Origin: Hymenobacter edaphi
GTDB taxonomy: Bacteria; Bacteroidota; Bacteroidia; Cytophagales; Hymenobacteraceae
Direction: 5' to 3'
Length of the DNA stretch: 64,000 nucleotides
NCBI RefSeq assembly: GCF_003258365.1
Contig: NZ_QHKM01000003.1
Coordinates: 1-64,000, forward strand
Each line of letters begins with the position of its first letter. Within the stretch, counting starts at the first letter, position 1. The position numbers and the translations under genes were made by a program. Shown here in pieces: positions 1 to 64,000 of this stretch. Under the pieces are notes generated by a model that was given only the letters and a program-made list of their open reading frames with translations, did no database searches and was not told the origin of the DNA.

Positions 1-1
1 G

Positions 2-109
2 CTCAACTTCTTCCGACGGGTAGTCATGGACTACGAGTACACGCCCGAAAGCCACGCCGCCTGGATTCTCTGGGCAAACGTCACCCTGTGCCTCAACCGA
101 CTACCTTAA
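2..109 (+). CDS. IS transposase, C-terminal end (cut by window edge)
   Basis: An open frame runs in from the left edge for 35 codons and stops with TAA at 107-109. It reads LNFFRRVVMDYEYTPES and then a hydrophobic helix ending VTLCLNRLP. An arginine-rich start, an acidic/aromatic stretch and a final helix like this are what I know from the tail of IS5-type DDE transposases, as the C-terminal part of the catalytic domain. The catalytic residues lie outside the window, so family and completeness cannot be decided. A strong hairpin follows at 132-163. Confidence 0.6.
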   Translation, partial: LNFFRRVVMDYEYTPESHAAWILWANVTLCLNRLP

Positions 110-131
110 TTCCCCAACAGGCTCTAAAAGA

Positions 132-163
132 CCGCACCGCCTGGTTAGAACCGGGCGGTGCGG
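132..163 (+). terminator. Hairpin after the transposase end
   Basis: A perfect 10-bp stem (132-141 with 154-163) encloses a 12-base loop. There is no long T-run after it. It lies 22 bases past the transposase stop and could be a terminator or part of the IS end. Confidence 0.5.
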
Positions 164-241
164 GGTTGGGGTGTTGTTGAAGCAGTACCGTTTTTTTTAC
201 AACGAATAGGTTCGATTGCTTTCTGTGGTACACAAGCGTAA

Positions 242-1531
242 TTAACGGCATGTAAATGTTTTATAAATAGTATACTCAACGTAGTTGCTTGAGCTGGGGC
301 AGCCCGGAAAATAACTAATGCGCACCCCTATGGTCCTGGAGCCGCCTTTGCCTAGCTGAAATAAGACGCCGCTTCCACTAGTCCCTCTGGTTTCGCCAGG
401 ACACGTTGGAGTAGATGATCTGAGCAATTGGTCGTACGCTGGAAAATTAATAAAATCAACTGAACGTTGACTTCTTTCTACGGTCCAGTTCCAGCTGCAT
501 GGGCAATTCCATAACAGTCCATTTTGTGGATTAATACCAGAAATAGGAGGTAATGGATTAGGCGTTAAATCGTCGTATCGGGGCGGGTCATCTGCCCCTT
601 CCGCGCAGGGCGAAATACCAGATGCAATTTGGGCTGCTACCTGTCCTAAATCGTGAGTGGTGCTTCTCGGGCCTCGGATGGCTATGATCATGCCGGTAGC
701 CACGTAGACGACCGCCGCAACCGGGGGCATGGCGGGCGAAAGTGCGGCCGCCATAATTAACAGGCCAAACATTTTTTGGACGGTATTAAGCAGGGCTTTG
801 TTTGCTATATTGCCATAAGAGCGGCAATTTCCACTCAACGCGGCCTGATTACGCGCAAAGATGCGTGGGGATGCGAATCCGATATAGGCCGCGTGTTTAT
901 CCCTTAGCATAACTTTGTTTTGCCAGTTTGTGTATAGCCGATACACAACGAAAGTTGAATCGATAGCGTCGTAATTCAGGCGAAACAACGATGTATCCTT
1001 TATTCCTGCGACATCGATGTAATAATGCGTGGCTTCCTGAAAATCATTTAGGATAAAATTTAATGTTGTATCGGGTTTTGCTATCCTGCGAATAGAAACG
1101 GAAGTCACCTTATTGATTGAGTCGCCGGCCCAGGTGCCGTACATAAATACTTCTAGGCCAAGATTTGCGAGCGTAAAAGCTGCTACCAAATTAGCAGCGC
1201 TAGTGGCTGTTTTATTGTAAAGGAATGTTTTATTAGTTAAAGCTGGTAATTTGCCTGGTCCTGTTAGGTTGAAATTGGCGCCATTATTTACCGTTATATT
1301 ATGACCATTTGTGTCCAGGGTTTTGCAAGAAGCAGCCTGGCTGATTGTTACGTCGTGTCGCAAGACCACATGGTCAAGGCTAGAGGGGACCTGGCCCCTA
1401 ATCCAAACCGTAGGATCATTCCAGTTACCGTTCTTCTTGGTAGATACAATCGAAACGGCGGTTGATTGCCCGTACACGTGAACGATAGATAGCACGCTGA
1501 GTAGGAAGCAAAGGATTGATTTCGAGTTCAT
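242..1531 (-). CDS. Exported protein with G8-like N-terminus, function unknown
   Basis: 429 residues. The ATG at 1531 is chosen because a clean signal peptide starts there (MNSKSILCFLLSVLSIVHVYG, then Q). In-frame codons further upstream code for nothing like a leader. Residues about 30-80 hold a GNWNDPTVW...VP...D.V.L..DVTI pattern, as in the G8-like first domain of Bacteroidota surface proteins. The middle is beta-rich. A hydrophobic stretch (about residues 257-290) suggests a membrane-associated segment. The C-terminus has several cysteines (CPC, TCPG, FPGCP, FTCR), possibly disulfide-bonded outside the cytoplasm. The DNA is clearly AT-richer than its neighbours: one sampled 60-base line is 43% GC, against 67% in uvrA. 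With the adjacent transposase end this suggests acquired DNA. I do not recognise the full-length family. Confidence 0.75.
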   Translation of the reverse strand: MNSKSILCFLLSVLSIVHVYGQSTAVSIVSTKKNGNWNDPTVWIRGQVPSSLDHVVLRHDVTISQAASCKTLDTNGHNITVNNGANFNLTGPGKLPALTNKTFLYNKTATSAANLVAAFTLANLGLEVFMYGTWAGDSINKVTSVSIRRIAKPDTTLNFILNDFQEATHYYIDVAGIKDTSLFRLNYDAIDSTFVVYRLYTNWQNKVMLRDKHAAYIGFASPRIFARNQAALSGNCRSYGNIANKALLNTVQKMFGLLIMAAALSPAMPPVAAVVYVATGMIIAIRGPRSTTHDLGQVAAQIASGISPCAEGADDPPRYDDLTPNPLPPISGINPQNGLLWNCPCSWNWTVERSQRSVDFINFPAYDQLLRSSTPTCPGETRGTSGSGVLFQLGKGGSRTIGVRISYFPGCPSSSNYVEYTIYKTFTCR

Positions 1532-1618
1532 AAGAATAAAGTCAGTTGCGTGGACGTGGGGCGTTATTCGGGTCAGTGCCGGAAAGAGCGACGCAGCAAC
1601 AGCCCTGCTGCTGCTGTG

Positions 1619-1649
1619 CAAGTCTATTATTTATAAATATAATCCACAA
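1619..1649 (-). promoter_or_regulatory. Promoter for the exported G8-like gene
   Basis: On the minus strand, TTG (1649-1647), a 20-base spacer and TAGACTTG (1626-1619) fit the Bacteroidota -33/-7 pattern with one mismatch in the -7 box. The spacer is AT-rich and includes a palindromic TTTATAAA. Confidence 0.45.
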
Positions 1650-1702
1650 TAAGTACTGCTACGGAGTTTTGCCCTCTTGCCCAACCTGCCCCCGCCCCTG
1701 CG

Positions 1703-1710
1703 TACCTTCG
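1703..1710 (+). promoter_or_regulatory. -7-like box upstream of uvrA
   Basis: TACCTTCG matches TAnnTTTG at seven of eight positions, 68 bases before the uvrA ATG. A TTG at 1677-1679 is 23 bases upstream, slightly farther than ideal. Confidence 0.35.
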
Positions 1711-1778
1711 CCGACCCATCCCGCGGCTAATCACGTTAGCCGAAACCTTAGCGGTGGGAAACGGTGTTAGAGGAACCT

Positions 1779-4676
1779 ATGGCCCAGGAGAACCTGCAAG
1801 TCGCCGCCCCGGCGGACGACCCGATTGATCAGCTCGATCCGCGCGAGTACATCATCATCAAGAACGCGCGGGTCCACAACCTCAAGAACCTGAGCGTGGC
1901 TTTCCCGCGCAACAAGTTCATCGTCGTCACGGGCCTCTCCGGCTCGGGCAAGTCCTCGCTGGCGTTCGACACGCTCTACGCCGAGGGGCAGCGCATGTAC
2001 GTGGAAAGCCTGAGCAGCTACGCCCGGCAGTTCCTCGGGCGCATGGACAAGCCCGACGTGGACTACATCCGCGGCATTTCGCCGGCCATTGCCATCGAGC
2101 AGAAGGTGACGGTGCGCAACAACCGCTCGACGGTGGGCACCAGCACCGAGATATACGACTACCTCAAGCTGTTCTTTGCCCGCGTGGGGCGCACCTACTC
2201 GCCCGTGTCGGGCCGGGAAGTGCGCAAGGACCAGGTGGCCGACGTGGTGGACTACCTCATGAACCTGGCCGAGGGCACCCGCGTGATGGTGCTGGCCCCG
2301 CTGCTGCCCTCGGAGGACGGCCGGCCGCTGCGCAAGGAGCTGGACCTGTTGCTGCAGAAAGGCTACGCCCGCGTGATTATCAACGGCGAAATGGCCTTTA
2401 TCGAGGACCTGCTGGCCGAGGGGCAGCCCGAGCCGCAGGGGGAAGTGCAGATCATGATTGACCGCGCCGTGGTGCAGCCCGGCGACGAAGACCTGCAATT
2501 CCGCCTCAGTGACTCGGTGCAGACGGCTTTCTTCGAGGGCCACGGCACCTGTTTGGTGGTCAGGAGTGGGTTGTCAGTTGTCAGTGCGACTGGCCAGAAC
2601 GAACCGACAACTGACAACGCGCAACCGACAACTGAAACCCGCACGTTTTCGGACCGGTTCGAGCTGGACGGCATCGAGTTCGAGGAGCCGAGCGTGAATT
2701 TCTTCACCTTCAACAACCCCTACGGCGCCTGCCAGCGCTGCGAGGGGTTCGGCTCGGTGCTCGGCATCGACCCGGAGCTGGTGATACCGGACAAGACGCT
2801 GACCGTGTACGAAGGGGCCGTGGCGCCCTGGCGCACCGAGAAGCAGAGCGAGTGGCTGAAGCCCTTGCTGAAAAACGGCATCCGCTTCGACTTCCCCATT
2901 CACCGGCCCTACAACGAGCTGACCGAGGCCGAGCAGCGCCTGCTGTGGGAGGGCAACAAGTACTTCCAGGGCCTGAACGACTACTTCGACTGGGTGCAGG
3001 AGCAGACCCACAAGATTCAGTACCGGGTATTGCTCTCGCGCTACCGGGGCCGCACCGTGTGCCCCGACTGCCGCGGCACCCGCCTGCGCAAGGACGCGCA
3101 GTACGTGAAAGTGAACGGCCGCAGCATCAGCGACATCGTGCTCATGCCGATTTCGGACGCGCTGAATTTCTTCGACAACCTCTCGCTCACCGAGCACGAG
3201 AAAGGCGTATCGGACCGGCTGGTGACGGAAGTGCACAACCGCCTGAGCTACCTGGTGCGCGTCGGGCTGGGCTACCTAACGCTGAACCGGCTGTCCAACA
3301 CGCTGTCGGGCGGGGAGTCGCAGCGCATTCAGCTGGCGACTTCGCTGGGCTCGGCGCTGGTGGGCTCGATGTACGTGCTCGACGAGCCGAGCATCGGGCT
3401 GCACCCCAAGGACGCGGAGCAGCTCATTGGGGTGCTGCGCAGCCTGCAGCAGCTGGGCAACACCGTGGTGGTGGTGGAGCACGAGGAAAAGATGATGGAG
3501 GTGGCCGACCAGATTATCGACATCGGGCCGGAAGCCGGCTCGGGCGGCGGCAACCTGATGTTTCAGGGCACCTACCAGGAAATCCTGCAGGACGACAAGA
3601 CCTACACCGGCAAATACCTCAGCGGCAAGATGGAAGTGCCGGTGCCCACGGTGCGCCGGCCCTGGCGCAACGCGCTGGAGGTCGTTGGGGCCCGCGAAAA
3701 CAACCTGAAGAACCTCACGGTGAAGTTTCCGCTGGGCGTGATGACGGTGGTGACGGGCGTATCGGGCTCGGGCAAATCGACGCTGGTCAAGCGCATTCTG
3801 TACCCGGCGCTGGCCCGGCAGCTGGGCGGCACGGCCTCCGAAAGCATCGGCAAGTTCGACAAGCTGGGCGGCGACCTGACGGCCGTGTCGCACGTGGAAT
3901 TCGTGGACCAGAACCCCATTGGCAAGAGCAGCCGCTCGAACCCGGTAACCTACGTGAAGGCCTACGACGCCATCCGCACCCTCTTTGCCGACCAGCCGCT
4001 GGCCAAGGCCCGGGGCTTCAAACCCTCGCACTTCTCCTTCAACATCGAGGGCGGCCGCTGCGAGGTGTGCCAGGGCGAGGGGCAGGTCAAGATCGAGATG
4101 CAGTTCATGGCCGATATCTACCTGACCTGCGAGGCCTGCGGCGGCCGCAAGTTCAAGCAGGACATCCTCGACGTGAAGTACCAGGACAAGAGCATCGACG
4201 AGGTGCTGGAGCTGACGGTGGAAGACTCGCTGGACTTCTTCGCCTCGCAGCCCAAGGTGGCCGAGCGCCTGCGGCCCCTCAACGACGTGGGGCTGGGCTA
4301 CATCCGCCTGGGGCAGTCGGCCAACACCCTTTCGGGCGGCGAGGCCCAGCGCGTGAAGCTGGCCTCGTTCCTGACCAAGGGCAACACCCTGCAGAGCGAC
4401 AAAATCCTGTTCGTGTTCGACGAGCCGAGCACCGGCCTGCACTTCCACGACATCAACAAGCTGCTCACGGCCCTGAACGCGCTGGTGGAGCAGGGCAACT
4501 CGGTGCTCATTATCGAGCACAACATGGACATCGTGAAGGCCGCCGACTGGCTGATTGACCTCGGGCCCGAGGGCGGCATCAACGGCGGGCACCTGCTGTT
4601 TGAAGGCACGCCGGAGGAGTTCGTGCAGCACAAGGATACCAACCAGACGGCCCGCTTCCTGGCCGAGAAGCTGTAG
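1779..4676 (+). CDS. uvrA: UvrA, excinuclease ABC subunit A
   Basis: ATP-binding damage-recognition subunit of nucleotide excision repair; it loads UvrB on damaged DNA in the cytoplasm. 965 residues, slightly longer than the usual 940 or so. Two ABC ATPase halves are visible: Walker [10 protein letters not shown] near residue 52 and GVSGSGKST near residue 659, with signatures LSGGESQR and LSGGEAQR. The C-terminal zinc module is present (CEVC...CEAC). Of the first zinc finger only the second pair CQRC (near residue 318) is seen; the first pair is replaced, as I recall for other Bacteroidota UvrA. Residues about 261-286 form an extra segment coded by an inverted/tandem repeat (separate entry). 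ATG 1779 is chosen; an in-frame GTG at 1764 is the alternative. Transcription probably ends at the hairpin 4699-4729. Confidence 0.97.
2561..2637. repeat. GTTGTCAGTTGTC inverted/tandem repeat inside uvrA
   Basis: GTTGTCAGTTGTC at about 2570-2582 recurs as its exact complement at 2606-2618. A further diverged copy of the complement lies at 2623-2635. The reading frame stays open, so about 25 extra residues rich in S, T, Q, N and P are added to UvrA between two conserved blocks ([13 protein letters not shown] and [16 protein letters not shown]). Confidence 0.8.
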
Positions 4677-4698
4677 GAAACGCGGCGCGCAACCCTGG

Positions 4699-4729
4699 CG
4701 GGGCACCCAAGCGGGTGCCCCGTTTTTTT
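4699..4729 (+). terminator. Rho-independent terminator of uvrA
   Basis: A perfect 10-bp stem (4699-4708 with 4713-4722) with a 4-base loop is followed by seven T. It begins 22 bases after the uvrA stop. Confidence 0.9.
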
Positions 4730-4795
4730 GTGCCGTGCCCGCCGCTGAAACCCGCCGAAAAACGGTATCTTCTGGAAGACGAAGGGCTGAGGGTT

Positions 4796-5281
4796 ATGAT
4801 GCTGCGCGATATTCCCACCATCCTGATGCAATACGACGCGGCGGCGGCGCTGGTGCGCGCGGCGTGGCGGCGCGGCTGCCCGCTGGCCGAGTTCGTGCCC
4901 TCGCTCACGCGGCTGGTGGCGTTCAGCTGCCGGCACCCGGTGCGCTACTGGCTGATGAACATCGACCAGCTGCCGCCGATGGGCCCGGTGGAGCAGGCCT
5001 GGATCATGGAAAGCTGGTTTCCGGCCATGGCCGCCACCTCGGTGCAGCACCTGGCCCTGGTGCTGCCGCCCGATCTGCACAACCACATGGTGGCCACGGC
5101 GCCGATATTCAACCCGCCCACGGCCATGACCTTCGAGCTGCACTTCTTCCCCGACGACGCCACCGCCTTCGACTGGCTGCTGGAGCACGACCCGCGCCGC
5201 CGCGAGCTGTGGCAGGAATGGGAAGCCGAGCTGGCCCGCCTGCACCGCGACGCCCCCGACTGCGCCGACGCCTACGGCTAG
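4796..5281 (+). CDS. STAS/SpoIIAA-like hypothetical protein
   Basis: 161 residues, no signal peptide. Beta strands alternate with helices (YWLMNIDQL, QHLALVLPP, FELHFFPDD, then AFDWLLEHD). This resembles small Bacteroidota proteins with a SpoIIAA/STAS-like fold, in which a late strand is followed by an A/DWL helix. The role is unknown, possibly anti-sigma-type or stress signalling. ATG 4796 is preferred over the earlier in-frame ATG at 4715, which lies inside the uvrA terminator. A TATCTTCT stretch at 4766-4773 may be its -7 region. ATG 4799 is equally possible. Confidence 0.7.
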   Translation: MMLRDIPTILMQYDAAAALVRAAWRRGCPLAEFVPSLTRLVAFSCRHPVRYWLMNIDQLPPMGPVEQAWIMESWFPAMAATSVQHLALVLPPDLHNHMVATAPIFNPPTAMTFELHFFPDDATAFDWLLEHDPRRRELWQEWEAELARLHRDAPDCADAYG

Positions 5282-5369
5282 CCCGCCGCCAGCCCGGCCG
5301 GACGGCCCCGGCGCCGCATTATCCGTAGGGGTAAGGGGCTGCGCCGATGCGGCCCGCCATTGCCACGCC

Positions 5370-5783
5370 ATGAGTGCCACCACGGAAGCACAGTTTCTGA
5401 TCGGGCAGCCCGCGCCGGGTGCCGATAACTACCTGCTGAGCAGCGTCGCCGCGCACGGCGGCTACGAAATGATGTTCGAGGACGACGGCACCACTGGCTA
5501 CGTCTACGCCATCGGCAACAAGCCCGGGCCGGAGCTGCTCGACGCGCTGCACATCTACAACGTGCCGGACGTTGCCGACCGGCACCGGCCCGTCGCGGCC
5601 AGCCTGATCTGGAACGAGGCGGAAGACGCGGCGGCCTTCGTGCTCAACGGCTACTGCCACGCCCTCTACGACTTCCGCCAGCAGGTGGGCTTCTGCCGCA
5701 CCGGCTTCCCGCCGCCCCGCCAGCCGCAGGCCACGCCCCGCGAGCTGACGGATGAGCTGGTGGATCAGTACTTTGCCGCCTGA
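5370..5783 (+). CDS. DUF2251-family protein
   Basis: 137 residues, cytosolic. The YEMMFEDDGTTGYVYA stretch is the hallmark I know from DUF2251 proteins, small proteins of unknown function. The C-terminus is proline-rich and then a helix (TDELVDQYFA). It stands 88 bases after the previous gene on the same strand. No operon partner gives a hint of function. Confidence 0.75.
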   Translation: MSATTEAQFLIGQPAPGADNYLLSSVAAHGGYEMMFEDDGTTGYVYAIGNKPGPELLDALHIYNVPDVADRHRPVAASLIWNEAEDAAAFVLNGYCHALYDFRQQVGFCRTGFPPPRQPQATPRELTDELVDQYFAA

Positions 5784-5851
5784 CACCCGCTGCGGCGGCG
5801 GGCCTGGTCCGGCTGCCGCGGCGCCTCACCTTTCGAACTACACCACAGGGA

Positions 5852-6652
5852 ATGGAAACGACCGTTACCTCGTACCCCGACGCGCCGGCCACGGGCGGGC
5901 GCGTCGGCCGCTGGGGGGCTGCAGGGGCCATCTTCGGCTGCATTGGGCTGAACTACTGGTGGAACACGCACCCAGCCAACGGGCAGAATATGGGCGCCGT
6001 ATCGGCCCAGTACCCCACGCTGCTCACGCCCGCGGGCTGGGCCTTCAGCATCTGGGGGCTGATATTCCTGGCGCTGGCCCTCTACGCCGTGTGGCAGCTG
6101 CTGCCCGCGCAGCGGCGCAACCCCTTGCCCGACGCCGTGGCCGTGCCGCTGATGGTGGCCTGCGTGGCAGCGGCGCTGTGGGTGGTCGGCTTCAGCTACG
6201 AGGCCCTGGGCACCTGCACGGTGCTGATGCTGCTCACGCTGGGCGCCCTGGTGCTGGGCTACGGGCGGGCGCGGCGCCTGGTGTTCGGGGGCTACTCCCC
6301 GCGCCCGTCGAGCTGGCCGCTGTCGTTGTTTCTGGGCTGGATTTCGGTGGCCACCGTCATCAACGTGACCCTGGGGCTGCAGCGCCTGGGCTGGACGGCC
6401 CCGCCCAACGTGAGCATTCTGCTGGCCGTGGTGCTGCTGGCCGTGGTGGTGGGGCTGGGCCTGCTGCTGGCCTTTGCCTTTCGCGACGCGGTGTACCCGC
6501 TGGTGCTGGCCTGGGGGCTGCTGGGCATCTGGGCGGTGCGGCGCCTGACCTTGCCGGAGCTGGGCTGGCTGGCCCTGGCCGGCAGCATGCTGCTGGCGCT
6601 GACGGCGCTGCTGGTGTTCGGCCGCAGCCTGCGCCGGCGCCGCGCGGCGTAG
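5852..6652 (+). CDS. TspO/MBR-like multi-pass membrane protein
   Basis: 266 residues with about seven hydrophobic helices. The motif PAGWAFSIWGLIFLALALYA near residue 60 is typical of TspO/MBR-related proteins, as are the conserved WIS and ATVIN stretches. Relatives bind porphyrins or act as tryptophan-rich sensory proteins in the inner membrane. This one is longer than classical TspO (about 160 residues), so ligand and function are open. It ends in a basic cytoplasmic tail (RSLRRRRAA). It lies between the DUF2251 gene and tpiA; tpiA has its own -7 box. Confidence 0.8.
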   Translation: METTVTSYPDAPATGGRVGRWGAAGAIFGCIGLNYWWNTHPANGQNMGAVSAQYPTLLTPAGWAFSIWGLIFLALALYAVWQLLPAQRRNPLPDAVAVPLMVACVAAALWVVGFSYEALGTCTVLMLLTLGALVLGYGRARRLVFGGYSPRPSSWPLSLFLGWISVATVINVTLGLQRLGWTAPPNVSILLAVVLLAVVVGLGLLLAFAFRDAVYPLVLAWGLLGIWAVRRLTLPELGWLALAGSMLLALTALLVFGRSLRRRRAA

Positions 6653-6681
6653 CGGGTCGGCGCGGGGCCCGCGCAAATCCG

Positions 6682-6689
6682 TTTCTTTG
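6682..6689 (+). promoter_or_regulatory. -7 box of tpiA
   Basis: TTTCTTTG matches TAnnTTTG at seven of eight positions, 28 bases before the tpiA ATG. No clear -33 element is seen. Confidence 0.45.
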
Positions 6690-6717
6690 CAGCCCCTACT
6701 TTTCCCAATTCCCCCTT

Positions 6718-7482
6718 ATGCGCAAGAACATCGTCGCCGGCAACTGGAAGATGAACACCACCCTCCAGGACGCGCAGGCTCTGGTATCGGAAATCGTGCC
6801 CATGGTGCAGGACGAAACCACCGGCTCGGCGGTGGAAGTCGTGATTTGCCCGCCCTTCCCGCTGCTGCCCGTGGTGGGCCGGCTGCTGCCCCAGGGCGGC
6901 CGCCTGCACCTGGGTGCCCAGAACTGCCACCAGAAGGAAAGCGGCGCCTTCACCGGCGAAGTGTCAGCCAAGCTGATGGCTTCCATTGGCACCGAGTACG
7001 TGATTCTGGGCCACTCCGAGCGTCGGCAGTACTTCGGCGAAGACGACGAGCTGCTGAGCCAGAAGCTGAAAGCCGCCCTCGGCGCCGGCCTGAAGCCCAT
7101 CTTCTGCGTGGGCGAGTCGCTGGAAACCCGCGAGGCCGATGAGACTTTCCAGTACATCGAAAAGCAGCTGAAAAACGGCCTGTTTCACCTCTCCAACGAG
7201 GAGTTTGCGCAGGTCGTGGTAGCCTACGAGCCCATCTGGGCCATCGGGACGGGCAAGACGGCCACCAGCCAGCAGGCTCAGGAGGTGCACGCCTTCATCC
7301 GCGAGCAGATTGCCCGCGCCTACGACGCCGAGGCGGCCCAGAACACCACCATCCTCTACGGCGGCTCGGCCAATGCCCAGAACGCGCGCGAGCTGTTCAG
7401 CCAGCCCGACGTGGACGGCGGCCTGATCGGCGGCGCCTCGCTGAAGTCGCGCGACTTCACGGAGATTATCAAGTCGTTTTAA
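6718..7482 (+). CDS. tpiA: Triosephosphate isomerase
   Basis: Interconverts dihydroxyacetone phosphate and glyceraldehyde 3-phosphate in glycolysis and gluconeogenesis. 254 residues, the usual size. All active-site signatures are present: NWKMN with Lys11, GHSERR with His99, and AYEPIWAIGTGK with Glu171. The phosphate-binding motifs YGGSA and GGLIGGASL follow. The ATG at 6718 gives the standard N-terminus MRKNIVAGNWKMN. A hairpin follows directly at 7490-7517. Confidence 0.98.
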   Translation: MRKNIVAGNWKMNTTLQDAQALVSEIVPMVQDETTGSAVEVVICPPFPLLPVVGRLLPQGGRLHLGAQNCHQKESGAFTGEVSAKLMASIGTEYVILGHSERRQYFGEDDELLSQKLKAALGAGLKPIFCVGESLETREADETFQYIEKQLKNGLFHLSNEEFAQVVVAYEPIWAIGTGKTATSQQAQEVHAFIREQIARAYDAEAAQNTTILYGGSANAQNARELFSQPDVDGGLIGGASLKSRDFTEIIKSF

Positions 7483-7489
7483 TGGCCGA

Positions 7490-7517
7490 GGGCCTTGACT
7501 AGCAGTGGTCAAGGCCC
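7490..7517 (+). terminator. Hairpin after tpiA
   Basis: A perfect 10-bp stem (7490-7499 with 7508-7517) with an 8-base loop, eight bases after the tpiA stop. Only a short T stretch follows. A second small inverted repeat (TTTGGTAA...TTACCAAA) sits at 7613-7634 in the same gap. Confidence 0.65.
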
Positions 7518-7721
7518 TTAGCTTGCGGCCGAAACGCCGGACGCCGCCAGTAGCTTTTCTAAATAGGAAACACGTTTACTAGCTCTTGCAAAGTTTTGCA
7601 CCGGCGCTGGTTTTTGGTAAGCTTTTTTACCAAATGGCGTGCCTTGCCGGCCTGAACGCACTGCCCGAACCATTCCGGCCCGGTCCTTGTCTCGGCGATA
7701 CCCGACGTTGACTTCCCGCTT

Positions 7722-8099
7722 ATGCTCCTGACTACCCTCGTATCGGCTTTGCTCTGGTGGCAGCCCGCAGCAGCTGCGCCACTGCCGCCCAAAGTAGCCC
7801 AAACCGGCGGTTACGCCGACCCCTGCAAGCTCTACGGCGCCGTTTACCTGGAGCGTGACCCGCGCCGCCGCGGCTTCTGCTCGGCCACGGTGTACGTGGA
7901 GCAGCAGGAGGCTTTTGCCAACCTCGTGGTGTTTCAGGAAGCCAACAAGCTCTTCGCCGACAAAGCCGGGCTGTGGTACATCACCGACGCCCGCGACTTC
8001 GCCGACTTCACCGTGCTCGTCACCGACAACCGCTCCTTCGCCGATTTCGGCATCTACTACACCAAAGTCCGCTCCTTCGCCGGCTGCCGCAAGGACTGA
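7722..8099 (+). CDS. DUF6150-family exported protein
   Basis: 125 residues with a signal peptide (MLLTTLVSALLWWQPAAAA). The mature part has the KLYGAVYLE, FATVYVE-like and LWYITDARDFADFTV stretches of small Bacteroidota proteins classed as DUF6150. Two cysteines (C in DPCK, C in GCRKD) are conserved-looking. Probably periplasmic; function unknown. It stands alone between two terminators. Confidence 0.75.
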   Translation: MLLTTLVSALLWWQPAAAAPLPPKVAQTGGYADPCKLYGAVYLERDPRRRGFCSATVYVEQQEAFANLVVFQEANKLFADKAGLWYITDARDFADFTVLVTDNRSFADFGIYYTKVRSFAGCRKD

Positions 8100-8119
8100 G
8101 GCCGCTGACCGCGCTTCAA

Positions 8120-8157
8120 AGCCGCTCCGTGCCACCCGGCCGGAGCGGCTTTTTTTG
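8120..8157 (+). terminator. Terminator of the DUF6150 gene
   Basis: A 9-bp perfect GC stem (8121-8129 with 8141-8149) is followed by seven T. Confidence 0.88.
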
Positions 8158-8179
8158 TGCGCCCACCCGAAAACCGCCG

Positions 8180-8187
8180 CATCTTTG
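8180..8187 (+). promoter_or_regulatory. -7 box upstream of prmA
   Basis: CATCTTTG fits TAnnTTTG with one mismatch. A TTTG at 8154-8157, within the T-tract of the preceding terminator, lies 22 bases upstream. The prmA ATG is 70 bases downstream. Confidence 0.45.
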
Positions 8188-8257
8188 CGGCCCCGAACGG
8201 GTGCTTGGTGGCAAGCCTTGGCACATCAGCACATTTCCCACATCCGCACATTCAGAC

Positions 8258-9100
8258 ATGGACTTTATCGAACTGCGCGTCACCGCCCCGGCCGACCTGG
8301 CCGATATCCTCATTGCCGAACTCGGCCAGCTCAGCTTCGACACCTTCGAGGAAAACGAGCAGGGTTTCTGCGCCTACACCACCGAGGACGCCTTCGACAA
8401 GGACGCCACCCAGGCCATCATCGACAAGTACGCGCACTGGCCCGAGGGCATGCCCGTGGCCGAAAGCCGCGTGATTACGCGCCAGAACTGGAACACGGAG
8501 TGGGAAAAGAACTTCGAGCCGCTGGTCATCGGGGAGAAAGTATCGGTGCGGGCGCCCTTCCACGCGGCCCGGCCCGATCTGCCCTACGACATCGTGATTA
8601 TGCCGCGCATGTCCTTCGGCACCGGCCACCACAACACCACGGCGCTGATGATTGAAAACCAGCTCACCGTGGACCACCAGGGCAAGCGCGTGCTCGACAT
8701 GGGCTGCGGCACCGGCATTCTGGCCATCATGGCCGTGTACCTGGGCGCCAGCCACGTGCTGGCCGTGGACGTGGAGCCCTGGACGGCTGAAAACGCCGCC
8801 GACAACGCCCAGGAAAACCACGTGCAGGACAAGGTGGAAGCCCGCCTCGGCGACATCAGCGCCCTGGAAGGCGAGGCGCCCTTCGACCTGATCCTGGCCA
8901 ACATCAACCGCAACGTGCTGCTCGACGACATGGCCGCCTACTACCGCTACCTGCAGCCCGGCGGCCCCATCATCTTCTCGGGCTTCTACGAGGAAGACCT
9001 GCACCTGATCCAGGAAGCCGCCGAGCGGGAGGGATTCCGCTACCAGTCGCACCGCGTGCAGAACCACTGGGTGTCGGCCATCTTCACCAAGCCCGAATAA
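8258..9100 (+). CDS. prmA: Ribosomal protein L11 methyltransferase
   Basis: S-adenosylmethionine-dependent methyltransferase that modifies ribosomal protein L11. 280 residues, close to the usual 290. The AdoMet motif VLDMGCGTGILAIMA is followed by acidic loop AVDVEPW and motif IV DLILANINRNVL. FGTGHHNTT precedes the SAM domain, as in PrmA. The N-terminal half (MDFIELRVTAPADLADILIAEL) is the L11-binding domain. ATG 8258 is chosen because the conserved N-terminus starts there. A strong terminator follows at 9132. Confidence 0.96.
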   Translation: MDFIELRVTAPADLADILIAELGQLSFDTFEENEQGFCAYTTEDAFDKDATQAIIDKYAHWPEGMPVAESRVITRQNWNTEWEKNFEPLVIGEKVSVRAPFHAARPDLPYDIVIMPRMSFGTGHHNTTALMIENQLTVDHQGKRVLDMGCGTGILAIMAVYLGASHVLAVDVEPWTAENAADNAQENHVQDKVEARLGDISALEGEAPFDLILANINRNVLLDDMAAYYRYLQPGGPIIFSGFYEEDLHLIQEAAEREGFRYQSHRVQNHWVSAIFTKPE

Positions 9101-9131
9101 GCTCGGCCCGAAGCTCGGCCGTAGGCCCGCC

Positions 9132-9175
9132 CCGCCCGGAGTCATCAACTGGATGATTCCGGGCGGTTTGCTTTT
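9132..9175 (+). terminator. Terminator of prmA
   Basis: A 15-bp stem (9132-9146 with 9152-9166, one G-T pair) with a 5-base loop, followed by a T-rich stretch. Confidence 0.85.
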
Positions 9176-9379
9176 GGGAATGGTAGCACGGAAGGAAGAA
9201 CGATTGAACTATCAATCATTTTTTGAATTAAAACCGCATTTCCTATTGCTATATCTCTAATTTGGGTGTGTGATTCGGGGCAAGGCCAGAGAGATGGAGG
9301 CTATTGCGCGGCGGCCCCACCGATGGGCGCCCGGTGGTTGGCGGAAAAGAAGACAGTGTCATTTTCACGGCTTATTCGA

Positions 9380-10975
9380 ATGAAACGAGTACTCCCACTA
9401 CTCCTTACTACCCTGTGCTATGTGCTGTGGCTGCTACCGGCCCGGGCCCAGGCGCCCCAGTGGCAATGGGCTAATGCCCAATCGTTTGTGGTAAATAGCG
9501 TCGCTACCGATATCCAGGGCAATGCCTACGTCACCGGGCAGTTCAGCGGCAGTATCACCGTTGGGCGCTTTTCGCTCACCAGCAGCAGCGCCATCGGCGA
9601 CCTGCTGGTGGCCAAGTTCAACCCCAGCGGCCGGGCCGAGTGGGTGACGCCGCTGGCCGCCCAGCCGCTGCCCGGCGCCGGCGCCGGGACCTTCGCCAGC
9701 GGCACCGATATCAGCGTGAATCCCGCCACGGGCGAGTCGGTGGTGGTGGGGCGCATGAACGGGCTGTTTGCCGGCTCGGTGCCGGGCAGCAACCTGCCGG
9801 CCGACCAGTACATTTCCGACAAGTTCGTGGTGCTGAAGCTGACGGCGGCGGGCAGCATACAGTGGGCGGTGCAGGGCGGCAGCACCAACCTGCCCACCAC
9901 CTGCAACGCCGTGGCCACCGACGCGGCCGGCAACAGCTACCTGACCGGCATCAGCTACGGCTACCGGCTCAGCAGCGGCGGCAGCGTGGGGGCCGGGCCG
10001 CGGCAGCTGTTCGTGCTGTCGTTGAACGGCACGGGCGCGTTCCGCTGGAACACCCTGGCCTCGGCCCCGCTCAGCGCTATGGGTATTGACATCGGCACCG
10101 ATGCCCTGCACGGCGTGTACCTGCTCGGTACCTACTTCGGGCCGCTGACCATCGGCGGCAGCACCCTGCCCGGGCCGCCCTCCGGCACGGTGCTGGCCCG
10201 CCTCGATGGCACTACCGGCAGCGTGGCCTGGGCCCGCGGCGACCAAAGCGGTGCCACGGCTCTGGCCGTGGATGCGGCGGGCCACAGCTACCTGACGGGC
10301 GGCTTCAGCGGCAGCTACGCCCTGGGCACCGCCAGCCTAACAGCCTCGGCCGGGCGCGAAGGATTTGTGGCCCACCTCGACCCCAGTGGCACCGTAGCGT
10401 GGCTGCAGTCGGTGGGCGCGGCCGAAGCCAACGGCGGCGTGGCCTTGTCCGACGGGGCGCCGGTAGTGTGGCTGAAGCGTACGGCCAGCGGCGGCGCCGT
10501 CGTTGGGCTGAAGTCCGGCGGAGCCATCAACTGGGAGCTGGCCGCCAGCGGCATCGATGGGGGCAAGTGCCTGGCCACGGCGCCGGGCCTGACGCCGCTG
10601 CAGCGCCGGGTGGTTACGGGCGGTTCCTTCACCGGCGCGGCTACCTTCGGCAGCCACAACGTATCGGCGGCCGGCAGCGGCCATTTTCTCGCGTCCCTGC
10701 GCTTCGTGCAGCCCATCGGCCCGGGCAACGCCGTGCCGCTGAGCGCGTACCCCAACCCGGCCCAGGACCTGCTGACGGTGCGCCTGCCCACGGCGGCCGG
10801 TACCAGCGTGCAGCTGGTGAATCTGCAGGGCCGGGTGGTGCGCCAGCACCTCGGCTCCGATGGCCCCGGCGTGCCGGAGCTGGTCTGGAACGTGGCCGGC
10901 CTGCCGCGGGGCCTCTACACCGTGCGGGCCGTGGGCAGTGGGCAGGTACAAACCCTGCTAGTGGAGCTGAACTGA
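9380..10975 (+). CDS. T9SS-secreted repeat protein
   Basis: 531 residues. Signal peptide MKRVLPLLLTTLCYVLWLLP, then repeated units of the pattern A.D..GN.Y.TG.F.G (near residues 34-50, 175-195 and 295-315), like SBBP-type beta-propeller repeats. The last 75 residues begin AYPNPAQDLLTVRLP and end LPRGLYTVRAVG...LLVELN. That is a classic type IX sorting domain (type A), so the protein should cross the outer membrane by the Por/Spr system and be released or anchored on the surface. ATG 9380 is chosen because the signal peptide begins there. Substrate or binding partner unknown. Confidence 0.85.
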   Translation: MKRVLPLLLTTLCYVLWLLPARAQAPQWQWANAQSFVVNSVATDIQGNAYVTGQFSGSITVGRFSLTSSSAIGDLLVAKFNPSGRAEWVTPLAAQPLPGAGAGTFASGTDISVNPATGESVVVGRMNGLFAGSVPGSNLPADQYISDKFVVLKLTAAGSIQWAVQGGSTNLPTTCNAVATDAAGNSYLTGISYGYRLSSGGSVGAGPRQLFVLSLNGTGAFRWNTLASAPLSAMGIDIGTDALHGVYLLGTYFGPLTIGGSTLPGPPSGTVLARLDGTTGSVAWARGDQSGATALAVDAAGHSYLTGGFSGSYALGTASLTASAGREGFVAHLDPSGTVAWLQSVGAAEANGGVALSDGAPVVWLKRTASGGAVVGLKSGGAINWELAASGIDGGKCLATAPGLTPLQRRVVTGGSFTGAATFGSHNVSAAGSGHFLASLRFVQPIGPGNAVPLSAYPNPAQDLLTVRLPTAAGTSVQLVNLQGRVVRQHLGSDGPGVPELVWNVAGLPRGLYTVRAVGSGQVQTLLVELN

Positions 10976-11014
10976 CTTCCGGCGCGGCGTTTCCTTTCGA
11001 CTATACAACCGGCC

Positions 11015-11073
11015 AACCCAACTCGGGCCGGGCCCTGCAAGCGTGCTTGCGGCGCCCGGCCCGAGTTGGGTTT
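11015..11073. terminator. Bidirectional terminator with nested hairpin
   Basis: A perfect 18-bp stem (11015-11032 with 11055-11072). Its loop contains a second hairpin, GCAAGC GT GCTTGC (11037-11050). It lies between two convergent genes, so it can end both transcripts. Confidence 0.8.
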
Positions 11074-11094
11074 CGGCGAGGTGGAAAATGCGCC

Positions 11095-12435
11095 TCAGAG
11101 GCCGACGCGGGTGAAATACAGCCGCAGCTTCATCGGGGCGGCTGTGCTCTGGCCGCTGCCGAGCACCACGCGCTCGGCCACGTCGCCGGAGCCGGGGCCG
11201 AGCAGGATGCCGTGGTTGGCGAGGCTACCGGCCAGTACCTGCGCGCAGTAGTTGGTGAGCGGCACGGCGTAGGTGCCGCGCTCCAGCCCGGTGCGCGGCG
11301 AGACGCCCCGTTGGTAGCTGGCCGTGATGATGTTGCTGCCGCTATCGAGGAAGTACGCGCCGGCGTGGTTGCCGGCATCGGTGAGGCGCGGGATGAGGGC
11401 CACGGGCGGGGGCAGAAAGCGGTTTTCGCTGTCGGTCGTCACTTCCGCGTCCAGCACCGCGGCGTTGACGACGAGGTTGCCGCCCAGCTGCTGCAGCTCC
11501 CGCAGGTACGGAAACTCCACCTTGGTCTGCAGCCCCAGCCCGGCCTCGATGTAGGTTTCCTCGGCCGTGCGGGCGCTGGGCAGCGCCTGGCGCATACCCG
11601 TGAGCGGGCTGAGCAGGCTGCTGCGCCGGTCGGCTTCCAGCTGGTAGAAGTGCCTGGGCCCGCTGGATACGGCGAAATCAACCGTGCCGTAGGTGTCGGG
11701 CGCCCAGGGCAGGTGGTAGTAGAGCTGCAGCACCGAGGAGGCCACCGTGAAGCGCAGCAGCGCCGCGTCGTCGCTGGGGCCGGGCGTGAGCACCAGGCCG
11801 GGCAGCCGGGCCAGCAGCTCGTCGGTGGTGCTCAGCGCGCCCTGCTGCGTGGCCTCGAACAGGCTCCGGCCCAGGCTCGGGTCGAGGCGCACGCGCACGG
11901 TGGGCAGCGGCTTGCGGGCCCGGAACGCGACGTCGCCCAGCGTGGCCGCGTCGTAGGGGCGGGCGTCGGCGGTGTAGTAGGTGGCGGTGCCGCGCAGGTC
12001 GGTTTGCAGCCGGTGCACCCGCAGGTGCTGGGTGCGGGTGGTGTCGCCGTAGCGGTAGCCGTCGGTGGCCAGCACCAGCACCACCGAGTCGAACACGGCC
12101 TCGGTTTCGGGCACTGCCGCGCCGCTGGGGGCCACCTGCAGGTAGCTGCGGGCCGTGACGGTGCCCAGGCGCCCGTCGTGGTAGCGGCCCAGCAGCAGGT
12201 AGCCCGACACGGACGAGGCTACCGAATCGGTGAGGACCGTGGCGGTGCGCACCGTCAGCGTGTCGGTGAAGACGGTGCCGAGGGTACCGGCGCTGGCGGG
12301 CAGCGCGTTTTCGAAGTCCGGGCTGCTGGCTTCGCAGCCGGCCAGCAGCCCCAGCAGGTGCAGCAGGCCCAGCAGCAGGGCCGCGCCGGGCCCGACCCGG
12401 GCGGGGCGGCGCAGGCGCTTAGTCGGGCGACTCAT
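11095..12435 (-). CDS. DUF4270-family lipoprotein
   Basis: 446 residues. Lipoprotein signal with lipobox LLAGC (Cys34). The body is beta-rich with FDSVVLVLATDGYRYGDTTRTQHLRVHRL, the pattern of DUF4270 proteins, which are envelope lipoproteins known from Bacteroidota and without a settled function. The start at 12435 overlaps the last 17 bases of the kelch gene upstream on the same strand, so the two are probably translationally coupled. Both carry lipoboxes and likely work together at the cell envelope. It ends against the bidirectional terminator. Confidence 0.82.
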   Translation of the reverse strand: MSRPTKRLRRPARVGPGAALLLGLLHLLGLLAGCEASSPDFENALPASAGTLGTVFTDTLTVRTATVLTDSVASSVSGYLLLGRYHDGRLGTVTARSYLQVAPSGAAVPETEAVFDSVVLVLATDGYRYGDTTRTQHLRVHRLQTDLRGTATYYTADARPYDAATLGDVAFRARKPLPTVRVRLDPSLGRSLFEATQQGALSTTDELLARLPGLVLTPGPSDDAALLRFTVASSVLQLYYHLPWAPDTYGTVDFAVSSGPRHFYQLEADRRSSLLSPLTGMRQALPSARTAEETYIEAGLGLQTKVEFPYLRELQQLGGNLVVNAAVLDAEVTTDSENRFLPPPVALIPRLTDAGNHAGAYFLDSGSNIITASYQRGVSPRTGLERGTYAVPLTNYCAQVLAGSLANHGILLGPGSGDVAERVVLGSGQSTAAPMKLRLYFTRVGL

Positions 12436-13414
12436 TGGGCGCAATCTGCCAGAGGTCATCGAGGCGCAGGGCGCTGGCCAGGCCGAGGCCCACGTAGCCC
12501 CGGTCGCCCAGCCCGAAGCTGATGGGGTAGGTGCGGGCCACGCCGCCGAACGAGGTTTTCTGCGTCCAAGTGTCGGCTTCGGGGGCGTACTCGTAGCAAG
12601 AGGTGAGCGTGCTGCCGTTGATGCCCAGGGCCACGAAGCCGTGCGTGCCCACCACGAAGGCCGTGGCGTTGGCCCGCGGCAGGGCGCTGTAGTCGTAGTC
12701 GTAATCGGTGCTGTTGATCAGCTCCCGGTGCTGGGTCCACAGCTCGTTTGTGGGGTCGTACGACCACACGTCGGCCATGTAGGAGCCGTTGTCGGAGCCG
12801 AGCAGCAGGTAGCCCTGGTTGTTCAGGGTGAAGGCCACCGCGCCCTGCCGCTTGTTGCCGCCGAACGAGGGCTTCTGCGTCCACTGGTCGGTGGCCGGGT
12901 CGTACTGCCAGAAGTCCTTTTTGGCGTTGCCGTCGAAGCCGGTGCCGAGGTAGCCCTTGCCGGCAATGCTCAGGGCCACGGCGCCGTAGCGGGCCGAGCC
13001 ACCGAAGTCGGCCTTGCGCGTCCACTGGTTGGCCACGGGGTCGTACTCGTAGAAGTCGCGCAGCTTGTTGGCCCCGTCGTAGCCGGTGCCCACGTAGCCC
13101 TTGCCGCCGGCGCTGAAGCCCACGGCCAAGTAGCGGCCCACGCCCGGGAAATCGGCTTTCTGGGTCCAGGTGTTGGTGGCGGGATTGTACTCCCAGAAAT
13201 CCACAAACTTGCTTGTGCCATCGGTGCCCAAGCCCACGTAGGCCTTGTCGCCGATGGTGAAGCTTACGGCCGCGTTGCGGGCCAGGCCCTCGAATTGGGA
13301 GCGGCCGGACCACACGCCCAGAATGTCTTCGGTGGTGGTCGTATCGTCGTCGTTGCACCCGGCCAGGCATAGCACAGCCAGCACCAGCAGCCAGTGCGGG
13401 AGGAATCTTTTCAT
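12419..13414 (-). CDS. Kelch-repeat lipoprotein
   Basis: 331 residues with lipobox LCLAGC (Cys20) after MKRFLPHWLL. About six kelch-like repeats follow, each with a G.GYVG.G turn, then a DFWEYDP or DFYEYDP strand and W.QKA.F (for example WEYNPATNTWTQKADFPG). These fold as a beta-propeller, probably a binding surface in the periplasm or outside the cell. ATG 13414 is chosen for the lipoprotein signal. It leads an operon with the overlapping DUF4270 gene. A perfect -7 box lies upstream at 13511-13518. Confidence 0.9.
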   Translation of the reverse strand: MKRFLPHWLLVLAVLCLAGCNDDDTTTTEDILGVWSGRSQFEGLARNAAVSFTIGDKAYVGLGTDGTSKFVDFWEYNPATNTWTQKADFPGVGRYLAVGFSAGGKGYVGTGYDGANKLRDFYEYDPVANQWTRKADFGGSARYGAVALSIAGKGYLGTGFDGNAKKDFWQYDPATDQWTQKPSFGGNKRQGAVAFTLNNQGYLLLGSDNGSYMADVWSYDPTNELWTQHRELINSTDYDYDYSALPRANATAFVVGTHGFVALGINGSTLTSCYEYAPEADTWTQKTSFGGVARTYPISFGLGDRGYVGLGLASALRLDDLWQIAPNESPD

Positions 13415-13750
13415 GAAAGCAGAAGGGGGTAAAGCGGAGATGTCAGCAGCGGCCGCCAAAGCGGGCAGTCGGGTGGCGCCCCCGGGTTCTGCCCTGCTGC
13501 TGTATCGAGCCAAAAGTAGGCGGGGCGGTTGCGCCCGGGGGGCGGATTTCTGCTATTGGGGCCGAATCATCGACCAATCCCCGCATTTTGCCGCCCGTTC
13601 CGAAAGGCGGATTCCGGCCCCGGCGGCGGCATTATCCCGGGGCCGGATGGAATGCAACCAAGCCGGTAAAGTGTTGACAATCACTCGGGCGGGAAGTCCG
13701 CCAACTTTTTCGGAAATTGTAGGCGGATAACTCCGTCTGAAGGCATTTGT
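13415..13750. other. Divergent intergenic region, kelch gene / giant exported protein
   Basis: 336 bases without a gene I can support. It holds the minus-strand -7 box at 13511-13518 and a short inverted repeat GGCGG-GAAGT-CCGCC (13688-13702) followed by five T, about 45 bases before the giant gene. I cannot point to a convincing plus-strand promoter. Confidence 0.5.
13511..13518 (-). promoter_or_regulatory. -7 box of the kelch/DUF4270 operon
   Basis: TACTTTTG on the minus strand matches TAnnTTTG exactly, 96 bases upstream of the kelch ATG. No matching -33 element is evident. Confidence 0.45.
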
Positions 13751-16700
13751 ATGAAGCAATTCGCAGTGTGGGGGCTTAGCGCGCTGATGGCGTGGGGAGC
13801 GGCAAGTAACGGCCGCGCCCAAACGACCAAGCCGCCGACGGCCCCCGCCGCCACTCCACCCGTATCGGCCGCCCCCGCCACCCCTCGTCCGGGCAGCGGC
13901 CCCTTTAGCTCCGACCCGACCACGTTCATCGGCGAGGTCGTGGCCGTGATGACGGCCACCAAGAACCCGGGCGCCATTGCCCAGGTCGAGCAGCTGCGCC
14001 AGCTGTGGGCGTCCAACAAGCTTACCGCCTCGCAGCAGGCCAAGGTCATCGAGCTGGCCCGCAAGATGCAGGAGCGGCGGCTGAAGCCGCGCCCGCACCT
14101 GGAGGCCTTCTGGGGCCTGCTCATTGCCAGCAAGCAGGGCGCGCAGCCGCTCACCGACGCGCAGACCGACCAGCTGCTGGCCGTGACCGAAAAAGCCCTG
14201 GCCCCGCAGGACCTGAAGGAGCTGCAGCAGTTTATCAGCAGCACCACGCAGTTCTTGAAGACGCGCCAGCTCTACAGCTCGCGCTACAACCGCCTGCGCC
14301 TGACCAACAGCTCGGCTATCACCTTCGCCTACAACGAGCTGGACTCGCCCATGCCTGCCGGCACCGCGGCCGGGGGCGGCGGCTGGGACGCGCCCAAGCC
14401 GGCCGCGCCCAAGCCCGAGCCGGCGAAGCCCGCCGCGCCTAAGCCGGCGGCCGCCAAACCGGCGGCCAAGCCCGCCGCCCCGAAGCCCAAGCCCGCGCCC
14501 GCCAAGAAAAAGAGCAGCGGCTGGGACGATTGGGATTCCGGCGACTGGGGCAGCAGCGGCTGGGGCAGCAGCTCCGACGACGGCTGGGGCGCCCCGGCCA
14601 AGAAAAAAGCCGCTCCCGCCAAGAAAACCACCGCCGCCAAGCCGGCCGCGAAGCCCGCGGCCACCAAAGCCGCCGAGCCCGCCAAGCCCGTGGAGGTGTG
14701 GAAGGACGAGCCCACCCCGGCCGCCGACGCCACGCCCGCCTACGTGGACACCTACATGGCGCCGAGCACCCGCGGCCCGGTTATCGAGCTGAAGGACGCG
14801 GACCTGGTCATTGCCACCAGCTACGACTCGGTGGTGATTCAGAAAACCAGCGGCACGCTCTCCACGCTCACCGGCAAGTTCGTGGGCAAGGGCGGCACCT
14901 TCGGCTGGCAGATCAACAACAACCCGCTCACGGCCGAGCTGGGCAGCTACGACTTCGACGTGAACAAGCCGGAGTTCAAGGCCGAGCCCGTGACCCTGAG
15001 CTACCCGGCCGTGCTGACGGCCCCGGTGAAGGGCGCCCTGGCCTACAAGGCCGTGCAGCGCAAGGGCGGCGGCGACACCGGCTACCCGCGCTTCGTGTCG
15101 CTCACGAACGACGCGCAGGTGAAGAACATCGGCGACAACATCACTTACCAGGGCGGCTTCTCGCTGAACGGCACGAAGATGTACTCGGCCACGCTCGACG
15201 GCTCCCTGTCGCGCATCACGGTGAGCTACGAGGGCAAGCCGCGCTTCCGGGCCGCCTCGCGCAGCTACCAGCTCGGCGACACGCTCATTCAGGCCAACCG
15301 CGCCGCCATTACCATCTTCGAGGGCAAGTCCGACTCGGTGACGCACCCCGGGGCCAAGCTGAAGTACTCCAAGCCGCGGCAGGTGCTGCTGCTGGCCCGC
15401 GAGGAAGGCCTCTACAAAACCACGCCCTACACCGACTCCTACCACCAGATGGAGCTGTCGGCCGAGCAGCTGACGTGGAACCTGAAGACGCCCGACATCG
15501 ACTTCCAGACGCTGACGGCCAAAAACCAGGTGACGGCGGGCTTCGAGTCCAAGGAATTCTTCACCAACACCCGCTTCCAGCAGATTCACTCCATCAACCG
15601 CCTGCACCCCTTGCAGATGGTGGTGGGCTACAGCCAGACGCACAACAACGTGAAGAAATTCATGGTGCAGGATCTGGTCGATGCGCTGCAGATCAAGGAA
15701 GCCAACGCCCGCTCGGCCATTTCGGGCCTGGCCCGCGACGGGTACGTGAGCATCAACCCGGTGACGGGCGAGGTGACGCTGCTGCCCAAGGCCCTGCACT
15801 ACGTCAGCTCGGCCCGCGGCAAAAAGGACTACGACCACATTGCCATCAAGTCGTTGGCCGCCAACGGCAAAAACGCCTCGCTGAACCTGAACAGCAACAC
15901 CCTGCTGGTGCGCGGCGTGGACCGCTTCAACTTCTCCGACGACTCGGTGACGGTGTTTGTGAAGCCGGATTCGAGCATCGTGCGCATCCAGAAAAACCGC
16001 AACATCGAGTTCAACGGCACGGTGGTGGCCTCGGCCTTCATCTTCAAGGGCCGGGAGTTCAAGTTTGACTACGATGGGTTCTACATCGACATGTTCAAGA
16101 TTGACTCCATCATCGTGAAGGGCAAGGGCTCCAAGGGCTCGGCCCTGAAGGCGCGCAAGGAGAATGACTTCGCCCTGACCAACAAGGGCAACAAGGCCAC
16201 CGGCCGCCTCTACATCAACGCCCCGAACAACAAGTCGGGCCGCAAGAAGCTGGGCGCCTACCCGGCCTTCGACGCGACGACCGGCGCCTACGTGTTCTTC
16301 AACAAGCCCGAGGTGCTCGGCGGCGCCTACGACACGACCATCTATTTCGACATTCCGCCCTTCAAGCTCGACTCGCTCAACAACGCGAACCGCTCGGCGG
16401 TGGGCTTTAAGGGCACGTTCGTGTCGGGCGGCATCCTGCCGAACTTCAAGACCAAGCTCACCATGCAGGACGACGGCTCGCTGGGCTTCGTCTACAACGC
16501 GCCCAAGGAGGGCTTCCCGGTGTACGGGGGCAAGGGGCGCCTCTTCAACCAGGTGAAGATGAGCAACCGCGGCATTCAGGGCGACGGGCAGATGACCTAC
16601 CTCTCGGCCACCCTCAACAGCGACCAGTTCATCTTCTACAAGGACTCGGTGGTGACGGTGGGCAAGACGGCCAGCATCAAGGAAGGCACCCTGAACGGGG

Positions 16701-19348
16701 CCGAGTACCCGAAAGTGTCCTTGCTGCCCGGCTACCAGATGAAGTGGGCCGTGAAGGCCGACTCGATGTACCTGAGCACCGCGGCCGGCGGCGAGGCCAT
16801 GAAGTTTTACGACGGCACCTACGCCTACAAGGGCACGGCCGTGCTCACGCCCAAGGGCCTGGGCGGCCTGGGCCGCATGGAAAACGCGCAGTCGATTATC
16901 CGCTCCAAGTCGTTCACCTTCCTGCCCACCCAGTACAAGGGCGCCAACGGCACGGTCAGCGTGAAGTCGGCCGACCCGAAAAAGCCGGCCCTGACCGCGC
17001 CCGACGTGGCCTTCACCTACGACATCAAGAACAACTACGCCGACTTTGCCCGCGCCGAGGGCGTGGCCAAGTCGAGCATCGAGCTGCCGTACTCGCAGTA
17101 CCGCACCTCGCTGAGCGGGGGGCGCTGGGACTTCAAGAAGAAGACCGTGCAGCTGCGCGTGGCCGCCGGCCAGGACTCGACCCGCGCCTACTTCTACTCG
17201 ATGAAGCCCGAGCAGAAGGGCCTGAAGTTCCGGGCCGGGGCCGGTAAATACGACCTGAACAAGTTCCGCCTCGTGGCCGACGGCGTGCCCTACATTGCCT
17301 CGGCCGACGCCTGGATCGAGCCCGACTCCAACCGCGTGTACGTGCTGCCCAACGCCGAAATGCGCGCCTTCCAGAACGCGGGCATCGTGATGGACACGCT
17401 GGGCAAGTTCCACAACCTGTACAAGGGCGAAATCAAGGTGCTGAGCCGCGCCGCCTTCACCGGCAACGCGCTCTACAACTACAAGACGCCCACCGACTCC
17501 TTCGCCATCAAGTTTGCCAACTTCACCGTCGACTCCGCCTCGGTGGGGCTGATCAAGGGCGAGGGCAAGAAGAAGGCGCCGGCCATCAAAAAGAAAAAGG
17601 ACGGCGACGACGACACGCCGCCCTCGCCGCCCACGCTGGCCGTGGCCGACATCAAGGCCACCGACAAGTTCCGCATCGCGCCGCGCATTCAGTACCGCGG
17701 CGGCGTGACGATGAACTCGCAGAGCAAGGGCTTCGCCTTCGACGGGCAGGCCCGCCTGGAATTCACCAAGACCCCGACCTCGGCCGACTGGTTCCCGGTG
17801 CAGGACAGCATCGACCCGCAGTTCGTCAAGATCCGGATGAAGGAAATGAAGGCGGAAGACGGCACGCCGATGGTGACGGGCCTGTACCAGAACGAGGCCA
17901 CCGGCCGGCCCTACCCGCTGTTTGTGGCCACCAAGGGCAGCGTCACCGACGGCAACCTGTTTGAGGTGGACGGCACGCTGACCTACGACCCGAAGAAGCG
18001 CATCTACGCCATCAGCCGCCACGACCCGCTCGACGCGGAAATCTACGACGGCTCGGTGCTGACGGTGAACGACTCGACCGGCGTGCTCAACTTCCGCGGC
18101 AAGCTGGGCCTGATCGGCACCAACAAGGACTACACCCTGGCGGCCGCGGGCGTGGGCCGGGCCAACGTGGACTCCAGCCGCTACGCCGTGGATGCCATGA
18201 TGGCCTTCGACCTGAACTTCCCCGACAAGGCCTTCGAGGCCATGGGCGAAGACCTGGCCAAGTACTCGAAAGGCCTGCCCGAGGCGCTGAGCACCTCGCA
18301 GAACGAGCTGTACAAGATGGGCGAGTTTGCGGGCTCGAAGCTGGTGAGCGAATACGCCAACCGCAAGGGCGGCGGGGCGCCCTCGCTGCAGAAGATTTCG
18401 TCGAAATTCCTGCACGACATCCTGCTCAGCCAGGTGAACCTGAAGTGGTCCAACAAGTACAACGCTTGGTACTCGGTGGGCAAGATCGGGTTGGTGAGCG
18501 TGGGCAAGAAGGACATCAACGCCATGATTGACGGCTACGTCGAAATCAAGAAGGAAAGCACCGGCGACGCCGTGGAGCTGTACCTGGAGGCCGACCCCGA
18601 AACGTGGTACTACTTCAAGTTTGCCGAAAACAAGCTGCTGGCCAAGGCCCAGCACGGCGAGTTCGACGAAATCCTGGGCCGCGCCGCCAAGGGCGACTAC
18701 AACACGGCCACCGACTACGGCTTCTTCCTCGGCGACGAGCAGGAGAAAGTGCTCTTCGTGAACCACTTTCGCAAGGACTACCTCGGCGAAACCAAGCCGC
18801 AGAAGCAGGTCGTGAGCAACCGCCCGACCGGCAACTTCGACAACATGGAATCGGACGCGGGCAAGAAGAACAAGAAGAAGAAAGCCGACGCGGCCGACGA
18901 CCAGTTCGGGGCCACGGACCCGGCCGGCGGCGCCACGCCCGATGCGGCGGCCGAGCCCAGCAAGAAGGACAAGAAAAAGAAGAAGGAAGCCGCCGCCGAC
19001 CCGAACGACCCCTTCGCCACCGACCAGACCCCGACGGCCGAGCCCGAGCCGGCGAAGAAGGAGAAGAAAAAGAAGGAGGAAGTAGCCGCCGACGCCCCGG
19101 CCGAGCCGGCCGCCGAACCGGCCAAGGAGTCGAAGAAGGACAAAAAGAAAAAGGACGAGCCGGTGGCCGACGCCCCGACCGATACGCCGGCCGAGCCGGC
19201 TGCCGACGCGGGCAAAAAGGACAAGAAGAAGAAAGACGAAGCCGCGCCGGCCGAGGAGAAGCCCGCCGAGCCGGCCAAGGAGCCGAAAAAGGAAAAGGAG
19301 AAGAAAGCCAAGAAGAAGGACGAAAACGACCCCTTCGGCGACGAGTAA
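13751..19348 (+). CDS. Giant exported protein (1865 aa), function unknown
   Basis: Signal peptide MKQFAVWGLSALMAWGAA, then several sections. Residues about 45-200 are helical. Residues 209-317 are low complexity (Pro/Ala/Lys) with a Trp/Asp/Ser patch, GWDDWDSGDWGSSGWG. Residues about 337-1676 are a long beta-rich core with many short strands. Within it, residues about 620-693 look helix-rich, like a small winged-helix fold (QDLVDALQIKEANARSAISGL). Residues 1697-1865 are an alternating KKDKKKK / acidic / EPA tail, strongly charged. No lipobox, TonB box or T9SS domain is visible. I recall similarly large unannotated exported proteins in Cytophagales but cannot name a family. It is monocistronic: own upstream region and a strong terminator at 19366. 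Confidence 0.85.
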   Translation: MKQFAVWGLSALMAWGAASNGRAQTTKPPTAPAATPPVSAAPATPRPGSGPFSSDPTTFIGEVVAVMTATKNPGAIAQVEQLRQLWASNKLTASQQAKVIELARKMQERRLKPRPHLEAFWGLLIASKQGAQPLTDAQTDQLLAVTEKALAPQDLKELQQFISSTTQFLKTRQLYSSRYNRLRLTNSSAITFAYNELDSPMPAGTAAGGGGWDAPKPAAPKPEPAKPAAPKPAAAKPAAKPAAPKPKPAPAKKKSSGWDDWDSGDWGSSGWGSSSDDGWGAPAKKKAAPAKKTTAAKPAAKPAATKAAEPAKPVEVWKDEPTPAADATPAYVDTYMAPSTRGPVIELKDADLVIATSYDSVVIQKTSGTLSTLTGKFVGKGGTFGWQINNNPLTAELGSYDFDVNKPEFKAEPVTLSYPAVLTAPVKGALAYKAVQRKGGGDTGYPRFVSLTNDAQVKNIGDNITYQGGFSLNGTKMYSATLDGSLSRITVSYEGKPRFRAASRSYQLGDTLIQANRAAITIFEGKSDSVTHPGAKLKYSKPRQVLLLAREEGLYKTTPYTDSYHQMELSAEQLTWNLKTPDIDFQTLTAKNQVTAGFESKEFFTNTRFQQIHSINRLHPLQMVVGYSQTHNNVKKFMVQDLVDALQIKEANARSAISGLARDGYVSINPVTGEVTLLPKALHYVSSARGKKDYDHIAIKSLAANGKNASLNLNSNTLLVRGVDRFNFSDDSVTVFVKPDSSIVRIQKNRNIEFNGTVVASAFIFKGREFKFDYDGFYIDMFKIDSIIVKGKGSKGSALKARKENDFALTNKGNKATGRLYINAPNNKSGRKKLGAYPAFDATTGAYVFFNKPEVLGGAYDTTIYFDIPPFKLDSLNNANRSAVGFKGTFVSGGILPNFKTKLTMQDDGSLGFVYNAPKEGFPVYGGKGRLFNQVKMSNRGIQGDGQMTYLSATLNSDQFIFYKDSVVTVGKTASIKEGTLNGAEYPKVSLLPGYQMKWAVKADSMYLSTAAGGEAMKFYDGTYAYKGTAVLTPKGLGGLGRMENAQSIIRSKSFTFLPTQYKGANGTVSVKSADPKKPALTAPDVAFTYDIKNNYADFARAEGVAKSSIELPYSQYRTSLSGGRWDFKKKTVQLRVAAGQDSTRAYFYSMKPEQKGLKFRAGAGKYDLNKFRLVADGVPYIASADAWIEPDSNRVYVLPNAEMRAFQNAGIVMDTLGKFHNLYKGEIKVLSRAAFTGNALYNYKTPTDSFAIKFANFTVDSASVGLIKGEGKKKAPAIKKKKDGDDDTPPSPPTLAVADIKATDKFRIAPRIQYRGGVTMNSQSKGFAFDGQARLEFTKTPTSADWFPVQDSIDPQFVKIRMKEMKAEDGTPMVTGLYQNEATGRPYPLFVATKGSVTDGNLFEVDGTLTYDPKKRIYAISRHDPLDAEIYDGSVLTVNDSTGVLNFRGKLGLIGTNKDYTLAAAGVGRANVDSSRYAVDAMMAFDLNFPDKAFEAMGEDLAKYSKGLPEALSTSQNELYKMGEFAGSKLVSEYANRKGGGAPSLQKISSKFLHDILLSQVNLKWSNKYNAWYSVGKIGLVSVGKKDINAMIDGYVEIKKESTGDAVELYLEADPETWYYFKFAENKLLAKAQHGEFDEILGRAAKGDYNTATDYGFFLGDEQEKVLFVNHFRKDYLGETKPQKQVVSNRPTGNFDNMESDAGKKNKKKKADAADDQFGATDPAGGATPDAAAEPSKKDKKKKKEAAADPNDPFATDQTPTAEPEPAKKEKKKKEEVAADAPAEPAAEPAKESKKDKKKKDEPVADAPTDTPAEPAADAGKKDKKKKDEAAPAEEKPAEPAKEPKKEKEKKAKKKDENDPFGDE

Positions 19349-19365
19349 GCTTCAGTGCCTCCCCA

Positions 19366-19398
19366 AGCAGCCCCGGCCCCGGCCGGGGCTGCTTTTTT
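19366..19398 (+). terminator. Terminator of the giant gene
   Basis: A perfect 13-bp stem (19366-19378 with 19381-19393) on a 2-base loop, continuing into six T. Confidence 0.92.
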
Positions 19399-19451
19399 AT
19401 GCCGCGCGTCGTCGACTCCGGCCGTTGCGTCGTAGCGTTGCCGGGGCCCGT

Positions 19452-19459
19452 TATCTTTG
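19452..19459 (+). promoter_or_regulatory. -7 box of plsY; decides the start
   Basis: TATCTTTG is an exact TAnnTTTG. It overlaps the in-frame TTG at 19457 and sits 9 bases before the in-frame ATG at 19469. The ATG at 19481 is therefore the likely start. Confidence 0.6.
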
Positions 19460-19480
19460 GCTGCCCCGATGTTCCCGCTT

Positions 19481-20122
19481 ATGACCTACGCTTACCTCGC
19501 CCTGGCCCTCGGGCTGGCTTACCTGCTCGGCTCCATTCCCACCGCCCTCTGGGTAGGCCGCCGCTTTTTCGGCATCGACGTGCGGGAGCACGGCTCCGGC
19601 AACGCGGGCGCCACCAATACCTTCCGGGTGCTCGGCAAAAAGCCCGGCTCCTTCGTGCTGCTGGTCGATGCCCTGAAGGGCTTCGTGGCCGCCTACTTCC
19701 TGCCCATGTGGCTGGTGCAGGTGGGCGCCATTCCGGCCGAGCACGAGGTGTTTTACCGCCTGGCCTGCGGGGTGCTGGCCGTGGTGGGGCACATCTACCC
19801 GGTCTTCGCGCAGTTTCGCGGGGGCAAGGGCGTGGCCACCATCCTGGGCATGATGCTGGGCGTGGCCCCGGCCACCGTGGGCGTGTGCCTGCTGGTGTTT
19901 CTGGTGGTATTGCTCACCACGCGCTACGTGTCCTTGAGCAGCATGACGGCCGGCGTGGCCTTCGCCCTATTGCAGCTCACGCCCTGGTTTGCCCCGCCGC
20001 AGCCGTTTCTGATTGGCGTCGGCTTCATCCTGGCCGCCCTGCTGATTTACACCCACCGCGCCAACATCGGGCGGCTGCGGGCCGGCACCGAAAGCCGGGT
20101 GCCGCTGCCCTGGGCCAAGTAG
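19481..20122 (+). CDS. plsY: Glycerol-3-phosphate acyltransferase PlsY
   Basis: Inner-membrane enzyme that moves the acyl group from acyl-phosphate to glycerol 3-phosphate, the first step of phospholipid synthesis. 213 residues, usual size, about five transmembrane helices. The three PlsY motifs are clear: LGSIPTALWVGR with GSGNAGATNTFRVLG, then VGHIYPVFAQFRGGKGVAT, then YTHRANIGRL. The start is set by the promoter box. The next gene follows after 35 bases without a terminator, so the two may be co-transcribed. Confidence 0.97.
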   Translation: MTYAYLALALGLAYLLGSIPTALWVGRRFFGIDVREHGSGNAGATNTFRVLGKKPGSFVLLVDALKGFVAAYFLPMWLVQVGAIPAEHEVFYRLACGVLAVVGHIYPVFAQFRGGKGVATILGMMLGVAPATVGVCLLVFLVVLLTTRYVSLSSMTAGVAFALLQLTPWFAPPQPFLIGVGFILAALLIYTHRANIGRLRAGTESRVPLPWAK

Positions 20123-20157
20123 TCCGGCTGCAGGAATTATCAGCCGAACGCCGCCGG

Positions 20158-20700
20158 ATGTTTGCCACGCTGTTCTTGGGCCTGGTGCTGGTGCCCACCA
20201 CCCTCGGGCTAGTGCTGCTGGCTGTGCTCACGCGGCGGCTGGTGTACCTGAAGGTGTTGGCGGGGGTGTGGGTGGGCTTGATTGGGCTCGGCGTGCTGCT
20301 ATTCGTGGCGGGCCAGCTCCTACGGCCCTTCACCGAGAAACCATTGCTGACCAAAGCCGACTACTACGGCTCCTACGTCATCGACCGAAGCAAATTCCCC
20401 GGCCGGCAAGCCGACTGGCAGTACAACACGTTTCGGTTCGACATCAGCCGCGGTGACCAGCTGACCTTCTATGTCACCGCGCAAGATTCCACTATTCGGA
20501 CCTATGCCGGCCGTATCGCCACCGTCAAGCCGTACAGCTCCGCGCGACTGGTGGTGCAGATGGAGCACCCCAGCCACCACATTCTGACCACCAATCCCAC
20601 CGTTTACCGCCGGCCCGGGGGCTTTTATCTGGTTTCCCAGTCGCCCCGTTTCGGCAACGTCTTTTTCACCAAAGCTGACTGGGAACCGCTGTCGGAGTGA
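20158..20700 (+). CDS. Membrane-anchored hypothetical protein
   Basis: 180 residues. Two N-terminal transmembrane helices (FATLFLGLVLVPTTLGLVLL and VLAGVWVGLIGLGVLLFVAG) are followed by a soluble domain of about 125 residues, beta-rich, with YYGSYVIDRSKFPGRQADWQYNTF and a C-terminal FFTKADWEPL. It resembles small envelope proteins seen next to various genes in Hymenobacter; no family or activity recognised. The soluble part could face either side of the membrane. Confidence 0.72.
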   Translation: MFATLFLGLVLVPTTLGLVLLAVLTRRLVYLKVLAGVWVGLIGLGVLLFVAGQLLRPFTEKPLLTKADYYGSYVIDRSKFPGRQADWQYNTFRFDISRGDQLTFYVTAQDSTIRTYAGRIATVKPYSSARLVVQMEHPSHHILTTNPTVYRRPGGFYLVSQSPRFGNVFFTKADWEPLSE

Positions 20701-20793
20701 TGCCCGGCCACCCGACCGCCCGCCAACCAGGGCGCAACATCTGTCCCGTGCTTTGCCGTACCTAACAGTCGAGCTACCTCCCCCGAGACACCT

Positions 20794-21243
20794 ATGAAGC
20801 ACATCGTGTACCTGAGTCGGGCCGTGCGGCCGCTTTCCGACCAGGATCTGCAGGAGCTGCTGGCCCAGTGCCGCCGCGACAACGCCCGCAACGGTATCAC
20901 CGGCATCCTTTTCTACAGCCACGGCAACATCGCGCAGCTGTTTGAGGGTGAAGATGCCGTGGCCGACATGCTGTTCGATAAAATTGCCCAGGACGGCCGC
21001 CACTCCCACGTGCAGAAGCTCATCGACCGGCCCATCAGCCACCGCAGCTTCGCCGACTGGCACATGGCCTTTCACCCCATCAAGTCGGCCGGCTTCGAAA
21101 CCCTGCAGGGCTTCTTGCTGCCCCACCGCGTGCCGCCGCCCCCCGAAACGCTCAGTATTGCCGATGCCACGCTGGTGGAGCTGGTGCGCCTGGCCGTCTT
21201 CGGGCCCGATGCCGCTACGCCCGCGCCGCAGGCGCAGCGGTGA
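20794..21243 (+). CDS. Stand-alone BLUF blue-light receptor
   Basis: 149 residues: one BLUF domain that binds FAD and senses blue light, plus a short tail. The residues needed for photochemistry are all present with the spacing of AppA: Tyr6, Asn30, Gln48, Trp89 and Met91 (AppA Tyr21, Asn45, Gln63, Trp104, Met106). GITGILFY and QLFEGE motifs are intact. There is no output domain, so it must act through a partner protein. The next gene on the strand is a PAS histidine kinase 185 bases away, a plausible but unproven partner. A weak GTGCTTTG box lies at 20748-20755. Confidence 0.95.
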   Translation: MKHIVYLSRAVRPLSDQDLQELLAQCRRDNARNGITGILFYSHGNIAQLFEGEDAVADMLFDKIAQDGRHSHVQKLIDRPISHRSFADWHMAFHPIKSAGFETLQGFLLPHRVPPPPETLSIADATLVELVRLAVFGPDAATPAPQAQR

Positions 21244-21428
21244 GCGGGAACTGTCTGTAAACACGGTTTTCGAACCTGTAAATCGGAAGCCGAGCGCCGA
21301 TTAATACCACGGTAACATTCCGATTTGGGTATATTTCTGGTTTTATCATACCATCAGTTTGCGCCGAAAGCTGATTAACTTGGACGCCGATTATACCAGC
21401 CTTCGCGGCGCGGCTTCTCCTATTGCCT

Positions 21429-23309
21429 ATGCAGGAACAGCACCTTCAGGACATTCTGCGGCGTTTGCCGGCCGGCGTCGCCACCTTGGAGGGGCCCGAA
21501 CTGCGCTACAGCTTCGTTAACGAGGCCTTCCGCCGACTGCTCGACGCCGGCGAGCTGCTGGGCCGCGCGGTGGCCGAAGTACCCGGCCCCTGGCCGGCCG
21601 ACTTGCTCGGCGTGATGCAGCAAGTGTACCGCACCGGGCAGGGCCACGTGGCCAAGGCCTGCCCGCTCTGCAACGACCCCGCCGCCCGCGACGAAGGCGT
21701 CTACTACGACATCACCCTGGAGCCCATCTGCGCCGCCGACGGCGCGGTCAGCGGGCTGCTGCTCTTCGTGGTCGACGTGACGGTGCAGGAGCAGGCCCGG
21801 CAGCGCACCCACGAGCTGGCCATTGAGACGCGCCGCCTCGACGCGCGCCTGCGGGTGCTGTCCGAAACGGCTCCGCAAATCACCTTCACCATCGACGCGG
21901 CGGGCCGCTACGAGTACGTGAGCCCGCAGTGGTACTTCTTCACCGGGCAGCCGCGCACCTCCGACCTGAACGCCATCGGGCCGCTGCTCATTCACCCCGA
22001 CGACCGGCTGCGCGTGCTCTACCAGTCGGAAGCGGCCCGCAACTCGGGCACCGGCTGGAGCTACGAATACCGCCTGCGCCGCCACGACGGGCAGTACCGC
22101 TGGATGCTCAGCCGCGCCCTGCCCGAGCTGCACACCGCCGCCACCCAGCCCACGCACTGGCACGGCGCCCTCACCGAAATACACGACCAGCGCGAGCTGT
22201 CCGAAGCCCTGCGCCGCGGCGAGGCCGAACTCCGTTTCCTCGCCGACAGCATCCCCGAGCTCATCTGGACGGCCTCGGCCGAAGGCTTCGTGGAGTATTA
22301 CAACCAGTACACCGGCGACTATTCCGGTCTGACCACCACTGAGCTGGGCCCCACCGGCTGGATCAACCTGCTGCACCCCGACGAGCAGGCCGGTGCCGCC
22401 CGCCTGTGGGTGCACAGCGTGGCCACCGGCGAGGACTACGAGGGCGTGTTTCGCATGCGCCGCCACGACGGCCGCTACCGCTGGCACATCATCCGGGCCC
22501 GGCAGCTCACCGACGGGCAGGCGCTGCGCTGGTTCGGGGCCTGCACCGACGTGGACGACCAGCACCGTCTGCGCCAGGTGCTGCAGACCCAGTACGACGA
22601 GCTGGCCCAGGCCAACCGCGACCTGGACACGTTCGTCTACACCGCCTCGCACGACCTGAAGCAGCCCGTGCTCAACCTGCGCGGCCTCTTCGACGAGCTG
22701 CGCCGCACCGCTTCCTTCCACGACCCCGAGAAAAGCCAGATGCTGGTGATGGTGGACGAGGCGCTGACCCAGCTGGACCTCACCCTGCAGGAGCTGGCCG
22801 CCACCGTGCGCGACCAGCGCGGCCTCTCCGCCCCGCCCGAAGAGCTGGACGTGCGCCACGTGGCCGAAGAAGTGCTGCTGGGCCTGCGCGTGCAGGTGCA
22901 GCAGAGCGGGGCCGAAATCGAGCTGGACACCGACGAAGCCCCGCTGCTCACCTACGGCCGCGCCAACCTCCGCTCGGTGCTCCATAACCTGATCAGCAAC
23001 GCCCTGAAGTTTGCCCACCCCGACCGCACCCCGCACGTGCAGGTGCGCAGCTTCCGTACCCAAGAGGGGCACCCCGGGCTGCAGGTGCGCGACAACGGCC
23101 TGGGCATGGTGCTGCCCGATGAGCCGGCCGCCGTGTTTCAGCCCTTTACCCGCCAGCACCCGCACATCGGTGGCTCGGGCGTGGGGCTGTACCTGGTGCA
23201 GCGCATCGTGAGCAGCCGCGGCGGGCGCCTCGACGTGGCCAGCACGGTAGGGGAGGGCACCACGTTTACCATCTATTGGAAAAACGAGGCCGCCGAAGAC
23301 CCCGCCTGA
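21429..23309 (+). CDS. PAS-domain sensor histidine kinase
   Basis: 626 residues, no transmembrane helix. Three PAS-like domains (about residues 10-115, 140-255 and 265-385); the second and third show W.YEYRLRRHDG.YRWM and Y.GVFRMRRHDGRYRWH, typical of PAS-fold sensors. A coiled stretch and HisKA domain follow with H-box YTASHDLKQPV (His408), then N-box LHNLISNALKF and G-boxes VRDNGLGM and GSGVGLYLVQRI. Cytosolic two-component kinase; the ligand is unknown. No response regulator is adjacent. A 21-base gap separates it from the TonB-C membrane protein, suggesting co-transcription. ATG 21429 chosen over an upstream TTG. Confidence 0.9.
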   Translation: MQEQHLQDILRRLPAGVATLEGPELRYSFVNEAFRRLLDAGELLGRAVAEVPGPWPADLLGVMQQVYRTGQGHVAKACPLCNDPAARDEGVYYDITLEPICAADGAVSGLLLFVVDVTVQEQARQRTHELAIETRRLDARLRVLSETAPQITFTIDAAGRYEYVSPQWYFFTGQPRTSDLNAIGPLLIHPDDRLRVLYQSEAARNSGTGWSYEYRLRRHDGQYRWMLSRALPELHTAATQPTHWHGALTEIHDQRELSEALRRGEAELRFLADSIPELIWTASAEGFVEYYNQYTGDYSGLTTTELGPTGWINLLHPDEQAGAARLWVHSVATGEDYEGVFRMRRHDGRYRWHIIRARQLTDGQALRWFGACTDVDDQHRLRQVLQTQYDELAQANRDLDTFVYTASHDLKQPVLNLRGLFDELRRTASFHDPEKSQMLVMVDEALTQLDLTLQELAATVRDQRGLSAPPEELDVRHVAEEVLLGLRVQVQQSGAEIELDTDEAPLLTYGRANLRSVLHNLISNALKFAHPDRTPHVQVRSFRTQEGHPGLQVRDNGLGMVLPDEPAAVFQPFTRQHPHIGGSGVGLYLVQRIVSSRGGRLDVASTVGEGTTFTIYWKNEAAEDPA

Positions 23310-23330
23310 GCCAGGTAGCGCAGTTCGACT

Positions 23331-24260
23331 ATGCGGCAGGTAAAACGATTCGGGCCAGCAATTGCCATCGGCTTGCTGCTGGCTTTGCGCCCGTTGGGCG
23401 CCTACGCTCTCGGTGACATCTGGCCCTCGCCGGCCGACGTGCTGCGCTTCTTCGGCAAAATGCTGCTGGCCCTGGGCGTTGCGCTGAGTGCCGGGGCGCT
23501 GCTGGTGCTGCTAGTAAAGCCCGAAACGGCGCCGCCCGATGGTGCGCCGGCGGGCCCCGCGGAGCCCGTGGTGCTGCCGCAGCGCCTGCTATCGACCGGG
23601 GCGCTGAGCCTGCCGGTACACGCCGCTGTGCTGTACCTCGCCTCCTTTGTCGTCAGCGAAACCGGCGCCGGGCAGGTGCTACGGTTGTACGGCGGGCTGG
23701 GGCTACCCCTGCTGGGCCTGTGCGTGCTGCTGTGGCGCACCCGGCGGCCCAGCGCCAGCCTCGGCCTCGGCCTGAGCTGGGTGCTGGCTCTGGCCCTGCT
23801 GCTCAAGCCCGCGCTGCACCGTGGCCACACCGCCGGGCAGCAAATCGGCCGGCAGCAAGCGGCCCAAAACCAATACGAAGCGGCCCGCAGCACCGACCGG
23901 CCCACCAGCAGAGCGTGTCCGTGGACGGAGCAGGTGTACGACCGCGTCGCGCAGATGCCCACCTTTCCGGGCGGCGACAGTGTGCTGCGCCGCGCCATTC
24001 GCGACGAGCTGCACTACCCGCTGCAGTACCTCGACCGCGGTGGGGCCGCCGCGGTGCGCCTGAGCTACGTGGTCCACCCCGACGGCAGCGTGTGCGGGGT
24101 CCAAATTCTCGAGTCGCCGGGCCGCGGCTTCGGCTACGAAGCCACCCGCGTGCTGCAGCAGCTGCCGCCGTTTTCGCCGGGGCGGCTGCCCGATGGCCGG
24201 TTCGTGGCCGTGCGCTGCACCTTGGTCATTGACTTTCCGCCCCCACCGGCTCAGCTTTAG
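23331..24260 (+). CDS. Membrane protein with TonB C-terminal domain
   Basis: 309 residues. Four to five N-terminal hydrophobic helices (residues about 10-165) are followed by a linker and a TonB-C domain (about 215-305) with PTFPGGDSVLRRAIRDELHYP, VRLSYVVHPDGSV and the PPFSPGRLPDGRFV turn. TonB-C domains contact outer-membrane receptors or act as interaction modules. The multi-helix anchor is unlike classical single-pass TonB and recalls M56/BlaR-like TonB fusions, but no HEXXH protease motif is present. Probably in one operon with the PAS kinase. Confidence 0.8.
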   Translation: MRQVKRFGPAIAIGLLLALRPLGAYALGDIWPSPADVLRFFGKMLLALGVALSAGALLVLLVKPETAPPDGAPAGPAEPVVLPQRLLSTGALSLPVHAAVLYLASFVVSETGAGQVLRLYGGLGLPLLGLCVLLWRTRRPSASLGLGLSWVLALALLLKPALHRGHTAGQQIGRQQAAQNQYEAARSTDRPTSRACPWTEQVYDRVAQMPTFPGGDSVLRRAIRDELHYPLQYLDRGGAAAVRLSYVVHPDGSVCGVQILESPGRGFGYEATRVLQQLPPFSPGRLPDGRFVAVRCTLVIDFPPPPAQL

Positions 24261-24364
24261 CAGCGGCTTTACCTTCGGCTTCATTCTCGGGAAACGGCTG
24301 CAGGCGCGGCGGCCGGCGCTTTGGGTGGTGCGGCTGGGCGTTCGGTGCATCCCGGCCCGTCTGC

Positions 24365-24372
24365 TACCTTTA
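24365..24372 (+). promoter_or_regulatory. -7-like box of the dipeptidase gene
   Basis: TACCTTTA fits TAnnTTTG except at the last base, 36 bases before the ATG. Confidence 0.4.
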
Positions 24373-24407
24373 CGCTCCGTCAACCCGACCACATTTTCCC
24401 AATCCCG

Positions 24408-25778
24408 ATGACTTCTTTCCTGACCGAAAACCAGGACCGTTTCCTGAGCGAGCTGCTGGAGTGGCTGCGCATCCCGTCGGTTTCCGCCGACCCCAAGTTT
24501 CACGGCGACGTGCTCAAAGCGGCCGAGTACCTGAAGATGCGCCTCGAAGAAGTGGGCCTCGACAACGTGGAGCTCTGCCCGACGGCCGGCAACCCCATCG
24601 TCTACGGCGAGAAGCTCATCGACCCCGCGCTGCCCACCGTGCTCGTGTACGGCCACTACGACGTGCAGCCCGCCGACCCCTACGAGCTGTGGACCAGCGG
24701 GCCCTTCGACCCGGTCATCAAGGACGGCAAGATCTACGCCCGCGGCGCCTGCGACGACAAAGGCCAGGTGTACATGCACGTGAAGGCTTTCGAGGTGCTC
24801 AACCAGAACGGCGGCCTGCCCTGCAACGTGAAGGTGATGATTGAGGGCGAAGAGGAAGTGGGCTCCAACAACCTGGGCATCTTCGTCAACGCCAACCGCG
24901 AGAAGCTGCGCGCCGACGTAGTGCTGCTCTCCGACACCGGCATCATCGCCAACGACACGCCCAGCATCGAGGTGGGCCTGCGCGGGCTGAGCTACCACGA
25001 GGTGGAGGTGACCGGCCCCAACCGCGACCTGCACTCCGGCCTCTACGGCGGCGCCGTGCACAACCCCATCAACGCGCTGTGCAAGATGATTGCCTCGCTG
25101 CACGACGAGAACGGCCACATCACCATCCCCGGCTTCTACGACAACGTGGACGTGCTGACCCCGGAGGAGCGCACCGAGCTGAACAAAGCTCCCTACAGCG
25201 AGGAAGAGTACAAGCAGAGCATCGGCCTGCCCGCCACCTACGGCGAGCAGGGCTACACCACCATTGAGCGCACCAGCATCCGCCCCACGCTCGACGTGAA
25301 CGGCATCTGGGGCGGCTACACCGGCGAGGGCGCCAAAACGGTTATTGCCTCCAAGGCCTACGCCAAAATCTCGATGCGCCTGGTGCCCCACCAGACCTCG
25401 GAGGAAATCAGCCAGCTGTTCCAGCAGCACTTCACCAGCATTGCCCCCGAGGGTGTGACGGTGGTGGTGAAGCCCCACCACGGCGGCGAGCCGGTGGTAA
25501 CGCCCACCGACTCGGTGGCCTACAAAGCCGCCGCCCAGGCCCTGGAAGACACCTTCGGCAAGAAGCCCATTCCCACGCGCGGCGGCGGCTCCATTCCCAT
25601 CGTGGCCATGTTCAAGTCGGAGCTGGGCGTCGACTCGGTGCTGCTTGGCTTCGGGCTCGATTCCGACGCCATTCACTCGCCCAACGAGCACTACGGGGTG
25701 TTCAACTTCATGAAGGGCATCGAGACGATTCCGCTGTTCTACCAGCACTACGCCAAGCTGATGCAGCAGCCGGCCTAA
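24408..25778 (+). CDS. M20-family dipeptidase
   Basis: 456 residues, zinc peptidase of the M20 (ArgE/DapE/CNDP) family, cytosolic. Metal ligands and catalytic residues are visible: VYGHYDVQP (His83), GACDDKGQ (Asp116), IEGEEEVGS (Glu pair), LLSDTG, and the last ligand NEHYG. A lid/dimerisation domain follows LRGLSYHEVEV. Closest to the carnosinase/CPG2-like dipeptidase branch by the GHYDVQP...LW.S.PF pattern, so it probably hydrolyses dipeptides. Exact substrate unknown. Ends against a strong bidirectional terminator. Confidence 0.93.
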   Translation: MTSFLTENQDRFLSELLEWLRIPSVSADPKFHGDVLKAAEYLKMRLEEVGLDNVELCPTAGNPIVYGEKLIDPALPTVLVYGHYDVQPADPYELWTSGPFDPVIKDGKIYARGACDDKGQVYMHVKAFEVLNQNGGLPCNVKVMIEGEEEVGSNNLGIFVNANREKLRADVVLLSDTGIIANDTPSIEVGLRGLSYHEVEVTGPNRDLHSGLYGGAVHNPINALCKMIASLHDENGHITIPGFYDNVDVLTPEERTELNKAPYSEEEYKQSIGLPATYGEQGYTTIERTSIRPTLDVNGIWGGYTGEGAKTVIASKAYAKISMRLVPHQTSEEISQLFQQHFTSIAPEGVTVVVKPHHGGEPVVTPTDSVAYKAAAQALEDTFGKKPIPTRGGGSIPIVAMFKSELGVDSVLLGFGLDSDAIHSPNEHYGVFNFMKGIETIPLFYQHYAKLMQQPA

Positions 25779-25796
25779 GCCCGACCGCGTCGGCAG

Positions 25797-25846
25797 AAAA
25801 CGCAACGCCCGGCCTTTCCGCAGTGGAGAGGCCGGGCGTTGCGTTT
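25797..25846. terminator. Bidirectional terminator, dipeptidase / PorT-like gene
   Basis: A perfect 15-bp stem (25801-25815 with 25829-25843), four A before and three T after, between convergent genes. Confidence 0.92.
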
Positions 25847-25861
25847 GCGGGCGGGCCGGGC

Positions 25862-26437
25862 TTACAGGTCGTTGAAGCGGTAGCCCAGCTGCAGCTGAAA
25901 GGCCGAGTTGTAGATGCGGTTAGCCGGGCTGGCTTCGGGCAGCAGCTTGACGAAGCTGGGGTTGTAGCGCAGCCCCAGGCTCAGGCCGTTGTCGGCCTGG
26001 TAGCCGAGGCCCAGCACCGCCCCCACGTCTACTTTCTGGTAGCTCAGGTCGAAGGCCGGGGCGCCGTCGGGCTTCGACACGGCGCGCGTCAGGAAGCCCA
26101 CCTGCGGGCCCAGCTCGAAGAACGGCCCGTCGGCGTCGAGGCGCAGCAGCAGCGGCACGTCGATGTAGCTGACCCGGTCGTGCCCGCCGTTGCTGACGGT
26201 GTAGGTGTGGCCCTTGGTGGAGTAGAGCACCTCGGGCTGCACCGAAAACATGTCGCTGAAGGCAATATTGGCCGTCACGCCGCCATTGATGCCCAGCAGA
26301 AGCTTGGAGTTGCCCTTGTCCTCGCCGTAGTAATTGGAGAGCGTGGGGCCGATTTTGAGGCCGAACTTAACGTCCTGGGCCGCGGCGCCGTGCGCCATTG
26401 CGCCGAGCAATGGCAGCGCCAACAGAAACTTTTTCAT
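25862..26437 (-). CDS. PorT-like outer-membrane beta-barrel protein (1 of 3)
   Basis: 191 residues. Signal peptide MKKFLLALPLLGAMAHGAAA. About eight amphipathic strands: FGLKIGPTLSNY, FSVQPEVLYSTKG, IDVPLLLRLDADGPFFELGPQVGFL, GLGYQADNGLSLGLRYNPSF, FQLQLGYRF. This is the small-barrel pattern of PorT/OmpX-like Bacteroidota proteins. It is one of three clear paralogues in this cluster; cargo or binding role unknown. A 48-base gap separates it from the next paralogue's stop, consistent with co-transcription. Confidence 0.88.
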   Translation of the reverse strand: MKKFLLALPLLGAMAHGAAAQDVKFGLKIGPTLSNYYGEDKGNSKLLLGINGGVTANIAFSDMFSVQPEVLYSTKGHTYTVSNGGHDRVSYIDVPLLLRLDADGPFFELGPQVGFLTRAVSKPDGAPAFDLSYQKVDVGAVLGLGYQADNGLSLGLRYNPSFVKLLPEASPANRIYNSAFQLQLGYRFNDL

Positions 26438-26485
26438 GCGTCGGAATAAAGGAGAAAAGACTGCGCCGAAGCGCCACCGCGCGGC

Positions 26486-27163
26486 TTACTTGCCGCCTAG
26501 CAGGTAGCCCACGTACAGCTGAAAGGCCGAGTTGCGGGCATTTTTGAAGCTGCCGTTCTGGTAGGCGTCCTTGGCAAAGTCGGTGAAGGCGCCGTTGTAG
26601 CGCAACCCGATCATCGGGCCGCTGTCGGCCTGGTAGCCCAGGCCCGCGGCGTAGCCCAGCTCGAAGCGGTTGACGTCGTCCAATTTCTGGGCGGCCGTCA
26701 CGTCGTAGCTGGGAATACCCGGAATGCTGGATTCGACTTTCGTCTTGTCTTTAATGTTGAGCAGGTAGCTAAACTGCGGCCCCAGCTCGAAAAACAAGCC
26801 GTCGGCGTTTATTTTGGCCAGAATGGGCAGGTCCAGGTAGTTGTAGTTCACGCTGCCGGTGCGCTTGTACTTGGACGAGCCGAAGTTGAACTCGAAGTCG
26901 CTGTTCTTGAAGCCTTTCTGCGAGTACAGCAGCTCGGGCTGAATGGAGAAAAACCCGTCGCCGGTCAAATCGGCGTTGAGCAGCAGCCCGCCGTGAAAGC
27001 CGAACTTGTTTTCAAACCGGTCCTCGTCGGCGACGTCGCCGGCAATGTTGGAGTAGTTGGCGCCGGCCTTGAAGCCGACGCGGACTCCCTGGGCGTGCGC
27101 CGCCGGAGCAGTGGCCAGGGCAGCGCCCGTGAGAAGGGCGGCGGCGAGAAAAGCGTTTTTCAT
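26486..27163 (-). CDS. PorT-like outer-membrane beta-barrel protein (2 of 3)
   Basis: 225 residues, paralogue of its neighbours. Signal peptide MKNAFLAAALLTGAALATAPAAHA (ATG 27163 chosen; the upstream in-frame start would precede the leader). Strands FFSIQPELLYSQKGF, YLDLPILAKINADGLFFELGPQFSYLL, AAGLGYQADSGPMIGLRYNGAF and AFQLYVGYLLGGK repeat the pattern of the other two. Outer membrane; function unknown. It is first in the two-gene run with 25862-26437. Confidence 0.88.
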   Translation of the reverse strand: MKNAFLAAALLTGAALATAPAAHAQGVRVGFKAGANYSNIAGDVADEDRFENKFGFHGGLLLNADLTGDGFFSIQPELLYSQKGFKNSDFEFNFGSSKYKRTGSVNYNYLDLPILAKINADGLFFELGPQFSYLLNIKDKTKVESSIPGIPSYDVTAAQKLDDVNRFELGYAAGLGYQADSGPMIGLRYNGAFTDFAKDAYQNGSFKNARNSAFQLYVGYLLGGK

Positions 27164-27531
27164 AGCCGTGGAAAAAAGCAAAAAAGTGAACAATCCGCCG
27201 GCCCGAAATAGCCGTCGACGCTCCTACAACGCGGAATTCGGGCAGATGTTGACCTTCGGAAAATACAACGCCCGGCTGCGGCCGGCGTTGCCCGCTCTTA
27301 CTGGTTCGGAATCAGGTAGCTCGGTGGCGGTTGGCCGCCGGGGAGCGGGCGTTTTCCGGGGCGTCGTGGCAGCAGACGCCGGCGCTTTTCGCCTTTTGCC
27401 GAGTTGCGGCAGGCCATTCCAAGTCGCTGCGACACGGGCCGCGCGTATGGCGCAGCGCCCGCCGCACCACCAAAAAAGGGCCGCCTCCGAAACGGAAGCG
27501 GCCCTGGCAATAGGCGGTAGGTGGGGCGGAA
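27164..27531. other. Intergenic region between PorT-like paralogues 2 and 3
   Basis: 368 bases. It holds the terminator of the third paralogue (27472-27505) at its right and presumably the promoter of the second at its left. I see no credible gene or clear -7 box. Confidence 0.5.
27472..27505 (-). terminator. Terminator of the third PorT-like gene
   Basis: Read on the minus strand, a 13-bp stem (27505-27493 with 27489-27477, one G-T pair) is followed by six T. Confidence 0.88.
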
Positions 27532-28296
27532 TTAGCGGTTGCCGAGCGGCAGCAGGTAGCCCAGCTGCAGGGTGAAGGCGTTGTTGAAGGCCTTGGGCTC
27601 GTTGTCGGTGTCCTTGGTGTCAATCAGCGAGTTGAAGCCGCGGGCGTAGCGCAGGCCGATGCTCAGCCCGCCCTCTGCCTGGTAGCCCACGCCGGCCACC
27701 GCGCCGATGTCGAACTGCGCCAGGTCCGATTTGTCGGCGTCTTTCTGCGAGAGGCCAGTGTAGTCGAGGAAGCCCTGGTTGGGGTCGTCGGTTTTGTTTT
27801 TGGAGCCGTCGGCGTACTTAATCGTGGTCTGCGACTTGGTCTTGGAGCCGAACAGGTACGACACCTGCGGGCCAGCTTCGAAAAACAGCCCGCCGGCGTT
27901 GATGCGGGCCAGCACCGGCACGTCGATGTAGTGGAGTACGCGCTGCTGCTCCTGCTCGACCTTGGTCGCGCCCGGAAAGGCGGTCAGGGCCGCATTGTCC
28001 TTCGACTGCGTTTCAATCTCGTAGCCCTTGCGGTTGTAAAGCACTTCCGGGGCAATGGCGAAAAAGCCGTCGTCGCTCAGGGGCAGCTGGAAGGCCAGGC
28101 CGGCGTTGTAGCCCAGCTTGTAGTCGCCCAGCTTGGAGCTGTAGTTGGCGCCGGTGATGTTCTGCACGTTGTCACCGGAGAGGTTGGAGTAGGTGCCGCC
28201 GAGCTTCACGCCGATGCGGAAGCCGCCCGGGTCCTGGGCATGGGCGAGGGAGGCGGTGGCCAGCGAGGCAAGGGTAAAAAGGGCTGCCTTTTTCAT
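27532..28296 (-). CDS. PorT-like outer-membrane beta-barrel protein (3 of 3)
   Basis: 254 residues, the longest of the three paralogues. Signal peptide MKKAALFTLASLATASLAHA. The barrel signature is as in the others (FFAIAPEVLYNRKGYE, IDVPVLARINAGGLFFEAGPQVSYLFG, VAGVGYQAEGGLSIGLRYARGF, FTLQLGYLLPLG). A longer, charged loop (KTKSQTTIKYADGSKNKTDD) sits before the final strands, probably surface-exposed. It has its own terminator, so it is a separate unit from the other two. Confidence 0.88.
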   Translation of the reverse strand: MKKAALFTLASLATASLAHAQDPGGFRIGVKLGGTYSNLSGDNVQNITGANYSSKLGDYKLGYNAGLAFQLPLSDDGFFAIAPEVLYNRKGYEIETQSKDNAALTAFPGATKVEQEQQRVLHYIDVPVLARINAGGLFFEAGPQVSYLFGSKTKSQTTIKYADGSKNKTDDPNQGFLDYTGLSQKDADKSDLAQFDIGAVAGVGYQAEGGLSIGLRYARGFNSLIDTKDTDNEPKAFNNAFTLQLGYLLPLGNR

Positions 28297-28502
28297 GAGA
28301 AAGTTCGGAATAATGTGGGGTGGGGATGGGGCGCGGCGACCAGTGCTCTACACAGTTCGGGGAATGGGTGGGCCGCGCAATTCTGTGCCTGATACGGCCA
28401 CCAAGGGGGGCGGTGTTGCGTCGGCGCTGTTAATCAATCGTGACGCGGTGTAAAAAACCGGGGGGCAGCCGGGCAAAATGCGGCCCTTGCAGCCCGGCTA
28501 CG

Positions 28503-28510
28503 TACTTTTG
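28503..28510 (+). promoter_or_regulatory. -7 box of the PagL-like gene
   Basis: TACTTTTG is an exact TAnnTTTG, 23 bases before the ATG. No clear -33 element. Confidence 0.5.
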
Positions 28511-28533
28511 CCGCCGTCTGCCTTCTTTCATCT

Positions 28534-29655
28534 ATGTTGCTCAGCACCCGTTTGTTTCTTGCGTTGGCCCTGGGGCTGGGGGCCGCTGCCGGACTACGGG
28601 CGCAGGATGGCCCGCCGCCCGCCGCCACTCCCGAGCCGCTGGTGCTGGGGCTCTACGCGCAGGGCGGCTTCATCATCGCGCACTCGCCGCGCGTCAAGCA
28701 CCTCGTCACGGCCCACCCCACCGGCCTGGAGCTGAACCTGCAGCGGCAGCTGACGGGCCGCGCGCCCTGGCACGCCTGGTACCGCTACCCCAAGGCCGGC
28801 CTCGCCCTGGTATACTACGACTACCACAGCCCCGTGCTGCGCCACTCCTTCGCCGCCTCGGTGTATCTGAGCAAGGCGTTCTGGCGCACCCAGCGGCAGG
28901 ACCTGAGCTTCCGCCTGGGCACCGGCGTGGGCTACTTCCCGTTTCCCTTCGATCAGCAGGCCAACCACAAGAACACCTTCGTCAGCTCGCGTCTGAACGC
29001 CACCATTCAGGCCCGGCTGGAATACGACGTGGCCCTCACGCCCCGGCTGGGCCTGCTGCTGGGCGTGGCCCTGAACCACTACTCCAACGGCGCCACCGCC
29101 AAGCCCAACCTGGGCATCAACATCCCGACGCTGCTGCTGGGCCTGAACTACCACCAGCAACGCCACTTCACGCCCGCGCCCCTCGACCCGGCGGCCGACC
29201 AGCCCGCCGACCTCGGGCGCAACTTCTGGAACCTGAGCGCCAGCGCCGGCCTGAAGCAGCGCAACGAGTCGGACCCCAAAACCTACTGGGTGAATTCGGT
29301 GACGGTGGCAGTGGGGCGGCGCGTCAACCGCAAGAGCAACCTGCTGGTGGGCGCGGAGGGCTTTTACGACCGCAGCCTGCTGGCCGAGCAGCGCGACACG
29401 GCCCGCGCCGGCGACCGGCTGCCCGACGTGAAGAAAGCCGGCGTGTTTATCGGCCACGAGCTGCTGTTCGGCCGCCTTGCCTTCGACACGCATCTGGGCT
29501 TCTACCTCTACAATCCCTACAAGTCCAACAAGTTCTACTACGAGCGTGTGGGCCTGAAATACCACTTCACCGAGCACGTCTTCGGCGCCATCGACCTGAA
29601 GGTGCACCGCGGCGCGGCCGACGTGCTGGAGTGGAAAGTGGGCGTGAAGCTGTAG
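28534..29655 (+). CDS. PagL-like lipid A 3-O-deacylase / acyloxyacyl hydrolase
   Basis: 373 residues, outer-membrane protein. Signal peptide (LFLALALGLGAAAGLRA), then barrel strands. LNHYSNGATAKPNLGIN near residue 185 carries the His-x-Ser-Asn signature of PagL, whose His/Ser pair removes the 3-O-acyl chain of lipid A. It is about twice the size of PagL (about 170), as in acyloxyacyl-hydrolase relatives common in Bacteroidota. Activity here is inferred from the motif. It would remodel the outer-membrane surface. Confidence 0.8.
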   Translation: MLLSTRLFLALALGLGAAAGLRAQDGPPPAATPEPLVLGLYAQGGFIIAHSPRVKHLVTAHPTGLELNLQRQLTGRAPWHAWYRYPKAGLALVYYDYHSPVLRHSFAASVYLSKAFWRTQRQDLSFRLGTGVGYFPFPFDQQANHKNTFVSSRLNATIQARLEYDVALTPRLGLLLGVALNHYSNGATAKPNLGINIPTLLLGLNYHQQRHFTPAPLDPAADQPADLGRNFWNLSASAGLKQRNESDPKTYWVNSVTVAVGRRVNRKSNLLVGAEGFYDRSLLAEQRDTARAGDRLPDVKKAGVFIGHELLFGRLAFDTHLGFYLYNPYKSNKFYYERVGLKYHFTEHVFGAIDLKVHRGAADVLEWKVGVKL

Positions 29656-29769
29656 CGAGGGCCCGGCGGCGCGGCCCGCACCGGCCCGAACGACCCCGCC
29701 GCGGGCGCTGCGCTGCGGCGGGCTTATCCGGCGCTTCGTCGGCCCGCGCCGACGCTTGGGGAAGTGCCC

Positions 29770-29801
29770 TTTGCCGGGGCCGGGGCGCCGGCGCATCTTT
29801 C
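29770..29801 (+). promoter_or_regulatory. Promoter of the DUF2306-like gene
   Basis: TTTG (29770-29773), a 20-base spacer and CATCTTTC (29794-29801) fit the Bacteroidota pattern with two mismatches in the -7 box. Confidence 0.4.
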
Positions 29802-29829
29802 GGCCGTTCACCTCCCTGCCCGCGCCGCC

Positions 29830-30516
29830 ATGACTACCGAATCCTTTCTCGAACTCAACCGCTGGCTGCACATCGGCAGCGGCATGCTGGGCTTCTTCGT
29901 GGCGCCCGTGGCCCTGGCCACGCGCAAGGGCGGGCCGGCGCACCGCCGCTGGGGCCGGGTGTTTTTCTGGGCCATGCTCACGGCCGGCGTCACGGCCCTG
30001 GTGGCCGCCACGCTCAAGGGCCTCACCTTCCTGCTGCTGACGGGCATTTTCTCGCTCTACCTCTCTCTGCTCGGCTACCGGGCCCTGTACCAGAAGCGCC
30101 TCGGCCGCGGTCAGCCGCCGGCCGCGTACGACTGGCTGGGTGCGGGGGCGGCGCTGCTGGTGTTTGCAGGCACCATTGCTTACGCCGTCGTCACCCGCAA
30201 CCTCGTGGCGGGCGTGTTCGGGCTGGGCGGCACCCGCCTGGCCGTGGCCGAGCTGCAGAAGCTGCGCCGCCCCGCCGCAGTAGACGCCACCCGCTGGTTT
30301 TTCGACCACATGCGCGGCTTCATTCTCTCGTACGTCGCCGCCGTGTCGGCCTTTTCGGCCACCTCGTTCACCTTCCTGCCGGTGGCCGCGCGCTTCCTCT
30401 GGCCCACCATCGTCGGGGTGCCGCTGATGCTGTACTGGGTGCGCCGCTACCGCCGGCAGTTCGCCCAAGGTCGTCCTGCGGGCGGGGTCCCGCGCATTCA
30501 GCCCGAGCTGGCCTGA
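29830..30516 (+). CDS. DUF2306-like membrane protein
   Basis: 228 residues, about six transmembrane helices. LNRWLHIGSGMLGFFVAPVA, then GGPAHRRWGRVFFWAM and a later FDHMRGFILSYVAA place His/Arg residues at helix ends in the way DUF2306 proteins do. Those are predicted membrane proteins of unknown role, possibly haem-binding. ATG 29830 starts the conserved region. Not clearly linked to the genes around it. Confidence 0.75.
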   Translation: MTTESFLELNRWLHIGSGMLGFFVAPVALATRKGGPAHRRWGRVFFWAMLTAGVTALVAATLKGLTFLLLTGIFSLYLSLLGYRALYQKRLGRGQPPAAYDWLGAGAALLVFAGTIAYAVVTRNLVAGVFGLGGTRLAVAELQKLRRPAAVDATRWFFDHMRGFILSYVAAVSAFSATSFTFLPVAARFLWPTIVGVPLMLYWVRRYRRQFAQGRPAGGVPRIQPELA

Positions 30517-30554
30517 GCGCGCCCCGGAGGCCGGCCATTGGGCTTAACTGACCT

Positions 30555-30597
30555 AAAACAGCGTCGCCGCCCCGGAATCGGGGCGGCGACGCTGTTG
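30555..30597. terminator. Bidirectional terminator, DUF2306-like gene / bTHX
   Basis: A perfect 17-bp stem (30557-30573 with 30580-30596). The T-run is on the minus-strand side, suiting bTHX; it also closes the plus-strand gene. Confidence 0.9.
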
Positions 30598-30614
30598 CAA
30601 GAATTGCCCGGTGG

Positions 30615-30734
30615 TTAGGGCTGCGGAGCCGCCGGCGGGGCGACGGTTTTCTTGGCTATGTTGTGGGGGCGGCTTTTGCCGAAGGTTCCCTTGGTGAGCT
30701 TGCCGAGGCGCGTTTTCTTATCTCCCTTACCCAT
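30615..30734 (-). CDS. 30S ribosomal protein bTHX
   Basis: 39 residues: MGKGDKKTRLGKLTKGTFGK, then SRPHNIAKK and a short Ala/Pro tail. The MGKGDKKT.(K/R)GK...G.(F/Y)GK.RP start is that of Bacteroidota bTHX, a small basic protein bound at the top of the 30S head. It is the only reading of this stretch that makes a known protein, and it ends just before a terminator. The gene is too short for usual ORF cut-offs. Not linked to pyrD by function. Confidence 0.88.
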   Translation of the reverse strand: MGKGDKKTRLGKLTKGTFGKSRPHNIAKKTVAPPAAPQP

Positions 30735-30791
30735 GATGCACGGTGTTATAGTGACTGAATGCGGACGCCAAGGGCCACAACAACGTTGCGT

Positions 30792-31847
30792 TCAGCGTCC
30801 GGACTCCTGTACGCAGCCCGCGGCCACTAGTTGGCGGCATATGCGCTGCACCACGCCGGGCCCTTCGTAGATAAAGCCCGTGTAGAGCTGCACCAGCGCC
30901 GCCCCGGCCGCCAGCTTTTCCTGCACGTCATCGGGCGTGAAGATGCCCCCGACCCCGATAATGGGGAAGCTGCCGCCCGACTGCTGGTGCAGGTAGCGGA
31001 TAACCTCTGTGGCCCGCGCCCGCAGCGGCGCCCCGCTCAGGCCGCCCGCGCCCAGCTGCTCCACCGCGCCGGCGGGCGTGCGCAGGCCGTCGCGGGCAAC
31101 GGTGGTGTTGGTGGCCACCACGCCGCTCAGGCCTGCCTCCCGCACGATGCCGATAATGTCGTCGAGCTGCTCGTTCGTGAGGTCGGGCGCAATCTTGAGC
31201 AGCAGCGGGCGGGCGGTGCGCCGGGCGTGGTTTGCGCGCTGCACCGCGCGCAGCAGCTGTAGCAGCGGCTCCCGCTCCTGCAGCTGCCGCAGCCCCGGCG
31301 TGTTCGGCGACGACACGTTCACCACGAAGTAGTCGACGAATTCGTGCAGGGCCTGCACGCACGCCACGTAGTCCTGGGCCGCTTGGTCGTTGGGCGTGTC
31401 CTTGTTCTTGCCGATGTTGCCGCCGATGACCACGTCGGCCGTGCGCCGCCGCAGCTGCTCGGCCGCCGCCGCCGCCCCGGCATTGTTGAAGCCCATGCGG
31501 TTGATCAGCGCCCGGTCGGCGGGCAGGCGAAACAGGCGCGGGGCGGGGTTGCCCGGCTGCGCCCGCGGCGTCACCGTCCCGATTTCGATGTGCCCGAAGC
31601 CCAGCGCGGCCAGCTCGTCCACCAGTCGCGCGTCCTTGTCGAAGCCGGCGGCCAGGCCGATGGGGTTGCGGAAGCGCAGTCCGAACACCTCCCGCTCCAG
31701 CGCCGGATGCCGGTAGCTGAACTGCTGCCGCAGCAGCGCCGGCAGGCCCGGCAGCCGGCCGGCGGCGGCCAGAGCGCCGAACGTGAAGCGGTGGGCTTGC
31801 TCGGCGCTGAGCTGAAACAGCAGTGGGCGAAGGAGGGCTTGGTACAT
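30792..31847 (-). CDS. pyrD: Dihydroorotate dehydrogenase, class 2
   Basis: Oxidises dihydroorotate to orotate in pyrimidine synthesis and passes electrons to quinone at the inner membrane. 351 residues, usual size. The N-terminal helix pair for membrane/quinone contact (MYQALLRPLLFQLSAEQAH) marks class 2. FMN and active-site motifs are NPIGLAAGFDKDA, MGFNNAG, VNVSSPNTPGLR with the catalytic Ser of class 2, and GVGGIFTPDD. No other pyr genes nearby. Confidence 0.97.
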   Translation of the reverse strand: MYQALLRPLLFQLSAEQAHRFTFGALAAAGRLPGLPALLRQQFSYRHPALEREVFGLRFRNPIGLAAGFDKDARLVDELAALGFGHIEIGTVTPRAQPGNPAPRLFRLPADRALINRMGFNNAGAAAAAEQLRRRTADVVIGGNIGKNKDTPNDQAAQDYVACVQALHEFVDYFVVNVSSPNTPGLRQLQEREPLLQLLRAVQRANHARRTARPLLLKIAPDLTNEQLDDIIGIVREAGLSGVVATNTTVARDGLRTPAGAVEQLGAGGLSGAPLRARATEVIRYLHQQSGGSFPIIGVGGIFTPDDVQEKLAAGAALVQLYTGFIYEGPGVVQRICRQLVAAGCVQESGR

Positions 31848-31872
31848 GGCAGGCCGTGGCTGGTCCGGGCCG

Positions 31873-31880
31873 CAAAGCTC
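31873..31880 (-). promoter_or_regulatory. -7-like box of pyrD
   Basis: GAGCTTTG on the minus strand fits TAnnTTTG at seven of eight positions, 25 bases before the pyrD ATG. Confidence 0.4.
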
Positions 31881-32021
31881 CTGACTAAATCCGGGAGTAC
31901 CGCAGCCGCCCGCGCCCCGTGGGCGTTTGCGCGGGTATTTTTTGTGTGAATTTATTTCGCTGTAAATAAAGGCGGTAGCTGCTCCGAGGCCGCCCGGTAC
32001 TTGTCAATGAGTAACCCGGAG

Positions 32022-32052
32022 TTTGAATATGCCGTCTCGACTGTTACTTTTG
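32022..32052 (+). promoter_or_regulatory. Promoter of tRNA-Lys
   Basis: TTTG (32022-32025), a 19-base spacer and TACTTTTG (32045-32052). Both boxes are exact. The best promoter in the window; the tRNA starts 42 bases later. Confidence 0.75.
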
Positions 32053-32094
32053 CCGTCCCTTTCGATGAAAGCCGCGCTTTCCCGCAAGGAGCCT

Positions 32095-32167
32095 GATTCT
32101 GTAGCTCAGCTGGTAGAGCAGTACACTTTTAATGTACGGGTCCTGGGTTCGAATCCCAGCGGAATCA
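32095..32167 (+). tRNA. tRNA-Lys (anticodon TTT)
   Basis: 73 bases fold as a full cloverleaf. The acceptor stem GATTCTG pairs with CGGAATC (one G-T pair); the D arm is GCTC..GAGC; the anticodon stem GTACA/TGTAC holds loop CTTTTAA with TTT at 32128-32130; the T arm is CTGGG TTCGAAT CCCAG. The discriminator base is A. CCA is not encoded and must be added. Confidence 0.97.
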
Positions 32168-32172
32168 CTGAA

Positions 32173-32205
32173 AACCCCGCCTGCACTGCGCAGGTGGGGT
32201 TTTTT
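32173..32205 (+). terminator. Terminator of tRNA-Lys
   Basis: A 12-bp stem (32173-32184 with 32190-32201, one G-T pair) running into T6. Confidence 0.9.
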
Positions 32206-32586
32206 GTTGCGGCCGGGGGGGGCAGGTGCCGCACCGGGCCCGCGCAGCCCGAGCGGCGGAACAGGAACGATGGCGGCCGGGGCAGGCCCACCCGCGACGA
32301 GCAGTAGGTGCCGCCCGCGGCCGGCGGCGCCGCGGCTCAGCCGCCTTACATATAGATGTGAGCGGCAAATACTGGCAACTGTCGCTACATTGCCAATAAT
32401 TCACTTGCTGTACGCCCTAGTTATGCCCCGGTAATGGCGGCAGTTCTCGCCGCTCGTTGCCGCTACGCCTTGCCCACAACCCACCTGTTCGCTCTCCTGC
32501 TCGACTTCATCCCCACCGTGTCCGCGCGTTAGCCTGTTTCGGCCGCGAAATCCAGTACCGAGCCTTTCGCTCACAATTTCTACCTG
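32206..32586. other. Non-coding stretch before the TonB-receptor operon
   Basis: About 380 bases with no ORF I believe in. Small imperfect palindromes occur (for example around ACATATAGATGT near 32347). No strong -33/-7 pair is evident, though the operon promoter should be here. Confidence 0.4.
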
Positions 32587-33351
32587 ATGCTTACTGATTA
32601 CTCGTGGGGCCGGGGCTTGCTGCTGGGCGGCATCGCGCTGCTGCCCGCCTGCCCGGGCTTGGCGCAGACCGAGGCCGATTCCGTTACGCTGGCCGCCACC
32701 GTCAGCCACCTGCACGCCCGCTACCTTGATGCTCGCAAGCAGGAGTCGTTTCTCTACAACGGCGTCGCCTACGTGCCGAACACGCCGCCGCGCGCCATCG
32801 GGCACCCGTTTCTGGGCTCGACGGAGCCGCAGACGGGCAGCGTGCTCTACGACGGCTACGACTTTCAGGACCTCTCGCTGCTCTACGACCTGGAGCAGGA
32901 CGCGCTGGTGCTGGCCAACCTGGGCGGGCCGCTGCGCATCAAGCTCATCAGCGAACATGTGGATAATTTCCGGCTGGGCACCCGCCGCTTCGTGTGGCTG
33001 CCCGGCCGCGGGCACCGCGACATGAGCGCCGGCTTCTACGAGGTGCTCTTCGCCGACGCCGCCACGCCGGTGCGGCTGCTGGGGCGCTACACCAAGAAGC
33101 TGGAGCGCAAGGGCGGGGCCGAGCTGCGCTACGAGTTTCACGAGGGCGCGGCGTTTTTTCTGCAGACGCCCCAGGGCTATGTGCCCGTCGGCAGCGCCGC
33201 GGCGGTGGTGGCAACCCTGCCCGAGCGCAAAAAAGAGCTGAAGGACTTTGTGCGCAGCCAGCACCTGAAATTCAACAAGGAACAGCGCGCGGCCTCGCTC
33301 ACGACGCTCGTGGCCTATTACGACAGCCTGGTAAAAGCCACCCGCCCATGA
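32587..33351 (+). CDS. Exported protein at the head of a TonB-receptor operon
   Basis: 254 residues. Signal peptide (GLLLGGIALLPACPGLA), then alpha/beta with YDGYDFQDLSLLYDLEQDALVLAN, HVDNFRLGTRRFVWLPG and a C-terminal lysine-rich helix (PERKKELKDFVRSQHLKFNK). No enzyme motif seen. Its stop overlaps the start of the TonB receptor gene by four bases (ATGA), so the two proteins are probably made together and may act together in the envelope. I have seen this arrangement in Hymenobacter but know no function. Confidence 0.85.
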   Translation: MLTDYSWGRGLLLGGIALLPACPGLAQTEADSVTLAATVSHLHARYLDARKQESFLYNGVAYVPNTPPRAIGHPFLGSTEPQTGSVLYDGYDFQDLSLLYDLEQDALVLANLGGPLRIKLISEHVDNFRLGTRRFVWLPGRGHRDMSAGFYEVLFADAATPVRLLGRYTKKLERKGGAELRYEFHEGAAFFLQTPQGYVPVGSAAAVVATLPERKKELKDFVRSQHLKFNKEQRAASLTTLVAYYDSLVKATRP

Positions 33352-36167
33352 AGCCCGACCGTGTACTGATGACGCGCCGCCCGCGGGTGGCGCCCTGGCT
33401 GCTGGCCGGCCCCGCGCTGCTGCTGGGCCTCGTGCGCCCGGCCCAGGCCCAGCAACCCCAGCCCGACTCGACGCGGGTGAGCGGCACCTTCGTCAACGCC
33501 CCCTTCGAGACGCTGGTGCGGGCCCTGGAAACCCAGAGCAGCTACCGCTTCTACTTCGAGCCGGTTACCGTCGACAGCATCTGCGTGAACCTGCGCGTGG
33601 AGCGGCAGACGGTGCCCGTGGTGCTCCGGCAGGTGTTTCGGCGCGGCGGGCTGTACTTCGCCATCGACGCCAGCAACCGCGTGTACATCACCACCGGCAA
33701 GCCCATTGAGCTGGCGCTGCCGGAGCGCTACTTCGCCGCCGCCGACAGCAGCGCCCGCGTGGCCCAGCAGGCCGCCGACGACCCGCTGGAAGGCCTGAAC
33801 GCGCCGCGCGTCCGCAAGCAGTCGGCCACGCGCCTCTACGACATCGGGCGCGGCAGCGCGGCCCGGGGAGAGGGCAAGGCCACGGTGGGCGGCTACGTGC
33901 GCGATATCGGCACGGGCGCGCCGGTGGCCGGGGCCACGGTGGCGGCCGAGGCGGCCGGCGTGGGCACGGCCACCGACCAGTTCGGCTACTTCTCGCTGAC
34001 GCTGCCGGTGGGCCGCCACTCGCTGCTGGTGCGCAGCATCGGCATCAAGAACACGCGCCGGCAGATTGCGCTGTATGGCGACGGAAAGCTGGAAATCGAG
34101 GTGGAAGAGGACATTACGCCGCTGCGCGAGGTCATCATCGAAGCCGAGAAGGACAAGAACGTGTCGGGCATGCAGATGGGGCTGGAAAAGCTCGACATCA
34201 AGACCATCCGGCAGGTGCCCACGGCCTTCGGCGAGGCCGACATTCTGCGCGTGGTGCTGACGTTGCCGGGCGTGAAGTCGGTGGGGGAGGGCAGCACCGG
34301 CCTGAACGTGCGCGGCGGGGCATCCGACCAGAACCTGATCCTGCTCAACGACGCGACGGTGTACAACCCCTCGCACCTGTTCGGCTTCTTCTCCGCCTTC
34401 AACCCCGACGTGCTGCAGGGCGTGGAGCTGTACAAGAGCGCCGTGCCGGCCAAGTTCGGCGGGCGCCTTTCCTCGGTGCTCGACATTACTACCCGCGAGG
34501 GCAACAAGAAGAAGTTCGGCGTGGCCGGCGGCATCGGGCCGCTCACCAGCCGCCTGACGGTGGAAGGCCCCATTTTGAAGGACAAGGCCTCGTTTATCAT
34601 CGGCGGGCGCTCCTCGTACTCCGACTGGATTCTGCACCGGCTGCCCGACCGCGGCTTCCGCGAAAGCTCGGCCTCGTTCTACGACCTGAACGCCAACCTG
34701 AGCTACGAAATCAACGGCAAGAACTCGGTGTACGCCACCGGCTACCTCAGCCGCGACAAGTTCCGCCTGGGCTCCGACACGACCTACCAGTACCTGAACC
34801 AGAACGCGAGCCTGAAGTGGAAGCACGTGTACGGCCCGAAGCTCTACAGCGTGGTAACCGGCGCCTTCAGCCACTACGAGTACGAGGTGACGAGCCAGCG
34901 CAACCCCGTCAGCGCCTCGCAGCTGGCCTACAGCCTGAACCAGGCCAACGGGCAGCTGGACTTCAGCTACTTCCTGAATCCCAAGCACACCGTCGAGTTC
35001 GGCCTGAGCACCCTGCGCTACAACGTGGCGCCGGGCAGCCTGCAGCCGCGCGGGGATAAGTCGCTGGTAGTGCCCGACGTGCTGCACCGCGAGCAGGCCC
35101 AGGAAAGCGCCCTTTACGCCTCCGACCGCATCGACGTGAACCACCGCCTCTCCGTGTCGTTGGGGCTGCGCTACTCGCTCTACAACGCCCTCGGGCCCGG
35201 CGACGTGCGCCGCTACGTGCCCGGCGGCCCGCGCAACGAAGGTACCGTGACCGACACCGTGCGCTACGCGGCGGGCAAGAACATTGCCACCTACCACGGC
35301 CCGGAGTGGCGCCTCTCGGCGCGCTACGCGCTGTCGGCCACTTCGTCGGTGAAGGTGAGCTACAACCGCATGCGGCAGTACATCCACATGCTCTCGAACA
35401 CGGCCTCGATGTCGCCCACCGACGTGTGGAAGCTCAGCGACTACCACATCCGCCCGCAGGTGGGCGACCAGGTGGCCCTGGGGTTCTACCACAACTTCAA
35501 GAACAACACCATTGAAGCGTCGGTGGAAACCTACTACAAGAAGATGCACGACTTCGTGGACTACAAGAGCGGGGCCACGCTGATTCTGAACCACCACATC
35601 GAAACCGACGTGGTGAATGCCGAGGGCAAGGCCTACGGGGTGGAGGTGATGCTGCGCAAGACCACCGGCAAGCTCAACGGCTGGGTGAGCTACACCTACT
35701 CCCGCTCCCTGGTGCAGGTAAACGGCGGCACGACCTCGGAAATGATCAACGGCGGGAAGTTCTACCCCAGCAACTTCGACAAGCCCCACGACGTGACGCT
35801 GATCGGCAACTACCGCTTCAACCGCCGCCTGAGCTCCTCGCTGAACCTGACCTACAGCACCGGGCGCCCCATCACGCTGCCGCTGGCCAAGTACTACGTG
35901 GGCAACGCCTACCGCGTGCTCTACTCCGACCGCAACGCCTACCGCGTGCCCGACTACTTCCGCGCCGACCTGGCCCTGAACATCGAGGGCAACCACAAGA
36001 TCAAGAAACTGGCCCACGGCTACTGGACGGTGGGCGTGTACAACCTGACCGGCCGCAAGAACCCCTATTCCATCTACTTCAAGACGGAAAACGGGCAGAT
36101 CCGGGGCTACAAGCTCTCCATCTTCGGCCAGCCCATTCCCACGGTTACCTACAACTTCAAGCTCTGA
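33348..36167 (+). CDS. STN-type TonB-dependent outer-membrane receptor
   Basis: 939 residues. Signal peptide (about 1-35), then an STN domain (about 45-115, TFVNAPFETLVRALETQSSYRFYF) of the kind used for transmembrane signalling or partner contact. A carboxypeptidase-regulatory-like beta domain (about 175-260, GGYVRDIGTGAPVAGATV...GYFSLTLP) follows, then the plug (about 280-390, VLTLPGVKSVGEGSTGLNVRGGASDQNLILLNDATVYNPSH) and a 22-strand-type barrel to the last residue (IPTVTYNFKL). Ligand unknown. Starts inside the previous gene's stop (ATGA) and is followed by an MG2 protein after a hairpin. No ECF sigma/anti-sigma pair is adjacent, although an STN domain often goes with one. Confidence 0.94.
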   Translation: MKPDRVLMTRRPRVAPWLLAGPALLLGLVRPAQAQQPQPDSTRVSGTFVNAPFETLVRALETQSSYRFYFEPVTVDSICVNLRVERQTVPVVLRQVFRRGGLYFAIDASNRVYITTGKPIELALPERYFAAADSSARVAQQAADDPLEGLNAPRVRKQSATRLYDIGRGSAARGEGKATVGGYVRDIGTGAPVAGATVAAEAAGVGTATDQFGYFSLTLPVGRHSLLVRSIGIKNTRRQIALYGDGKLEIEVEEDITPLREVIIEAEKDKNVSGMQMGLEKLDIKTIRQVPTAFGEADILRVVLTLPGVKSVGEGSTGLNVRGGASDQNLILLNDATVYNPSHLFGFFSAFNPDVLQGVELYKSAVPAKFGGRLSSVLDITTREGNKKKFGVAGGIGPLTSRLTVEGPILKDKASFIIGGRSSYSDWILHRLPDRGFRESSASFYDLNANLSYEINGKNSVYATGYLSRDKFRLGSDTTYQYLNQNASLKWKHVYGPKLYSVVTGAFSHYEYEVTSQRNPVSASQLAYSLNQANGQLDFSYFLNPKHTVEFGLSTLRYNVAPGSLQPRGDKSLVVPDVLHREQAQESALYASDRIDVNHRLSVSLGLRYSLYNALGPGDVRRYVPGGPRNEGTVTDTVRYAAGKNIATYHGPEWRLSARYALSATSSVKVSYNRMRQYIHMLSNTASMSPTDVWKLSDYHIRPQVGDQVALGFYHNFKNNTIEASVETYYKKMHDFVDYKSGATLILNHHIETDVVNAEGKAYGVEVMLRKTTGKLNGWVSYTYSRSLVQVNGGTTSEMINGGKFYPSNFDKPHDVTLIGNYRFNRRLSSSLNLTYSTGRPITLPLAKYYVGNAYRVLYSDRNAYRVPDYFRADLALNIEGNHKIKKLAHGYWTVGVYNLTGRKNPYSIYFKTENGQIRGYKLSIFGQPIPTVTYNFKL

Positions 36168-36173
36168 TGCCGC

Positions 36174-36215
36174 GGCCGTGTACCGCCGCGCCCCGCGTTG
36201 CGGCAGTACACGGCC
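36174..36215 (+). other. Hairpin between TonB receptor and MG2 gene
   Basis: A perfect 10-bp stem (36174-36183 with 36206-36215) with further pairing inside the loop fills most of the 64-base gap. There is no T-run, so it is more likely an mRNA stabiliser or a barrier than a terminator. Confidence 0.5.
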
Positions 36216-36231
36216 CTAACTATTCCTACTG

Positions 36232-38679
36232 ATGAGCAACGAATTCGGTACTAGCTTTTTCCGCCGCGCCGCGCTCCTGACCTTGGGGCTGCACGGCCTG
36301 CTGCTGCTACGCCCCGGCGCGCCCGCGGTGCTGGCGCAAAGCAAGCCTGCTTCGCCGCGCGAAGCCCTGCAGGCCTATAACCAGAACGACCCCTACGAAA
36401 AGCTGTTTCTGCACCTCGACCGCAGCCTCTACGTGGGCGGCGACGTGCTGTGGTTCAAGGCGTACGCCGTGGAAGGCACCCGGCAGCGGCCCTTGCCGCT
36501 GAGCAAGGTGGCCTACGTGGAAGTGCTCGATGCCGCGCAGAAGCCCGTGCTGCAGGGCAAAATCGGGCTGAAGGACGCCGCCGGGCACGGCTCGCTGCAG
36601 CTGCCGGCCTCCTTGCCCACCGGCAGCTACACGGTGCGCGCCTACACCAGCCTGATGAAGAACTTCGGGCCGGACGGCTACTTCCACGCCCCAATTACCA
36701 TCATCAACACCTTCGCCGCGGCGGCCCGGCCGGCGGCCGATTCGGCGGCGGGCTACGACGTGCAGTTCTTCCCCGAAGGCGGCAACTTGGTGGCCGGCCT
36801 CACCAGCCGGGTGGCGGTGAAAGTGACCGACAAGACCGGCCGCGGCGTGGCCGCCGAAGGCGTGTGGCTGGACCGGCAGGGGCAGGTGGCGGCGCGCTTC
36901 AGCACCCTCAAGTACGGCATGGGCCACTTCGACGTGCAGCCCAGCGCCGCCGGGGCGCCCTACACCGCTGTCACGCGCCTGCCCGGCGAGCAGACGGCCA
37001 CGCGCCAGGCCCCGGTGGTGCGCGAGCAGGGCTACGTGATGCGGGTGGAGGCGCCCGGCGCCGATAAGCTGCTGGTGACGGTGACGACCCCCGGTGACGC
37101 GCCCGAGGAGGTGCAGCTGCTCGGCCACGCCCGCCAGCGCATCTTCGCCGCCAAAACGGCTACGCTGAGCGGTGGCCGCACGCAGTTTGTGCTGGAGCGG
37201 GCCAGCCTGCCCGAGGGCGTGCTGCACTTCACCGTGTTCAATGCCCGGCAGCAGCCCGTGTGCGAGCGGCTGGTCTTCCGCCGCCCCGCCGCCCAGCTGG
37301 CCGTGCAGCCCCAGCTCGACAACAACCGCTACGGCCCCCGCGAAAAAGTCACCCTGACGCTGAGCACCGCCGATGGGGCCGGCCGCCCCGCCCCGGCCGA
37401 CGTGTCGGTGGCCGTGTACCGCCTCGACAAGCTGCCCGCCGCGCCTGCCGCCGACATTGCCAGCAGCCTGTGGCTGACCTCGGAGCTGCGCGGCGTGGTG
37501 GAAGACCCCGCCTACTACCTGCGCCTGCCCGACAGCCAGACCGAGGAAGCCACCGACAACCTGATGCTGACCCAGGGCTGGCGGCGCTTCGCCTGGGACA
37601 AGGTGCTGGCCGGCACCGGCGCGCCCGCGCAGTACCTGCCCGAGCTGAACGGGCCCTTCGTGGAAGCCCGGGTGGTGCACAAGACCACGGGCCAGCCGCT
37701 GGGCGGCGTGGCGGCCTTTGCCACGGTGCCGGGCACGCGCGTGCGCCTCTACAACGCCATGAGCCGCCCCGACGGCCGGGTGCGCTTCGAGCTGCGCGAG
37801 GTGTACGGGCCGCAGAAGCTGGTGCTGCAGGCCGACGCGCGCCAGGACAGCACCGCCCGCCTGCAGCTCCTGAGCCCGTTTGCGGCCCAGTTTGCCGAGC
37901 GGCCGGTGCCGGCCGTGCCCCTGCTGCCCGAGCAGTACCGCGAGGCCCTAACGCAGCGCCACGTGGAAGTGCAAAGCCAGGCCGCCTACTTCGGCCGCAA
38001 GCTGCGCCCCTTCGCCCTGCCCCTCACCGACAGCGTCTCGTTCTACGGCAAAGCCGACGAAAACTATTACCTCGACGACTACACCCGCTTCGGGGTGATG
38101 GAGGAGGTCATGCGCGAGTACGTGCCGGGCGTGCAGGTGCGCCTGCACAAGCAGGAGCACAGCTTCCTGGTGTCGGACAAGCCCAACCGGCGCCTGTTCA
38201 CCGAAAACCCGCTGGTCATTTTCGACGGCGTGCCCATGTTCAATATCGACCGGGTGCTGAAAATCGACCCGCTGAAAGTGCGCCGGCTGGAGGTGATGAC
38301 CAACCTCTACATCCACGGCCCGCTGACCTACAGCGGCGTGGTAAGCTACACCAGCTACAAGGGCGACTTGGGCGGCGTGGCCGTGGGCGCCGGAGCCCTG
38401 GTGGAGGACTACGAAGGACTGCAGTGGGAGCGGGAGTTTTACTCGCCCAACTACACCCTGCCCGAGCAGAAAGCCAGCCGCCTGCTCGACCTGCGCAACC
38501 TGCTGTACTGGAACCCCGCCGTGACGACCACGGCCGCGGGCCGGAAGCTGGAGTTCTTCACCTCCGACGAGCCCGGGCAGTACCAGGTGGTGGTGCAGGG
38601 CCTGTCGGGCACGGGCCTGGCCGGCAGCAGCAGCGTCACCTTCGACGTGCGGCCGCAGGGCCTGGCGCAGGGGAAATAG
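36232..38679 (+). CDS. MG2-domain envelope protein with plug-like C-terminal domain
   Basis: 815 residues. Signal peptide (ALLTLGLHGLLLLRPGAPAVLA), then an alpha-2-macroglobulin-type MG2 domain (PYEKLFLHLDRSLYVGGDVLWFKAYAV; LPTGSYTVRAYTSLMKNFGPDGYF). Several beta domains follow. Residues about 660-730 (NPLVIFDGVPMFNIDRVLKID, then RRLEVMTNLYIHGP, SGVVSYTSY) resemble the plug domain of TonB receptors, but no barrel follows. It is downstream of the TonB receptor on the same strand and probably works with it, perhaps as a periplasmic or surface partner. Binding target unknown. Confidence 0.9.
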   Translation: MSNEFGTSFFRRAALLTLGLHGLLLLRPGAPAVLAQSKPASPREALQAYNQNDPYEKLFLHLDRSLYVGGDVLWFKAYAVEGTRQRPLPLSKVAYVEVLDAAQKPVLQGKIGLKDAAGHGSLQLPASLPTGSYTVRAYTSLMKNFGPDGYFHAPITIINTFAAAARPAADSAAGYDVQFFPEGGNLVAGLTSRVAVKVTDKTGRGVAAEGVWLDRQGQVAARFSTLKYGMGHFDVQPSAAGAPYTAVTRLPGEQTATRQAPVVREQGYVMRVEAPGADKLLVTVTTPGDAPEEVQLLGHARQRIFAAKTATLSGGRTQFVLERASLPEGVLHFTVFNARQQPVCERLVFRRPAAQLAVQPQLDNNRYGPREKVTLTLSTADGAGRPAPADVSVAVYRLDKLPAAPAADIASSLWLTSELRGVVEDPAYYLRLPDSQTEEATDNLMLTQGWRRFAWDKVLAGTGAPAQYLPELNGPFVEARVVHKTTGQPLGGVAAFATVPGTRVRLYNAMSRPDGRVRFELREVYGPQKLVLQADARQDSTARLQLLSPFAAQFAERPVPAVPLLPEQYREALTQRHVEVQSQAAYFGRKLRPFALPLTDSVSFYGKADENYYLDDYTRFGVMEEVMREYVPGVQVRLHKQEHSFLVSDKPNRRLFTENPLVIFDGVPMFNIDRVLKIDPLKVRRLEVMTNLYIHGPLTYSGVVSYTSYKGDLGGVAVGAGALVEDYEGLQWEREFYSPNYTLPEQKASRLLDLRNLLYWNPAVTTTAAGRKLEFFTSDEPGQYQVVVQGLSGTGLAGSSSVTFDVRPQGLAQGK

Positions 38680-38743
38680 CCCGCTAAGGGCCGTAGCGCC
38701 TGCTTTTCATCACAACGGTTTCCCCCGCACATCGTCATTTACA

Positions 38744-38791
38744 CCGACGCCCGGTGCCCCGGCTGCGCAGCGCCAGGACGCCGGGCGTCGG
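38744..38791. terminator. Hairpin between convergent genes (MG2 / histidine kinase)
   Basis: A perfect 11-bp stem (38744-38754 with 38781-38791), 26-base loop, no T-run. Possible bidirectional terminator. Confidence 0.5.
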
Positions 38792-38834
38792 CCTGAGCAA
38801 GCTGTTGGTTCAGCTTTGAGGGGGGCTGACCTGC

Positions 38835-40739
38835 TTACGCCGGGGGCGTCAGCGGAATTTCGAGGCTGATGGTGGTGCCGCGGCCGGGGGCGGAATCGAA
38901 GTGGGCGCGGCCGCCGAGGTACACCAGGCGCGTCTGCACGTTGCGCAGCCCGATGCCCGCGTCCTGCCCCAGCGCCTGCGCGTCGAAGCCCCGGCCGTCG
39001 TCGGCCACCACGATGGTCAGCTGCTGCTCGTCGCGCACCAGCTGCAGCGTCAGGTGGGTGGCGCGGGCGTGCTTGACCACGTTCTGCACCAGCTCCTGAA
39101 TCATGCGGAACAGCATGCTCTCCACGGTGGGGTCGAGGCGCTCCTCCAGGCCGTGGGTTTCCACCTCCACCTGCAGGCCATCGGCGGGCAGCCGGTTCAA
39201 GAATCCGCGCACGGCCTGGGGCAGCCCGCGCTTGATGAGGGCGTTGGGCAGCAGGTTGTGCGAGATGCTGCGCACCTCCCGGAACGACTCGTCCACCACT
39301 TCCACCGCGTTGTCGATAAAGGCCTGGTGGCCGTTGAGCTGGCCGTCCAGCTCGCGGTGCAGCTGCTGGTTGAGGGCGTGCAGGTTGAGCTTGGCGGCGG
39401 TGAGCAACTGGCCCAGCCCGTCGTGCAGGTCGGAGCCGATGCGGCGCCGCTCGTTTTCCTCGGCTTTGAGCACGGCCGCGTGGCGCTGGCGCTCCAGCCG
39501 CTCCCGCTCCCGCGCAAACTCCACTTCGCGCTGCAGCCGGCGGCGGTTCAGCAGCAGGTACAGCAGGCCGCCGGCCAACGCGGTGAGGCCCAGGGCGCCC
39601 AGCAGCAGGTTCTGGCGCCGGCTGGCATCGGTCTTGAGGCGCTGCTCGGTGCGTTCCTGCTGGCGCAGCTGCTCGCTGAAGGACAGGGCCTGCACCTGCG
39701 CCAGCTTGCGCTGGCTGAACAGACTGTCGCGCGTCACCACGGCGTTGGCCAGGTAGCGGTAGGCGGAAGCGGCGTCGCCGCGGGCGGCATACACCTGCGC
39801 CAGGTAGTTGCTGGCCTCGAAGACGCCCTTGGGGTAGTAGCCGCGCTGGCCGGCCCGCAGCGCCTGCCGGGCGTAGGCCAGGGCACGGTCGGGCTGGTGG
39901 GCGGCTTCGGCCAGCCGGGCCAGGCCCAGGTAGGCCCGGCACAGCGCGTACGATACGGGCATGCCCTCGGCGCGCCGGATGCACAGCTGGTAGTAGCGAC
40001 GGGCGGCGGCGGAGTCGCCGCGCTGGGCCTCCATGCTGCCGAGCAGGGCCAGGTCGCCGATTTCGCTGTGCCAGTCGTGGAAGCGGCGGTCGAAGTCGTA
40101 GCCCCGGCGGGTGTGGTAAAGGGCCGAGTCGATCTGGCCCAGGAACTGGTAGGCCTGTCCGATGTTGCCGAGCACCGGCGTCAGCAGCACGTAATCCCGC
40201 TTTTGCTCGGCCAGCTTCTTGGCCCGCAGGTAGTAGCGCAGGGCCACCTGGTAATTGCCCTGCTCGGCGTAGGCGTAGCCGGTGGCGTTGTCGGCGTGGA
40301 TGAGGCCGCCCACGAAGCCCGCGCGCTCGGCCACCTGCCGCGCCTGCAGCTGGGTGTGCACGGCGGTGGGGTAGTCGCCGGCGCGCAAAAAGGCCCAGCC
40401 CAGCATCAGCAGGCTGCGGCACTCGCCGCGGGGGAAGTTGAGCTGCCGGGCCAGGCGCAGGCTGCGCCGGCCGTAGCGAATGGCCTCCACGGGGTTGTCG
40501 TCGGTCCGGTCCCAGGCCAGCTGAATCAGCAGCTCCACGCGGTTGGTGTCGGGGCGGCTTTGGGCCAGCAGGTGCAGCAGGCTGTCGGCGCGGGTGCTGG
40601 CGCTTTGGGCGTGCAAGGGGCTGCCGAAGCTCAACAGCAGGGGCAACACCGCCCCGCAGGCCAGTCTGCCAACCACCCTGCGGTGGCGAAAACCAACCTG
40701 TTGGAAGAGGGCACGGCGGGGAACCTGGCTCGACAACAT
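38835..40739 (-). CDS. TPR sensor histidine kinase (NarL/LuxR-partner type)
   Basis: 634 residues. N-terminal signal sequence, then about six TPR-like repeats in the periplasm (residues about 60-350, for example ALRYYLRAKKLAEQK, GNIGQAYQFLGQIDSALYHTRRG). One transmembrane helix (about 376-397) is followed by a coiled coil and a HisKA_3 domain: RRRIGSDLHDGLGQLL with His439, then the ATPase with LVQNVVKHARAT and GFDAQALGQDAGIGLRNV. Such kinases usually phosphorylate a LuxR/NarL-type regulator, but none is adjacent here. Signal unknown; TPR domains suggest a protein or peptide partner. Confidence 0.92.
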   Translation of the reverse strand: MLSSQVPRRALFQQVGFRHRRVVGRLACGAVLPLLLSFGSPLHAQSASTRADSLLHLLAQSRPDTNRVELLIQLAWDRTDDNPVEAIRYGRRSLRLARQLNFPRGECRSLLMLGWAFLRAGDYPTAVHTQLQARQVAERAGFVGGLIHADNATGYAYAEQGNYQVALRYYLRAKKLAEQKRDYVLLTPVLGNIGQAYQFLGQIDSALYHTRRGYDFDRRFHDWHSEIGDLALLGSMEAQRGDSAAARRYYQLCIRRAEGMPVSYALCRAYLGLARLAEAAHQPDRALAYARQALRAGQRGYYPKGVFEASNYLAQVYAARGDAASAYRYLANAVVTRDSLFSQRKLAQVQALSFSEQLRQQERTEQRLKTDASRRQNLLLGALGLTALAGGLLYLLLNRRRLQREVEFARERERLERQRHAAVLKAEENERRRIGSDLHDGLGQLLTAAKLNLHALNQQLHRELDGQLNGHQAFIDNAVEVVDESFREVRSISHNLLPNALIKRGLPQAVRGFLNRLPADGLQVEVETHGLEERLDPTVESMLFRMIQELVQNVVKHARATHLTLQLVRDEQQLTIVVADDGRGFDAQALGQDAGIGLRNVQTRLVYLGGRAHFDSAPGRGTTISLEIPLTPPA

Positions 40740-41064
40740 TTGCGCAATTTACTGAAAATCGACGGGTTGACTCGGAAAAATTCTAGCCTATAGCTGGAAT
40801 AATGATAGGATCAGCCCGGAAGTCGTCAAAATCAGTGCAAGCAAACCAATCGGGCTGCTTGGGGCAAGCGGTGGGCCCTTATTCTTTGGTCGAGCCACGG
40901 CAGGGCGGCAGGCCCGGCAGCGCAATAGATAGAATGCGGGCGTTGGTCGAGAAAAGCCTTGGGGTGAGCGAAACGAATTTCGAAGGCCAGGTGCGCGGCT
41001 CACCTTTGCTTTCGTCAAGGCGGCCAGACTGGTCGCGGACCTTTATCGAAACCCTTTTCTGAGC
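40740..41064. other. Divergent intergenic region, histidine kinase / Spy-like gene
   Basis: 325 bases. AT-rich near 40740-40810, likely the kinase promoter region. A minus-strand frame at 40788-41018 ends in a hydrophobic stretch but has no other gene-like property (see rejected list). No clear consensus box on either strand. Confidence 0.4.
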
Positions 41065-41550
41065 ATGCAAACCAGCTGGTTACGCGGCGCCCTTGGCGCG
41101 GCCCTCGTCGGAGTTCTTCACTTTACTGCTATCGGCAAGGCGCTGCCCGCCCGGGCCCAGGAGCCCGCCACCCGCCCGCAGGGCCCGCCGCCCGGCCGGG
41201 GCCAGGGAAAAGGCCAGGGCCACAGCCCCGAGCAGCAGGCTGACGACCTGGCCAAAAAGCTCAAGCTCAACGCCAGGCAGCAGGGCGAAGTGGCCGCCAT
41301 CTTCAAAAGCCAGCACGAGCAGATGCAGGCCCAGCGCGGCGAGGGCCCCGGCACCGACGCCGACCGGGAAAAAGGCATGGGGCAGCTGCGCCGCCTCGAT
41401 GCCGACACCGACGCCAAGCTGAAAACGGTACTCACGCCCGCCCAGTACAAGCAGTACCAGGCCCAGAAGCCCCAGCACGGCGGGCCCCGGGACGGGAAAG
41501 GCGACAAAGGCAGCCGGCCGCCCAAAGACGCTACCGGCGCCGCCAACTAA
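41065..41550 (+). CDS. Periplasmic Spy/CpxP-like small protein
   Basis: 161 residues. Signal peptide (GALGAALVGVLHFTA...ARA), a low-complexity Gly/Pro/Gln stretch (RPQGPPPGRGQGKGQGHS), then a helical core (QQADDLAKKLKLNARQQGEVAAIFKSQHEQM, LDADTDAKLKTVLTPAQYKQYQ) and a charged tail. The LTPAQYKQY motif is that of small periplasmic Spy/DUF4890-type proteins, chaperone-like or metal-responsive. Followed by a strongly structured leader and a LytS-like kinase. Confidence 0.8.
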   Translation: MQTSWLRGALGAALVGVLHFTAIGKALPARAQEPATRPQGPPPGRGQGKGQGHSPEQQADDLAKKLKLNARQQGEVAAIFKSQHEQMQAQRGEGPGTDADREKGMGQLRRLDADTDAKLKTVLTPAQYKQYQAQKPQHGGPRDGKGDKGSRPPKDATGAAN

Positions 41551-41558
41551 CCCCGACA

Positions 41559-41722
41559 CCCGTCTGGCCGGGGGCAGGTGAGGGAGAGTGAATGCTCCTG
41601 GCCGGACGGGATGATCGGGCGCGGCTTCGCTCTCTCAACAGCTTTTTTTTGTCCACCGCGGACGCGAAGCCGCGTATTGCCTGTTACCCAGAACCGGCGG
41701 CGCTACGGGGCCGCCGGTTTTT
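41559..41722 (+). promoter_or_regulatory. Structured leader of the LytS-like kinase gene (three hairpins)
   Basis: Three consecutive stems: 41559-41569 with 41600-41610 (11 bp, one G-T), 41620-41630 with 41664-41674 (11 bp, loop with T8), and 41692-41700 with 41711-41719 (9 bp) running into T5. The last is shaped like a terminator and ends eight bases before the ATG at 41730. The leader could be an attenuator, or the upstream gene's terminator placed unusually close to the next start. Confidence 0.5.
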
Positions 41723-41729
41723 GCTTGCT

Positions 41730-42788
41730 ATGGCCCGATTCTTCACCCGGCAGCGCCTGCTGCACATTCTCGTTCACCTCGTGTTCTGGGTGTCGCTGCC
41801 GTTTTTGCCCTGGGCAATTCTGCAGCAGCAGCCTCCGCACTTCAGCTTCTGGCGCACGGCCACGCCCATTGCCCGCATGGCTGTGCTCTTCTACCTGAAC
41901 TACTGGGTGCTGATTCCGCAGCTGCTGGCCCGGCGCCGGGTGCTGCTCTATCTGCTCACCGTGCTGGTGCTGATGCTGGTGCTGCACATTCCGATGAGCC
42001 TGCACTGGCTGGGCATCGGCACCATGCCCCCGCCGCGGCCCGGCACCACCCTGGCCGACCGCCAGCAGTTTCAGGCCATCATCGTGCTGGTGACGGTGCT
42101 GGTGTGGATGGTGAGCAGCGGGCTGCGCATCACCAGCGAGTGGTTTGCCAACGAGCAGGTGCGCCGGCAGATGCACAGCGACAAGCTCACGGCTGAGCTG
42201 GCCTTCTTGAAGTCGCAGGTCAGCCCGCACTTTCTGTTCAACACCCTGAACAACATCTACTCCCTGGCCCAGCTCGGCTCCGCCGATACGCCCGAAGCCA
42301 TTCTCAAGCTCAGCCAGCTGATGCGCTACATGCTCTACGAGGCCAACGACCCGCGCGTGCCGCTGGAGCAGGAAGTGGAGTACCTGCGCAACTACGTGGA
42401 CCTGCAGCGCTTGCGCCTGGCCGACGACGTGGAAATCGAGTTCAGCCAGGAGGGCCAGCTCGGCGGCAAGCTCATCGAGCCCATGCTGCTGATTCCCTTC
42501 GTCGAAAACGCCTTCAAGCACGGCGTGAGCTACCAGCACCCCTCCGCCATCAGCATCGCGCTGCGCGTGGTGGGCGACGAGCTGCTGTTCCGGGTGCAGA
42601 ACCGCCGCTTCCCGGTGGCCGCCCCGCTCACCGCCGCCCGCGACTCGGGCATCGGCGTGCAGAACGTGACCCAGCGCCTGCGGCTGCTCTACCCGCACCG
42701 CCACCACCTGGACATCGACCAGAGCGGCGACCAATACATCGTAACCCTAACCCTTGCCCTGCAGCATGCTTCGTTGCCTGTTAGTTGA
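41730..42788 (+). CDS. LytS-like sensor histidine kinase
   Basis: 352 residues. Four transmembrane helices (residues about 10-140), no extracellular domain to speak of. Then His_kinase motif LAFLKSQVSPHFLFNTLNNIYSL with His167, and ATPase motifs LIEPMLLIPFVENAFKHG and DSGIGVQNVTQRLRLLYP. It is the sensor of a LytTR-type two-component pair: the regulator gene starts inside its last codons (23-base overlap). ATG 41730 is chosen because the conserved protein begins there; upstream in-frame codons run through the leader hairpins and look non-coding. Confidence 0.95.
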   Translation: MARFFTRQRLLHILVHLVFWVSLPFLPWAILQQQPPHFSFWRTATPIARMAVLFYLNYWVLIPQLLARRRVLLYLLTVLVLMLVLHIPMSLHWLGIGTMPPPRPGTTLADRQQFQAIIVLVTVLVWMVSSGLRITSEWFANEQVRRQMHSDKLTAELAFLKSQVSPHFLFNTLNNIYSLAQLGSADTPEAILKLSQLMRYMLYEANDPRVPLEQEVEYLRNYVDLQRLRLADDVEIEFSQEGQLGGKLIEPMLLIPFVENAFKHGVSYQHPSAISIALRVVGDELLFRVQNRRFPVAAPLTAARDSGIGVQNVTQRLRLLYPHRHHLDIDQSGDQYIVTLTLALQHASLPVS

Positions 42789-43515
42789 TGACGAGCCGCT
42801 GGCCCTGCGCCTGCTGGCCGGCTACGTCGAGCGTATCCCGTTTCTGGAGCTGGTGGGCACCTGCCGCAGCGCCATCGAGGCCATGCAGGTGCTGCAGCGC
42901 GAGCCGGTCGACGTACTCTTCCTCGACGTGCAGATGCCCGACCTGACCGGCGTGGAGTTCGTGCGCACGCTGCGGCCCAACGCCGCCGTGGTCTTCACCA
43001 CCGCCTACAAGCAGTACGCCGTCGAAGGCTTCGACCTCGACGCGGTGGACTACCTGATCAAGCCCATTCCCTTCGACCGGTTTCTGAAAGCCGCCACCAA
43101 GGTGCAGGAGCGCCTGCAGCCAGCGGCTGCAGCGGCTGCAGCGGCTCTGCCGACTCCGGTGCCGCCGACGCCGGCCCCCGCCGCGCCGGCCGAGGAATAC
43201 ATCTTCGTGAAGGCCGACTACCACACCCAGCGCGTGACGCTGCGCGACATTCGCTACCTGGAGGGGCTCAAGGACTACGTCAAAATCCACACCGGCGCGG
43301 GCAAGCCGCTGCTGACGCTCAACTCCCTGCGCGCTTTCGAGGAGCGGCTGCCGGCCACCGAGTTTGTGCGCGTACACCGCTCCTACATCGTGGCGCTGAG
43401 CTGGATTGACTCCATCCGCAAAAACCGCATCTACATGGGCGAAGTGGTCATTCCCATCGGCGACGCCTACGCCGAGGCCTTCCACCAGCTCATCGAGCAG
43501 CGCAACATGCACTGA
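42766..43515 (+). CDS. LytTR-family response regulator
   Basis: 249 residues. Receiver domain with VDDEP, phosphorylation site LFLDVQMPD (Asp54), TTAY and Lys99 in YLIKPI. A linker of nine alanines (43127-43150, from a 9-bp tandem repeat) and prolines follows, then a LytTR DNA-binding domain (YIFVKADYHTQRVTLRDIRYLEGLKDYVKIHT, FVRVHRSYIVAL). It should be phosphorylated by the overlapping LytS-like kinase and bind direct-repeat sites at its target promoters. Such pairs control envelope or polysaccharide genes in Bacteroidota; targets unknown here. Confidence 0.96.
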   Translation: MLRCLLVDDEPLALRLLAGYVERIPFLELVGTCRSAIEAMQVLQREPVDVLFLDVQMPDLTGVEFVRTLRPNAAVVFTTAYKQYAVEGFDLDAVDYLIKPIPFDRFLKAATKVQERLQPAAAAAAAALPTPVPPTPAPAAPAEEYIFVKADYHTQRVTLRDIRYLEGLKDYVKIHTGAGKPLLTLNSLRAFEERLPATEFVRVHRSYIVALSWIDSIRKNRIYMGEVVIPIGDAYAEAFHQLIEQRNMH

Positions 43516-43537
43516 GTTAGCCGCGCCACTACTTTCT

Positions 43538-43576
43538 GCCCGCCCGTTGTTCCGCCCGGAACGGCGGGCGGCTTTG
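43538..43576. terminator. Terminator between LytTR gene and convergent hypothetical gene
   Basis: A 10-bp GC stem with one bulged C (43538-43548 with 43560-43569) and a short T stretch, between convergent genes. Confidence 0.65.
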
Positions 43577-43588
43577 TTGGTGGGCCGC

Positions 43589-43903
43589 TCAGTCTTCGCC
43601 CTCAACGCTGATCTGGACAGTTTCCAGCCCGAGGTTGAGCCCGAGCATGAGGTTCAGGTAGTCGGGGTTGTCGCCGCGCGTTTCGAGCAGCGTGTAGGGC
43701 TGATTCTCCGTGGGAAACTCCACTTCCTCGATGGCCGTGATGCGCACCGTCAGATCAAGGCTGCGGTTCAGCTGGATAGGGGCAAACATGCCCGGCTCGG
43801 CCGTGCCGGGCAGCCGGCCGATCATAAAAAACTGCTGCGTGCGACGAATGGCGAAGCTGTTGATGACTTCCAGATAGGGCAGGGCAGGCGGAGTAGCGGG
43901 CAT
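43589..43903 (-). CDS. Hypothetical protein, elongation-factor domain-2-like
   Basis: 104 residues. FAIRRTQQFFMIGRLPGTAEPGMFAPIQLN, then SLDLTVRITAIEEVEF, resembles the beta-barrel domain 2 of translation GTPases (GRV..G.(I/V)..G), but there is no GTPase domain. Small proteins of this type occur in Bacteroidota without known function. The gene-like evidence is moderate: good codon pattern, a terminator past the stop, and a start at 43903 that leaves room for a promoter. Confidence 0.6.
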   Translation of the reverse strand: MPATPPALPYLEVINSFAIRRTQQFFMIGRLPGTAEPGMFAPIQLNRSLDLTVRITAIEEVEFPTENQPYTLLETRGDNPDYLNLMLGLNLGLETVQISVEGED

Positions 43904-44072
43904 GGCTCAGGCAGAATGAAGAGGGGAAACCAAGGCTTCGCCCGGTTTTCTGGGGCGTTGGTAGAAAGTATTTCGGGCCGCTGACCGTCTGATCTACTTT
44001 CGATGGTGCCTGCCGATGTGCGGGCCGCCTTACCTGCCACCGCCCCGGTCGCCGGGGCCCCAATTCTGCTCT

Positions 44073-44357
44073 ATGAACGACACCCTGCACCTGACCGTGT
44101 ACCAGCAGCTGCAAGCCATGCTGCCCCAGCTTTCCGCCGACGCCTCGCCCGCCCTGCACCTGCAGGATGACCTAGGCCTCGACTCGCTCGACGTGGTGGA
44201 GCTGGTCATTCGCCTGGAGCAGCGCTTTGAAGTGGAGCTGCCCGACGCTGAAATCGGCGGCTGGCGCACCCTCGGCGACGTGTACCAAACCCTGGAGCGC
44301 CACGTGGTGAGCACCGCCGCCGCGTGGTGGAACCTCAGCCTCGGCTTCTTCGGCTAA
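44073..44357 (+). CDS. Stand-alone acyl carrier protein
   Basis: 94 residues. Helical ACP fold with the phosphopantetheine site DDLGLDSLDVVELVIRLEQ (Ser38). ELPDAEIGGWRTLGDVYQTLE is the usual third/fourth helix. The C-terminus WWNLSLGFFG is unusual for an ACP. No fatty-acid, polyketide or peptide synthesis gene is nearby, so it is not the main AcpP of the cell but a specialised carrier. A TACTTTCG box at 43995-44002 may be its -7 element. Confidence 0.85.
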   Translation: MNDTLHLTVYQQLQAMLPQLSADASPALHLQDDLGLDSLDVVELVIRLEQRFEVELPDAEIGGWRTLGDVYQTLERHVVSTAAAWWNLSLGFFG

Positions 44358-44542
44358 GCACCCCGGGGTGGTCAACGGTAGCTAGCGGATTACGCTGCCG
44401 GACTGCTAAACCCCAGGCTCCGGCTTGCCGGCGCAGGGCCGCCGCCCGATATTGCCGGGCTGTTGCCGCCTTTTCTTCCGAATAAACCCACGCGCCGCGC
44501 GCTGCCTCGTCTCCGACTGCGGGGGCGCCGGCTGGCCCGCCG

Positions 44543-46924
44543 ATGCCCCAGACCCGCGCTTCGAATATTTTGCTCTTCCGCCCTCATGGGCGGCCCGGCT
44601 TCTCCGGTTTGTGGCGGCTTCTGGCCTGGCTGCTTCCGCTGCTACTCGCCACCCCCGCTGAGGCGCAGGATTCCACCAAAACCACCCCGGCCGCCGCTGC
44701 TACCACCGCCACCGAGCAGGACGAAGCCCAGCGCGTGGAGCAGGCCTACATCGTGCTCGGGCGCATCAGCGGCGGGGCCCGCCGCGGGGCCGATACCGAG
44801 GACCTAGCCGAGGACCTGCCCGACGTGGAGGCCAACCTCAAGACCATTCGGCAGAACCTGACCCAGTACAGCAGCGTCATCAACCTCAAGCAGGTACGCA
44901 TGTTTCAGGTGCTGCTCACCGAAATGCAGGCCGAGCTGGGCGCCTGGCGTACCGAGCTGAGCACCCAAGGTCAGCGGCTCAAGCGGATGCAAACCCAGCT
45001 CGATTCGCTGAACCGGCACGGCATCCCGGTGCAGGCCGATACCACCACGGCCCTGGGCCGGAGCACCGCCCGCCTGCAGCGCAAGCAGCAGCGCGCCGCC
45101 GGGCTGCTGGCCCGCAACCAGCAGCGCGTGACGCAGCTGCAGACGCGCGTGTCCGATAGTTACATCCAGGCCCTGGAGCTGCAGGACGAAGTGCGCGAAC
45201 AGTCGCGGCGCTTCAACCGCCGCACCCTGGCCCCCGAAACGCCCGCCCTCTGGCGCGCCACCACCACCGACGAGGTGCAGCAGGCCCAGGCCGGGCAGCT
45301 CGTGCGCGAGTCCTACGCCAGCCAGCGGCGCCTGCTGCGCTACTACTTCGGCCAGAACTGGCCCTTCGCCGTCTGGATGGTGCTCATCGGCGCCACCTTC
45401 TTCACCTGGGTGTTCCGCAACTTCCGGGCCGTCGGCCCCGCCGCGGCGGCGCCCGACGAGAGGCCCTTCCGCTACCTGCGCCCGGTGCCGGTGGCCGCCA
45501 CGCTGGTGGTGGTATTCAGCGTGGCCCCGTTCTTCGACCTGAACCCGCCCGCCGCCTACACCGACCTGCTGGAGCTGCTGCTGGTGGTGTCGCTCAGCGT
45601 GCTGTTCGGCCGCTCGTGGCCCCGCCGGCAGTTTGGCTACTGGCTGGCCATCGTGGCCCTGTTTTTCGGGCTGACCTTCGTGTACGCCAGCAGCGCGCCG
45701 GGCCCCGGCCTGCGCTGGGTGATGCTGGGGCTGAACCTGGCGGCCGTGCTGGTGGGGCTGGGGCTGCTGCGCGAACTGAAGCGTGGGCCGCGCCTGGCCG
45801 CCTTCGTGCCGCCGGTGCTCTGGCTGTTCGTGGCCCTGAACGTGCTGGCCGCGCTTTGCAACCTCACCGGGCGCCTGAGTTTGGCCAAAGTGTGCAGCAG
45901 CGCCGGCATCCTGGGCGTCACGCAGATTATTTCCCTCTCGGCCTTCGTGCGCCTGCTCACCGAGGCCTTCCGCCTGCAAATGCAGCGCAGCCGCCTGGCC
46001 GGCGGGCTGGCCGTGCGCTTTCACTTCCAGAAAATCGAGCAGGGGCTGCGCACGGTGCTGTCGGTGCTGGTGTGCGGGCTGTGGCTGATGAACTTCCTCA
46101 CCAACCTGAACGTGTTTCGGCCCATCTACCGCTTCCTCGACGAGCTGCTGACCCAGCCGCACCACCTGGGCAGCATCACGTTCAGCTGGGCCAACTTCGT
46201 GCTGTTTTTCCTCATCATCTACCTCTCGGTGCTGCTGCAGCGCTACGTGGGCTACTTTTTCGGCGAAACCGATGAGGACTTCACCGCCGGCCCCGAAGAC
46301 CGGCGCGGCTCCTGGCTGGTGGCCATCCGGCTGGTGCTGCTGGCCGTGGGCTTCTTGCTGGCCGTCATGGCCTCGGGCCTGCCGCTCGATAAGATTACCA
46401 TCGTCGTCGGAGCCCTGGGTGTGGGCGTGGGCCTGGGCCTGCAGAACATCATCAACAACCTCGTCTCGGGCATCATCCTCATCTTCGAGCGGCCCTTCCA
46501 GGTGGGCGACTACATCGAGGTGACGGGCAAAACCGGCCGCGTGAAGGACATCGGCATTCGCGCCAGCAAGCTCATTTCGCAATCCGGCTCCGAAATCATC
46601 GTGCCCAACGGCGACCTGCTCTCCGGCCACGTCATCAACTGGACGCTGAGCAACAACCACATCCGCACCGAGCTGAACCTGAAGCTGGCCCCCGGCACCG
46701 ACCTGGAGCGGGCCAAGCAGCTCATCACCGACGAAATCCTGAGCAACGCCAGCACCCTGCACAAAGTGGCCCCCGAAATCCTGCTCAGCGGCGTCACCGG
46801 CCAGGTCTACGAGCTGAAGGTGCTGTTCTGGATCAACAACATCCGCCAGGAGCAGGCGCTGAAAAGCGAAATCCTGGCCGGCATCAACCGCCGCTTCAAC
46901 CAGGAAGGCATCAAGCTGAATTAG
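44543..46924 (+). CDS. MscS-family mechanosensitive channel, large
   Basis: 793 residues. Signal peptide (LLAWLLPLLLATPAEA), a periplasmic coiled coil (about 60-250, NLTQYSSVINLKQVRMFQVLLTEMQAEL), then about ten transmembrane helices. The MscS core is at the C-terminus: VVGALGVGVGLGLQNIINNL, FERPFQVGDYIEV, VKDIGIRAS, IIVPNGDLLSGHVINW. It releases ions and solutes on osmotic downshift, in the inner membrane. The long N-terminal part is like MscK/YbdG-type proteins. ATG 44543 is used; a TTG inside (at the GLW before the leader) would give a shorter but very clean signal peptide. Confidence 0.93.
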   Translation: MPQTRASNILLFRPHGRPGFSGLWRLLAWLLPLLLATPAEAQDSTKTTPAAAATTATEQDEAQRVEQAYIVLGRISGGARRGADTEDLAEDLPDVEANLKTIRQNLTQYSSVINLKQVRMFQVLLTEMQAELGAWRTELSTQGQRLKRMQTQLDSLNRHGIPVQADTTTALGRSTARLQRKQQRAAGLLARNQQRVTQLQTRVSDSYIQALELQDEVREQSRRFNRRTLAPETPALWRATTTDEVQQAQAGQLVRESYASQRRLLRYYFGQNWPFAVWMVLIGATFFTWVFRNFRAVGPAAAAPDERPFRYLRPVPVAATLVVVFSVAPFFDLNPPAAYTDLLELLLVVSLSVLFGRSWPRRQFGYWLAIVALFFGLTFVYASSAPGPGLRWVMLGLNLAAVLVGLGLLRELKRGPRLAAFVPPVLWLFVALNVLAALCNLTGRLSLAKVCSSAGILGVTQIISLSAFVRLLTEAFRLQMQRSRLAGGLAVRFHFQKIEQGLRTVLSVLVCGLWLMNFLTNLNVFRPIYRFLDELLTQPHHLGSITFSWANFVLFFLIIYLSVLLQRYVGYFFGETDEDFTAGPEDRRGSWLVAIRLVLLAVGFLLAVMASGLPLDKITIVVGALGVGVGLGLQNIINNLVSGIILIFERPFQVGDYIEVTGKTGRVKDIGIRASKLISQSGSEIIVPNGDLLSGHVINWTLSNNHIRTELNLKLAPGTDLERAKQLITDEILSNASTLHKVAPEILLSGVTGQVYELKVLFWINNIRQEQALKSEILAGINRRFNQEGIKLN

Positions 46925-46928
46925 CCGG

Positions 46929-47549
46929 TTACCAGCTCCAGCTCAGGCCGCCATCCAGCCGGGGCAGCAGGGTGCGTTGGCGGTGGCTGATTTTGGCGGC
47001 TAGCCCCACGCTGCCTTCGGCGTACAGGTGCCGGGCGAGGTTGCGCCGCAGCCCGTATTTCAGCCCGACCGGCGAGGCCAGCGCCAGGTTGGGCACGTTG
47101 ATGAGCGGCCGTTTGGCAAGCGGCGCTTCGCCAAACAGGGCTACATAGTTGGCGGCGTTGTGGGCCGTATTGCGGCCGGCCTGGGCGCGGCGAAACAGCG
47201 TGTGGTAGAGCCGCAGCTCCCCGAACACGTAAGGCGTCAGGCCACTGGTGCGGTAGTCACGGCCGAAATACGGGTCCACCACGTTGATAAACCGCGTGCC
47301 GCCAATCGGTAGCGACGTGGAGTAAAAGGAGTAGTGCGCCCCGGCCCCGTACGTAAGCGTGATGCTGCTGCCCAGGCGCCGTTCCTGACTAATACTGCCA
47401 CCCAAGTAGTTGATGGAAACGGCTGTAAGACCCCGCTCTACCTCCACCACGGGCGGCGCGGCCGGAGCAGGCAGGCTCTGCGCACTGCTAAGGGCCGGGC
47501 CGCCCATAAGCAGCCACAAGCTCCCGCCGCCAAGGATACGATTCGGCAT
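46929..47549 (-). CDS. Exported hypothetical protein, barrel-like
   Basis: 206 residues. Signal peptide (ILGGGSLWLLMGGPALSSA), Pro-rich linker, then alternating strands (ITLTYGAGAHYSFYSTSLPIGG, YVFGELRLYHTLFRRAQ, LYAEGSVGLAAK) ending LDGGLSWSW, an aromatic end typical of outer-membrane barrels. Converges with the MscS gene with only four bases between the two stops. No known family recognised. ATG 47549 chosen for the signal peptide. Confidence 0.75.
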   Translation of the reverse strand: MPNRILGGGSLWLLMGGPALSSAQSLPAPAAPPVVEVERGLTAVSINYLGGSISQERRLGSSITLTYGAGAHYSFYSTSLPIGGTRFINVVDPYFGRDYRTSGLTPYVFGELRLYHTLFRRAQAGRNTAHNAANYVALFGEAPLAKRPLINVPNLALASPVGLKYGLRRNLARHLYAEGSVGLAAKISHRQRTLLPRLDGGLSWSW

Positions 47550-47589
47550 GTGATAAGTCAGAAAGGGTAAAAGGTGCCGGTTCGGGGGC

Positions 47590-49128
<1,539 letters not shown>

Positions 49129-49155
49129 AGAGGTAAAGTGCAAGAGTAGGGGCGG

Positions 49156-49163
49156 CGAAGATA
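49156..49163 (-). promoter_or_regulatory. -7 box of comM
   Basis: TATCTTCG (minus strand) fits TAnnTTTG at seven of eight positions, 27 bases before the ATG. The hairpin at 49177-49213 would occupy the -33 region. Confidence 0.45.
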
Positions 49164-49176
49164 GGAGAATGAACGG

Positions 49177-49213
49177 CGCGGCCCCACAACTTTCCGCAAG
49201 TTGTGGGGCCGCG
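49177..49213. repeat. 16-bp perfect hairpin (gmhA terminator or dispersed repeat)
   Basis: A perfect 16-bp stem (49177-49192 with 49198-49213), 5-base loop, no T-run. It may end gmhA. Its GGCCCCACAAC style resembles the hairpins at 52527 and 53001. Confidence 0.65.
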
Positions 49214-49237
49214 TTGTTCGTGTTGTCCGCGCCGCGT

Positions 49238-49368
49238 GCGGCGTAGCGCGTACTTGTAGTTCGCGTATCCTGAACGACTCGTCAGACGAGACACGTTGAA
49301 CGGCATCATTGAACCCGTTCTGCGACAAACGTGCTGGATACGCGAACTGCAAGTGCGCGCTACGCCGC
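49238..49368. repeat. Long inverted repeat overlapping the gmhA stop codon
   Basis: Arms of 33 bases (49238-49270 and 49336-49368) pair with two mismatches around a 65-base centre. The centre itself contains CTCGT-CAG-ACGAG and CACGTT...AACGTG pairs. The right arm overlaps the last codons and TAG stop of gmhA (49360-49362). Looks like a MITE or a large REP-type element. Confidence 0.85.
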
Positions 49369-49950
49369 CATCAGCTGCTCGATGAGCATGATCATGATGT
49401 GAATAGCCTTGATGTGGATTTCCTGAATCCGGTCGGCGTAGCCGTGGTGCGGCGCCCGGATTTCCACGTCGGCCAGGGCGGCCAGCTGCCCGCCGTCTTT
49501 GCCGGTGAGGGCAATGACCTGCATGCCGCCCTGCTTGGCGGCTTCGGCGGCGCGCAGGATGTTGGGCGAGTTGCCGCTGGTGCTGATGGCCAGCAGCACG
49601 TCGCCGGGGCGGCCCAGGGCTTGCACGAAGCGGCTGAACACGAACTCGAAGCCGTAGTCGTTGGCCACGCAGCTCATGTGCGAGGCTTCCGTCAGGGCAA
49701 TGGCGGCGAGGGCGGGGCGGTCCTGGCGGTAGCGGCCGCTCAGCTCCTCGGCGAAGTGCTGCGCGTCGCAGAGCGAGCCGCCGTTGCCGCAGGTCAGCAC
49801 TTTGCCGCCCTGCTTAAGGCTGTCGGCCACCAGGCGCGCGGCCCGTTCGATGGACTGAATGTGCCGGGGCTCCGTCAGGAACCGCTCCAGCACGCTGCGG
49901 GCTTCGGTCAGCTCGGCCCGGATAAGGTCGGAAAGGGTGTTGTCTGCCAC
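49360..49950 (-). CDS. gmhA: D-sedoheptulose 7-phosphate isomerase
   Basis: Converts sedoheptulose 7-phosphate to D-glycero-D-manno-heptose 7-phosphate, the first step to the heptose of LPS core and surface glycans. 196 residues, usual size. SIS-fold motifs: [20 protein letters not shown] with the zinc His and Glu, ISTSGNSPN, and [13 protein letters not shown] with Gln and His ligands. The last codons (MAA) and stop are coded by an inverted repeat. The gene upstream (49960) ends nine bases before it, so they share a transcript. Confidence 0.95.
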
Positions 49951-49959
49951 GCGGCAAAG

Positions 49960-50409
49960 TTACATCAGCGGGCGGTCTGAGGGGCGCACGGTCGTGTCAG
50001 TGGGGTGGTCGTCGCCGGAGTAGGGCGTGGGGGCGGGCGGCGTGATGCCGCCGCGCGGAATGGCGCCGGGAGCCGGCTCGGGCCGGGGCACGGCGGTGGT
50101 GGCGGTGCGCACGTCCCGGTCGCGCTGCTCCAGCTGGTGGTCGTAGAGTTTGGCCTTCAGCTCGTTGACTTTCATCTCGTGGCGGCTGATGTCGCGGCGC
50201 ATGGCCACGTTGTAGGCGTTTTCGGTGAGCAGCAGCAGCAGCAGCAGCGCCGCCCCGATGAGCGTCATCACGTACCAGAACGAGGCCGGGTCCTGGTTGC
50301 CGGTCAGGGCCATCATGGCGTCGCGGGCGCCGGCGGTGACGACGAACAGCAGGGTGAGCAGCAGGTACACCATCACGGCGACGGTGGCAATACGGCGGAG
50401 AGCTAGCAT
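49960..50409 (-). CDS. Small two-helix membrane protein upstream of gmhA
   Basis: 149 residues. Two transmembrane helices (IATVAVMVYLLLTLLFVVTAG and FWYVMTLIGAALLLLLLLTENAY), then a helical cytoplasmic stretch (DISRHEMKVNELKAKLYDHQLEQRDRD) and a Pro-rich tail. A run of GCT codons (50228-50246) codes the leucine tract. No family recognised. Its stop is nine bases before the gmhA start, so it may serve in the same envelope pathway. Confidence 0.75.
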   Translation of the reverse strand: MLALRRIATVAVMVYLLLTLLFVVTAGARDAMMALTGNQDPASFWYVMTLIGAALLLLLLLTENAYNVAMRRDISRHEMKVNELKAKLYDHQLEQRDRDVRTATTAVPRPEPAPGAIPRGGITPPAPTPYSGDDHPTDTTVRPSDRPLM

Positions 50410-50601
50410 GGGGAAGGGGAGGAGTGAGGGTGTGGACGCCGCCGTCAACGCGCGGCGGCGGCGAAATATACCCTTTTACGCATGCTGGGGTTCGGATGTG
50501 GCACCCGGTAGGCGTCGTTGCGCGAAGCGCCGCTGCGCGTTGCGTGGCACAAGCCCGCAGGCCGTCAGCCGCTCACCCCTCAGCAACGGTGCGCCAGGCG
50601 G

Positions 50602-52452
50602 CTACGCCAGCGCCGGGTTGTTCTGCATCCGACTCAGGCGGGCGTAGAGGCCGTCGGGGCGCAGTAGCAGCTCGTCGTGGGTGCCGCGCTCCACGATGCG
50701 GCCGTGCTGCAGCACCACGATTTCGTCGGCGTGCTGCACGGTGCTCAGGCGGTGGGCAATGACCAGGGAGGTGCGGTTGGCCATCAGGCGCGTGAGGGCT
50801 TCCTGCACCAGCTTTTCGCTTTCGGTGTCGAGGGCCGAGGTGGCTTCGTCGAGGATGAGAATGGGCGGGTTGCGCAGGATGGCGCGGGCAATGCTCAGGC
50901 GCTGCCGCTGCCCGCCCGAAAGGCGCGCGCCCCGGTCGCCAATCATCGTCTGGTAGCCCTCGGGCGCGGCCACGATGAACTCGTGGGCGTTGGCAATTTT
51001 GGCCGCTTCGATGACCTCGGCCTCGGTCGCGTCGAGCTTGTTGAAGCGGATGTTGTTGAAAATCGTGTCGTTGAAGAGGATGCTCTCCTGCGTGACGATG
51101 CCCATCTGCTCGCGCACCGAGTGCACCGTGCAGTCGCGCAGGTCGTGGCCGTCGATGCGGATCTGGCCCTCGGTCACGTCGTAGAAGCGCGGCACCAGGT
51201 CGGCCAGGGTGCTCTTGCCGCCGCCCGAGGGGCCCACCAGCGCCACGGTTTTGCCCTTGGTCACGGTCAGGTTGATGCCTTCCAGCACGTTGCGGGCATC
51301 GTCGCCACCGTAGCTGAAGGCCACGTCGCGAAACTCGATTTCGTGGCGGAAATTCGGCAGCGTTTCGGCGCCGGGCTTGTCTTGGATGCTGGGCTCGGTA
51401 TCGACGATGCTCAGCACCCGCTCGCCGGCCACCAGGCCGCGCTGGATGTTGCTGAACGAGGACGAGAGGGCCTTGGCCGGCACCAGAATCTGCGAAAACA
51501 GGATGATGTAGGTGATAAAGGACGCCGGGCTCAGGCCGGCCGTGCCACTGAGCACCAGCGAGCCGCCGTAGTAGAGCAGCCCGGCCACCACCATCACGCC
51601 CGCAAACTCGGAGAAGGGCGAGGCCAAGTCCCGCGTGTTGTCGATGCGGCGCTGGGTTTTGGTGTACTGGTCGTTCTGCTCGTGAAACTTGCCGGTGATG
51701 TAGGGCTCGGCGTTGAAGGCCTTGATGACGCGCATGCCGCCCAGCGTCTCGTCGATGACCGAAAGCATGGTGCCCAGCGTCGACTGGCTGGTTTTGGCGT
51801 GCTGGCGCAGGCGCTTCGAGACGCCCGCAATCAGCCCGCCCGAAATCGGCAGCAGGATCAGGGTGAACAGCGTGAGCCTGACCGACATGCTGAAGAGCAC
51901 GGCGAACATGAAGAAGATGGTCAGCGGCTCGCGCACCACCGATTGCAGGGTGTTGATGACCGAGGTTTCCACTTCCTGCACGTCGCTGGTGAAGCGCGAC
52001 ATCATGTCGCCCTTGCGGGTGGAGGAGAAGTAGCCCAGCGGCAGGCGCGTCACGTTCTGGTAGAGCGCCGCCCGCAGCTGCCGAATCACCCGGGCCCGCA
52101 CCCGCGCCACCAGGCGCAGGCTGAGGTAGCGGAACAGGTTGCTGAAAAACACCGACACCACGATGACCCCGCACACGAAGCCCAGTGCGCCCATGCGGCC
52201 CTTGGAAGCCACCACCTGCCCGAAATAGTAGTTGAACGTGCCCGTCACGTAGTCCAGGCTCAGCTCGAAGGCCGGGGCCACCGTCGGCAGGGGCTCGTTG
52301 CCCTCCACCCCGAAGAGTACGTTGAGCAGCGGAATGACCAGGCTGAAATTGGCAATGCCGAAAAAGATGCCCAGGATGGTGTACACGAAGTACAGGGGCA
52401 CAAAATCGGCGTAGGGCCGGGCAAAGCTGAGGATGCGCAGGTATGTCTTCAT
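50602..52452 (-). CDS. MsbA-like ABC exporter
   Basis: 616 residues, six-helix transmembrane domain fused to an ATPase, homodimer in the inner membrane. Walker A GPSGGGKST, Q-loop VTQESILFND, signature LSGGQRQRLSIARA, Walker B ILILDEATSALDTESE and H-loop IAHRLSTV are all present. Closest to lipid A/lipid flippases (MsbA type), but substrate is not certain from sequence. ATG 52452 is chosen; an exact TACCTTTG -7 box lies eight bases upstream, so the leader is very short. Confidence 0.94.
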   Translation of the reverse strand: MKTYLRILSFARPYADFVPLYFVYTILGIFFGIANFSLVIPLLNVLFGVEGNEPLPTVAPAFELSLDYVTGTFNYYFGQVVASKGRMGALGFVCGVIVVSVFFSNLFRYLSLRLVARVRARVIRQLRAALYQNVTRLPLGYFSSTRKGDMMSRFTSDVQEVETSVINTLQSVVREPLTIFFMFAVLFSMSVRLTLFTLILLPISGGLIAGVSKRLRQHAKTSQSTLGTMLSVIDETLGGMRVIKAFNAEPYITGKFHEQNDQYTKTQRRIDNTRDLASPFSEFAGVMVVAGLLYYGGSLVLSGTAGLSPASFITYIILFSQILVPAKALSSSFSNIQRGLVAGERVLSIVDTEPSIQDKPGAETLPNFRHEIEFRDVAFSYGGDDARNVLEGINLTVTKGKTVALVGPSGGGKSTLADLVPRFYDVTEGQIRIDGHDLRDCTVHSVREQMGIVTQESILFNDTIFNNIRFNKLDATEAEVIEAAKIANAHEFIVAAPEGYQTMIGDRGARLSGGQRQRLSIARAILRNPPILILDEATSALDTESEKLVQEALTRLMANRTSLVIAHRLSTVQHADEIVVLQHGRIVERGTHDELLLRPDGLYARLSRMQNNPALA

Positions 52453-52460
52453 CGAAAGGG

Positions 52461-52468
52461 CAAAGGTA
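52461..52468 (-). promoter_or_regulatory. -7 box of the ABC exporter
   Basis: TACCTTTG on the minus strand is exact TAnnTTTG. Its first two bases are also the first two bases of the dispersed repeat at 52467-52516. The ATG follows after eight bases, so the transcript would be almost leaderless. Confidence 0.5.
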
Positions 52469-52516
52469 GACCACGGATTCTCGCGGATTATTTTGCGGAT
52501 GCCGCGGATTTCGTGG
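52467..52516. repeat. Dispersed TAGACCACGGATT repeat, copy 1
   Basis: Begins TAGACCACGGATT and continues with repeated GCGGATT units. An inverted copy is at 53050-53092. Together they bracket a segment of about 530 bases holding one gene and two hairpins. Confidence 0.75.
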
Positions 52517-52526
52517 CCGGCCCTCC

Positions 52527-52573
52527 AACGCAGCGGGGCCACGACGCTACAGTCGTGGCCCCGCTGCGTTTAC
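52527..52573. terminator. 19-bp perfect hairpin after the crystallin-J1-like gene
   Basis: Stem 52527-52545 with 52552-52570, loop of six. It lies 20 bases past the gene's stop. The core GGGGCCACGAC...GTCGTGGCCCC is nearly the same as the hairpin at 53001-53026, so it may be repeat DNA used as a terminator. Confidence 0.8.
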
Positions 52574-52593
52574 TTGATTGGTGCCGCGCATTT

Positions 52594-52971
52594 CTACCCG
52601 CCGACAGTTCCGTCGGCCCGCCGGAACGTCTGCGTCAGCTCAATCGGGCCGACGAGGTGCCGGTTGAACTCGGCCAGCTCCTCGGCCGGCACCCACAGCT
52701 CGTCGTGCGCGGGGCCGCCCACGTTCTGCACCGGGAAGCGGGCGGCGTAGGCGGCCTCCACCGCGAAGCGCAGCACGTAGCCCACGCCGTAGTAGGGCAC
52801 GTTCCAGTCGCGGGCTATCTGGGCCGCGTAGGCCTCGTTGGTGACGGGGTAGAAAATCGGCTGCTCGGGCAGGCGCGGCGGAAACGCCCGCCACCCGCTC
52901 TGCGCAATCAAGTCCAGCTCGGCCTGATTGACGGGCCGGTACAGCGTGACGGTATCGATGGTATGCTGCAT
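52594..52971 (-). CDS. Crystallin-J1/ADP-ribosylation-like small protein
   Basis: 125 residues, cytosolic. TVTLYRPVNQAELDLIAQSG, AFPPRLPEQPIFYPVTNEAYAAQIARDWNV and HDELWVPAEELAEFN match small proteins annotated as ADP-ribosylation/crystallin J1 family. That name comes from distant similarity; activity unknown. It sits between two copies of a dispersed repeat and two related hairpins. ATG 52971 follows a TACTTTTA box. Upstream in-frame codons run into repeat DNA and are not used. Confidence 0.82.
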   Translation of the reverse strand: MQHTIDTVTLYRPVNQAELDLIAQSGWRAFPPRLPEQPIFYPVTNEAYAAQIARDWNVPYYGVGYVLRFAVEAAYAARFPVQNVGGPAHDELWVPAEELAEFNRHLVGPIELTQTFRRADGTVGG

Positions 52972-52991
52972 AATCAGCGGGTAAGGAGGCG

Positions 52992-52999
52992 TAAAAGTA
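52992..52999 (-). promoter_or_regulatory. -7 box of the crystallin-J1-like gene
   Basis: TACTTTTA on the minus strand fits TAnnTTTG at seven of eight positions, 20 bases before the ATG. The hairpin at 53001-53026 lies just upstream. Confidence 0.45.
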
Positions 53000-53000
53000 A

Positions 53001-53026
53001 TGGGGCCACGGCTTGCAGCCGTGGCT
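53001..53026. repeat. Hairpin upstream of the crystallin-J1-like gene
   Basis: GGGGCCACGGC, loop TTGCA, GCCGTGGCTCC: an 11-bp stem with one mismatch/wobble. Related to the hairpin at 52527-52570. Confidence 0.7.
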
Positions 53027-53049
53027 CCACCCGGACGACAATCGTCCTC

Positions 53050-53092
53050 AAAATTCGTGAAATCCGAAAAATCCGCAGTAATCCGTGGTCTA
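53050..53092. repeat. Dispersed TAGACCACGGATT repeat, copy 2 (inverted)
   Basis: Reverse complement begins TAGACCACGGATT as in copy 1. The first three bases are the TAG stop of the Wzi-like gene (53090-53092), so the element joins the coding end exactly. Confidence 0.75.
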
Positions 53093-54922
53093 GAACTCAT
53101 GCACCCGCTGGGCCGCGTTCCAGCGCAGGGCCAGCGAGGGGTACACACCCGTCGTGCGGGTGCCGTTGACCAGGGCGCTGCGGGCCACCAGCTTGGCGTC
53201 GAGCCAGAGGTTGGGCCGCGCCATCCAAGTGGCGGTGAAGTCGGCGAAGAGCTGCTCTACGCGCCGGCCCTGGGCCACCGTGTTGCCGTAGTCGTTGGGG
53301 CGCGGGGTGTAGGGGCGCAGCACGTTGCCGCCGTAGTTGAGCAGCTCCCGGGTGGTGGCGTCGATGCCGTCCAGGCCGTACACCGAGTAGAAGCCCTTGC
53401 CCACCAGCGTCAGGCGGGGCAGCGGCTGGTAGCTGAGCTGCCCAAACAGCTCCCACAGGTTGGCCCCGATGGGGTGGGCCAGCGGCTGCCCGTAGTGCTC
53501 GTAGGCGCGGTACAGGTCGAGGTGCTGGTAGGTGTAGGGGCGGATGAAGTTGTATTCCACCTGCAAATCCAGGTTCGACAGCCCGAACACGTCCAGGTAC
53601 TTGCCGCCCACCTGAAAGGCCTGCTTGTTGGCCCACCAGCCCCGGCCCGAGCGCACCTGGCTCACCACCAGCTCATCGAGCACCACCTGCCCGTAGAGCT
53701 GGGCGCGGCGCTTGATGTTCCAGCGGAAGTCGGCCCCGAGGATGGCGTTGTCGTTCGAGCCCACGGCCTGCTCCACACTGCGGTAGAAGATGATGGGGTT
53801 CAGGTACTGTAGCTCAAAGCGCCCCTTGCCGCGCCCGAACATGGTCGACTCGAACAGGCCCACGTTCAGCCCCGGCGTGATGTCGTAGCTGAGGTGGTGC
53901 AGGGCCATGTACTTCTTCTGAAACACCGTGTCGACGTTGCGCCGCTCCGCCGTCAGCTCCGCGAAAATGTTCTGGTAGTTGAGCTTCCACACCCGCGTAT
54001 TCAGCTTCAGGAAGAAGTACGGCGCCGCGTAGTCCGACAGAATCAGCGAGCGGTAGCCGTTGCCGATGACGTTCCGGTCGTGGCCCAGCTGCACGTTGAT
54101 GTGCTTGGTGGCGGCGTAAGTGACGTAGCCCCGGGCCGTGAGGAAGTCAAATTGATTCTGCTGGTTCTTGAAGTACTTCCAATAGCCCTCGTGCGGCACC
54201 GCGTTGTCGCGCCGGATGCGGTTGCTCACGTACTCCGGCACCCGCATCTGCGTGTCGGTGAAGTAAGTGTAGAAGCCCAGGCGCTGGTCGATGGTGCCCT
54301 CCACCTGCACCCCGCGGGTGTTGGTGTAGAGGAAGCCATCCGAGCCCGAGCCCACCTGCAGGTTCAGCACCGGGTTGACGCGCAGCTGAAAGTCGGGCGT
54401 GTTGACGCTGTAGAGGTCGGTGGGCATGCGGTAGAAGTGCTTCAGGATTGGCCGCTGACTTTCGGCTGGTCCTGCCGCCGAATGCGTCCAGTTATCCTGC
54501 TGCAGATACGTCTGGTTGAATGCCTCCACCTTACCCGCGGCTGCCATGCGCGCGGCCAGCCGCCCCACCGCCGCCCGGTTGTAGGGCCGCGTGGAGGTGT
54601 GAATGTCGCCCACCGAGTCCGGCCCGTACTTGATGGCGTAGCGGTCAATCAGCCGGTACACGTCCGGGTCCAGCGGCACGTACACCGGCGCCTGCAGCGG
54701 CGCTTTCGCATCCGTCACGTCGATGCGCGCCGGGGCCGAAACCGGCGCCGGGGGCACCGTAACGACGGGCGCCGGCGCTGGGACCGGAGTGGGCGCGGCC
54801 ACCGGCGGCGTAGCGGGCTGAATGGTAGTCGTGCGGGTGGTATCCGTCACCTGCGCCAGCAGGGGCGAGGCGGCAGCGGTCAGCAACAGGCCGAAGCCCA
54901 GCCGGGGAATAAGTCGGTTCAT
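53090..54922 (-). CDS. Wzi-like capsule-assembly outer-membrane protein
   Basis: 610 residues. Signal peptide (GFGLLLTAAASPLLA), a long Pro/Val/Ala linker (residues about 35-85), then an 18-strand-type barrel: PDFQLRVNPVLNLQVG, GVQVEGTIDQRLGFYTYFTDTQMR, INVQLGHDRNVIGNGYRSLIL, YAAPYFFLKLNTRVWKLNYQNIFAEL, ending in VYPSLALRWNAAQRVHEF. GHDRN...GNGYRSL is the Wzi pattern; Wzi anchors capsule chains at the surface. No capsule genes are adjacent, so the role is inferred from family. The stop is shared with a dispersed repeat; a TAGCTTCG box at 54964-54971 may be its -7 element. Confidence 0.85.
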   Translation of the reverse strand: MNRLIPRLGFGLLLTAAASPLLAQVTDTTRTTTIQPATPPVAAPTPVPAPAPVVTVPPAPVSAPARIDVTDAKAPLQAPVYVPLDPDVYRLIDRYAIKYGPDSVGDIHTSTRPYNRAAVGRLAARMAAAGKVEAFNQTYLQQDNWTHSAAGPAESQRPILKHFYRMPTDLYSVNTPDFQLRVNPVLNLQVGSGSDGFLYTNTRGVQVEGTIDQRLGFYTYFTDTQMRVPEYVSNRIRRDNAVPHEGYWKYFKNQQNQFDFLTARGYVTYAATKHINVQLGHDRNVIGNGYRSLILSDYAAPYFFLKLNTRVWKLNYQNIFAELTAERRNVDTVFQKKYMALHHLSYDITPGLNVGLFESTMFGRGKGRFELQYLNPIIFYRSVEQAVGSNDNAILGADFRWNIKRRAQLYGQVVLDELVVSQVRSGRGWWANKQAFQVGGKYLDVFGLSNLDLQVEYNFIRPYTYQHLDLYRAYEHYGQPLAHPIGANLWELFGQLSYQPLPRLTLVGKGFYSVYGLDGIDATTRELLNYGGNVLRPYTPRPNDYGNTVAQGRRVEQLFADFTATWMARPNLWLDAKLVARSALVNGTRTTGVYPSLALRWNAAQRVHEF

Positions 54923-54977
54923 AGGGGAAGGGTAAGCGGCCTGCATACGCAAGCCGCCCCGGCGAAGCTACACTTCC

Positions 54978-55260
54978 CGCCCGAAACGCCCCCAACCGTG
55001 CCCGAAACGCTTCCGCCCATGCCCGACACGTTTCCAGCACGCCCGAAACGCCACCCAGCGTCCCCGAAACGTTTCCAGCATGCCCGAAGCGCTTCCCACC
55101 ATGCCCGAAACGTTTCCAGCGTCCCCGAAACGCTTCCCAGCATCACCGACACGCCACCCAGCACGCCCGACACGTTTCCAGCACCACCGACACGCCACCC
55201 AGCGCCTTCAACACGCTCCCCCGCGTGCCCGACCCGCATCCAAACGCGCCCGGCTGCCAC
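54978..55260. repeat. Degenerate 21-bp tandem array (about 13 units)
   Basis: Units of 20-22 bases, most starting CCCGAAACG or CCCGACACG, continuing TTTCCAGCA or CCACCCAGC. About 13-14 copies fill the gap between two divergent genes. No unique spacers separate the copies, so it is not CRISPR. 21 bases equal seven codons and two helical turns. The hydrolase promoter lies just to its right and the Wzi-like gene promoter just to its left. Confidence 0.88.
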
Positions 55261-55278
55261 CAAGCCGCGTCCGCCGCG

Positions 55279-55286
55279 TAGATTTG
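55279..55286 (+). promoter_or_regulatory. -7 box of the alpha/beta hydrolase
   Basis: TAGATTTG is exact TAnnTTTG, 30 bases before ATG 55317 and just right of the 21-bp array. It supports that ATG and shows the array is not part of the protein. Confidence 0.6.
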
Positions 55287-55316
55287 CCTTCACCCCGCAC
55301 CCTCACGCCCGCTGCC

Positions 55317-56081
55317 ATGAGCACCGCCCAACCGACCATCGTACTGCTGCACGGTTTCGCCGAAAGCCGCGAAGTCTGGACCACTTTCACCCGCGACTTC
55401 CCCGACGACTACCGCCTCGTCACGCCCAACCTGCTCGGCTTCGGCACCAACGTGCACGACATCCGCGACTTCTCGATGGAGGCCCAGGCCCGCTACCTGG
55501 CCGAGTACCTGCGCCAGCGCGGCGTCGAGCGGGCCGCGTTCGTGTGCCACAGCATGGGCGGCTACGTGGCCCTGGCCTTTGCCGAACGCTACCCCAGCAT
55601 GGTGGCCGGCCTGAGCCTGTTTCACAGCACCGCCCTGCCCGACACCGAGGAGCGCAAAGCCAACCGCGACAAAAACATCGACTTCATCGAGCGCCACGGC
55701 GTGGAGAAGTTCATGGACTCCTTCGTGCGCCCGCTCTTCGCCCCCGCCAACCGCGAAAAGCTGGTCGATGAGCGCTGCTTCCTCGAAGAAATCGGCAAAG
55801 CCACTCCCCAGGACAGCATCATCGGCGCCCTCAAGGCCATGAAGCAGCGCCCCGACCGCACCGAGGTGCTGCGCAAAGCCCGCTTCCCGGTGCAGTTCAT
55901 CATCGGCAAAGACGACGTGGCCGTCACCGTCGAAAGCCTGCTGCCCCAGCTCACCCTGCCCACCGAAAGCCACGTGCTCATCCTCGACAACGTGGGCCAC
56001 GTCGGCTTCTTCGAGCAGCCCGAGGTGACGCGCCGCGCCGTGCTCGACTTTGCCGGCCGCGTGTTCGGCCGCGAGGAATAA
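55317..56081 (+). CDS. Alpha/beta-fold hydrolase
   Basis: 254 residues, cytosolic. HGFAESREVW is the oxyanion region; catalytic triad: nucleophile Ser79 in CHSMGGYVAL, acid Asp199 or Asp200 in GKDDVAV, and His228 in NVGHVGF. Probably an esterase or similar hydrolase; substrate unknown. ATG 55317 is chosen because of the promoter box at 55279; the in-frame extension upstream (to 55080) would only translate the tandem repeat. Confidence 0.93.
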   Translation: MSTAQPTIVLLHGFAESREVWTTFTRDFPDDYRLVTPNLLGFGTNVHDIRDFSMEAQARYLAEYLRQRGVERAAFVCHSMGGYVALAFAERYPSMVAGLSLFHSTALPDTEERKANRDKNIDFIERHGVEKFMDSFVRPLFAPANREKLVDERCFLEEIGKATPQDSIIGALKAMKQRPDRTEVLRKARFPVQFIIGKDDVAVTVESLLPQLTLPTESHVLILDNVGHVGFFEQPEVTRRAVLDFAGRVFGREE

Positions 56082-56107
56082 GCGGCCTCTGGCCGGATGG
56101 CGCCCGC

Positions 56108-56857
56108 TTACCGGGGCAGCCCAAACGTGACGGGCAGCGTGAAGGATAGCGGAACGGCCCGGCCCTGGTAGCGGGCCGGCGTCCAGCGGGGCATGGTTCG
56201 GATAACCCGCACCGCTTCTTCGTCCAGCAGCGGATGCACCCCCTTCACGACCACCGGCTCCTGCACCTGCCCCGCGGAATCAATCAGGAACTGCACGAAC
56301 ACCCGCCCCTGAATACCGCTCGACCGGGCCTTGGGCGGGTAGCGCAGCGTGCCGGCCAGGCGGCGCATCAGCCCCTCCATGCCGCCCGGCGGCTCGGCCA
56401 TCACGTCGTAGGGGTACTTGACGGGCTCGGCTGCTGCCGGCGCGGCCGGCGGCAGCCGAAACGTGACCGGCACGGTGTAGGCCACGTTGACCGGCCGTCC
56501 CAGCTGCCGGCCGGGCGTCCAGGCGGGCATCAGCGGCAGCACGCGCAGCGCTTCCGCATCCAGCAGCGGGTGGGCGCCCTTGCTCACCCGGGCCTGCTCG
56601 ATGCGCCCCTCCGGGTTGACGACAAACGTGACGAACACCCGGCCCTCGATGCGCTGCTGCAGGGCTTCGGGCGGGTACTGCAGGTGGCTGCCCAGAAACT
56701 TCATCAGCCCCTGCATGCCGCCGGGCGGCTGGGGCTGCTGCTCCGCGTAGGTATACACCTTGCCGCCCACGCGCACGGTGTCGCCGGCCGGGGCGGTCTG
56801 GGCCTGCGCCGTGCCGGCGCCCAGGGCCAGCGCGGCCACTAGCATGCGTAAATGCAT
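56108..56857 (-). CDS. Exported protein with two TonB-C domains
   Basis: 249 residues. Signal peptide (MLVAALALGAGTAQA), then two TonB C-terminal domains, about 30-135 and 150-249. Each has QPPGGMQGLMKFL or PPGGMEGLMRRL, Y.P.A....G.VFV.F, HPLLD.EA.RV and the MP.WTP.R turn. TonB-C domains normally bind TonB boxes of outer-membrane receptors, but here there is no membrane anchor, so they may be free periplasmic adaptors. It follows a paralogue on the same strand (33-base gap), likely one operon. Confidence 0.85.
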   Translation of the reverse strand: MHLRMLVAALALGAGTAQAQTAPAGDTVRVGGKVYTYAEQQPQPPGGMQGLMKFLGSHLQYPPEALQQRIEGRVFVTFVVNPEGRIEQARVSKGAHPLLDAEALRVLPLMPAWTPGRQLGRPVNVAYTVPVTFRLPPAAPAAAEPVKYPYDVMAEPPGGMEGLMRRLAGTLRYPPKARSSGIQGRVFVQFLIDSAGQVQEPVVVKGVHPLLDEEAVRVIRTMPRWTPARYQGRAVPLSFTLPVTFGLPR

Positions 56858-56889
56858 GGCGTATCTGAAGAAGGAAGAGGCGCCCGGGA

Positions 56890-58044
56890 CTAGCGCCCCA
56901 CGCGGTTGATAGTCGTAGTGGTCTTGATTTTGAACGAGACCGGCACAATCAGGTAGCTGCGCACGGGCTGGCCTTCTTCCAGCGCCGGGTACATGGGCGG
57001 CAGCTTGGCCACCACCCGCAGCGCCTCCGCATCGATTTCGGGCGACACAGACTGAATAACGACCGGATTTTCCACCCGCCCGGCCTCGCTCACTTCGAAG
57101 AGCACCATCAGCTTGCCCTCCGTGCGCCCCTGCAGGGCGGCCACCGGGTAGCGAATGTTCTGCCCCAGAAACCGGCTCAGCGACGCCACCCCGCCCTCCA
57201 CGGCCGGCATGGCCGTGGGAAACAGGCGCAGGCCCGGCGTGACGCCCACGGTGCCCGTCTGGCCCTGAAACAGCACCGGTATCACCGCGCTGCTCTTGAT
57301 GGCCCGCTCGCGCCGGCGGGCCGGCTGCCAGGCCAGGCCCTGGGCCGGGCTCTGGCTCAGCGTGGCCAGGGCGGCGGCCGTCATCTGCTCGTGGGCCAGG
57401 CGCAGGGCCTTCTTGTCGCCGCCGCGCGGGGGCGTCTGGTGCATGTCGGTGAGCACGTAGGTTTTGCCCACCCGGCCCAGCGAGTCGATTTCCATCTTCA
57501 CGAAAACCAGCGCGGAGGCCTGCGCCTGGCGGGCGGCCTCCGGGTAAGTCAGGTGGCTTTTCAGGTAGGCTTCCAGGGCCGCCTGCCCGCCCACCGGCCG
57601 GGCCGGCTGGCCTTCGGCGGCCGGACGCGAGCCGCTCAGGGCCGGCTGCACCGGCGGCAGGCTGAACACGATGGGCAGGGTGTAGGCCACGCTCACCGGG
57701 CGCCCGTTCTGCCGGCCCGGCACCCAGGCCGGCATCTGGCCGACCACGCGCAGGGCCTCGGCACCCAGCAGCGCGTCGGGGTCTTTCAGGACTTTGGCCT
57801 GCTCGATGCCGCCCCTGGCATTCACCACGAAGCTCACGAATACGCGCCCTTCGCTGCGCCGCAGCAGGGCTTCGGGCGGGTACTGCAGGTGCTGGCTGAG
57901 GTACTGCTTCAGGGCCGGCATGCCGCCCTGGGGCTGCGGCATCTGCTCGGCGTAGGTATACACGGAGTCGCGCGGGGGCGGGGCGGTTTGGGCCTGCGCC
58001 GCGGCGCTTAGCGCCAGCGCGGCCAGTAAAATGCGGAAGCGCAT
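56890..58044 (-). CDS. Exported protein with three TonB-C domains
   Basis: 384 residues. Signal peptide (FRILLAALALSAAAQA), then three TonB-C domains, about 30-130, 150-260 and 280-375 (MPQPQGGMPALKQYL; QAALEAYLKSHLTYPEAARQA; GVASLSRFLGQNIRYPVAALQG), the middle one diverged. Ends VPVSFKIKTTTTINRVGR. Paralogue of the downstream two-domain protein. Free periplasmic TonB-C repeats are unusual. The promoter must lie close to the start, after the terminator at 58061-58104. Confidence 0.85.
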   Translation of the reverse strand: MRFRILLAALALSAAAQAQTAPPPRDSVYTYAEQMPQPQGGMPALKQYLSQHLQYPPEALLRRSEGRVFVSFVVNARGGIEQAKVLKDPDALLGAEALRVVGQMPAWVPGRQNGRPVSVAYTLPIVFSLPPVQPALSGSRPAAEGQPARPVGGQAALEAYLKSHLTYPEAARQAQASALVFVKMEIDSLGRVGKTYVLTDMHQTPPRGGDKKALRLAHEQMTAAALATLSQSPAQGLAWQPARRRERAIKSSAVIPVLFQGQTGTVGVTPGLRLFPTAMPAVEGGVASLSRFLGQNIRYPVAALQGRTEGKLMVLFEVSEAGRVENPVVIQSVSPEIDAEALRVVAKLPPMYPALEEGQPVRSYLIVPVSFKIKTTTTINRVGR

Positions 58045-58060
58045 AATCGGTAGAGAAGAT

Positions 58061-58104
58061 AAAAAAAGCCGGGCTTCGGCAGCTAACGTCCGCTAAAGCC
58101 CGGC
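58061..58104 (-). terminator. Terminator of the 50-residue membrane protein gene
   Basis: Minus strand: a perfect 9-bp stem (58104-58096 with 58076-58068) followed by seven T. It lies between the small gene and the three-TonB-C gene. Confidence 0.9.
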
Positions 58105-58147
58105 AAGATAACCCCGAATGAACGAAGCCCACGCAGGCCGCGGGCCG

Positions 58148-58300
58148 TCAGGGTTTCGGTTTTCGGGGAAAGTTGATCAGGACCAGGGCCCGGATGCCGA
58201 GCACCAGCACCACCAGCGTCACCAGCGGCACGAGGATGCGCAAGGCCCAGATCAGGACGATAAACCAATCGATGAGCAGCAGGCTGAGGAGCAATTTCAT
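58148..58300 (-). CDS. Small membrane protein (50 aa)
   Basis: MKLLLSLLLIDWFIVLIWAL, then RILVPLVTLVVLVLGIRALV, ending LINFPRKPKP. Two hydrophobic helices with a short basic C-terminus, in the inner membrane. It is not copied from a larger gene on the other strand, and it has its own terminator 44 bases past the stop. Too short for usual ORF cut-offs. Function unknown. Confidence 0.75.
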   Translation of the reverse strand: MKLLLSLLLIDWFIVLIWALRILVPLVTLVVLVLGIRALVLINFPRKPKP

Positions 58301-58414
58301 GGGCTATTTTATGCGTGAACGGAGAATAAGCAAGGCTAAAGTAGCTCCCGAAGCCCGGATGCCTACTTCAGCAGGCCCGGGGCCGTCTGCGCTACGCGGC
58401 AGACGCGGCCGGCG

Positions 58415-58446
58415 TTTGCCGGCCGGGCCGGGGCGCCTTATCATTG
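58415..58446 (+). promoter_or_regulatory. Promoter of the TlpA-like gene
   Basis: TTTG (58415-58418), a 20-base spacer and TATCATTG (58439-58446): one mismatch in all. The ATG is 28 bases downstream. Confidence 0.6.
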
Positions 58447-58473
58447 CGCGGTCTATCTATCAATCAATACACG

Positions 58474-59934
58474 ATGCTTTTTCCTGCTTTGCGGCCGCGG
58501 TCATGCCGTTTCTTGCTCGGGTTTATTTTGCTGCTGCTTCACGCCGGCTTCGCGGGGGCGGCACCGCTTACCGTCGTTAGCGGCCACATCGACCATCCTG
58601 CTGGTGCGCGCGTGGCCCTGTTCATCGGCCGACACCCGGTGACCAATGCACCGCTACGCAGCAGCTGGGCGGAGCTGGATGCGGCCGGTAATTTTCAGCT
58701 CACGATTCCCGATCTGCCGTTCAGCCAGATAGTGGAGTTTGCCCACGGCGGCGAAACGGCAGAGCTATTCCTGACCCCAGGTGACCAGCTGCAGCTAAGC
58801 GTAGACGCCGGGGAGTTTGATGAGACACTGCACTTTACGGGCTCGGGCGCCAATGCCAACAATTACCTGGTGGCGTACTTTCTGCGCTTCGAGGATATCC
58901 CACTACCGACAACGCCCCCGGCCCCACGCCCGGAAGGCCCCGGCAAACCCTGGCGCACGCCTCAGCAGGAAATACGCCTGAGCGACTCGTTGAACCAAAT
59001 AGCGCGCACCTTCCTGCGGGACTACGCCGCCAAGTATCCCCTGCCAACGGATTTCAGCCGCTACGCTCGGGATTATATCATCTTTGAGAGTGCGGCAGGC
59101 AGCCTGTGGTACCCGTATCTTCGGCGGAAACGTGAGGGTAATCCCTCCCTGGCGGCTCCTGATTTTGTATTCGATAACCTGCGCAAGGTACCCTCGCTGG
59201 ATTCGGCCATGCGCCGCAACAGTGGTGGTTGGAACGCAATTGTGGAGTGCTATGAAATGGCCGTGCTGTGGAATGCTACGCCGCCCGTCACCGCGCAGAC
59301 CCTGCCAACCCAGCTCACGGCGCACTTCGGGCGCACGCACACCCGCGATGTGATGATGGCGCGGTACTGCATGGTGCAGCTGAACCGCGCAGGGCCCGGC
59401 CAAGCGCAGCCGTTTATACAAGCCCTGCAGCGCATGACGTCCGACACCCTGCTGCTGGGGCCGGTGCAGCGGATGTACCAGCGCAAGCTGAAGTTCAGCG
59501 GCGGCCAGCCCGCGCCCGACTTCACCCTGCGCGACGCCACCGGCAAGGAAGTACGCCTCTCCGACTTCCGGGGCAAGGTGGTGTACCTGGATTTCTGGGC
59601 CTCGTGGTGCGGCCCCTGCCTGCTGGAAATGCCCGCCAGTGCCCGGCTGCGTGAGAAGTTTGCCGGTAAAGACGTAGTGTTTCTCTATGTGTCCGTCGAC
59701 ACAAAGGAGGAAGCCTGGAAAGCCGCCCTGGCTAAGCCCGGCCTGACCGGGGCCAATGCCCACCACGGCTGGGCGCAGGGTTTCGAGACGCCCGCGGCCA
59801 AAGCCTATTCCGTGGAGTCTATCCCGGCGTATTTTATCATCGACCGGCAGGGGCGGCTACAGAAGGGGCCGGCACCCCGGCCCAGCGCCGGCCAGGCCAC
59901 TATCGACGCGCTGAATATCGCCCTGGGCAAGTAG
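58474..59934 (+). CDS. TlpA-like thiol-disulfide oxidoreductase with long N-terminal domain
   Basis: 486 residues. Signal peptide (FLLGFILLLLHAGFAGA), then a beta-rich domain of DUF4369 type (SGHIDHPAGARVALFIG), a helical middle, and a C-terminal thioredoxin domain (about residue 350 to end). The active site is WASWCGPC (Cys379 and Cys382), with cis-proline loop ESIPAYFII. Such Bacteroidota proteins reduce or isomerise disulfides in periplasmic proteins, often for cytochrome c maturation or carbohydrate/T9SS cargo. Substrate unknown. ATG 58474 fits the promoter and signal peptide. Confidence 0.92.
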   Translation: MLFPALRPRSCRFLLGFILLLLHAGFAGAAPLTVVSGHIDHPAGARVALFIGRHPVTNAPLRSSWAELDAAGNFQLTIPDLPFSQIVEFAHGGETAELFLTPGDQLQLSVDAGEFDETLHFTGSGANANNYLVAYFLRFEDIPLPTTPPAPRPEGPGKPWRTPQQEIRLSDSLNQIARTFLRDYAAKYPLPTDFSRYARDYIIFESAAGSLWYPYLRRKREGNPSLAAPDFVFDNLRKVPSLDSAMRRNSGGWNAIVECYEMAVLWNATPPVTAQTLPTQLTAHFGRTHTRDVMMARYCMVQLNRAGPGQAQPFIQALQRMTSDTLLLGPVQRMYQRKLKFSGGQPAPDFTLRDATGKEVRLSDFRGKVVYLDFWASWCGPCLLEMPASARLREKFAGKDVVFLYVSVDTKEEAWKAALAKPGLTGANAHHGWAQGFETPAAKAYSVESIPAYFIIDRQGRLQKGPAPRPSAGQATIDALNIALGK

Positions 59935-59952
59935 CCGCGCCGCGCCACAACG

Positions 59953-59990
59953 CAACGGGGCCGGGATGCAGCTGCATCCCGGCCCCGTTG
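59953..59990. terminator. Bidirectional terminator, TlpA-like gene / asd
   Basis: A perfect 18-bp stem (59953-59970 with 59973-59990), with GCAGCTGC at the tip, between convergent genes. Confidence 0.88.
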
Positions 59991-60009
59991 TGCTATTCGG
60001 GCAGGGGGC

Positions 60010-61005
60010 TTACTTCAGCAGCCCCTCGGCCAGCAGGTACTCGGCAATCTGCACCGCGTTGGTGGCGGCGCCCTTGCGCAGGTTGTCGGCCACCACCCAC
60101 ATATTCAGCGTGTTCGGCTGCGACTCGTCGCGGCGCAGGCGGCCCACCAGCACGGCGTCCTTGCCGTGGGCGTCCTGGGGCATGGGGTAGCGGTTGTTGG
60201 CCGGGTCGTCGACCACCTCCACGCCGGGGGTTTCGGCCAGCAGGCGGCGCACTTCCGCCAGGTCGAAGTCGCGGGCAAACTCCACGTTCAGGGCTTCGGA
60301 GTGGCCGCCCAGCACCGGGATGCGCACCGTGGTGGCCGTCACGCGGATGCTCTCGTCGCCCATGATTTTCTTGGTCTCCTTCACCATCTTCATTTCCTCC
60401 TTGGTGTAGCCGTTGTCCTCGAACACGTCGATGTGCGGCAGCACGTTCAGGTCGATGCGGTGGGGGTAGGCGGGGTTGGTCGGCACGTCGCCGGCGCGCT
60501 CCTGCATCAGCTGGTCGACGGCCTTTTTGCCGGTGCCCGTCACGCTCTGGTAGGTGCTCACCACCACGCGCTCCACCTTGTAGGCTTCGTGCAGGCGGCT
60601 CAGGGCCACCACCATCTGAATGGTGGAGCAGTTGGGGTTGGCAATGATTTTATCCTCCGCGGTGAGCACCCGGGCGTTGACTTCGGGCACCACCAGCTTC
60701 TTGGTGGGGTCCATGCGCCAGGCCGAGGAGTTGTCGATAACCACGGTGCCCACGGCGGCGAAGCGCGGGGCCTGCTCCTTGCTCACCGAGCCGCCGGCCG
60801 AGAAAATGGCCACGGCCGGGCGGGCCGCAATGGCGTCGTCCATGCTCACCACGGGGTATTGCTTGCCCTTGAATTCAATCAGCTGCCCCACCGATTTCTC
60901 GGAGGCTACGGGCAGCAGCTCGGTGACGGGGAAGTTGCGCTCTTCGAGCACTTTCAGCATCTGGCCCCCCACGAGGCCGGTGGCACCAACGACGGCTACT
61001 TTCAT
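60010..61005 (-). CDS. asd: Aspartate-semialdehyde dehydrogenase
   Basis: NADPH-dependent reduction of aspartyl phosphate to the semialdehyde, on the way to lysine, threonine, methionine and diaminopimelate. 331 residues, usual size. NADP fold VAVVGATGLVGGQML; catalytic Cys126 in NPNCSTIQ; active-site base His235 in LGGHSEALN. STYQSVTGTGKKA and VPEVN match the family. Single gene; a GATTTTTG box (minus strand, 61047-61054) lies upstream. Confidence 0.97.
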   Translation of the reverse strand: MKVAVVGATGLVGGQMLKVLEERNFPVTELLPVASEKSVGQLIEFKGKQYPVVSMDDAIAARPAVAIFSAGGSVSKEQAPRFAAVGTVVIDNSSAWRMDPTKKLVVPEVNARVLTAEDKIIANPNCSTIQMVVALSRLHEAYKVERVVVSTYQSVTGTGKKAVDQLMQERAGDVPTNPAYPHRIDLNVLPHIDVFEDNGYTKEEMKMVKETKKIMGDESIRVTATTVRIPVLGGHSEALNVEFARDFDLAEVRRLLAETPGVEVVDDPANNRYPMPQDAHGKDAVLVGRLRRDESQPNTLNMWVVADNLRKGAATNAVQIAEYLLAEGLLK

Positions 61006-61046
61006 CTTCAGGATCAGCGAAAAACCACCTCAGCCGAGGCGGCCCG

Positions 61047-61054
61047 CAAAAATC
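61047..61054 (-). promoter_or_regulatory. -7 box of asd
   Basis: GATTTTTG on the minus strand fits TAnnTTTG at seven of eight positions, 41 bases before the ATG. Confidence 0.4.
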
Positions 61055-61166
61055 GGGAAAAACGCGCGGAATTACAGCCAATGGCTTAGCTTGCGTACCG
61101 GTGCGACGTGACCCGGCCCCGGCCGCCGGCCTCAGCACCAGCCTTTTCTGCTCCTGCCCGCTGCCT

Positions 61167-63776
61167 ATGCTGCTACGATTACTCCGCGCCCTGAGCCTGG
61201 TGCTGCTGGCCGCCGCGCCCGCCGCCGCCCAGCTCAACGAAAGTTTTACCGACGGCGACTTCACCGCCAACCCCGCCTGGACCGGCGACGTTACGTCCTT
61301 TCAGGTGACCACCCAGCAGCTGCAAAGCAACGGCCCGGCCGTGACGGGTACTCAGATTCAGCTGGCGACGCCGGGACAGGCCGTCACGGGCACTACCTGG
61401 GAGTTCTGGGCCAACCTGCGCCTGGCCACTTCCAGCGGCAACCTCGCCGACGTGTGGCTGATTTCGGAGCAGGCCGACTTGAAAGCCGCCGGCAACCGCG
61501 GCTATTTCGTGCGCCTCGGCGGCACCCCCGACGAGGTGGCCCTGTTCCGTAAGGACGCCACCGGCGCAGCTGCCTACGTCATCAACGGCGCCGACGCCAC
61601 GCTGGCCTCGACCACCAACAACGTGGTGCGGGTGCGCGTGACGCGCAGCGCGGCCGGCCTGTGGAACCTGGAGCGCGACCTGACCGGCGGCAACAGCTAC
61701 ACCAGCGAAGGCACCGCCACCGACAATACCTACCTGCGCAGCCAGTACCTGGGCGTGCTGCTGACGTATTCGTCGGCCAACAACCGCGCCTTTTCCTTCG
61801 ACGACTTTCGCGTATCGGACCAGACGGAGCCCGGCCTGAGCAGCGCCACGCCCCAGGCCGGCACCCTGCTCGATGTGCTCTTCAACGAGCCCGTGGCGGC
61901 CAATACGCCCGCTTCGGCCTTCCGCCTGGGCAGCGGGGCGGTGCCCACCGGCGCCATCCGCGACGCCACCGACCCCGGCCTGGTGCACCTGACCTTCGCC
62001 AATACGTTTCCGCTGGGCACCAGCACCGTGGAAGCGCGCAACGTGGTCGACCTCTACGGCAACGTGGCCACCGGTCCGCTCACGGCCTCGTTCGTGTACA
62101 ACGGCACGCCCATTCAGCCCGGGCCGAACCAGCTGCTCATCACCGAAATCCTGGCCGACGAAACTCCGCAGCTGGGGCTGCCGGCTTCGGAGTTTATCGA
62201 GATTCACAACCCGTCGACCACCAGCCCGCTGGATTTGGGCGGGGTGCGGCTGACCAAGCCCGGCAACACGGCCCTGGCCGTGTTCGGCAGCGGGGCCATC
62301 CTGCTGCCGGGCGAGTACGCGGTGGTGTGCGCCAGTACCCGCGTCACGCAGTTTGCCAGCTACGGCAAGGTGTTCGGCCTGAGCAACTTCCCCTCGCTGA
62401 GCAACACCGGCGACCAGCTGCTGCTGCGCGCCCGCGACGGCCGCCAGATTTTCGAGGTGAACTACGCCGATACCTGGTACCGCGACAACAGCAAAAAGGA
62501 CGGTGGCTGGACGCTGGAAATGATTGACACCAGCAACCCCTGCGGCGGGGCCGACAACTGGCTGGCCAGCACCGACCCGAGCGGGGGCACGCCCGGCCGC
62601 GCCAACGCGGTGCGCGCCGCCAACCCCGACCGCACCGCGCCCGCCCTGCTGCGGGCCGTGGCCGCGTCGCCCACGCTGCTGCGCCTCACCTTTGGCGAGA
62701 AGCTCGACAGCGCCCTCACCGCCAACCCGGCCCTTTATACCCTGGCCGGCGGCCCCGCCGTGCAGCGCGTGACGCCCGTGGCCTACGACTTCCGGGCCGT
62801 GGAGCTGACCCTGGCCGCGCCGCTCACCGCCAATCAGCCCTACACGCTCACCGTCGCGCGCGCCACCGACTGCGTGGGCAACGCCTCGGGCCCGCTCAGC
62901 TCGGCCACCCTGGTACTGCCCGCGGCGGCCGTGCCCGGCGACGTGGTTATCAACGAAATCCTCTTCAACCCGCGCACCGAGGGCGTGGACTTCGTGGAGC
63001 TGCTCAACCGTTCCGGTAAGTACATCGACCTGCAGGGCTGGCAGCTGGGCCGCGTCCGCCCCGACAGCATTGCCGAAAACCGCACCATCATCAGCGAGCC
63101 GTACGTGCTGGCACCCGGGCAGCTGGCGGTGCTCACCTCGCGCCCCGACGTGGTGCAGGCCCAGTACGCCAGCAGCAGCGAGCCGGCCGCCTTCCTGCCC
63201 GCCCTCACTCTGCCCTCGTACCCCGACGACGCGGGCATCGTGACCCTGCTGAACGCCCAGAACACGCGCATCGACCGGTTCGACTACTCGCAGGACCTGC
63301 ACCTGGCCCTGCTCGACACCCGCGACGGGGTATCTTTGGAGCGTCTGCGGCCCGACGGCCCGAGCCGGGGCTCAAACTTCCACTCGGCCGCGGGCAGCGT
63401 GGGCTACGCCACGCCCGGCCGGCGCAACTCGCAGTTTCTGGCCGAGTCGGCGAGCAGCCAGCAGTTCACGATGGAGCCCGAGGTCTTCACCCCCGACGAC
63501 GACGGGCAGCAGGACTTTACCACCCTCGGCTACCGTCTCGACGCGGCCGGCTACGCTGCCAGCGTGACGGTGTACGACGCGCTGGGCCGCCTCACCCGCC
63601 GCCTCGTGCGCAACGAAACGCTGCCGACCAGCGGCTTCATCCAGTGGGACGGCCTGACCGAGAGCCGCCACAAGGCCGCCGTCGGCTACTACGTGCTGCA
63701 CATCGAGCTATACAAGCCCGGCGGCGGCGCGAAAAAGGAATACAAGAAGACGGTGGTAGTAGGAGCGAGGCTGTAG
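61167..63776 (+). CDS. Surface protein with two lamin-tail domains
   Basis: 869 residues. Signal peptide (LLRALSLVLLAAAPAAA), an N-terminal jelly-roll-like domain (about 20-220), Ig-like domains (about 225-320 and 485-585; LRLTFGEKLDS...YTLTVARA), and two lamin-tail (LTD) domains: about 330-480 (ILADETPQLGLPASEFIEIHN...LDLGGVRLTKPG) and 590-760 (ILFNPRTEGVDFVELLNRSG). The C-terminus is a FlgD/T9SS-like Ig domain (EVFTPDDDGQQDF, VTVYDALGRLTRRL, YYVLHIELYKPGG). LTD proteins in Bacteroidota are surface or secreted, some with nuclease activity. No catalytic motif is seen. ATG 61167 chosen for the leader. Confidence 0.88.
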   Translation: MLLRLLRALSLVLLAAAPAAAQLNESFTDGDFTANPAWTGDVTSFQVTTQQLQSNGPAVTGTQIQLATPGQAVTGTTWEFWANLRLATSSGNLADVWLISEQADLKAAGNRGYFVRLGGTPDEVALFRKDATGAAAYVINGADATLASTTNNVVRVRVTRSAAGLWNLERDLTGGNSYTSEGTATDNTYLRSQYLGVLLTYSSANNRAFSFDDFRVSDQTEPGLSSATPQAGTLLDVLFNEPVAANTPASAFRLGSGAVPTGAIRDATDPGLVHLTFANTFPLGTSTVEARNVVDLYGNVATGPLTASFVYNGTPIQPGPNQLLITEILADETPQLGLPASEFIEIHNPSTTSPLDLGGVRLTKPGNTALAVFGSGAILLPGEYAVVCASTRVTQFASYGKVFGLSNFPSLSNTGDQLLLRARDGRQIFEVNYADTWYRDNSKKDGGWTLEMIDTSNPCGGADNWLASTDPSGGTPGRANAVRAANPDRTAPALLRAVAASPTLLRLTFGEKLDSALTANPALYTLAGGPAVQRVTPVAYDFRAVELTLAAPLTANQPYTLTVARATDCVGNASGPLSSATLVLPAAAVPGDVVINEILFNPRTEGVDFVELLNRSGKYIDLQGWQLGRVRPDSIAENRTIISEPYVLAPGQLAVLTSRPDVVQAQYASSSEPAAFLPALTLPSYPDDAGIVTLLNAQNTRIDRFDYSQDLHLALLDTRDGVSLERLRPDGPSRGSNFHSAAGSVGYATPGRRNSQFLAESASSQQFTMEPEVFTPDDDGQQDFTTLGYRLDAAGYAASVTVYDALGRLTRRLVRNETLPTSGFIQWDGLTESRHKAAVGYYVLHIELYKPGGGAKKEYKKTVVVGARL

Positions 63777-63798
63777 AAACGGGGAAATAGAACGTTAT

Positions 63799-63977
63799 CC
63801 TGAGCAGAGCGAAGGACCTTCTTCAAACCTTGAACCGCTGCTAACAACAACGAGCAGACGTTTTTTTATTAACTGCACCAACTGAAAGCGCAGCCACCGA
63901 GCCCTTACGATTGGGCGTTGGTGGCTGCGCTTCTCAGTTGTTGCAGGGTTCGAGGAAGGTCCTTCGCTCTGCTCAGG
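63799..63977. repeat. Large inverted repeat with nested hairpin at right end
   Basis: Arms of 23 bases pair perfectly (63799-63821 with 63955-63977), and pairing goes on inward for about nine bases with three mismatches. The centre holds a second hairpin around GCGCAGCCACC / GGTGGCTGCGC (near 63880-63935), which may terminate the lamin-tail gene. The arm sequence (CCTGAGCAGAGCGAAGG) is one I recall as a dispersed Hymenobacter repeat. Confidence 0.85.
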
Positions 63978-64000
63978 CCGACGTTGTAATAATTACTTAC

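Follow-up and report, generated by a model that had tools for sequence, protein, structure and literature searches.

A degenerate 21-bp tandem array between divergent Hymenobacter genes reads best as one of a dispersed, satellite-like class of intergenic repeats

INTRODUCTION

What is a tandem array of degenerate units doing between two divergent genes? In the 64,000-nucleotide stretch analyzed here (the window), taken from a 6.04-Mb Hymenobacter-type genome (G000), such an array fills the 394-bp intergenic gap between a minus-strand gene and a plus-strand hydrolase gene (Table 1). The original prediction regarded its units as phased sites on one face of the DNA, suitable for cooperative binding of a regulator or nucleoid protein and flanked by two promoters. 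Here, we ask whether the array belongs to these promoters, and we compare it with the same gap in relatives and with arrays elsewhere in their genomes.

RESULTS AND DISCUSSION

Structure of the array

The predicted array of about 13 units was recovered by TRF, lag analysis, and a profile-based parse. TRF reports period 21 at 54979-55183 and period 62 at 54978-55203 (score up to 227), with higher-order periods of 41 and 62 bp. By autocorrelation, the gap reaches a z of 11.3 against a maximum of 4.8 among shuffled versions of 447 gaps, and the parse places 13 units at 54982-55250 in a single phase, starting at 54979 in the phase of the original prediction. The head-to-tail units fall within the roughly 10 to 60 bp that define a minisatellite. 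A length of 21 bp holds for eight of the 12 steps, but it is not uniform, since the other four measure 20 bp; at 20.7 bp on average, a step approximates two turns of the helix. All four short steps are of the TTTCCAGC sub-type, and the alternation of sub-types that had been described is confined to units 3-8 and 10-11. On the right side, decay spans about 55206-55278. A coding repeat was considered and rejected, as the 20-bp steps break frame and conservation power at 3 bp gave a p of 0.75.

Table 1. Features of the intergenic gap and its flanks (window coordinates)
Feature	Position	Strand	Remark
Left gene, secreted or outer-membrane-type protein	53090..54922	-	Wzi-like label unconfirmed
Left gene -7 element (putative), TAGCTTCG	54963..54970	-	Within block kept in nine species (flank alignment)
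Degenerate tandem array, 13 recognizable units	54979..55250	+	Consensus CCCGAAACGCTTCCCAGCATG, steps 21 or 20 bp
20-bp sub-type unit (CGTTTCCAGC)	55021..55040	+	Further copies 55062-55081, 55103-55122, 55165-55184
Array right edge, decayed	55251..55278	+	
Hydrolase gene -7 element (putative), TAGATTTG	55279..55286	+	Identical or similar sequence in relatives
Right gene, alpha/beta hydrolase	55317..56081	+	Pfam

Flanking promoters in relatives with and without the array

The flanking genes are divergent, and Pfam assigns the right one to the alpha/beta hydrolases, both as anticipated. The Wzi-like label given to the left gene is unsupported, with no match in Pfam, NCBIfam, or PDB sequence searches; despite this, the gene is conserved and adjoins the hydrolase gene in relatives too. 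The promoter -7 element of Bacteroidota is TAnnTTTG, and we take the two matches to this motif listed in Table 1 to be the putative -7 elements of the two genes. TAGATTTG or a close variant also lies upstream of the hydrolase gene in relatives, and flank conservation in nine species agrees with the view that both promoters lie just outside the array, which starts 9 bp upstream of one putative -7 element and extends with its decayed edge to the other. Because it fills the space between the two inferred promoters, the array is probably outside both 5' leaders. A scan for sigma-70 promoters and terminators found none.

This position bears on whether the array works as RNA, either as a structured transcript or as a 5' leader element. 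The minus strand of the window array folds far better than shuffles (z of -9.4), but the fold is common neither to orthologous arrays nor to the sister array in G000, no Rfam match was found, and the array lies upstream of both inferred promoters. We therefore regard an RNA role as very improbable.

The closeness of the array to both putative -7 elements and its spacing near two helical turns would suit a local operator array, in which about 13 phased sites bind one regulator that serves both promoters. Such an arrangement is known for BvgA~P at Bordetella promoters, where degenerate weak sites at a two-turn spacing of 22 bp are filled cooperatively on one DNA face (PMC7250471). The present arrays likewise consist of degenerate units at two-turn spacing. 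The Bordetella sites differ: their regulator and promoter function were demonstrated at specific genes, with no dispersal or concerted evolution.

The orthologous gap in relatives, of which the named ones were recognized by way of the hydrolase, argues against such an operator. Of eight relatives examined, four (CRA2 [G006], Solirubrum [G007], G004, and G005) have no array at the same gap, and strain 15J16 (G001) has a decayed one, while both promoters are conserved in the relatives without the array and in 15J16. Units also vary by species. H. jeollabukensis (G003) carries a 21-bp array with a different unit, TTCGACACGCTTCCGACCGCT, whose left edge retains two or three G000-like units; in H. 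gummosus, the array comprises about 20 units that fall into two types; and in H. busanensis (G002), TTTGAAACGCTCCCGAG-type units lie in reversed orientation. Array and promoters are thus not retained together as they would be in a BvgA-like system, and the array appears dispensable next to these promoters, since it is missing or decayed in relatives where they are intact. As judged from these alignments, control of the two flanking promoters by the array does not fit the evidence, and because the same units are also found beside unrelated genes (see below), we consider a local operator array improbable.

Arrays of the same register at other loci

We surveyed intergenic gaps with a codon-model gene caller and a lag scan, comparing one genome per species; the caller uses our own codon model, and its gene calls beyond the window are approximate. 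The survey took in about 1.2 Mb in G000, 0.56 Mb and some short stretches in G003, and 0.4 Mb in G004; G002 and four further genomes each contributed 0.1 Mb. A search for more arrays had been proposed as a check, and many were found at other loci, some of the same family and many with unrelated units. These degenerate arrays lie in other gaps of G000, H. jeollabukensis, H. gummosus, and H. busanensis, and their register is equal even where their units are unrelated. Among 490 gaps in 1.32 Mb of segments picked independently of hits (0.92 Mb of G000 and 0.40 Mb of G003), 17 are strongly periodic, 11 of them with periods of the 21/41/42-bp kind; at the identical threshold, no array was seen in 228 gaps sampled from G004, G005, and G007 (one-sided p of 0.014). 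By extrapolation, G000 would carry about 40 arrays and G003 about 75. The lag scan found few similarly degenerate arrays at other periods. Singleton arrays are mostly unrelated in unit sequence (mean similarity z of 0.17), and a profile search for the window's family in 150 family genomes found arrays in G000, G002, G003, and two genomes of another genus.

Genes next to other arrays encode DnaN, peptidases, a radical SAM protein, and a pseudouridine synthase. We found no functional theme among them and no enrichment of divergent promoters among array gaps; the idea of a regulon was rejected for want of a common theme among array neighbors.

Several other repeats were observed in the survey. 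Two lag-21 calls (L164 and L265:10938) were dropped as heptamer runs; these runs, (TCCTAAC)n or (GTTAGGA)n, occupy L164:13399-13440 and L265:10938-10990 and resemble heptamer repeats reported in some Bacteroidetes. The TAACTGA heptamers of Beggiatoaceae, Cyanobacteria, and some Bacteroidetes lie mostly directly upstream of start codons (PMC4679880). They share with the present arrays the occurrence of many intergenic tandem repeats across a genome beside genes without a theme, but they are single-sequence 7-bp units near starts, whereas the present units are degenerate, 21 bp long, of many sequences, and outside inferred leaders. Arrays at L149:4540-4790, L237:4463-4700, L288:5217-5405, and L243:10457-10645, from four species, terminate in a long hairpin centered on GTCNGAC (e.g., GGGGTCTGACCCC), in which the final unit pairs with its own inverted copy and which is possibly a terminator. 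A tight 41-bp array at L126:1176-1393 has palindromic units (CAATGCGGAACGGCCAAAAACGCTTGTCAGACCCCATTCCG), and some of the 41/42-bp arrays, being palindromic, may be a different thing. Finally, a REP- or MITE-like dispersed inverted repeat around TCATCCTGACGAAGAAAGGACC is found at L018:1365-1465 and at many other loci, with many copies in these genomes.

Units are more alike within genomes than between them

Unit profiles of 25 arrays were compared in all phases and on both strands. The seven top-scoring pairs reach an r of 0.79 to 0.97, and six of them join arrays of one genome. The clean test is provided by two loci with orthologous flanks in G000 and G003: within a genome the two arrays agree at an r of 0.84 (G000) and 0.88 (G003), against 0.51 and 0.46 for the orthologous pairs. 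H. busanensis has units common to three unlinked loci (r of 0.92 to 0.97), two of which have a 165-bp collinear stretch of 86% identity, and its array has no match in any other congener. For the window's family, array pieces common to unlinked loci of one genome thus leave each species with its own unit, closer within the genome than at orthologous loci. The array family upstream of dnaN in G003 is an exception, with relatives at other G003 loci, in G000, in G002, and weakly in G006; since it is common to several species, species-specific homogenization is not universal. A further exception is one palindromic array pair common to G000 and G003. The array upstream of dnaN itself has 14 units, TGGCGTCTGTCAAGCTTGTAA, at L265:16874-17167 (G003 C1:536874-537167).

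Eukaryotic satellite DNA evolves in concert, so that units are alike within a genome and different between species, and its edges are decayed. The present arrays resemble it in within-genome unit similarity and decayed edges and differ in being short (about 10 to 20 units), situated between bacterial genes, and unusually strict in unit length. By the profile comparisons above, the window's repeat family is under concerted evolution, as in satellite DNA.

The closest described case is BrickBuilt of Porphyromonas gingivalis (Bacteroidota), a minisatellite/MITE of spacer-free 23-nt tandem units at 19 intergenic loci, with a limited host range, a single unit type at all loci, a leader, a tail, and terminal inverted repeats (PMC4596501). 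Short spacer-free intergenic tandem units, a limited host range within Bacteroidota, and units with a conserved and a variable half are found in both; the present arrays differ in their 21-bp length, their many unit types, and the lack of any leader, tail, or inverted repeats found. Could these arrays also be repeats of a transposable element? The many intergenic loci per genome, the similar length of the tandem units, and their division into halves would be expected of one. However, loci with common units have no common sequence beyond the arrays and no terminal inverted repeats, and we give a transposable element very little credence. Templated generators were rejected as well: no Piwi domain occurs in any of eight congeners, and a reverse transcriptase domain scores above the cut-off in G003 and G006 alone, a distribution that does not track array presence.

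Unit length is held more tightly than unit sequence

Of 244 unit junctions, 232 had a length of 21 bp and the other 12 a length of 20 bp, with 19 to 23 bp permitted, while mean pairwise identity between units is about 0.5 to 0.7. For comparison, G000-G003 alignments of intergenic DNA elsewhere give a BLAST-based indel/substitution ratio of 0.099. Of arrays simulated at this ratio and at similar divergence, 60% are still detected, with 27% non-21 junctions expected; when the simulation is conditioned on detection, a ratio near 0.01 accounts for the 4.9% actually seen. Indels are thus about 10 times rarer than substitutions would lead one to expect, which suggests that unit length is constrained, an estimate that assumes star-like unit histories and the BLAST-based indel rate. 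On this estimate, repeat length would be under constraint, with sequence free to change. The proposed unit length of about two helical turns is accordingly borne out in a stronger form, being held far tighter than sequence in the window array and in 24 others. Absence of conserved length or units had been named as grounds for refutation, and here the evidence divides: unit sequence and array presence are not kept, and unit length is.

The main rival is neutral minisatellite evolution, in which all arrays would owe their 21-bp length to descent from a single array that has since dispersed and diverged, being neither constrained in length nor functional. Arrays missing or decayed at orthologous gaps, flanking genes without a theme, the lack of promoter enrichment among array gaps, and concerted evolution typical of satellites are all consistent with it, and it accounts for everything but the scarcity of indels. 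There it falls short, as the substitutions would predict about ten times as many indels and each non-21 step is exactly 20 bp; few comparably degenerate arrays at other periods were found, which also argues against it. We consider neutral evolution unlikely, though the most serious of the alternatives.

What might read the spacing

Within the unit, conserved columns are clustered, with weak additional power at 10.5 bp. Under block-shuffle controls, this helix-scale clustering is weaker (k=1, p of 0.004 to 0.07; k=2, p of 0.05 to 0.13), and the 10.5-bp signal is suggestive only. Of the cooperative phased binding that was originally proposed, the part concerning a role in controlling these two genes is not supported; length constraint and column clustering, in turn, are as phased binding would leave them. 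A single sequence-specific protein could not serve all arrays, because the units of other arrays are unrelated.

A possible course of events is that units multiply locally by tandem exchange or slippage and spread between loci by ectopic copying. Their length might then be constrained, and this step is the least certain, if units two turns apart are recognized along one face of the helix. The simplest reader would be a putative protein, DNA-binding or nucleoid-type, that has little sequence specificity and binds cooperatively along the array. We lean, with modest confidence, toward this combination: a satellite-like family of dispersed arrays, maintained by local multiplication and ectopic copying, whose units are held to two helical turns by some unproven cause and are possibly read by a spacing-reading protein.

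A bolder version is tentative and, in our judgment, rather unlikely, if slightly less so than neutral evolution. It holds that these arrays are a bacterial satellite in which unit length, and not sequence, is inherited and selected. Dozens of arrays in each genome, often unrelated in their units, would be held at two helical turns and perhaps serve as tracks for a chromosome-organizing protein that reads spacing over sequence, and copying between loci would keep them alike within a genome.

Conclusions

The window array is best read as belonging to a class of satellite-like intergenic repeats that is dispersed and restricted to a lineage. Our search of the open-access literature found no description of such arrays. 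Intergenic short tandem repeats in bacteria are usually viewed one by one, as strain markers or curiosities. The present arrays form a whole class that has one length in common and turns over in sequence, and one family among them resembles satellite DNA in being copied between unlinked loci of a genome. If the length constraint is real, it would caution against taking single arrays as operators of adjacent genes, and it would open a direct approach to helically phased DNA binding, or to the organization of the nucleoid, in Bacteroidota.
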